A DNA stretch of 23,393 nt, taken from positions 1-23,393 of the IMG/VR virus record IMGVR_UViG_3300045051_000603, one strand, 5' to 3'. The notes beneath the pieces are model-generated. The model ran no database searches. It saw nothing but the letters and a program-made list of their open reading frames with translations, and was not told where the DNA came from. Positions within the stretch are counted from its first letter, which is position 1. Every line of letters starts with the position of its first letter. Position numbers and translations under genes: made by a program. Of the stretch, positions 1 to 23,393 are shown one piece after another. Source of the stretch: a virus.

Positions 1-453
1 ATAATTCTAAATATCCCGCTCACCGTGGCTTCCGCCGTTGACCCCCTGGATAAGCCGGTTTTCGGTTTCGGGGCGTATTACGAGAATTTCAATAATGGAA
101 ATTTCGCTAGCCTGTCGTCGTCGTCCCTGACGACCGATCAAAAGCGGCTCGTTCTGCAATTGCGTTACTTCCAATTGACCACGCGGGGGACAATTCCCGA
201 GATTAACGAGTTTTTCGCGTACCTTTTCGAACCGCTTGGCGTGGCCTACGTCAATGACGGGTACGACATGACCGCCCGTTATGTCTTTGAGTTCCCGCTA
301 CCTTCCGCGCTCGAAATGGTCTTGACTGAGTATGATTTACTCCCCCGGCCTGCCGGGGTTAAAATCGACTACGTTATAGCGGGCGACGCCGACGGCTGGG
401 GGTTTGGCCGATACCACGAGAACTTTACCAACGGGAATTTTAGCCATGCTTAA
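1..453 (+). CDS. DUF2612-like tail/baseplate protein, 5' end missing
   Basis: The frame is open from base 1, so this is the C-terminal part (150 codons) of a gene that starts upstream; a GTG at 25 is probably internal. The stretch LPRPAGV near the end and the pattern GTIPEIN...VNDGYDMTARYVF resemble DUF2612 phage proteins, which usually lie between baseplate genes and tail fibres. A structural role in the tail tip or baseplate is inferred from that family and from the tail-fibre genes that follow. A motif of the form GFGxYxENFxNGNF occurs twice, at about 21-36 and again at the extreme C-terminus, bracketing the domain. The stop codon overlaps the start of the next gene by 8 bp. Confidence 0.7.
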   Translation: MILNIPLTVASAVDPLDKPVFGFGAYYENFNNGNFASLSSSSLTTDQKRLVLQLRYFQLTTRGTIPEINEFFAYLFEPLGVAYVNDGYDMTARYVFEFPLPSALEMVLTEYDLLPRPAGVKIDYVIAGDADGWGFGRYHENFTNGNFSHA

Positions 454-1507
454 ATTTTTTAGAACCGCGTTCGGCCTTTCCGGCGACCGTACCGCCGTAC
501 CCGACGCCGCCGACGTCAACGGAAACGTGAGCTATACGCAGGGCTACGGCTTCGACTATCAACGGCAGAAAACGGACCCGGCCGCGAAGCAAATCGAACG
601 CGACAAGATGAACTCGATTTTTTTCGACATTACGAACGCAATCGCAGAACTTCAGGGGCAAGGCATCCCCGACTTCATCACCTCGGCGCTCAATGGCGGC
701 ACGGCATACAGCTACGGGCAAAACGCGGTCGTTCGGTATTCGGGCGATATTTACGTTTCCCTCGTGGCCGCCAATACTGCCCTACCCAGCGACGCGACGA
801 AATGGGCGCTCGTCCCTATCCCGTCCCGCCTGCAATCCGTGCTCAATACCCGCGCAACGGCGGGCGGAACGTCGGACGCCCTGACGGCTACCTTTACCCC
901 GGCAATCGCCGCGCTTCCCGCCGCCCCGGATACCTTGTCAGTAATGGTGCGGGCGGGGTCGGCCAATACGACCGCGACGCCCACATTTAAGGCCGACGGC
1001 ACCCTTGCGAAAACCATCGTCAAGGGCGCAAACGCCCCCCTCGTGGCAGGCGATATCGCGGGCGCGGGCCATTGGTTGCACTTGGACTACGACGCCGCGC
1101 TTGATAAGTGGGTCTTGCAGAACCCGAACCCGGCTAACGCGGCCCTCTTGAACCAAGCACAAACCTTTACCAAGGCCCAGCGCGGAGCCGTGGCCGCCCT
1201 TCCAGCAACGACTGGTAACGTCGCGTTCGACTTCGCCACGTCGAACAACTTCGGCGGCCAAGTGACCGGAAACGTTACCTTTACCAACGGGTACACGAAC
1301 GCGGTCGCGGGCCAATCCGGGGTTATCAAGGTATTGCAAAACGGGGCGAGCCTCTACAACTGGTCGTTTGGTACGAATTGGAAGCACGCGGGCGGCGCGG
1401 CGGCCATCCCGGCGCAAACGCAAACCCTCGGGGCCAAAGATGAAATTGTCTACTACATAGAAGACGATCTAACGGTTAGCTTCGCCGTTCGGGGGAACGT
1501 ATCGTGA
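446..1507 (+). CDS. Tail fibre protein
   Basis: A 353-residue protein. I chose ATG 446 over the in-frame upstream codon at 404 because it gives an 8-bp overlap with the previous stop and begins with MLKFFRTAFGL. The N-terminal 75 residues (GYGFDYQ...DPAAKQIERDKMNSIFFDIT) look like the conserved virion-attachment region shared by many phage tail fibres. Residues about 84-120 (YGQNAVVRYSGDIYVS...ATKWALV) resemble the chitin-binding-like modules common in fibres. The rest is Ala/Thr/Asn-rich, as in beta-structured fibre shafts, and ends in a compact domain. It is probably the attachment part of a two-gene fibre with the next ORF. Host specificity cannot be read from sequence. Confidence 0.8.
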   Translation: MLKFFRTAFGLSGDRTAVPDAADVNGNVSYTQGYGFDYQRQKTDPAAKQIERDKMNSIFFDITNAIAELQGQGIPDFITSALNGGTAYSYGQNAVVRYSGDIYVSLVAANTALPSDATKWALVPIPSRLQSVLNTRATAGGTSDALTATFTPAIAALPAAPDTLSVMVRAGSANTTATPTFKADGTLAKTIVKGANAPLVAGDIAGAGHWLHLDYDAALDKWVLQNPNPANAALLNQAQTFTKAQRGAVAALPATTGNVAFDFATSNNFGGQVTGNVTFTNGYTNAVAGQSGVIKVLQNGASLYNWSFGTNWKHAGGAAAIPAQTQTLGAKDEIVYYIEDDLTVSFAVRGNVS

Positions 1508-3756
1508 TCGTGCCCGGTTCCGCTAATCCGCTTCTGCTGGCCGGGGGCGGCGACCCCCTGGACGAATTGGGCGTAATCGCTCGTTCGCTTCGGTTTCGGT
1601 CGGCCGCGAACGCCGATATTCGCCGCACATTCGCAGCGGGGGGGAGTCAAACAAAATATGCGGTTTCCCTATGGCACCGTCGGGGCGTTTTGGCTAAATC
1701 CGTGCTATTTGGTACGGTCGTCAATAACCAGAACTACGCCCTGATCGACTTCGGTTTCATGGATAACGACCCCTTGTCTCTCAATGTTGTCTGGTCGGTC
1801 GGAAACGTAGTGCAAGCCCGGCTAAAAACCGTCGGCGTGTTTCGAGACATCGGCGCACTTTTCCATATCTATCTGGAAGTCGATACTAACAACGCCACGG
1901 CGGCCGACCGTATCCGGCTATACCTCAACGGCTCCCGCGTCCAGGCCTTGCAAAACGTTACGCTCCCGGGGCTGGGGGCGGCCCTCCCGTATATGAATAC
2001 CGCAGTCGAACATCGGTTCGGCAACGAGTCGTACTATGGAACCTTTGCGCTCGACGGGCAGATAGCGCACCCCGCTTTCGTGGATAACCAAAACCCCGGC
2101 GTCGGGGCGTTCGGCCAGTTCCACCCACTAACCGGTCAATGGCGGCCGAAGACGAAAGCCCAGGTAAAAGCCGTCGTCGACGCAGGCGGGGCTACTAGCA
2201 CTTTCCCGGCGTTCGACGATACGACCAACACGACCACGCTTTGCGCCGATGCCTCTAGCAAGGGCAACAACTGGACGGCGACGAATATTTCGCTGACTCC
2301 GGGCGTTACCTACGATGCCTTGACAGATACCCCGACCAACGTTTTCCCCGTACTCGACGCCAATTTCGCCAATTACGGGTCGGTCGCCGGGACGATTACC
2401 GACGGGGGGCTAAAGTTCGCCTCTAGCTCGACCTACCATTTCACGCCCTGCACCATCCCGCTACCGTCCTATGGTAAATGGGAGGCCGAATTCATCCCGC
2501 AAGATACGGTTAGTATCATCGGTCTAGCCGACCTCGACAACGGGTCGGGAACCGCCGGGTATATTGGGGGCGGTTATGGCTGGTATGGGTCGGCACTCTA
2601 CACCGGAAACGCGGTTGCCGCCCAAAGCGGCCTCGCGACGCAGGCAGCAAACGACGTTATTACCCTGGCCGTCGACATGGACGCGCTAACGGCGAAATGG
2701 TTTCAAAACGGGGTACTCCGTATTACCCAGGCGCTATCGGCGAGTAAGAGATACGCTTTTGCGTGTGGTGACTATTATGCCCCGGGGCCGACCTCTTGTT
2801 TTGCCAACTTCGGGCAAAGGCCGCTTTCCTACCATCAAGCCGGGTATTCCACGCTTTGCTCCAAAAACCTCCGCTATCCGGCCCTTCCCAAGTCGTCGGC
2901 CGCCTTCGTGGCCGTTACCGACACGGGGGCTAACGTGCAAGCTACGCTCGCCGCCGCCCGCCCGAATTGGGGGGCTTACATTGAGATTTTCAAGCGCCGC
3001 GACTCGGCGGAGGGCTGGCGCTGGCGGTTCTCCGACGACCCCGGCAATTACCTGGATTCGTCCTCGACGGCCGCTAAAGCCGCTTTCCCCGCCCTTTCCG
3101 GGTCGAGTTACGTCGGGTACGCCCTTCGCGTTGGCTCGTCGAACGGCATCGCAACCGGACGCCTAACCCACGTCAACGGGGTTGCCGATACAGTAACGGA
3201 CGGTCTTGGCACTACGCGGAAAGCGATTATTCTCAAGAACGAGGCGACGGGGTCGTGGTACTTCTACCATCCTGACCTAACCGCCGGGAAGTTGCTTTAC
3301 TTGGAGCAAACCGCCGGGGAAACAACCGACGCCACGTTGGGCACCGTGCTAACGAACAGCTTTGCGGTCGCGGCGGCTTTGCCTTCCGGGACGTATCGTT
3401 GGGTCGCGCTCGGGGAGCTTGACGGGTTTTTGCGGCTCTTTTCGGATGTGGGGAACGGCTCTACGGACGGCACCATAGATGCTATCTCCCTTTCCCCCCG
3501 GTTACTTATGCGAAAACGGGTCGACTCCACGGGTAACTCCTACCTCTACGACGACGCCCGCGCCCCCTACAACGTGGCGAATATCTCCCTCTCGATGAAC
3601 TCGACCAGCCCCGATTACAATGGCGGCGGCAACGAAGTAGACTTGAGGAGTTCGGGGGTTAAGCAAAGGGCGACCGGGGCAGAAGAAAACGCCGCCGGGG
3701 GCCGTTATGTTGGGCTAGCCGTGGGCGCCCCCTTCCGCTACGCTAACGCACGATAA
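1504..3756 (+). CDS. Tail fibre / receptor-binding protein with LamG-like and SPRY-like domains
   Basis: A 750-residue protein starting at GTG, overlapping the previous stop as GTGA, with GGGGGAA upstream as ribosome binding site. Residues about 50-210 have the LamG/concanavalin-like pattern of phage fibres, ending in DGQIAHPAFVDNQ and FHPLTGQWRPK. A typical linker (NNWTATNISLTPGVTYD, DTPTN) leads to an SPRY-like domain at about 300-450 (YGKWEAEF, GYGWYG, NGVLR). The C-terminal third ends in RYVGLAVGAPFRYANAR, the usual ending of DUF7483-type phage tail proteins. The family role is adhesion to the cell surface; the exact receptor is unknown. I see no peptidase or lyase motif. Confidence 0.8.
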   Translation: MIVPGSANPLLLAGGGDPLDELGVIARSLRFRSAANADIRRTFAAGGSQTKYAVSLWHRRGVLAKSVLFGTVVNNQNYALIDFGFMDNDPLSLNVVWSVGNVVQARLKTVGVFRDIGALFHIYLEVDTNNATAADRIRLYLNGSRVQALQNVTLPGLGAALPYMNTAVEHRFGNESYYGTFALDGQIAHPAFVDNQNPGVGAFGQFHPLTGQWRPKTKAQVKAVVDAGGATSTFPAFDDTTNTTTLCADASSKGNNWTATNISLTPGVTYDALTDTPTNVFPVLDANFANYGSVAGTITDGGLKFASSSTYHFTPCTIPLPSYGKWEAEFIPQDTVSIIGLADLDNGSGTAGYIGGGYGWYGSALYTGNAVAAQSGLATQAANDVITLAVDMDALTAKWFQNGVLRITQALSASKRYAFACGDYYAPGPTSCFANFGQRPLSYHQAGYSTLCSKNLRYPALPKSSAAFVAVTDTGANVQATLAAARPNWGAYIEIFKRRDSAEGWRWRFSDDPGNYLDSSSTAAKAAFPALSGSSYVGYALRVGSSNGIATGRLTHVNGVADTVTDGLGTTRKAIILKNEATGSWYFYHPDLTAGKLLYLEQTAGETTDATLGTVLTNSFAVAAALPSGTYRWVALGELDGFLRLFSDVGNGSTDGTIDAISLSPRLLMRKRVDSTGNSYLYDDARAPYNVANISLSMNSTSPDYNGGGNEVDLRSSGVKQRATGAEENAAGGRYVGLAVGAPFRYANAR

Positions 3757-3767
3757 AGGACAAAACC

Positions 3768-4325
3768 ATGTTTATCAAAGACGGCCAACCGATCACCTTG
3801 GCAACCGGGCAAGTAATCGACGGGGTTCAAATCGTTCTCCCGCTCAACGCCGAGCGCCTCGCGGAGTTGGGCATTACGGAAGTGCCTGACGGCCCCCGGC
3901 CTGACGACCGCTTTCATTACGTGGGCGAGCAACTACCCGACGGCACCTATGAATCAATCCCCAAGCCGCGCAAGGATACCGACGCCCTCGTTTGGTCGCG
4001 TATCAAGTCCGAACGCGACCGCCGGAAGGCGGGCGGGGTCAAGGTCGGCGACAAATGGTTTCACTCCGACGATGCTAGCCGGATTCAGCAAATGGGCCTT
4101 GTCATGATGGGGGCCAACCTTCCGGCCGGATTGCAATGGAAGACGATGGACGGGTCTTTTATCACTATGACCCCCTCGCTCGCCCAACAAGTATTTGCAG
4201 CACAGGCGGCCAGCGACCAAGCGATTTTCGCCCACGCGGAAGGGTTGCGGGAGGCCTTGGCCGCTAGCCCTGACCCCGCCGCCTTCGACTACTCGACCGG
4301 TTGGCCCGCAATCTACGGGGAGTAA
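3768..4325 (+). CDS. DUF4376-like tail-fibre-associated protein
   Basis: 185 residues, with a good ribosome binding site (AAAGGA) ahead of ATG. The segment IKSERDRRKAGGVKVGDKWF followed by HSDDASRIQQ is the recognisable signature of the DUF4376 domain, found in phage proteins encoded just after tail fibres. An N-terminal region of about 75 residues precedes it. The position suggests a fibre assembly factor or a small tip protein. That role is inferred from gene order, since no biochemical function follows from the motif. Confidence 0.75.
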   Translation: MFIKDGQPITLATGQVIDGVQIVLPLNAERLAELGITEVPDGPRPDDRFHYVGEQLPDGTYESIPKPRKDTDALVWSRIKSERDRRKAGGVKVGDKWFHSDDASRIQQMGLVMMGANLPAGLQWKTMDGSFITMTPSLAQQVFAAQAASDQAIFAHAEGLREALAASPDPAAFDYSTGWPAIYGE

Positions 4326-4331
4326 AGCCCA

Positions 4332-4802
4332 ATGATTATCCTAGCCTACGTGGGGAACCATGCGAACGATTCGCTTTTTGCCCGGCTAGGCTGGGCAATC
4401 ACCCGGCTAGTTCAGAGGGGCAGATTCAAGCGGGTAACGCACGTCGAGGGGTACTACGGGGAATACGACGGCCGCGCCCTTATTGCCTCCGCTAGCCTTC
4501 GCGACGGAGGGGTGCGGCTCAAATACGCCAAGCTCGACCGAGAAAATTGGATTGCGGTCGATGTCCCCGATTGGGACGGCCCCGCGTCCTTAAAGTTCAT
4601 CCTCGACCACGTGGGCGAGAAATACGACCTTCGCGGGGCCTTGGCTACCGTTCTGCTTTTCGGGCAAAGCCGAACCCGTTGGTTCTGTAACGAAATCCTC
4701 GGCGCGTCGGTTGGCCTGGAGTCCCCCGAGATTTTCGGCCCCTCGCAGTTTATGGCCCTCGCCTTGAGTATGCCCGGGGCGCGCCTTGTTCCTGTTCCTT
4801 GA
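4332..4802 (+). CDS. Permuted NlpC/P60-like (YiiX/LRAT type) cysteine hydrolase
   Basis: 156 residues, starting 6 bp after the previous stop. A THVE motif (His37) lies in the N-terminal half and WFCNE (Cys119) in the C-terminal half. His-before-Cys is the order of the circularly permuted papain-like fold (YiiX/LRAT families). YDLRGAL ahead of the cysteine matches phage members of this group. Family members are amidases, peptidases or acyltransferases. Here it sits between tail and lysis genes, so it could be a virion-associated wall hydrolase or could modify a lipid or peptide. No signal peptide is seen. The fold is fairly clear, the substrate is not. Confidence 0.65.
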   Translation: MIILAYVGNHANDSLFARLGWAITRLVQRGRFKRVTHVEGYYGEYDGRALIASASLRDGGVRLKYAKLDRENWIAVDVPDWDGPASLKFILDHVGEKYDLRGALATVLLFGQSRTRWFCNEILGASVGLESPEIFGPSQFMALALSMPGARLVPVP

Positions 4803-4811
4803 AAGCCCGCC

Positions 4812-5384
4812 ATGTCCCGCTATCTGCTACTCCTCGCCCTTTACGTGCCCGTGTGGGCTTTGGCTATGCTGGCCGCCCCCGTGTTACCCTTCTTCGCCGT
4901 AATGCGGGAGGGGCCGCTAGACAACGCGCACGGGTTCGGCCCAGCCCCTCGGCTCCCGCTTTGGTTGGGTTGGTTCGATACCTCGGCAGATAACAGCCTA
5001 TGGGGCGACGAAGGGCACCGGGCGAGGCATCCGACGACATGGCGTACCCGTTGGGGAATGGCGTTGTGGTTATGGCGTAACCCGGCCGCCGGTTTCGCGT
5101 GGTCTGTCTTGGCTTGGAGAATCGACCCGGCGGCGAGCTTCGACGTTGCGGGCCGCCTCGAAATAGACAAAAGCCGCCCGGGTTCCGGGTCTTGCCGTAT
5201 CCGGTCAAGCGACGGCGCGTTTCAATACCGCCAAGTCATAGACCTAGCTTTCTTTCGGGCCTGCCTTGAGTTTGGTTGGCTACTCGACATTTATGTAAAA
5301 AACCCGGATAACTTGCGTTCCGCGCCGCTCGCCCCGTTTTCCTTTACCCCCGTATTGCGTAAAATCCCGGGTATGAAAAACTAA
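4812..5384 (+). CDS. Membrane-associated phage protein of unknown function
   Basis: 190 residues. An N-terminal hydrophobic segment (about 4-30, LLLLALYVPVWALAMLAAPV) predicts one membrane anchor. The rest is Trp-rich, with WFDTSADNSLWGDEGHR and WLWRNPAAGFAW, a pattern I associate with a recurrent phage protein family of unknown role (possibly the one called DUF7338; the name is from memory). It lies 14 bp ahead of the holin candidate, which suggests a link to lysis or the cell envelope. No catalytic motif is recognised. Confidence 0.65.
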   Translation: MSRYLLLLALYVPVWALAMLAAPVLPFFAVMREGPLDNAHGFGPAPRLPLWLGWFDTSADNSLWGDEGHRARHPTTWRTRWGMALWLWRNPAAGFAWSVLAWRIDPAASFDVAGRLEIDKSRPGSGSCRIRSSDGAFQYRQVIDLAFFRACLEFGWLLDIYVKNPDNLRSAPLAPFSFTPVLRKIPGMKN

Positions 5385-5397
5385 TAAGGGGCCGGAA

Positions 5398-5763
5398 ATG
5401 GCAGAACCACATGCAACGACGGCCGGGGTTCTTCTCGGCTCGGGTATTGGGCTAGCGGGCACGTTCATGGGGGCTCAGGTCGACGCCCTGATTATCGGCC
5501 TTGCCGCCGCTATTTTTATGTCCATATGGATGCCGACTATCGACGGCCGGGTAAAAGCCGCCGCCGCCGTGGCGCTGTCTAGCCTGCTCGCCGGGTACGC
5601 CTCCCCGGTCGCCGCCGCGTGGCTAGCTTCCGAGCAACACGGCTTTTCGTCGGGCGACCCTTTGCGCCTTTTGGTCGCCCTGGTCATCGGCGCGATAACC
5701 CCCGTTTCTATCCCGTTCGCCGTTGCTCGGTTGCAAACCTTTATCGGAGGGAGCAAAGCATGA
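5398..5763 (+). CDS. Putative holin (multi-span membrane protein)
   Basis: 121 residues, AAGGGG upstream. Hydrophobic segments at about 9-24, 30-47, 53-77 and 87-109 predict three or four membrane spans, and the C-terminus is short (LQTFIGGSKA). Its length, hydrophobicity and place two genes before a lambda R-type endolysin make it the leading holin candidate. Its job would be to form inner-membrane lesions that release the endolysin, which has no signal peptide. The stop overlaps the next gene as ATGA, so the two are probably translationally coupled. The sequence alone does not place it in a holin class. Confidence 0.65.
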   Translation: MAEPHATTAGVLLGSGIGLAGTFMGAQVDALIIGLAAAIFMSIWMPTIDGRVKAAAAVALSSLLAGYASPVAAAWLASEQHGFSSGDPLRLLVALVIGAITPVSIPFAVARLQTFIGGSKA

Positions 5764-6026
5764 CGACCGCGTTTTTCTCTTTGCTTGGTTTGCTTATGCT
5801 GGCGGCCGTCGTCAATGTGGCCTCTCAGATCAACGTCCACAAGTTTGACGGCCGACCCTGGCAGTTCATTAGCTTGGCCCTTTATTGGTCCCTTGTCGGC
5901 GCGGGGGCGGCCTGTTTCGTCGCAGGAGAGTATTCTACCGGGGGGAAAGCCTTGATAGCCGCCCTCGTCTTGCGTGCCGTAACCGACCGTCGAAGGGGAT
6001 ACCATGTGCCGAACCGCCAACATTGA
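5760..6026 (+). CDS. Small two-span membrane protein, second holin or antiholin candidate
   Basis: 88 residues from ATG 5760 (ATGA overlap with the previous stop). Two hydrophobic stretches are visible: about 5-22 (FFSLLGLLMLAAVVNVA) and about 42-62 (ISLALYWSLVGAGAACFVAG). The C-terminus is basic (DRRRGYHVPNRQH). It overlaps the endolysin start by 23 bp, in another frame. A pair of small membrane proteins ahead of an endolysin often acts as holin plus antiholin, or as two cooperating holins; which is which cannot be told here. Confidence 0.6.
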   Translation: MTTAFFSLLGLLMLAAVVNVASQINVHKFDGRPWQFISLALYWSLVGAGAACFVAGEYSTGGKALIAALVLRAVTDRRRGYHVPNRQH

Positions 6027-6483
6027 ACCGAACCTAGCCGCCTTTCTCGACATGATCGCCTATAGCGAGATAGGCCCCAAACTCCTAGCCGAGACCGACG
6101 ACGGGTACAACGTCATCGTGGGCGGCGGGGTCTTTTCCTGCTACGAGGACCACCCGCGCAAGCTCGTGGAGCTTCCTCGCCTCGGCATTAAATCAACGGC
6201 CGCCGGTCGCTACCAACTGCTCGCCCGATACTTCGACGCCTACAAGCGCCAATTCCCGCGCAATATCCACGACTTTAGCCCCCTGGCGCAGGATTGGATT
6301 GCCTTACAACAAATCCGCGAGCGCAAGGCAACCGCCGACATTATCGCGGGCCGGTTCGACGCAGCCGTGGCGAAGGTCTCTAACATTTGGGCGAGCTTGC
6401 CCGGGGCGGGCTACGGACAGCACGAAAACGATTTGATCCGGCTACGCGTAGCGTATGTTGCGGCGGGCGGGGGCCTTGCATGA
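6004..6483 (+). CDS. R: Endolysin, lambda R-type lytic transglycosylase
   Basis: 159 residues, AAGGGG ahead of ATG. It resembles lambda R closely along its length: FLDMIAYSE, GYNVIVGGGVFSCYEDHPRK, KSTAAGRYQLL, DFSPLAQDWIALQQI and SNIWASLPGAGYG. Glu22 in AYSE matches the catalytic Glu of lambda R. The family cuts the glycan strands of peptidoglycan by transglycosylation. There is no signal peptide or membrane segment, so export should depend on a holin. The length is normal for the family. The stop overlaps the Rz start as ATGA. Confidence 0.93.
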   Translation: MCRTANIEPNLAAFLDMIAYSEIGPKLLAETDDGYNVIVGGGVFSCYEDHPRKLVELPRLGIKSTAAGRYQLLARYFDAYKRQFPRNIHDFSPLAQDWIALQQIRERKATADIIAGRFDAAVAKVSNIWASLPGAGYGQHENDLIRLRVAYVAAGGGLA

Positions 6484-6953
6484 ACCCGACCCAAATCACC
6501 GCCGCGATTGCCCTCGCGTGCTTCCTCGGCGGCTTTCTGAGCGGGTACAAGGTCGAGGATTGGCGATGGACGGCCAAAGCCAACGCCGAGGCCTTGGCGG
6601 TAGCCCACGCCGCCATAGCACAACGCGATGAAGCCGTGGCCGCCTATACCCACCTCGCCGGGGAACTCTCGGCAAAGAACGACCAACACGCCGCCGAATT
6701 GAGGGCCGCCCAAAATGAAACGAACCTACTTCGTACTCGCGTTAACGCTGGCTCTCTCGGCTTGCGCGTCGCCGCGACTTGTCCCGACCTCTCCCAAATT
6801 GCCCCCGCCCCCGGTTCCCGCGTGGATACTGGAACCGGGGCCGAACTTGCGGGAACGGCTCAACAGGCTTATTTCGCCCTACGCGACGGAATCGACACCG
6901 TCGACGCCAAGCTCGCGGCCTGCCAAGACGAACTAAGGCTAAGAACCGAGTAG
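6480..6953 (+). CDS. Rz: Inner-membrane spanin (Rz-like)
   Basis: 157 residues from ATG 6480. One N-terminal membrane span (about 6-22, ITAAIALACFLGGFLSG) is followed by an Ala/Glu-rich, helical, probably coiled-coil periplasmic region (about 30-90). This is the standard i-spanin plan: it joins the outer-membrane partner to disrupt the outer membrane in the last step of lysis. Diagnostic support is the lipoprotein ORF 6715-6936 nested inside it in the +1 frame. The C-terminal end (to 6953) overlaps the 3' end of the convergent gene 6939-7097. Confidence 0.85.
   Translation: MNPTQITAAIALACFLGGFLSGYKVEDWRWTAKANAEALAVAHAAIAQRDEAVAAYTHLAGELSAKNDQHAAELRAAQNETNLLRTRVNAGSLGLRVAATCPDLSQIAPAPGSRVDTGTGAELAGTAQQAYFALRDGIDTVDAKLAACQDELRLRTE
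6715..6936 (+). CDS. Rz1: Outer-membrane spanin lipoprotein (Rz1-like), nested in Rz
   Basis: 73 residues, entirely inside the Rz gene in the +1 frame. MKRTYFVLALTLALSAC is a textbook lipoprotein signal with the lipobox cysteine at residue 17. The mature part begins with a proline-rich stretch (PKLPPPPVPAWILEPGP), as in Rz1 of lambda-like phages. It should be sorted to the outer membrane and bind the periplasmic Rz domain. The embedded architecture is the same as in lambda. Confidence 0.9.
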   Translation: MKRTYFVLALTLALSACASPRLVPTSPKLPPPPVPAWILEPGPNLRERLNRLISPYATESTPSTPSSRPAKTN

Positions 6954-7097
6954 ATATTTAGCCAACGGAATCCCCCAGGAGGGGGCCGAGTACCAAAGGA
7001 TAATGCCGGTTCGCGTGAATTTTTCGGCGGCTAGGAGGGGAAGCCCCGCCCAAGCGAACGCGGCCCCGAATACTAAAAACCCCTCGGCGGCGGTCAT
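6939..7097 (-). CDS. Small hydrophobic protein, unknown (last gene of small-ORF operon)
   Basis: 52 residues, starting MTAAEGFLVFGAAFAWAG and ending AKYLLGS. The start overlaps the previous gene's stop as ATGA. A hydrophobic N-terminal half (about 6-24) and a second apolar patch (GIILWYSAP) suggest a small membrane protein. The 3' end overlaps the convergent Rz gene by 15 bp, so there is no intergenic space for a terminator. Function unknown. Confidence 0.6.
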   Translation of the reverse strand: MTAAEGFLVFGAAFAWAGLPLLAAEKFTRTGIILWYSAPSWGIPLAKYLLGS

Positions 7098-7255
7098 GAT
7101 TTCGGCCTGCAATAGAGGGCGACCGCTTTCGGGTTCGCGGCTTTGGCGGCAGGGATGGCCCGTTCACAAAATACCCGGTTAGGGTACGCCACAGGGGGCC
7201 GTTCCTGGCACGCGCCGCCCCAGGCGACCGCAACGCAAATGATCATTTCGAACAT
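7094..7255 (-). CDS. Small cysteine-containing protein, unknown
   Basis: 53 residues with a strong ribosome binding site (AAGGAG). The N-terminus is apolar (MFEMIICVAVAWGGAC). Four cysteines are spaced along the chain (about 7, 16, 29 and 49). This could be a small membrane-anchored or exported disulphide protein, though the N-terminus lacks the positive charge of a classical signal. The start lies inside the end of the preceding 36-codon gene and the stop overlaps the next start. Function unknown. Confidence 0.6.
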   Translation of the reverse strand: MFEMIICVAVAWGGACQERPPVAYPNRVFCERAIPAAKAANPKAVALYCRPKS

Positions 7256-7353
7256 TGCTTTTTCTCCTTTTTACGGCGGCGCAGTTCTAGCGCAATAGCC
7301 CTTTGCAGGCGGGCGACGGCCGCTTTAAGCGCGGCCAATTCGGGGTCAGTCAT
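7243..7353 (-). CDS. Very small basic protein, unknown
   Basis: 36 residues: an amphipathic helix-like N-terminal part (MTDPELAALKAAVARLQRAI) and a very basic tail (LRRRKKEKKQCSK). The start overlaps the previous stop as TAATG, and its last codons overlap the next gene, whose AAGGAG lies within its AAAAAGGAG run. The arrangement supports a real coupled gene, but the size leaves doubt. Function unknown. Confidence 0.5.
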   Translation of the reverse strand: MTDPELAALKAAVARLQRAIALELRRRKKEKKQCSK

Positions 7354-7511
7354 TACGCGACCCGCTTCAGGATTTCAACAAGAACCCCCAAGGCCCCCAC
7401 GATGGCGCAAGTAAGGCCCACGAGGGTATCGGGATGCCAGCGACGGCCGTCGTCAAACGGAACGTCGGGGAAAGGGTCTTGGCGCTCGGCCTGTTGTTGC
7501 CAGTGTTGCAT
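7353..7511 (-). CDS. Small single-span membrane protein, unknown
   Basis: 52 residues with a good ribosome binding site (TAGGAG, 6 nt from ATG). The N-terminal half is polar and Gln/Asp-rich. About residues 30-47 (LVGLTCAIVGALGVLVEI) form one membrane span, followed by a short KRVA end. It could be a small inner-membrane effector such as a superinfection or host-function modulator, but nothing in the sequence proves that. Confidence 0.6.
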   Translation of the reverse strand: MQHWQQQAERQDPFPDVPFDDGRRWHPDTLVGLTCAIVGALGVLVEILKRVA

Positions 7512-7520
7512 GGTTTTCTC

Positions 7521-7703
7521 CTAGAGTATGACGATGGCGGGCAGATAGTCGACCTCGTGGTCGCGAACCAAACGACCCCGCTCGACGTGATAGAAGCCTT
7601 CAAACTCGACATTCAAGGCCAAAGCCACGTCGCGCAACGGTTGCCCCTTGGCAAGCTCGCGGGCGCGCTCCCTGGCTTGGCGAATTTCTTCTTTCGGTCC
7701 CAT
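7521..7703 (-). CDS. Small soluble protein, unknown
   Basis: 60 residues, charged and helical at the N-terminus (EEIRQARERARELAKGQ), with a C-terminal half FEGFYHVERG...DYLPAIVIL. It starts 4 bp after the previous stop, and its stop lies in the ribosome binding site of the next gene. The short pattern EGFY is shared with the upstream gene 7708-7869 (LEGFYFD), perhaps a shared binding element or chance. Function unknown. Confidence 0.55.
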   Translation of the reverse strand: MGPKEEIRQARERARELAKGQPLRDVALALNVEFEGFYHVERGRLVRDHEVDYLPAIVIL

Positions 7704-7707
7704 TTGG

Positions 7708-7869
7708 TTACTCGTCCCCGCTCTGCTCTACGGCGTCAAAATAAAAGCCCTCAAGTTGCCACGCTTCGACCTCGTATTGGTCGGCCACTTGCTTGATTTG
7801 CTCGGGGGTAGCGATGGAAGCTGCCAAAGCCCAAAGCGCGGCGAGGGCGGCGGTCATTTGCTTTTCCAT
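7708..7869 (-). CDS. First gene of small-ORF operon, unknown
   Basis: 53 residues. The ribosome binding site (GGGAGCAAATC before ATG) and leader closely match those ahead of 20428 and 23029. An Ala/Leu-rich N-terminal helix (MTAALAALWALAASIATP) is followed by an acidic C-terminal half (QYEVEAWQLEGFYF...SGDE). It is 32 nt from the -10 of the promoter at 7902-7931, so it should be strongly expressed early. Function unknown. Confidence 0.6.
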   Translation of the reverse strand: MEKQMTAALAALWALAASIATPEQIKQVADQYEVEAWQLEGFYFDAVEQSGDE

Positions 7870-7901
7870 GATTTGCTCCCTTTTGGTTAGTAGGTGCGCC
7901 C

Positions 7902-7931
7902 ATTATGTATTACGAAATTACCCGTTGTCAA
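7902..7931 (-). promoter_or_regulatory. Sigma70-like early promoter for the small-ORF operon
   Basis: On the minus strand: TTGACA (7926-7931), 18-nt spacer, CATAAT (7902-7907), with the shared 16-mer TTTCGTAATACATAAT. The -10 ends exactly 32 nt before ATG 7869. The -35 contains the stop codon of the DNA polymerase gene. It is one of five related minus-strand promoters in the window. Confidence 0.8.
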
Positions 7932-10309
7932 CCCTTTCTGTATCTTTTTCCGCGCCACCCCCCGGCGGCCTTGATCGGCCAAGGTTGGCCCTTGTAGGTT
8001 GCCCATTCCGGCATTGTGCCCATGATGCGCTCGACTTCCTCAATGCTGCCGAAACCGTGGGGCGCGTCGACCACGTCTTCGTCGTATACGTGCAAGACGA
8101 CCGGATAGCCCGCCTTCTCAAGATTAACGATAGCGTGCCGTTGAATGTCCCGGGCGACCGCTTGAACGACGTTTTCGCAGAGCTTGCCCGAATACGTGGA
8201 CATCCGAATCCAGCCGATTGGCCCGCTCTTGGGGTTCGTGTTGTACCCCTCGTAACTGAGCGCCCATTGCCCGCCGAAATCGCGCGTATTGGCGTCGAGG
8301 CGGGGGAATCGGTAGGTAAGGGCGCGACCCGAGGGGAGCCAACAATAGAGCGCATCCTCGCCCGCGTGGCAATAGTAGGAGACCCCCGAATATGCCCCGT
8401 CAAGGCGCATAACGTGGAACCATTGGCCCGGGTAGAGAACAGCAGAAACCGCCGCCCCTTCTAGCCCGAACATTTCCGGCCGTCGTTCCCAACCGTCGCG
8501 GCGTTCCTGGCCGCCCCAGAAATAGACGATATTGGGGGAGGCTTCCCGCCAGCCGAGAATACCCTTCTTTATCTCGTCGTCGGTCATGAACTTATCCGCG
8601 CCGAAGTTCTTCCATGCCCCAATCCAACCCCCGAAACCTGAGGCTAGTTCTGCGACCTTCCCGAGCGTTTGGCGCAGGGGGTGATGGGGCTTTGTCTTGT
8701 CGGCGCGATGCTTCCACCATTCCGGCCGCTCGACATCCTCGTAGCCCGCATGGGCCATGATTTCGGCGAAGGGTATCCCGGTAATCTTGGATACGCTCAG
8801 TTCGTAGGCTTTGCCGTGAGTCTGGAACATTTCCACGCGCCAATCCTCGCCCGCTAGGCAAGCCGTTACGACGCCCTCAATAGACGAGAAGTCGGACGCG
8901 ATAAGGTCGCACCCTTCGGAGGCCACGAAAAGCCCGCGCAGGCACCCGGAAACGCACAACATGGCGTCTTTGTAGACCCGCTCGACCAATGAGAGGTCGC
9001 CGGTCTTGATAATAGCTAGAACGTCTTCCATTGCTTCCGGACCCCATTCCTCTTTTTTCTTGCCTGGAGCGAAGGGCAGGCCACACCACGCGCACGCGGG
9101 CAGATGCGCCCCCGTGTGGCGACCGCAAGAGCACTTCAGCACATCGGGGCCTGCTTTCGGGAGGTTGGTCGGCTGGGGGCCTTCGCCGGTTGGTCGCCCC
9201 GTTCGCGCCCCGTGGTAATTGAAAAGGTCGTGAAGCCGTCCCCAGGGGGATAGCTGATTGACCATTGCGAATACCTTTTTGACCGAAGCCGACCCAACCG
9301 CCTGTCGTATCTCAAGCGCCCGTTTTGCGAGAACTTGATGGGGGCCAAGACCGGCCAAAAGGGCGTCGATAGCGTCCTCGTCCATAGACCCCGGGCCGCT
9401 TCCGCAGATTACGCCCTGGCCCGCGAGCCACCCTTTTAGCCGCTCCAATTGACTAGCCTGCTCGACTTGGCCGCCAGTCAATTGATAAAGCTCGGCGTTG
9501 TATCGTTTTAGACACGCTTCGACAATGTGGGCGCAGGCCTTGAGGCTCTCCACGTCGACCGCGACCCCCCGGCGGTTAATTCGTTGGTCAGCAAGCCAAA
9601 ATTCCAATTCTTCGCCGGTCAAGTCGGGGCAACGACTCGACGCTTCCGCCTCGGTAACAATGTCCCGCTCGTTGTAGCGATAGAGGGCCGCCGCTTCCTC
9701 GGGGAAGTCTTGCGGAAGGTGCCGTAAGCGGGGGTCTTTCTTGGTCGGGTTCAAAGGGACCGAGAATTTATTAAGCAACGCCCCGCCCGCCGGGTCTTTT
9801 TGAAATTGCAGTTTCATGACTCGCCCCGCCATTTCTAGCGACGGGGGGTAACTGCTCGCCCGGGCCTTACCTTGCGCGCACCGGGTTTGCTCGATAGGCA
9901 ACGGGGGGAACCCGTATTTCGGCACGCAGACATAATTCCATATCCACCACTCGAACGCGCTATTCCACGCCTCGACAAGACCCCCCGCGAGTACCCAGGC
10001 GACTAGGTCGGCGGGCGGTTGGCCCCCTGGTAGCCAATGGCGGCGGCCCCGGCCGTCCTTGAGGTCGTAGTAAAGCGATAACACCTCGGTCGTGTGGTGC
10101 GTGGCATATACCGCCGCGCCCACGGCGGGGAGGCTTTTGTTCCCCTTGCCTTTTGGCGCACCCGGGGGGCCGTGCCATTTGCCCTTTACTGGGTCAAAGT
10201 AGCATCCCGCCTCGCTATAAGTTTCAAAGTCCATGTCGGGGACTACGGTTGCAACCCCCAGGCCCGCCGGGAGTTGCGTCCCCGCTCTAAGTTCGGCGGG
10301 GTGGGTCAT
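7928..10309 (-). CDS. Family A DNA polymerase with 3'-5' exonuclease domain
   Basis: 793 residues. The N-terminal proofreading domain has DFET (Asp27/Glu29, Exo I), WNSAFEWWIWN (Exo II) and YNERDIVTEAE (Exo III). The polymerase domain has motif A SDFSSIEGVV (about 472), motif B KVAELASGFGG (about 555) and motif C VLHVYDEDVVD (about 738). Motif C has Tyr where Pol I has the His of HDE. A four-cysteine group (CSC...CAWC, about 389-407) sits between the NLPK segment and motif A and looks like a zinc-binding insert. The start overlaps the preceding stop as ATGA. This is the likely replicative polymerase of the phage. Confidence 0.92.
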   Translation of the reverse strand: MTHPAELRAGTQLPAGLGVATVVPDMDFETYSEAGCYFDPVKGKWHGPPGAPKGKGNKSLPAVGAAVYATHHTTEVLSLYYDLKDGRGRRHWLPGGQPPADLVAWVLAGGLVEAWNSAFEWWIWNYVCVPKYGFPPLPIEQTRCAQGKARASSYPPSLEMAGRVMKLQFQKDPAGGALLNKFSVPLNPTKKDPRLRHLPQDFPEEAAALYRYNERDIVTEAEASSRCPDLTGEELEFWLADQRINRRGVAVDVESLKACAHIVEACLKRYNAELYQLTGGQVEQASQLERLKGWLAGQGVICGSGPGSMDEDAIDALLAGLGPHQVLAKRALEIRQAVGSASVKKVFAMVNQLSPWGRLHDLFNYHGARTGRPTGEGPQPTNLPKAGPDVLKCSCGRHTGAHLPACAWCGLPFAPGKKKEEWGPEAMEDVLAIIKTGDLSLVERVYKDAMLCVSGCLRGLFVASEGCDLIASDFSSIEGVVTACLAGEDWRVEMFQTHGKAYELSVSKITGIPFAEIMAHAGYEDVERPEWWKHRADKTKPHHPLRQTLGKVAELASGFGGWIGAWKNFGADKFMTDDEIKKGILGWREASPNIVYFWGGQERRDGWERRPEMFGLEGAAVSAVLYPGQWFHVMRLDGAYSGVSYYCHAGEDALYCWLPSGRALTYRFPRLDANTRDFGGQWALSYEGYNTNPKSGPIGWIRMSTYSGKLCENVVQAVARDIQRHAIVNLEKAGYPVVLHVYDEDVVDAPHGFGSIEEVERIMGTMPEWATYKGQPWPIKAAGGWRGKRYRKG

Positions 10310-10716
10310 CGCAGAAAGAGCGCCAATTTGTCGAGGGCGTCGGCGACCTCCTCGTCATCGAAGAAAACCTCCGAGAGGCAAACCCTCCCGGCGGGGTCGC
10401 ACAAATTCGCGCGCAGCGTCCTGAGGGCCTCGGCTACGGGGGACAAGTCAAAAACCGGCGGGGCGGCTTCCGGGGGTTGCGGTTTACCTGCCACACGAAA
10501 CACCCCGTCGCGGAATTCCTCGCAAAGGCGGTGCAAGGTCTCGCCGTCGAGTTCGGCCAAAGGCACCGGGAAATAAACTTGTTTGGGCGGCTCAAAGGGA
10601 CCGCCTCCGGGCAAAGGTTGGGCCGGGGCTTGGCTAGGAGCCTTCGGTTTCGGAACGAGCGTTACGTGATCGGGGACCGAGAAAGGGTTGATTGTCAAAA
10701 GAATTTTAGCTTGCAT
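10306..10716 (-). CDS. Conserved-looking phage protein ahead of DNA polymerase, unknown
   Basis: 136 residues from ATG 10716, chosen because AAGGAG precedes it; an upstream in-frame start lies inside the previous gene. A Pro-rich N-terminal third (PKAPSQAPAQPLPGGGPFEPP) is followed by an acidic helical part (LDGETLHRLCEEFRDGVFRVAGK, VFFDDEEVADALDKLALFL). The order and ATGA coupling to the polymerase suggest a replication accessory role. No catalytic motif is visible. Confidence 0.65.
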   Translation of the reverse strand: MQAKILLTINPFSVPDHVTLVPKPKAPSQAPAQPLPGGGPFEPPKQVYFPVPLAELDGETLHRLCEEFRDGVFRVAGKPQPPEAAPPVFDLSPVAEALRTLRANLCDPAGRVCLSEVFFDDEEVADALDKLALFLR

Positions 10717-10718
10717 GG

Positions 10719-10892
10719 TTACTCCTTGGCTTCGTCGATTCGGTCGCGTACCCATTGGTCGCCGCCGAGTTTGTCGAGTTTGGTGCGTTGCGTCCCGGTC
10801 AGCCGGATAGCCTTGACCTTCATCGGCTCGGCAGGGTACGACCGGGGCCGCCCCGCCCCCGTGGGGGCTTTCTTTGGAGCGGCCGGTTTCAT
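10719..10892 (-). CDS. Small basic protein, possible DNA-binding
   Basis: 57 residues from ATG 10892, overlapping the ssDNA-binding protein stop as TAATG. A basic Lys/Pro-rich N-terminus (MKPAAPKKAPTGAGRPRSYP) is followed by KVKAIRLTGTQRTKLDKLGG and WVRDRID. The pattern RLT..Q..KL..LGG..W.RD.ID resembles short phage proteins annotated as ribbon-helix-helix-like or regulators. DNA binding is plausible from the charge and pattern but not proven. Confidence 0.6.
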   Translation of the reverse strand: MKPAAPKKAPTGAGRPRSYPAEPMKVKAIRLTGTQRTKLDKLGGDQWVRDRIDEAKE

Positions 10893-11905
10893 TACAACAT
10901 CAGTCCGTTGGCGCGCAACTGCTCGTCGGTCCAATTGTTGGCGCGATATTGCTCATAGGTAAAGGCCCCGGCGGCGGCCGTCATTTGCGGGCCAACTGGG
11001 GCCGGAGCGGGAGCCATAGCCGGGGCCGGGGCTACCCCGCCGGGGCCAGCAAGAAACGCCGGATTCGGCGGCACGGCGACCGGGGCGGGGCTAGAAGGGA
11101 ATGTCGGAGCAACGGAAGCAACCGGGGAAGGCAAGGCCCCCGGCATAGCGGGGCCAGTCGAAACCGGGAGAGAGACCGGAACCGCAGGCGCAACCGGCAA
11201 AGGGGCCGCACCCGGCATTGCTCCCGGCATCATCGCGGGGGGCAGATTACCCGGCATTGCTCCCCCCGGCATGGAGGCCGGGAGAACCGGGGCTGCGACC
11301 CCCGGCGGCAGGACCGGGGCAGAACCGCCGAAGACTTGGGAGGCGTCGGGGCCACTTACGATAATGTCGGACGGTTGGCCCCCCGCGAGTTCAACCATGT
11401 TCAAATTGACATACAAGCCCGGTTTGCTAGCGTCGCCGTTGCCTTCGATAGTCCCGGCGACCCGCACGTAATACCCGCGCGGGATGGCTTTCGGGTCTTG
11501 AATCTGCTCGTGTGGCTGGTAGCGGCCCGCGTGGAAGCATTTCGGCGGGAAAGAGCTTTGGAACTTGAGAACCCAGCAACCAGCAAAGCCCGGCTTATTG
11601 GCGTTCGGCTTGCCGTCATCGTCGTAGCCGTCGCCGTCGGCGAGCTTCCAAGAGAATTTCGGGTTCGTGCACTGGCCTTGAGCGTTGAACAGGTGCGGGA
11701 ACGACGCGCGGGCAACCTCGACGAGCTTCGCATAGAGGGCGCTAAAGGCTTGGTCGGTCTTCGGGAAAGCCACGGCGATAAAATAACGCTGGGTCGGTTG
11801 GCCGCTCTTGGTTACAAGCGGTTGCCCTGCCTTGTTCTTGGTCTGGGCTTCGAAGGGGTCGCCCTGAACAAGGCGGCCGACGGGGGTAAGGAAGTCTGAT
11901 TTCAT
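10892..11905 (-). CDS. DUF2815-type single-stranded DNA-binding protein
   Basis: 337 residues from ATG 11905 (AAAGGAC upstream). The N-terminal 170 residues match DUF2815/Enc34-type phage ssDNA-binding proteins: ARASFPHLF, FHAGRYQPHEQIQDP, PRGYYVRVAGTIEGN, PGLYVNLNMVEL and VSGPDASQVFG. A Pro/Ala/Met-rich linker of about 110 residues follows. The protein ends in TYEQYRANNWTDEQLRANGLML, like the short tail motif of this family. It should coat ssDNA during replication or recombination. Its own promoter lies at 11938-11966, separating its expression from the nuclease gene upstream. Confidence 0.85.
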   Translation of the reverse strand: MKSDFLTPVGRLVQGDPFEAQTKNKAGQPLVTKSGQPTQRYFIAVAFPKTDQAFSALYAKLVEVARASFPHLFNAQGQCTNPKFSWKLADGDGYDDDGKPNANKPGFAGCWVLKFQSSFPPKCFHAGRYQPHEQIQDPKAIPRGYYVRVAGTIEGNGDASKPGLYVNLNMVELAGGQPSDIIVSGPDASQVFGGSAPVLPPGVAAPVLPASMPGGAMPGNLPPAMMPGAMPGAAPLPVAPAVPVSLPVSTGPAMPGALPSPVASVAPTFPSSPAPVAVPPNPAFLAGPGGVAPAPAMAPAPAPVGPQMTAAAGAFTYEQYRANNWTDEQLRANGLML

Positions 11906-11937
11906 GATATTTTGTCCTTTCGGGTTGTGGAACGGCA

Positions 11938-11966
11938 ATTATGTATTACGATTTAGAAAAGATCAA
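11938..11966 (-). promoter_or_regulatory. Promoter for the ssDNA-binding protein / polymerase operon
   Basis: Minus strand: TTGATC (11961-11966), 17-nt spacer, CATAAT (11938-11943), sharing CGTAATACATAAT with the other promoters. The -10 lies exactly 32 nt from ATG 11905, the same distance as at 7902, 20461 and 23062, although the leader sequence differs. It overlaps the 3' end of the DUF2800-like gene. Confidence 0.7.
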
Positions 11967-13100
11967 GCGGGCGCGCGTTCCGTCATCTACGACGAGCTTT
12001 GCTGCCCCGGTCGGGCGGTCGGCGAAGGCGTCGAAGGTTTCGGGCGGGTAGCCCTTGGCCTTGGCGGCGGCCTTGGCTTGTGTGGGGGTTATGGCGTCGG
12101 GTTCCTTTCTCAGATCAACCCCGAGCATGTCGCCCAATGCGAAAATTTCGGCGGTCGGCTTGGTCCAAGCGAGGCGGCCGGGAACACTCTCCATAGCCCA
12201 AAAAGGCACGCCGACCCCGCGTTTGATGCTCGCGACTACTTGCGCCTCGATACCCGACACGCGGGCGGTGAGTAGGTCTTGCGCCCGTTTGAGCGTGCGA
12301 AGCTCCAAGCCGAGGGCGTTCGGCGGTAGATCAAGCGAGCCATACTTGCCCCCCGCGTCGGCGGCTAGGTACGCCGCCCGCTGCAACGCCTCGCAGGCAT
12401 GGCGCCCCAGGCAATCGCGGCAACCTTCCGGCGTCGGGGTAGCCGAAGGGTTACCCCCCGTGGCTTCCCTGGCCGCGTTGGCTAACCGGTTGATAAGGGC
12501 GCGCAAGTCCGAGGCAACGCACCGCCAACGGCGCACCGGCCCGTCGCGATGAAACGCCCGGGGCTGGATAACCACGAACTCGACTACGGTTTCTTGGTCT
12601 TGCACTCCGTCTATTCCTGCCTCGTCAAGAAGGCCGGAAGCATAGTCGACCATCTGCCAGTTTTCGAACGCCTCGACAATGCCGTGCCCGAATTTGTAAT
12701 CCCAAATATGCAGGCATAGGCGGCCATTGTTGAGCCTGGACCATGCGCGGTAATCCGGCGTCCCCCAATTGTGCGTCGGATGCACGCGGGGGATTTGTAC
12801 CCGATGCTCGACGACGAGGTATTTCGCCCAATCCGGCCCCAGCGTGGCCGCGATGTCGTCGCGGACAAGTTCGGCACCATCCAGCATTTCCCGCGTAAGG
12901 GCGACCCCGTTCGGGGCCTGCATATCGAGGGCGGCGGGCGTACCACGCAAGAGCATTTCATTGGCCCAATGCGCGGCCGTCCCCTCCAAACTCTCGGGGC
13001 TTGCCTCGACCTCGGGATAGGCCGCCTCAAGGGAAGGGGCGAGCGCGCACCGAACCCAACGAAAGGCCGACGAAGGGGCTAGGAAAGCGTGCGCGCTCAT
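11946..13100 (-). CDS. DUF2800-like PD-(D/E)XK nuclease (Cas4/AddB-like)
   Basis: 384 residues. ATG 13100 gives MSAHAFLAPSSAFRWVRC, the usual DUF2800 beginning, and follows the upstream stop by 2 bp; no clear ribosome binding site is seen, so coupling is likely. Nuclease-core elements are EGTAAHW, WGTPDYRAW (about 110-118) and WDYKFG (about 133-137). Cys18 together with the triplet CRDCLGRHAC (about 226-236) fits the four-cysteine Fe-S arrangement of Cas4/AddB-type nucleases. The family occurs next to DUF2815 ssDNA-binding proteins in phages, suggesting DNA-end processing in replication or recombination. Activity is inferred. Confidence 0.8.
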   Translation of the reverse strand: MSAHAFLAPSSAFRWVRCALAPSLEAAYPEVEASPESLEGTAAHWANEMLLRGTPAALDMQAPNGVALTREMLDGAELVRDDIAATLGPDWAKYLVVEHRVQIPRVHPTHNWGTPDYRAWSRLNNGRLCLHIWDYKFGHGIVEAFENWQMVDYASGLLDEAGIDGVQDQETVVEFVVIQPRAFHRDGPVRRWRCVASDLRALINRLANAAREATGGNPSATPTPEGCRDCLGRHACEALQRAAYLAADAGGKYGSLDLPPNALGLELRTLKRAQDLLTARVSGIEAQVVASIKRGVGVPFWAMESVPGRLAWTKPTAEIFALGDMLGVDLRKEPDAITPTQAKAAAKAKGYPPETFDAFADRPTGAAKLVVDDGTRARLIFSKS

Positions 13101-13102
13101 GG

Positions 13103-13903
13103 TTAGGCGAGGGCCGGGTAAGTTTGCTTGAGGGACGCCCAAACGAGGGGGACATAGGCGACGTTTTGCTGCAAGCCCACGATGGACGGGAGGCCATTGG
13201 CTACGCAGGCGTCGTTAAGCGCCGACGGCGGCAGGACACCGGAAGCCACGGCGGCGGAGATGCGCGGCATTAGCTGGACGAAATCGACCGGGTCAGCAAC
13301 CGGGGCAACGGGTTGTGACGCGGAAGTAATCTGCGAGCTTGCACCAACCCCGACGGCAGGGGGAGGGGTCGGGACGGTAGGCACAACCGGCGGGGCGGCC
13401 GGAACCGGGGCCAAAGGGGGGGCACTCGTGGCTGTCCGCAGTTCATCCTCTACCCGGGCGATTTGCTCGGGGGACTTGCCCCGGGCGTTCTTCCATTGGC
13501 CGTTAGCAAGCTTGGATTTCGTCGAACTGTGAATTCGGCCGTCCCAAGGCAGGCCCCGGCTATCCAATTCGACCGAACCGGCACCCGCGCCCGAAGATAC
13601 AGGCCCAGGCGTCGTCGTAGTCGGGGCAGTAGCTACCGGGGGCGGCGGGGCAGCGGTAGAGACCGTTGCATCGGGCAGGATGGAAGGGGCCAAAGGGACG
13701 GCCGGGGCACTCCCGAAGACGGCGGCGGCGTCGTTCGACTCGACGGCGGTCAGCGGTACGCGATTATCGGCGGCTTGCGCTTCCTTGAATTCTTCATAGA
13801 GAGGCTTCGCCGGGGCGGGCGACGCGCCCGAAAGAAGCAATTGTAGGAGGGGGACAGCGGCGGCGACTTCGGCTTGGTCGGCCAAGTTGATTTCGAGTTT
13901 CAT
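13103..13903 (-). CDS. Phage protein with WDGRIHSSTK motif and Pro-rich linkers
   Basis: 266 residues from ATG 13903 (GGAG 7 nt upstream); an ORF extension to 13972 would run through the promoter. Two Pro/Ala/Thr-rich linkers flank a compact segment at about 115-150: VELDSRGLPWDGRIHSS, then TKSKLANGQWKNARGKSPEQ. This motif recurs in phage proteins encoded near ssDNA-binding and DUF2800-type genes, with no assigned activity that I know of. A C-terminal helical domain (DFVQLMPRISAAV...PSIVGLQQ...) resembles small replication accessory modules. It heads the minus-strand replication gene set. Confidence 0.75.
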   Translation of the reverse strand: MKLEINLADQAEVAAAVPLLQLLLSGASPAPAKPLYEEFKEAQAADNRVPLTAVESNDAAAVFGSAPAVPLAPSILPDATVSTAAPPPPVATAPTTTTPGPVSSGAGAGSVELDSRGLPWDGRIHSSTKSKLANGQWKNARGKSPEQIARVEDELRTATSAPPLAPVPAAPPVVPTVPTPPPAVGVGASSQITSASQPVAPVADPVDFVQLMPRISAAVASGVLPPSALNDACVANGLPSIVGLQQNVAYVPLVWASLKQTYPALA

Positions 13904-13942
13904 CGGTTTCTCCGAAAAAGGTTTGCAAGAACTGCAAGACGC

Positions 13943-13972
13943 AGGATAAACTCTACTTGTCTTTTCCGTCAA
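13943..13972 (-). promoter_or_regulatory. Promoter for the minus-strand replication genes
   Basis: Minus strand: TTGACG (13967-13972), 18-nt spacer, TATCCT (13943-13948). It precedes ATG 13903 and its GGAG site. It lacks the GTAATACATAAT box of the other minus-strand promoters and overlaps the inverted repeat at 13956-13973. Confidence 0.55.
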
Positions 13973-13973
13973 G
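13956..13973. promoter_or_regulatory. Inverted-repeat operator, copy 1 (divergent replication region)
   Basis: CTTGTC-N6-GTCAAG, an 18-bp inverted repeat with one mismatch, followed by TAATAC on the plus strand. It has the same architecture as the sites at 17275-17292 and 22709-22726. It covers the -35 of the minus-strand promoter and lies upstream of the plus-strand methyltransferase gene, so one bound regulator could control both directions. Confidence 0.6.
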
Positions 13974-13984
13974 TAATACGAAAT
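13957..13984 (+). promoter_or_regulatory. Weak candidate promoter for the plus-strand replication operon
   Basis: Plus strand: TTGTCT (13957-13962), 16-nt spacer, CGAAAT (13979-13984), in the context AAGTAATACGAAAT. It looks like a degenerate version of the AAGTAATACATAAT promoter at 22698. The match is poor, but the divergent gene needs a promoter and the position is right. Confidence 0.35.
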
Positions 13985-13993
13985 AAAAATTTT

Positions 13994-14665
13994 ATGAATG
14001 TTTTAATCGCTTGCGAATACTCGGGTCGAGTACGGGACGCTTTCAGAGAGAGAGGGCACAACGCCCTGTCGTGTGACCTTCGGCCAACGGAACGCCCCGG
14101 CCCCCACTATCAAGGGGACGTCCGGCATTTACTTTTGGAGGGGTGGGATTTGTTGATAGCGCACCCGGACTGCACCTTTTTATGTTCTTCTGGTATGCAC
14201 TGGACCCGCCGGGGCCTTCGAGACCCCCGATTGACCGAGGATGCCATTCGGTTTGTGCGAGACTTGGACGAAGCCCCTATTCCTCGGTCGGCTATTGAAA
14301 ATCCCGTTGGGGTTCTGTCGTCGGTTTTCCGCAAACCGGACCAGTATATCCAACCATACGAATTCGGGGACGACGCGAGCAAGCGTACTTGTCTATGGTT
14401 AAAGGGCCTCCCCCCGTTACGCCCGACCCTTTACGTTCCCCCTCGTTGGGTTTGCGGTTGCGGCCACACCTATCGAGAACCGGACGACCGGCACGGCTGC
14501 CCGAATTGTGGCGGGGAGAGAGGCCCCGCCCGTCCCCGATGGGCTAACCAAACCGATAGCGGACAAAATCGCCTCGGGCCTTCTGAAACGCGGGGCAAAG
14601 ACCGGGCCTTAACCTATCAAGGGTGGGCCGACGCTATGGCGGAACAATGGGGGGCTTTGACGTGA
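13994..14665 (+). CDS. DNA cytosine methyltransferase-like protein with zinc ribbon
   Basis: 223 residues from ATG 13994. MNVLIACEYSGRVRDAF corresponds to the SAM-binding start of phage Dcm-like methylases. HPDCTFLCSSG stands where C5-methylases have the catalytic PPC loop, here PDC, and IENPVG matches the ENV/ENP motif. YEFGDDASKRTCLWLKGLPPL is typical of this phage subfamily. An insert CGCGHTYREP...CPNCGG near 155-177 looks like a zinc ribbon. No ribosome binding site is seen in the A/T-rich leader. Likely roles are host-restriction evasion or marking phage DNA; catalytic activity is not certain because of the divergent loop. Confidence 0.7.
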   Translation: MNVLIACEYSGRVRDAFRERGHNALSCDLRPTERPGPHYQGDVRHLLLEGWDLLIAHPDCTFLCSSGMHWTRRGLRDPRLTEDAIRFVRDLDEAPIPRSAIENPVGVLSSVFRKPDQYIQPYEFGDDASKRTCLWLKGLPPLRPTLYVPPRWVCGCGHTYREPDDRHGCPNCGGERGPARPRWANQTDSGQNRLGPSETRGKDRALTYQGWADAMAEQWGALT

Positions 14666-16386
14666 GTCGCCTTAGACCTTTCCAACAAACCATTAAGGCC
14701 GCCGTTTTCCAACATTGGAACGAGGGGCGGCGAAACGTTCTCGTCAAGTCGCCCACGGGGTCGGGCAAAACCGTCATTACCGCCGACATTGTTCGCGCGG
14801 TCGATTGCGCGGTAGCCTCCATTGCCCACCGTTCCGAGTTGGTAACGCAAAAATCCGTCGCCCTGGCTCGCGAGGGGATACCGCATAGAGTCATCGGCCC
14901 CGACTCGTTGCGGAAGGATTGCGTAACCCTGCACATGGAAGAATTCGGCAGGTCGTTTTTCAACCCAGGCGCACGGGTCGGGGTTTGTTCCGTGGATACC
15001 CTCGTTGGCCGCAAAAACGACCCCTGGCTTCATCAGGTCGGGCTATGGGATATGGACGAAGCCCACCACGTTCTCAAGGCGAACAAATGGGGGGAAGCGT
15101 GCGCGATGTTCCCCAATGCTTACGGGTTGGGGGTTACGGCAACGCCCGCCCGAGCCGACGGGCGCGGACTGGGGGCGCACGCTGACGGAGTATTTGAAGC
15201 CATCGTTCAAGGCCCCGAGCTACGCGAGCTTATCGACGCGGGGTATTTGACGGATTACCGGGTTTTCGCCCCGCCCTCCGATGTCGATTACTCCGAGGTC
15301 ACTATTACCGCCTCGGGGGACTATAGCCCCGCCAAGCTACGGGCGGCGGTCCATGCCTCGGATAAAATCGTCGGCGACGTGGTACGGCATTACCTCAGGA
15401 TAGCGGCCGGGAAACTCGGCGTAACCTTTGCCGTCGATGTTGAGAGCGCGAAAGAAATCGCCCAGGCCTACCGCGACGCGGGCGTACCTGCCGAGGTTGT
15501 CAGCGCCAAGACCCCTTCGCTTCTTCGCACGCACATACTCCGGCAGTTCAAGGCGCGCAAGATTCTACAATTGGTCAACGTCGATTTGTTCGGCGAAGGC
15601 TTCGACCTCCCGGCGATTGAGGTCGTTTCTATGGTGCGAAAAACGGAGTCGTGGCCGCTGTTCGTGCAGCAATTTGGCCGCGCCCTCCGCCTCATGATCG
15701 CCCCCGAACTTTCCATCGCGTGGGGGTCAATGACCGACGAGGAACGCCGCGCGCATATCGCCGCGAGCGGCAAGCCTTATGCCTTGATTATCGACCACGT
15801 CGGTAACGTCATACGTCACGGGCTACCGGACGCCCCCCGCCGTGACTCCCTGGACCGCCGCGAACGGCGAAGCTCGGGGCCTTCCGACGCTATCCCGATA
15901 CGGGTTTGCGCGAACGACAACGCCGACGGCATGGGCACACCTTGCGCCTCGGCTTACCCCCGCCTCCTGAAGACTTGCCCGTATTGCGGGTTTTACCCCG
16001 AGCCTCCCGAGCGCAGCGCACCCGAGTTTGTCGACGGCGACCTCCACGAGCTTACCCCCGAGGCGTTGGCCGCGTTACGGGGCAAGGTTGCCAACATAGA
16101 CGGCGCGCCCCGTATCCCCCAAAGCCTCGACCCGATGGCCGCGCGGGGGCTTATGAACCGGCACCACGAGCGGCAGGTAGCCCAACACGAGCTACGGCAG
16201 AAAATCGCCCTTTGGGCGGGTTGGCAAAGGCACCTCGGACGCTCAGACTCCGAGAGTTACCGGGCCTTTTATTTTGCGTTCGGCCTGGACGTATTAAGCG
16301 CGCAATCCCTCGGCAGGCCCGAAGCCTTGGCCCTCGCCGAGAATATCCAAACCGTACTAACTAGACATGGAGTGGTAGCGGCATGA
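14647..16386 (+). CDS. Superfamily 2 DNA helicase (DEAD/DEAH-like)
   Basis: 579 residues from ATG 14647. A GTG at 14662, overlapping the methylase stop as GTGA, is an equally possible start (MSRLRPFQQT). Motifs: RPFQQ (Q-like), SPTGSGKT Walker A (about 35-42), IAHRSEL (Ia), DMDEAHH Walker B (about 135), TATPAR (III), LVNVDLFGEGFDLP (V) and QQFGRALR (VI, about 341-348). A CPYCGFYPEPPE element after the core may bind zinc. Phage helicases of this type are thought to act in replication initiation, recombination or fork restart. It is coupled to its neighbours by overlaps. Confidence 0.9.
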   Translation: MGGFDVSRLRPFQQTIKAAVFQHWNEGRRNVLVKSPTGSGKTVITADIVRAVDCAVASIAHRSELVTQKSVALAREGIPHRVIGPDSLRKDCVTLHMEEFGRSFFNPGARVGVCSVDTLVGRKNDPWLHQVGLWDMDEAHHVLKANKWGEACAMFPNAYGLGVTATPARADGRGLGAHADGVFEAIVQGPELRELIDAGYLTDYRVFAPPSDVDYSEVTITASGDYSPAKLRAAVHASDKIVGDVVRHYLRIAAGKLGVTFAVDVESAKEIAQAYRDAGVPAEVVSAKTPSLLRTHILRQFKARKILQLVNVDLFGEGFDLPAIEVVSMVRKTESWPLFVQQFGRALRLMIAPELSIAWGSMTDEERRAHIAASGKPYALIIDHVGNVIRHGLPDAPRRDSLDRRERRSSGPSDAIPIRVCANDNADGMGTPCASAYPRLLKTCPYCGFYPEPPERSAPEFVDGDLHELTPEALAALRGKVANIDGAPRIPQSLDPMAARGLMNRHHERQVAQHELRQKIALWAGWQRHLGRSDSESYRAFYFAFGLDVLSAQSLGRPEALALAENIQTVLTRHGVVAA

Positions 16387-16637
16387 AAAAACTTTTAATC
16401 ATTGGGGCAACGGCAAGCGTTGCTTTTGTCCGGGGACTTACTCGCGAGCTTGAGCAACTTGGAAAAGTCGAGGTCGTATTCGCCGAAGAAAGGGCGAACC
16501 CTCATTACCCCGAGGAACGCCGTTTTACTACCCTCGCCCCCCGGGAGCCGATGCCGACTTTCTACCAATCGCCCCGCAAGAGCAAGGGGGAGAAGAAGCG
16601 CGAGGCAAGCGCCCGTCGTCGGAAGGGTTGGGCATGA
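16383..16637 (+). CDS. Small basic protein, unknown
   Basis: 84 residues, ATGA overlap with the helicase stop. The N-terminus MKKLLIIGATASVAFVRGL looks like a beta strand plus glycine-containing turn, as in small Rossmann-like folds or a membrane-inserting segment. The C-terminal third is strongly basic (PRKSKGEKKREASARRRKG), suggesting nucleic acid binding. Its place between helicase and nuclease suggests a replication accessory. No known family recognised. Confidence 0.6.
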   Translation: MKKLLIIGATASVAFVRGLTRELEQLGKVEVVFAEERANPHYPEERRFTTLAPREPMPTFYQSPRKSKGEKKREASARRRKGWA

Positions 16638-17122
16638 AATCCCTACACGATTGGTTCGAGCGTAACCAAGGGCGGCCCTTGACCTTTGAGATATTCCGCG
16701 ACCTGCAATTGACCCTTGGCACCTATACCCCGACGCTACCGGCCGAAGCCCCAGGCATGGGCAAAACGGAAGCGTGGGCGCAAAGTGTCGTAAGAATCGC
16801 CGCGAGTCGGGAGGGCATCAAGACCTTTCGGAATAACGTCGGCGTGTTGCAGGATAAGACCGGCCGCCCGGTTCGCTATGGGCTTGCGAACGATTCGCCG
16901 AAAATGAACGAGGTCATAAAGAGCGGGGACTTGATCGGAATCAAACCCGTGATTATCCAACCGTGGCACATCGGCCACACCTTCGGCCAATTCTGGAGCC
17001 GCGAGGTCAAGGCCCCAGGTTGGCAATATACCGGCCAAGGGCGCGAAGTCGCTCAATTGAATTGGGCCAACCTGATAAACTCATGCGGCGGCGATGCTGC
17101 CTTTACGACGGGGGAACTATGA
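16634..17122 (+). CDS. VRR-NUC-like PD-(D/E)XK endonuclease
   Basis: 162 residues from ATG 16634 (ATGA overlap with the previous stop). The C-terminal 100 residues carry FRNNVGVLQDKTGRPVRYGL, SGDLIGI (catalytic Asp), REVKAPGW (the E-x-K pair) and GREVAQLNWANLINSCGG (a helix with conserved Gln). This is the layout of phage VRR-NUC domains, related to Holliday-junction resolvase-like nucleases. The N-terminal 50 residues are unassigned. Coupling with a helicase suggests processing of branched replication or recombination intermediates. Confidence 0.82.
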   Translation: MKSLHDWFERNQGRPLTFEIFRDLQLTLGTYTPTLPAEAPGMGKTEAWAQSVVRIAASREGIKTFRNNVGVLQDKTGRPVRYGLANDSPKMNEVIKSGDLIGIKPVIIQPWHIGHTFGQFWSREVKAPGWQYTGQGREVAQLNWANLINSCGGDAAFTTGEL

Positions 17123-17295
17123 ACGTTAGACCAGACGACCGCAGGGTTTGGCGGCTAGGGGCGTCCGCCTTGTTTCCGGAGGATTGCCGAAAGGTTTTCC
17201 CGGTCGGCCCCCTCCTTCGGACGGCAGTCGCGCAAGCGGATTACCTGCTTATGAGGCTTATGCGCGGCCCTCGTCTTGACAAACCTGTCAAGTAA
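17119..17295 (+). CDS. Small protein, unknown
   Basis: 58 residues from ATG 17119, overlapping the nuclease stop as ATGA, with GGGGGAA upstream. It is rich in Arg, with a helical C-terminal half (GPLLRTAVAQADYLLMRLM). Its last codons (LDKPVK) are written in the -35 and inverted repeat of the downstream promoter, so coding and regulatory DNA overlap. Function unknown. Confidence 0.6.
   Translation: MNVRPDDRRVWRLGASALFPEDCRKVFPVGPLLRTAVAQADYLLMRLMRGPRLDKPVK
17275..17292. promoter_or_regulatory. Inverted-repeat operator, copy 2 (ahead of TetR-like gene)
   Basis: CTTGAC-N6-GTCAAG, a perfect 6-bp inverted repeat; counting one more base on each arm gives CTTGACA/TGTCAAG with a 4-bp centre. It is followed by TAA as at 13956-13973. 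It lies across the -35 of the promoter at 17276-17305, the classic place for repressor autoregulation. Confidence 0.7.
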
Positions 17296-17305
17296 CCCCT
17301 ATTCT
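17276..17305 (+). promoter_or_regulatory. Promoter for TetR-like regulator and primase-helicase
   Basis: Plus strand: TTGACA (17276-17281), 18-nt spacer, TATTCT (17300-17305), followed by ATG 17315 after only 9 nt. If the transcript begins about 7 nt after the -10, the regulator mRNA would be almost leaderless. It drives the regulator and probably the primase-helicase. Confidence 0.65.
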
Positions 17306-17314
17306 GACGGAACT

Positions 17315-17635
17315 ATGAAACCACAAATCAAGCTAGAAGCCCGGGAACGTGTCGCGCAAATCTTGAAAGCCGCGCTCGAATTGTGCAGTCAAGAGGCAAC
17401 GACCTACAACCGAATTACTCGCGATGAAATCGCCAAGAAGGCCGGGATACCGTCGTCGCTCGTGGCGTATCATTGCGGAACGATGGCGGACCTCCGACGC
17501 GACATCATGCGGGAGGCCGTGCGGGTCGAGAACTTGGCCGTTATTGCTCAAGGTCTCGCCGCCCGCGACCGACACGCCCTGAAAGCCCCGGAAGAAGTAC
17601 GCCGCCGCGCCCTCGAATCCCTCGCTCTGCTCTAA
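17315..17635 (+). CDS. Short TetR-like transcriptional regulator
   Basis: 106 residues from ATG 17315. The helix-turn-helix region ITRDEIAKKAGIPSSLVAYH, then CGTMADLRRDIMREAV, matches the N-terminal DNA-binding part of TetR proteins (IA..AG...S..YH.G....L). Usual family members have about 190-210 residues, so most of the ligand-binding and dimerisation domain is missing. This could be a minimal constitutive repressor, or it may need a partner. It sits directly behind an inverted repeat overlapping its own -35, which supports autoregulation. The ligand, if any, is unknown. Confidence 0.7.
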   Translation: MKPQIKLEARERVAQILKAALELCSQEATTYNRITRDEIAKKAGIPSSLVAYHCGTMADLRRDIMREAVRVENLAVIAQGLAARDRHALKAPEEVRRRALESLALL

Positions 17636-17644
17636 GGGGAACCC

Positions 17645-20005
17645 GTGCAAACCCTACCGCCCGCCCTCGCGGCAATGGCCGCTTATCGTCAATTTCTATG
17701 TTACGCCCTGGTCCCCTCTCAACGGCTCCCGGGTAAGATGGATAAAATTCCCGTTTCTCCCCATACCGGCGAAGTCTGCACGGCGCACGACCCGCAGCAC
17801 TGGACGACCGCCGACCATGCCTGTCAAGTCGCGACTGCGTGGGGGCCGGGGTATGGGGTTGCCTTCTCGTTCCAAGAGTCCGACCCCTTCTTTTTCGTCG
17901 ATATTGATAACGCTTACGACGGAGTCAATTGGTCGCCCGTTGCCCAACATATCGCATCCATGTTCCCGGGGGCGGCAATGGAGCTATCCCAATCGGGGAA
18001 AGGGATGCACATTTTCGGCACCGGCCGCGCCCCGGCGCACGGTAAGAAAAACGCCGCCCTCGGCTTGGAGTTCTACACCGAATTGAGGTTTGTCGCTTTG
18101 ACCGGGGTCGGGGCGATGGGCAACGCGGCGACCGACCACACGGCTGCCCTTCACGCCTTGACGGCTCAATACTTCCCGGCGGGAGCGAGTGCTAACGGGG
18201 ATTTCTCTCTCTCCGACGGTCCCGTGCCCGAATGGCGGGGGCCGACCGACGACGCCGATTTGATTCGCCGCGCCCTCATGAGCAAGAGCGCGGCGAGTGT
18301 TTTCGGAGGCCGGGCGTCGTTCGCCGACCTTTGGGAATGTAACGCGGACGCCCTCGCCAAAGCCTACCCCGACGGGGGCGGCAGGCCCTACGACGCGAGC
18401 CAAGCCGACGCGGCCTTGATTGCCCATTTGGCTTTTTGGACAGGCAAGGACGGCGAGCGGATTAAACGACTTATGCGGCAATCGGGCCTTGTTCGCGAGA
18501 AATGGGACCGGCAGGGCGACGACTACTTGGCCCGCTCAATTGCCGAAGTTCTCGCACGTGGGGGCGACGTGTTGCAGGACAAGCCCGTAGAACCCGCCGC
18601 CGTGCCCCAGGCGGCCGAAAGTGCCCCAGGCCAGCAAGACATTACCGGTTCGACCTACCTCAACGCCGAGGCGCAGAAAACACTGTTCGCGGGGTGTATC
18701 TACATACAAGACCGACACCGGGTACTCGTCCCGGGCGGGTTGCTGCTCAAGCCCGACCAGTTCCGCGCAGCGTTCGGCGGCTATTGTTTCATCATGGACG
18801 CGAACAACGAGCGGACCACGCGCAACGCTTGGGAGGCCTTTACCGAGTCGCAGATTTTACGCGCCCCCCGTGCCGACACGATTTGTTTTAAGCCTTCCCT
18901 GCCCCCGGCGGCGGTCGTCAATGACGCGGGGAAGCTCCGCGCCAATACCTACTGGCCCGCCGACGTTAAGCGCGCCCCGGGCGACGTGGGGCCGTTCCTG
19001 GCCCATGTGGCGAAGGTACTCCCCAACGAGCGGGACCGGGCTATTTTGTTAGCCTACATGGCCGCAATCGTGCAGCATAAGGGCGTTAAATTCGCGTGGT
19101 GCCCGGTCCTCCAAGGGGCCGAAGGCAACGGGAAAACGTTTTTCTCGGCGTGCGTGGCGATGGCGGTCGGGCAGCACTACACACATTGGCCGCTCGCCGA
19201 CGACATCGCGTCCCAGTTTAACGGATGGATTGCTGATAAAATCTTTGTCGCCCTGGAGGAATTACAAGGCCAAGAGCATAGCGCCGACGAGGTTGTGCGC
19301 CGCTTAATGGTCTTGATTACGGGCGGCTTCGGGGTGCAGATTCAGCAAAAAGGCGTCGATCAGTTCAGCATGGAGATTTGCGCGAATTTCATTGCCACGA
19401 CTAACCATAAAAACGCGGTTCGTAAGACCCCCGACACCGCCCGCCGCTTTGCCGTTTTCTACACCGCCCAACAATCCTACGCCGATATCCTCCGCGACGG
19501 CATGGGGGGTGATTACTTCCCGACCCTTTACGCGTGGGCGCGTGGGGGCGGCTTCGCGGCGATTACCGACTTCCTCTATAACTACCCGATACCGGACGAG
19601 TTCAACCCGACCAAGGGTTGCCACCGTGCCCCCCACACCTCCACGACTGACGCGGCTATGCAGGAGAGCCAAGGCGGCGTCGAGCAGCAGATAGCCGAAG
19701 CGATAGCCCAGGACACACCGGGGTTTATGGGCGGTTGGGTCTCGTCGGTCATGCTGGACCGTCTTGTTACAGAGACCCTCAAAATGGGCGGGCGCTTGAG
19801 CTTGTCGAAGCGGCGGGAATTGCTGAAGGGCATGGGCTACGTTCTGCATCCGGGGCTTCGCGACGGACGCGTCAACAATCCGGTCCAACCCGACGGCCGC
19901 AAGCCTCAATTGTTCATCTTGGCAAATCACCCCCACCGCTATCTAACCGACGCGGCGGAGATTGCCCGGGAGTATTCAGCGGCGCAGCAGGTCAAACCGC
20001 AATGA
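17645..20005 (+). CDS. Primase-helicase, NrS-1 polymerase-like (AEP primase plus SF3-type helicase)
   Basis: 786 residues from GTG 17645 (AAGGGGAA upstream), 9 bp after the regulator. The N-terminal domain carries FFFVDIDN (Asp86/Asp88, the catalytic DxD of archaeo-eukaryotic primases) and SQSGKGMHIFG (the conserved strand with His). A PriCT-like helical region follows (about 210-310). The C-terminal half has Walker A GAEGNGKTFF (about 490), VALEELQG (Walker B-like) and FIATTNHKNAV (sensor-like), as in DUF5906/SF3-type helicases of phage NrS-1-like primase-polymerases. It should unwind and prime, possibly also polymerise, at the phage origin. It is the last gene before a terminator. Confidence 0.87.
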   Translation: MQTLPPALAAMAAYRQFLCYALVPSQRLPGKMDKIPVSPHTGEVCTAHDPQHWTTADHACQVATAWGPGYGVAFSFQESDPFFFVDIDNAYDGVNWSPVAQHIASMFPGAAMELSQSGKGMHIFGTGRAPAHGKKNAALGLEFYTELRFVALTGVGAMGNAATDHTAALHALTAQYFPAGASANGDFSLSDGPVPEWRGPTDDADLIRRALMSKSAASVFGGRASFADLWECNADALAKAYPDGGGRPYDASQADAALIAHLAFWTGKDGERIKRLMRQSGLVREKWDRQGDDYLARSIAEVLARGGDVLQDKPVEPAAVPQAAESAPGQQDITGSTYLNAEAQKTLFAGCIYIQDRHRVLVPGGLLLKPDQFRAAFGGYCFIMDANNERTTRNAWEAFTESQILRAPRADTICFKPSLPPAAVVNDAGKLRANTYWPADVKRAPGDVGPFLAHVAKVLPNERDRAILLAYMAAIVQHKGVKFAWCPVLQGAEGNGKTFFSACVAMAVGQHYTHWPLADDIASQFNGWIADKIFVALEELQGQEHSADEVVRRLMVLITGGFGVQIQQKGVDQFSMEICANFIATTNHKNAVRKTPDTARRFAVFYTAQQSYADILRDGMGGDYFPTLYAWARGGGFAAITDFLYNYPIPDEFNPTKGCHRAPHTSTTDAAMQESQGGVEQQIAEAIAQDTPGFMGGWVSSVMLDRLVTETLKMGGRLSLSKRRELLKGMGYVLHPGLRDGRVNNPVQPDGRKPQLFILANHPHRYLTDAAEIAREYSAAQQVKPQ

Positions 20006-20006
20006 G

Positions 20007-20031
20007 AAAAGGCCCCGAGGGGCCTTTAGTT
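20007..20031. terminator. Bidirectional intrinsic terminator
   Basis: AAAGGCCCC (20008-20016) pairs with GGGGCCTTT (20019-20027). A T-containing run follows on the plus strand (AGTTTATT) and TTTTC follows on the minus strand. It lies between two convergent gene sets ending at 20005 and 20031, so it can end both. Confidence 0.8.
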
Positions 20032-20201
20032 TATTCGGGCTTCGCCGCTTTCGCTAGCTCGTTGTATTTGTCGGCGGCTTCGGCCATGCGGGCTAGTTCC
20101 TTTCGGGCGATTTTGCGCCCCTCGGCGGTTCCGTCTTCGACGGCCGCTAAGAGGATCGGGAGCACCTCTTGCCAAGATGGCGCTAGGTCAATGGTTCTCA
20201 T
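20031..20201 (-). CDS. Small phage protein, unknown
   Basis: 56 residues, ATGA overlap with the upstream gene's stop. It starts MRTIDLAPSWQEVLPILLAA, then EDGTAEGRKIARKELARMAE and AADKYNE. This pattern (W..VLP.L......G...A..EL.RMA..AD) resembles a recurrent short phage protein family of unknown function. No cysteines or membrane spans are seen; it is probably an all-helical soluble protein. Confidence 0.65.
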   Translation of the reverse strand: MRTIDLAPSWQEVLPILLAAVEDGTAEGRKIARKELARMAEAADKYNELAKAAKPE

Positions 20202-20428
20202 TCGGCGGCCTCGTTCAACGCTTCTTCGATTTCATCAAGGGCGGTCAAGGCATCTTCGAGGCGGCTTGCGGCTTGCTCGGCCTTTTCGCCGCGCTCGGAC
20301 TGCTGCAAGTTCTCGGGCATGTTGTCAAAGTAGTCTTGCTCCTCGTTTTGCAATTCCTCAACGCGGGAGCGCAGGTCGGCCAGTTCATTAAGGATTGCGC
20401 TAATTTGCTTACGGCGTTGGTTGTTCAT
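20198..20428 (-). CDS. Small coiled-coil protein, unknown
   Basis: 76 residues, highly charged and helical: QISAILNELADLRSRVEELQ, then EEQDYFDNMPENLQQSERGE and EQAASRLEDALTALDEIEEA. A helix, a break at NMPENLQ, and a second helix suggest a helical hairpin. The pattern DYFDNMPENLQ...S..GE.AE.A is one I associate with short phage proteins of unknown role. The leader and ribosome binding site (GGAGCAAATC before ATG) are shared with 7869 and 23029. Confidence 0.7.
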   Translation of the reverse strand: MNNQRRKQISAILNELADLRSRVEELQNEEQDYFDNMPENLQQSERGEKAEQAASRLEDALTALDEIEEALNEAAE

Positions 20429-20460
20429 GATTTGCTCCCGTTTGGTTAGTTGGTAGGCGT

Positions 20461-20489
20461 ATTATGTATTACGAAATTACGCTTGTCAA
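20461..20489 (-). promoter_or_regulatory. Sigma70-like early promoter
   Basis: Minus strand: TTGACA (20484-20489), 17-nt spacer, CATAAT (20461-20466), with the full TTTCGTAATACATAAT box. The -10 is 32 nt from ATG 20428. It lies just downstream of the minus-strand terminator at 20497-20516, so it starts a fresh transcript. Confidence 0.8.
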
Positions 20490-20496
20490 CAACAAC

Positions 20497-20516
20497 AAAA
20501 AGCCCCCGAAGGGGCT
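20497..20516 (-). terminator. Intrinsic terminator for the ParB-like operon
   Basis: Minus strand: AGCCCC-TTCG-GGGGCT followed by TTTTTGTTG. A 6-bp stem with a TTCG tetraloop and T-run is a canonical factor-independent terminator. It ends transcription of the genes at 20515-22676 right before the next promoter. Confidence 0.85.
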
Positions 20517-20616
20517 AAGAGAGTAGGAACTTGCAACAAGCGGCGGTCGTTGCCAGGGCGGCCACGAGTTGCGCGAGCTTTAGGCAGGTTTCGAGGTACA
20601 AGGCGCTTTCCTCCAT
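20515..20616 (-). CDS. 33-residue hydrophobic peptide, tentative
   Basis: ATG 20616 with GGGGTGT upstream opens a 33-residue frame (MEESALYLETCLKLAQLVAA, then LATTAACCKFLLS). Residues 10-32 could form one membrane helix with paired cysteines. The stop codon lies in the first arm of the terminator hairpin. It overlaps the end of the preceding gene by 37 bp in another frame. The size makes it uncertain. Confidence 0.35.
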   Translation of the reverse strand: MEESALYLETCLKLAQLVAALATTAACCKFLLS

Positions 20617-20768
20617 TTACACCCCGTGCACCCGGGGTCGGTCTCGGTTTTGTCGTGCTTGCATTCGGTCGAGTTGTTAAAGCGCCAAGTTTGGCCGCCG
20701 TACCACGGCGACCCCCGGAGCCTAGCCCCTTCGACCGGCCGGGGGCGATTATGGCAACCGTACGGCAT
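20580..20768 (-). CDS. Small cysteine-rich, possibly zinc-binding protein
   Basis: 62 residues, starting 3 bp after the upstream stop. The C-terminal part has NNSTECKHDKTETDPGCTGC followed by KWR and a further Cys (C-x9-C-x2-C plus the last Cys), a pattern seen in short phage proteins with a likely zinc knuckle. The N-terminus is basic and Arg-rich (NRPRPVEGARLRG). Function unknown; nucleic acid or protein binding is plausible. Confidence 0.55.
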   Translation of the reverse strand: MPYGCHNRPRPVEGARLRGSPWYGGQTWRFNNSTECKHDKTETDPGCTGCKWRKAPCTSKPA

Positions 20769-20771
20769 GAC

Positions 20772-21209
20772 CTAGCCCCCCTTCACCTTCTCAGCCACGT
20801 AGGCATCGAGCGCGGAGGTTGTGGGATGGAGGGAGAGGGCGGAGGTAGCCATTCGGCGCAGGATGCAATCATTAGCGATTTCGTTGTAAGGGTCTGTCAT
20901 TTCCCGCAATATGTCGTCCTTCTGCTGAATCACCAGATCGCGTGCGGCGAGTTGCTTTTCGAAGTGAGAAGCTACAGCCTTAGCATCTGCGTCGGACAGT
21001 TCGTTGTGTTCCTCGACAGTCACGCTGGACGATCTCCATTTAGAAATCTCAGCATTCGCAGCATCGAGTTCCCGCTGCATCGCTTCGAGTGCGTCGGCTG
21101 CATCATGGCAGTATTTCCCGGTCATAAGCTTCCAACCTGACCCGTCAGGATCAGGCGTACATGTGACTTTTGGAACGCTGCGCAGTCGCTTAATCAGTTC
21201 TGTGGTCAT
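20772..21209 (-). CDS. Phage accessory protein with coiled-coil region, low GC
   Basis: 145 residues, ATGA overlap with the previous stop. It starts MTTELIKRLRSVP, with YCHDAADALEAMQRELDAAN leading into a helical, probably coiled-coil stretch (about 36-100), in the style of Ead/Ea22-like accessory proteins. Base composition is clearly lower (about 48-52% GC in lines I counted) than its neighbours (about 65-75%), and codons ending in A or T are frequent. This suggests recent transfer into the operon. Function unknown. Confidence 0.65.
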   Translation of the reverse strand: MTTELIKRLRSVPKVTCTPDPDGSGWKLMTGKYCHDAADALEAMQRELDAANAEISKWRSSSVTVEEHNELSDADAKAVASHFEKQLAARDLVIQQKDDILREMTDPYNEIANDCILRRMATSALSLHPTTSALDAYVAEKVKGG

Positions 21210-21721
21210 TTTGTGCCCCCTACCCGGTCAAGGCGCTCAATCTCCGCCAGGATAAGCGCCCCGGCTTTGACGAGGTTACGGCGGGGGGTCGAGGGCTTCC
21301 ACCATTCTTGACCCCACGGCCAAACCTCCCCGGGCCACCCCCCTTGCCACACGAACCCGCCCGCGTCGGCCGCATAACACGCCGCCGCGTCGGCTAGCTC
21401 GCCGCCCGGCCAGACGTCGGCGTCCCGCTCGGGGGTAAAGCCTTCGCGGTCAATTTGGCGGCGTCGTTCCTGTAGCACGTCGGAAATAGCCCGGTCTCTT
21501 GCGGTTGGCTCCCATTCCTCGTCGGCCCCCGTTAGCTCTCGATCTATTTCCCGGAAAGCGAGGTAGGAGACCCAGGCGACGGCGGCGAAGGCAAAGGCGA
21601 GAATTACCCAGTCCGAGGCCCCGCCGGTAAGCGTGGAGAGCGCCGCGCGGGCCAAGGCTAAACCGACCGTAACGGAAAGCACGGCGAGCGCGGCAAGGAG
21701 GGCTTTGATTGCGTTTTTCAT
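21206..21721 (-). CDS. Two-span membrane protein fused to a phage 'WPW...WWKP' domain
   Basis: 171 residues, GGAG 10 nt upstream. Two membrane segments lie at about 5-26 (KALLAALAVLSVTVGLALAR) and 37-57 (DWVILAFAFAAVAWVSYLAF). The cytoplasmic domain has RDRAISDVLQERRRQIDREG, then WPGGELADAAACYA and WPWGQEWWKPSTPRRNLVKA, ending ILAEIERLDR. This soluble domain occurs alone in many phages and prophages, with no activity I can name with confidence; its helical shape recalls MazG-like proteins. The membrane fusion is unusual to my knowledge. Confidence 0.7.
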   Translation of the reverse strand: MKNAIKALLAALAVLSVTVGLALARAALSTLTGGASDWVILAFAFAAVAWVSYLAFREIDRELTGADEEWEPTARDRAISDVLQERRRQIDREGFTPERDADVWPGGELADAAACYAADAGGFVWQGGWPGEVWPWGQEWWKPSTPRRNLVKAGALILAEIERLDRVGGTK

Positions 21722-21725
21722 CGTC

Positions 21726-22676
21726 TTATTTCTCCGGGTTAATGATGTCGTGGGCGGCCTCGATCAACTGTACGAAGTCGCGGGATTGGTAGGTTACGAG
21801 GGCGGAACGGGCGGCCAGGGTGCGAACGAACTCGATACACTTTACCCCCAGGTCATCGGCGGCTTGGTAGGTCTCGACCGTCTTGGCAAGCTCCACGGCC
21901 CGGGCGAGGTCTTGGCGGGCGGGGGCGTCGTGGTTGAGCTTGGCAACCGACCGCGCAAGAGATACAAGCGTTGCTACGGCTTCGTCAGTTACCGCCGAGG
22001 CGCGAACCTTGGGGGCCTCGATATGCTTGGCCGTGGCTTTGGTCTTGCCCGCCTTCTCGGCTTCCTGCACCCCGGCGGCCAGGGTTGCGGCGGCCTTCTC
22101 CGCCCCGACCTTGCGGACGGTCTTGAGTGCCGTGTGGGAGGCTACCTTACCCGCCGCGACCATTTGTTGCACGGCGGCGGGGGCTTCGGCCAAGGCTAGG
22201 CCGTTCTCGACCGTGGAGCGGTGCAAGCCGGTACGCGCGGCAATCTCGGCGACCGAGTGCCCCATATTGACGAGGCGCAGGAAGCCCCGCCCCTGCTCCA
22301 AGGGCGTGAAGTTCTTGCCCTGATCGGACCCGAGCATATGAAACACCGCGTCGCTGTCGTTGCCGCGCAACTGGCGGGCCTCCAAGAGGTATTCGACCCC
22401 CTCGGACCACAAGCGGCGGGCGGCGCGCGTGCGGCAATGGCCGTCGCGGGCAATGATGCGCTCCCCGACTACCGACACGTCGATAGGCGGAAGGTACGCC
22501 CCGCCCTTCATGGCGACGTAGAGCCGATCAATGTGGGCGTCAAGCTCCGGGCCTTCCTCGCGGAGATTAAAGCCGGGTTCGAACTCGACCACGTCGGGGC
22601 GTACCTTGAAGTAAGTCGCCTTCTGGATACCGTCGGCTTTGCCTTCGGCGAGGGATTTAAGGGAAGCCATATTCAT
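21726..22676 (-). CDS. ParB-like DNA-binding protein
   Basis: 316 residues. ATG 22676 lies 3 nt after GGAGAAA; ATG 22670 (9 nt spacing) is an alternative start. Residues about 62-85 (LPPIDVSVVGERIIARDGHC, then RTRAA) contain the ParB N-terminal box, with GHCRTR where GERRxR is usual. SVAEIAARTGLHRSTVENGL (141-160) is a ParB/KorB-type helix-turn-helix. The C-terminus is helical. No ParA partner is present in the window. It could act in partition, as a CTP-switch DNA clamp, or as a regulator. Its promoter carries the shared inverted-repeat operator. Confidence 0.83.
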   Translation of the reverse strand: MNMASLKSLAEGKADGIQKATYFKVRPDVVEFEPGFNLREEGPELDAHIDRLYVAMKGGAYLPPIDVSVVGERIIARDGHCRTRAARRLWSEGVEYLLEARQLRGNDSDAVFHMLGSDQGKNFTPLEQGRGFLRLVNMGHSVAEIAARTGLHRSTVENGLALAEAPAAVQQMVAAGKVASHTALKTVRKVGAEKAAATLAAGVQEAEKAGKTKATAKHIEAPKVRASAVTDEAVATLVSLARSVAKLNHDAPARQDLARAVELAKTVETYQAADDLGVKCIEFVRTLAARSALVTYQSRDFVQLIEAAHDIINPEK

Positions 22677-22697
22677 TTTCTCCTGTAAGAAAAGCGG

Positions 22698-22725
22698 ATT
22701 ATGTATTACTTGGCGGGCTTGTCAA
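22698..22725 (-). promoter_or_regulatory. Promoter for the parB-like operon
   Basis: Minus strand: TTGACA (22720-22725), 16-nt spacer, CATAAT (22698-22703), with AAGTAATACATAAT. The spacing to ATG 22676 is 21 nt rather than 32. It overlaps both the stop of the upstream gene and the inverted repeat at 22709-22726. Confidence 0.7.
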
Positions 22726-23029
22726 GTTTGCACGAGCCAGCAATCCGAACGTCGCGCGGCAGATCAAAGCCAGGGCGGGAGTAGGACAGTTCCGGCAAGG
22801 GGCCAAGCTCGCCAATAGCCCGGCGGGCTTGCTCAACCAACGAGGCCAGCATACCGGGGCCGATTTCCCCGGCGTCGGGATTGAGGCGGGCGACCCGCTC
22901 AACCAGTGCGAACAATTCGAGAATGTCGGCTTTGGCGTCTTCAAAGGCAAATTGAATAGCCGGGAGGCTTTGGCGATAGGCCATTGCCTCGGGATGGCAT
23001 CCGGTCCATTGGTCTATGGTGCGTTTCAT
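22706..23029 (-). CDS. Phage protein, unknown
   Basis: 107 residues from ATG 23029, chosen for its shared leader and GGAGCAAATC site; an in-frame codon at 23062 lies in the promoter. It starts MKRTIDQWTGCHPEAMAYRQ, with a helical middle (FEDAKADILELFALVERVAR) and LEQARRAIGEL-like pattern (here VEQARRAIGEL). The C-terminus ends KLDKPAK inside the downstream promoter. It is probably a soluble helical protein; family not recognised. Confidence 0.65.
   Translation of the reverse strand: MKRTIDQWTGCHPEAMAYRQSLPAIQFAFEDAKADILELFALVERVARLNPDAGEIGPGMLASLVEQARRAIGELGPLPELSYSRPGFDLPRDVRIAGSCKLDKPAK
22709..22726. promoter_or_regulatory. Inverted-repeat operator, copy 3 (parB-like promoter)
   Basis: Read on the minus strand: CTTGAC-N6-GCCAAG followed by TAATAC, an 18-bp inverted repeat with one mismatch. 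It has the same length, spacing and flanking TAA as the sites at 13956 and 17275. It spans the -35 and spacer of the promoter at 22698-22725. Confidence 0.6.
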
Positions 23030-23061
23030 GATTTGCTCCTGTTGTGTGAGTAGGTGCGACA

Positions 23062-23091
23062 ATTATGTATTACGAAATTGCCCCTTGTCAA
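23062..23091 (-). promoter_or_regulatory. Sigma70-like early promoter
   Basis: Minus strand: TTGACA (23086-23091), 18-nt spacer, CATAAT (23062-23067), with TTTCGTAATACATAAT. The -10 is 32 nt from ATG 23029, and the leader resembles those at 7869 and 20428. The upstream gene ends 4 bp before the -35. Confidence 0.8.
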
Positions 23092-23095
23092 CCCC

Positions 23096-23326
23096 CTACG
23101 GTTTGGGGAGATAGTCGGGGGCGGGCGGGACCAAATCCACGCATCGGCCGAAGATTTGCCGCCGCGCCTCGACAGCGTCAAAGGGGGCGGGCACGGGGCG
23201 AGCTTCCGGTACTTGGGGAACCCGGCCGCGTTGCAGGTCGAGGGCTTGGCAATAGGCCAGGGCGGCGGCGTGGTCGTCAGGGTGGAGGGGGTAAGTAAAA
23301 GCCCCGAGGGCGCGCGATACCTTCAT
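23096..23326 (-). CDS. Small protein, unknown
   Basis: 76 residues: MKVSRALGAFTYPLHPDDHA, a helical middle (AALAYCQALDLQRGR), and a Pro-rich end (PQVPEARPVPAP...PPAPDYLPKP). No strong ribosome binding site is seen. No similarity recognised. The gene is complete in the window and lies just upstream of the promoter at 23062. Confidence 0.5.
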   Translation of the reverse strand: MKVSRALGAFTYPLHPDDHAAALAYCQALDLQRGRVPQVPEARPVPAPFDAVEARRQIFGRCVDLVPPAPDYLPKP

Positions 23327-23393
23327 TTTCGTGAGGTTCTTGTTATATCTCTTTACCCCGTCATTATTACACTTACAGCATATGCCCGAGGCC
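23327..23393. other. Terminal 67 bp without a recognised gene
   Basis: This A/T-richer stretch precedes the minus-strand gene 23096-23326. A TATAAC (minus strand, 23342-23347) could be a -10, but no convincing -35 sits at the right distance and the GTAATACATAAT box is absent. It may hold the promoter of that gene or the end of another gene beyond the window. Confidence 0.3.

Follow-up and report, generated by a model that had tools for sequence, protein, structure and literature searches.

Introduction

Genes resembling tetR have been noted in the dwarf myoviruses phiPLPE, CP-T1, and 138 (Comeau et al. 2012; PMC3391216), and the passages of that paper that treat these genes name no operator or regulon. 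A passage of the same paper describes the Vibrio phage CP-T1 as temperate in behavior yet devoid of the genes for any of the three known mechanisms of lysogeny. Two papers on related phages make no reference to TetR, and our literature search, carried out outside most subscription journals, found no described operator or regulon of phage TetR-like proteins.

Here, we analyze a 23,393-base viral record from IMG/VR (IMGVR_UViG_3300045051_000603, positions 1–23,393), the whole of which is referred to as the window. It encodes a TetR-like protein of 106 residues, whose profile is matched by CP-T1 gp14 and by one phiPLPE protein, and CP-T1 shares with the window phage both its genome plan and the DNA site described below. 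Because the record is probably a fragment of a genome, its count of sites is a minimum.

Results

A first-pass annotation of this DNA had proposed a regulon marked by three copies of an 18-bp inverted repeat, CTTGWC-N6-GYCAAG. The three copies are present, each free of mismatches on at least one strand. Candidate operator site A (13956–13973, CTTGTCTTTTCCGTCAAG) lies in the divergent replication region, site B (17275–17292, CTTGACAAACCTGTCAAG) is a perfect dyad 5′ of the tetR-like gene, and site C (22709–22726, minus strand, CTTGACAAGCCCGCCAAG) lies 5′ of a parB-like gene. With up to one mismatch, the window contains a single extra match, at 21307–21324 within a coding ORF, and the frequent occurrence in coding DNA that would have spoken against the proposal is not seen within the window. 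A mononucleotide-shuffled window yields 0.15 matches to CTTGWC-N6-GWCAAG at the same tolerance. At up to two mismatches, there are 15 matches against 4.3 expected, a number reached by none of 100 dinucleotide shuffles. The arm rule is better written as TTGWC-N6-GWCAA, a core of 16 bp, than in its original form; in close relatives the arm proximal to the −10 box is usually GACAAG, such that the fifth base is often asymmetric.

The annotation had placed each site on a promoter, and all three indeed lie over both the −35 box and the spacer of σ70-type promoters; at site A, no recognizable −10 box is found in the sequence for the rightward direction. The leftward promoter at this site (13944–13972, minus strand) has a −35 box TTGACG (13967–13972), a 17-bp spacer, and a −10 box TTATCC (13944–13949). 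Site B covers the −35 box (TTGACA, 17276–17281) of the tetR-like gene's own promoter (17276–17305, plus strand), which continues with an 18-bp spacer and a −10 box TATTCT (17300–17305). The promoter at site C (22698–22725, minus strand) combines TTGACA (22720–22725), a 16-bp spacer, and CATAAT (22698–22703). Half of each site is a consensus −35 box, so part of the arm conservation reflects promoter selection, a caveat that the annotation had raised and that stands. Alignment on the core of the sites upstream of tetR-like genes yields the consensus TTGACga.ccCGTCAAta; the best −10 box most often follows a spacer of 17–18 bp. In the window, 9 bp separate the −10 box of the tetR-like gene's promoter from the ATG (17300–17317), and the tetR-like transcript would consequently be leaderless or nearly so.

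A second class of promoters is also found in these phages, with a TTGACA-like −35 box and a conserved spacer around TTTCGTAWTACATAAT and without the second operator arm. Members lie on the minus strand of the window at 7917, 20476, and 23077 and in related loci at L006 13600 and 11455; L007 9073, 8246, 6334, and 5763; L005 7127 and 4448; and L030 684; in some of the L007 copies the −35 box reads TTGCAA. These promoters should escape the repressor proposed here and may be controlled by another regulator.

Site A separates two arms of genes. The leftward arm begins with the gene at 13103–13903 (minus strand), served by the site A promoter, and continues with more DNA-metabolism genes, including that of a DNA polymerase (7928–10309). 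The rightward arm comprises a methyltransferase-like gene, a ResIII/DEAD-type helicase gene (14623–16386, plus strand), an endonuclease-like gene, the tetR-like gene (phrog_8723; 17315–17635, plus strand), whose product is the proposed binder and autoregulator, and a DNA primase/helicase gene (phrog_1829; 17645–20005, plus strand). A gap of 10 bp lies between the tetR-like gene and the start of the primase gene, in what we propose is a common operon, so autoregulation at site B would take in the primase. The ParB-like protein gene (phrog_1033, HTH_ParB; 21726–22676, minus strand) is the proposed target of site C. The earlier suggestion that one TetR-like protein controls both replication arms and the ParB-like operon is supported, with the caveat that control of the helicase side from site A would lack a recognizable −10 box; the rightward replication arm would still be reached through site B by virtue of the adjoining primase gene.

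Conservation in related phages, which had been proposed as a check, gives strong support, with core and spacing kept at homologous promoters and in distant phages bearing the tetR-like gene. Three IMG/VR contigs of ∼41–43 kb encode TetR-like proteins 72–80% identical to that of the window and carry the site at homologous places. Counterparts of site A lie 5′ of the homologue of gene 13103–13903 (L006:5704, L007:506, and L027:1855), those of site B lie 5′ of the tetR-like gene (L006:7962 and L007:2757; degenerate in one contig), and those of site C (L006:13023, L007:7717, and L005:5952) lie 5′ of a small gene. Close relatives have one added site, 5′ of the homologue of gene 10892–11938, that is missing from the window. 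At several of these sites the promoter is nearly invariant, e.g. CTTGACATTTTCGACAAGTAATACATAATT.

A homologue of the TetR-like protein is encoded in 88 phage records. The core recurs genome-wide in the distant dwarf myoviruses MEW1, MSW-3, PEAT2, AAM22, and CP-T1, whose TetR-like proteins are merely 30–40% identical to that of the window. Complete genomes contain 7 copies of TTGWC-N6-GWCAA in Klebsiella phage MEW1, 5 in KsaM-C1, 5 in Edwardsiella phage MSW-3, at least 9 in Pectobacterium phage PEAT2, 3 in Pantoea phage AAM22, and 6 in CP-T1 (at 6537, 9812, 12722, 23361, 30663, and 34100). An unbiased scan for gapped palindromes ranks the operator motif first in MSW-3 and MEW1 and second in CP-T1, narrowly after GCCCC-N5-GGGGC, which is taken to be terminator stems. 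Intergenic DNA makes up 8.6% of MEW1 and 5.8% of CP-T1, and it holds 11 of the 15 TGAC-N6-GTCA sites in the former and 6 of 11 sites in the latter; in MEW1 a gene start mostly lies ∼45–75 bp away. Among the targets in the distant phages are tetR-like genes, the divergent replication promoters, and small genes on the reverse strand that sit between late genes. No excess of sites is found in phiPLPE. After the operator motif, the gapped palindrome with the strongest over-representation in MEW1 is GTATA-N7-TATAC (3766, 38001, 38019, and 38196), which forms a cluster at ∼38.0–38.2 kb, 5′ of the terminase genes.

The TetR-like protein matches the phrog_8723 profile over residues 5–105 (E = 5.1e-26) and Pfam TetR_N with an E-value of 0.0032, which falls short of the curated cut-off. 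The profile of its family matches solved TetR-family HTHs with E-values down to 5.9e-11, and the fold predicted by AlphaFold2 from 45 homologues (pLDDT 94.5) aligns to TetR-family chains with Z-scores up to 10.9, LuxR/SmcR being among the neighbors. Helices are predicted at residues 9–25, 36–43, 47–54, 57–70, 74–82, 86–89, and 93–105. After the HTH and connecting helix come three short helices in place of a large C-terminal ligand-binding/dimerization domain, and for this reason we file the protein as a TetR-type HTH mini-protein rather than as a canonical TetR. As in the TetR family, a palindrome lies over the gene's own promoter (site B here), and, as in the Cro-like class, candidate operators lie on its own and on other replication or early promoters. 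The homologue in Acinetobacter phage Scuro (L015 6776–7276) has 166 residues, with an extra N-terminal stretch preceding the TetR-like part. A search of bacterial genomes with the narrow patterns of alignment A2 found no relative, which is weak evidence that the family is restricted to phages.

Given that half of each arm is a −35 consensus, three TTGACA promoters might have gained a second arm by chance without there being any operator. The spacing data lead us to reject such a coincidence as extremely improbable. The tetR-like gene is present in 42 of the 45 loci with a gene for a relative of the window primase, mostly directly 5′ of the primase gene (the search used alignment A2, alignment A1 being too diverse). 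In these 42 loci, TTGWC-Nk-GWCAA is matched 44 times at k = 6 and a mean of 2.5 times at the other spacings from 0 to 20, with the caveat that some loci are related and not all are independent events (for k = 0 to 20: 1, 8, 1, 5, 4, 3, 44, 0, 4, 2, 0, 0, 4, 3, 0, 5, 1, 0, 5, 2, 2). In a set of 71 tetR-like genes, freed of redundancy on the basis of their upstream sequences, 31 carry TGWC-N6-GWCA in the 200 bp preceding the gene, against 0–4 with the same arms at any other spacing. The TTGACA-type promoter class of the same phages, moreover, has no second arm. For the other 40 genes no core site is detectable in those 200 bp; some of them carry the core with one mismatch or belong to an operon with its start elsewhere, and some have another repeat.

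As to which protein reads the site, the assignment to the TetR-like regulator survives a co-occurrence test that discriminates it from the ParB-like protein, which might otherwise use the sites as an autoregulator or as scattered parS-like sites, given that one of the three in the window lies 5′ of its gene. The phrog_8723 family is found in all 16 TetR-positive records tested. By contrast, phrog_1033 is absent from G003, MEW1, KsaM-C1, MSW-3, AAM22, PEAT2, and Scuro, the seven site-bearing phages tested other than the window phage and two relatives of it that carry the ParB-like gene, and all seven have the tetR-like gene; the co-occurrence with a ParB-like protein expected of a ParB/parS partition system is not seen in them. 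Of four phages that are ParB-positive and TetR-negative, three are devoid of the site, and we reject the ParB-like protein as the binder, a reading that these distributions make very improbable. The fourth, MW202512, has two matches, which could speak for binding by a conserved regulator that the hosts of these phages have in common, as could the placement of the sites within host-type promoters in phages of several Gammaproteobacteria. Yet the site tracks the phage tetR-like gene, with none in M29, ECO1230-10, and PPpW-3, which lack the gene, and it is typical of that gene's own promoter; we consider a host regulator quite unlikely. It is also unlikely that the TetR-like protein binds the site to activate transcription or recruit polymerase as a middle-gene activator. 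DNA-metabolism targets could be middle genes, and some TetR-family proteins both activate and repress, LuxR/SmcR being among the fold neighbors, but a site over a near-consensus −35 box and most of the spacer has a polymerase-blocking geometry, and the promoters look strong unaided.

The recognition helix itself varies with the presence of the site. Threonine at residue 46 occurs in none of the 31 proteins with a site and in 13 of the 40 without, and glutamine at residue 51 in none of the 31 and in 10 of the 40; in the 71 loci, a recognition helix beginning T-P-[PQ]-A is never paired with the site. Some T-P-[PQ]-A proteins have another inverted repeat around the −10 box of their own promoter (L010 32219–32238, L011 36958–36977, and upstream of the tetR-like gene in L047, L050, L051, and L053), examples being AAGGGCG-GATACT-CGCCCTT and AAATAAGGG-N9-CCCTTATTT. 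In L010 and L011 the repeat has no further copy elsewhere, and a genome-wide scan of T-P-[PQ]-A phages for gapped palindromes found no common operator. The pattern agrees with a co-change of reading helix and operator, as far as can be judged from sequences whose phylogeny confounds the comparison.

Discussion

Together, the site, its spacing and overlap with promoters, its conservation and co-occurrence with the gene, and the predicted fold of the protein make it probable (about 0.8) that the repeat serves as the operator for the TetR-like protein that the phage itself encodes (phrog_8723), an autoregulated Cro-like repressor of early genes. From this sequence-based evidence, we infer binding, dimerization, repression rather than activation, and timing as follows. 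A pair of protein molecules, in the simplest case a dimer, would recognize TTGAC and GTCAA from the same face of the DNA; the centers of the half-sites are 11 bp, or one turn, apart. Early in infection, the promoters would fire. As the protein builds up, its own tetR–primase operon, the leftward DNA-metabolism operon, and the parB-like operon would be switched off. With the −35 box serving as the left half-site and the spacer occupied by the right one, the bound protein would exclude host σ70 RNA polymerase. Such a regulator would provide Cro-like early-gene shut-off and autoregulation with the TetR reading head kept and the ligand-binding domain almost all lost.

It is also conceivable, if doubtful, that repression by the mini-TetR underlies a non-classical dormant state (pseudolysogenic or episomal) and immunity to superinfection, in which case silencing of the early promoters would let these integrase-free dwarf myoviruses persist. 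CP-T1 is recorded as coming from an induced lysogen and carries the regulator and six exact sites, and the window phage would add a ParB-like gene to the same regulon. The unexplained temperate behavior of CP-T1 thereby becomes directly testable.

The Cro-like early repressor that we favor would give a likely function, a DNA site, and a list of targets to phrog_8723, a family labeled "unknown function" with relatives in many Klebsiella phages of the Jedunavirus group, which are studied for therapy. It also offers a simple model for the timing of early transcription in small virulent myoviruses, and a TetR-type repressor of this size with a defined core site would be a compact tool for gene control.

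Two known systems come close to the proposed regulator. Like the canonical TetR/AcrR autorepressors (TetR, QacR, and FadR and Vibrio SmcR/LuxR/HapR), it has, by profile and fold, the same HTH and adjoining helices, and a palindromic site lies over its own gene's promoter. Canonical members have ∼190–210 residues, however, and the near absence of a ligand-binding domain here suggests that there is probably no small-molecule inducer; unlike theirs, its targets are phage operons. As proposed, it resembles lambdoid Cro in being small, DNA-binding, and autoregulated and in having dyad operators at divergent early promoters, but its HTH is of the TetR type, its operators are single and scattered on −35 boxes whereas that of Cro is tripartite, and no CI-like partner is seen within the window. 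The control logic is of a known kind; what would be new is a TetR-type mini-protein with single operators placed genome-wide in the −35 boxes of virulent phages.
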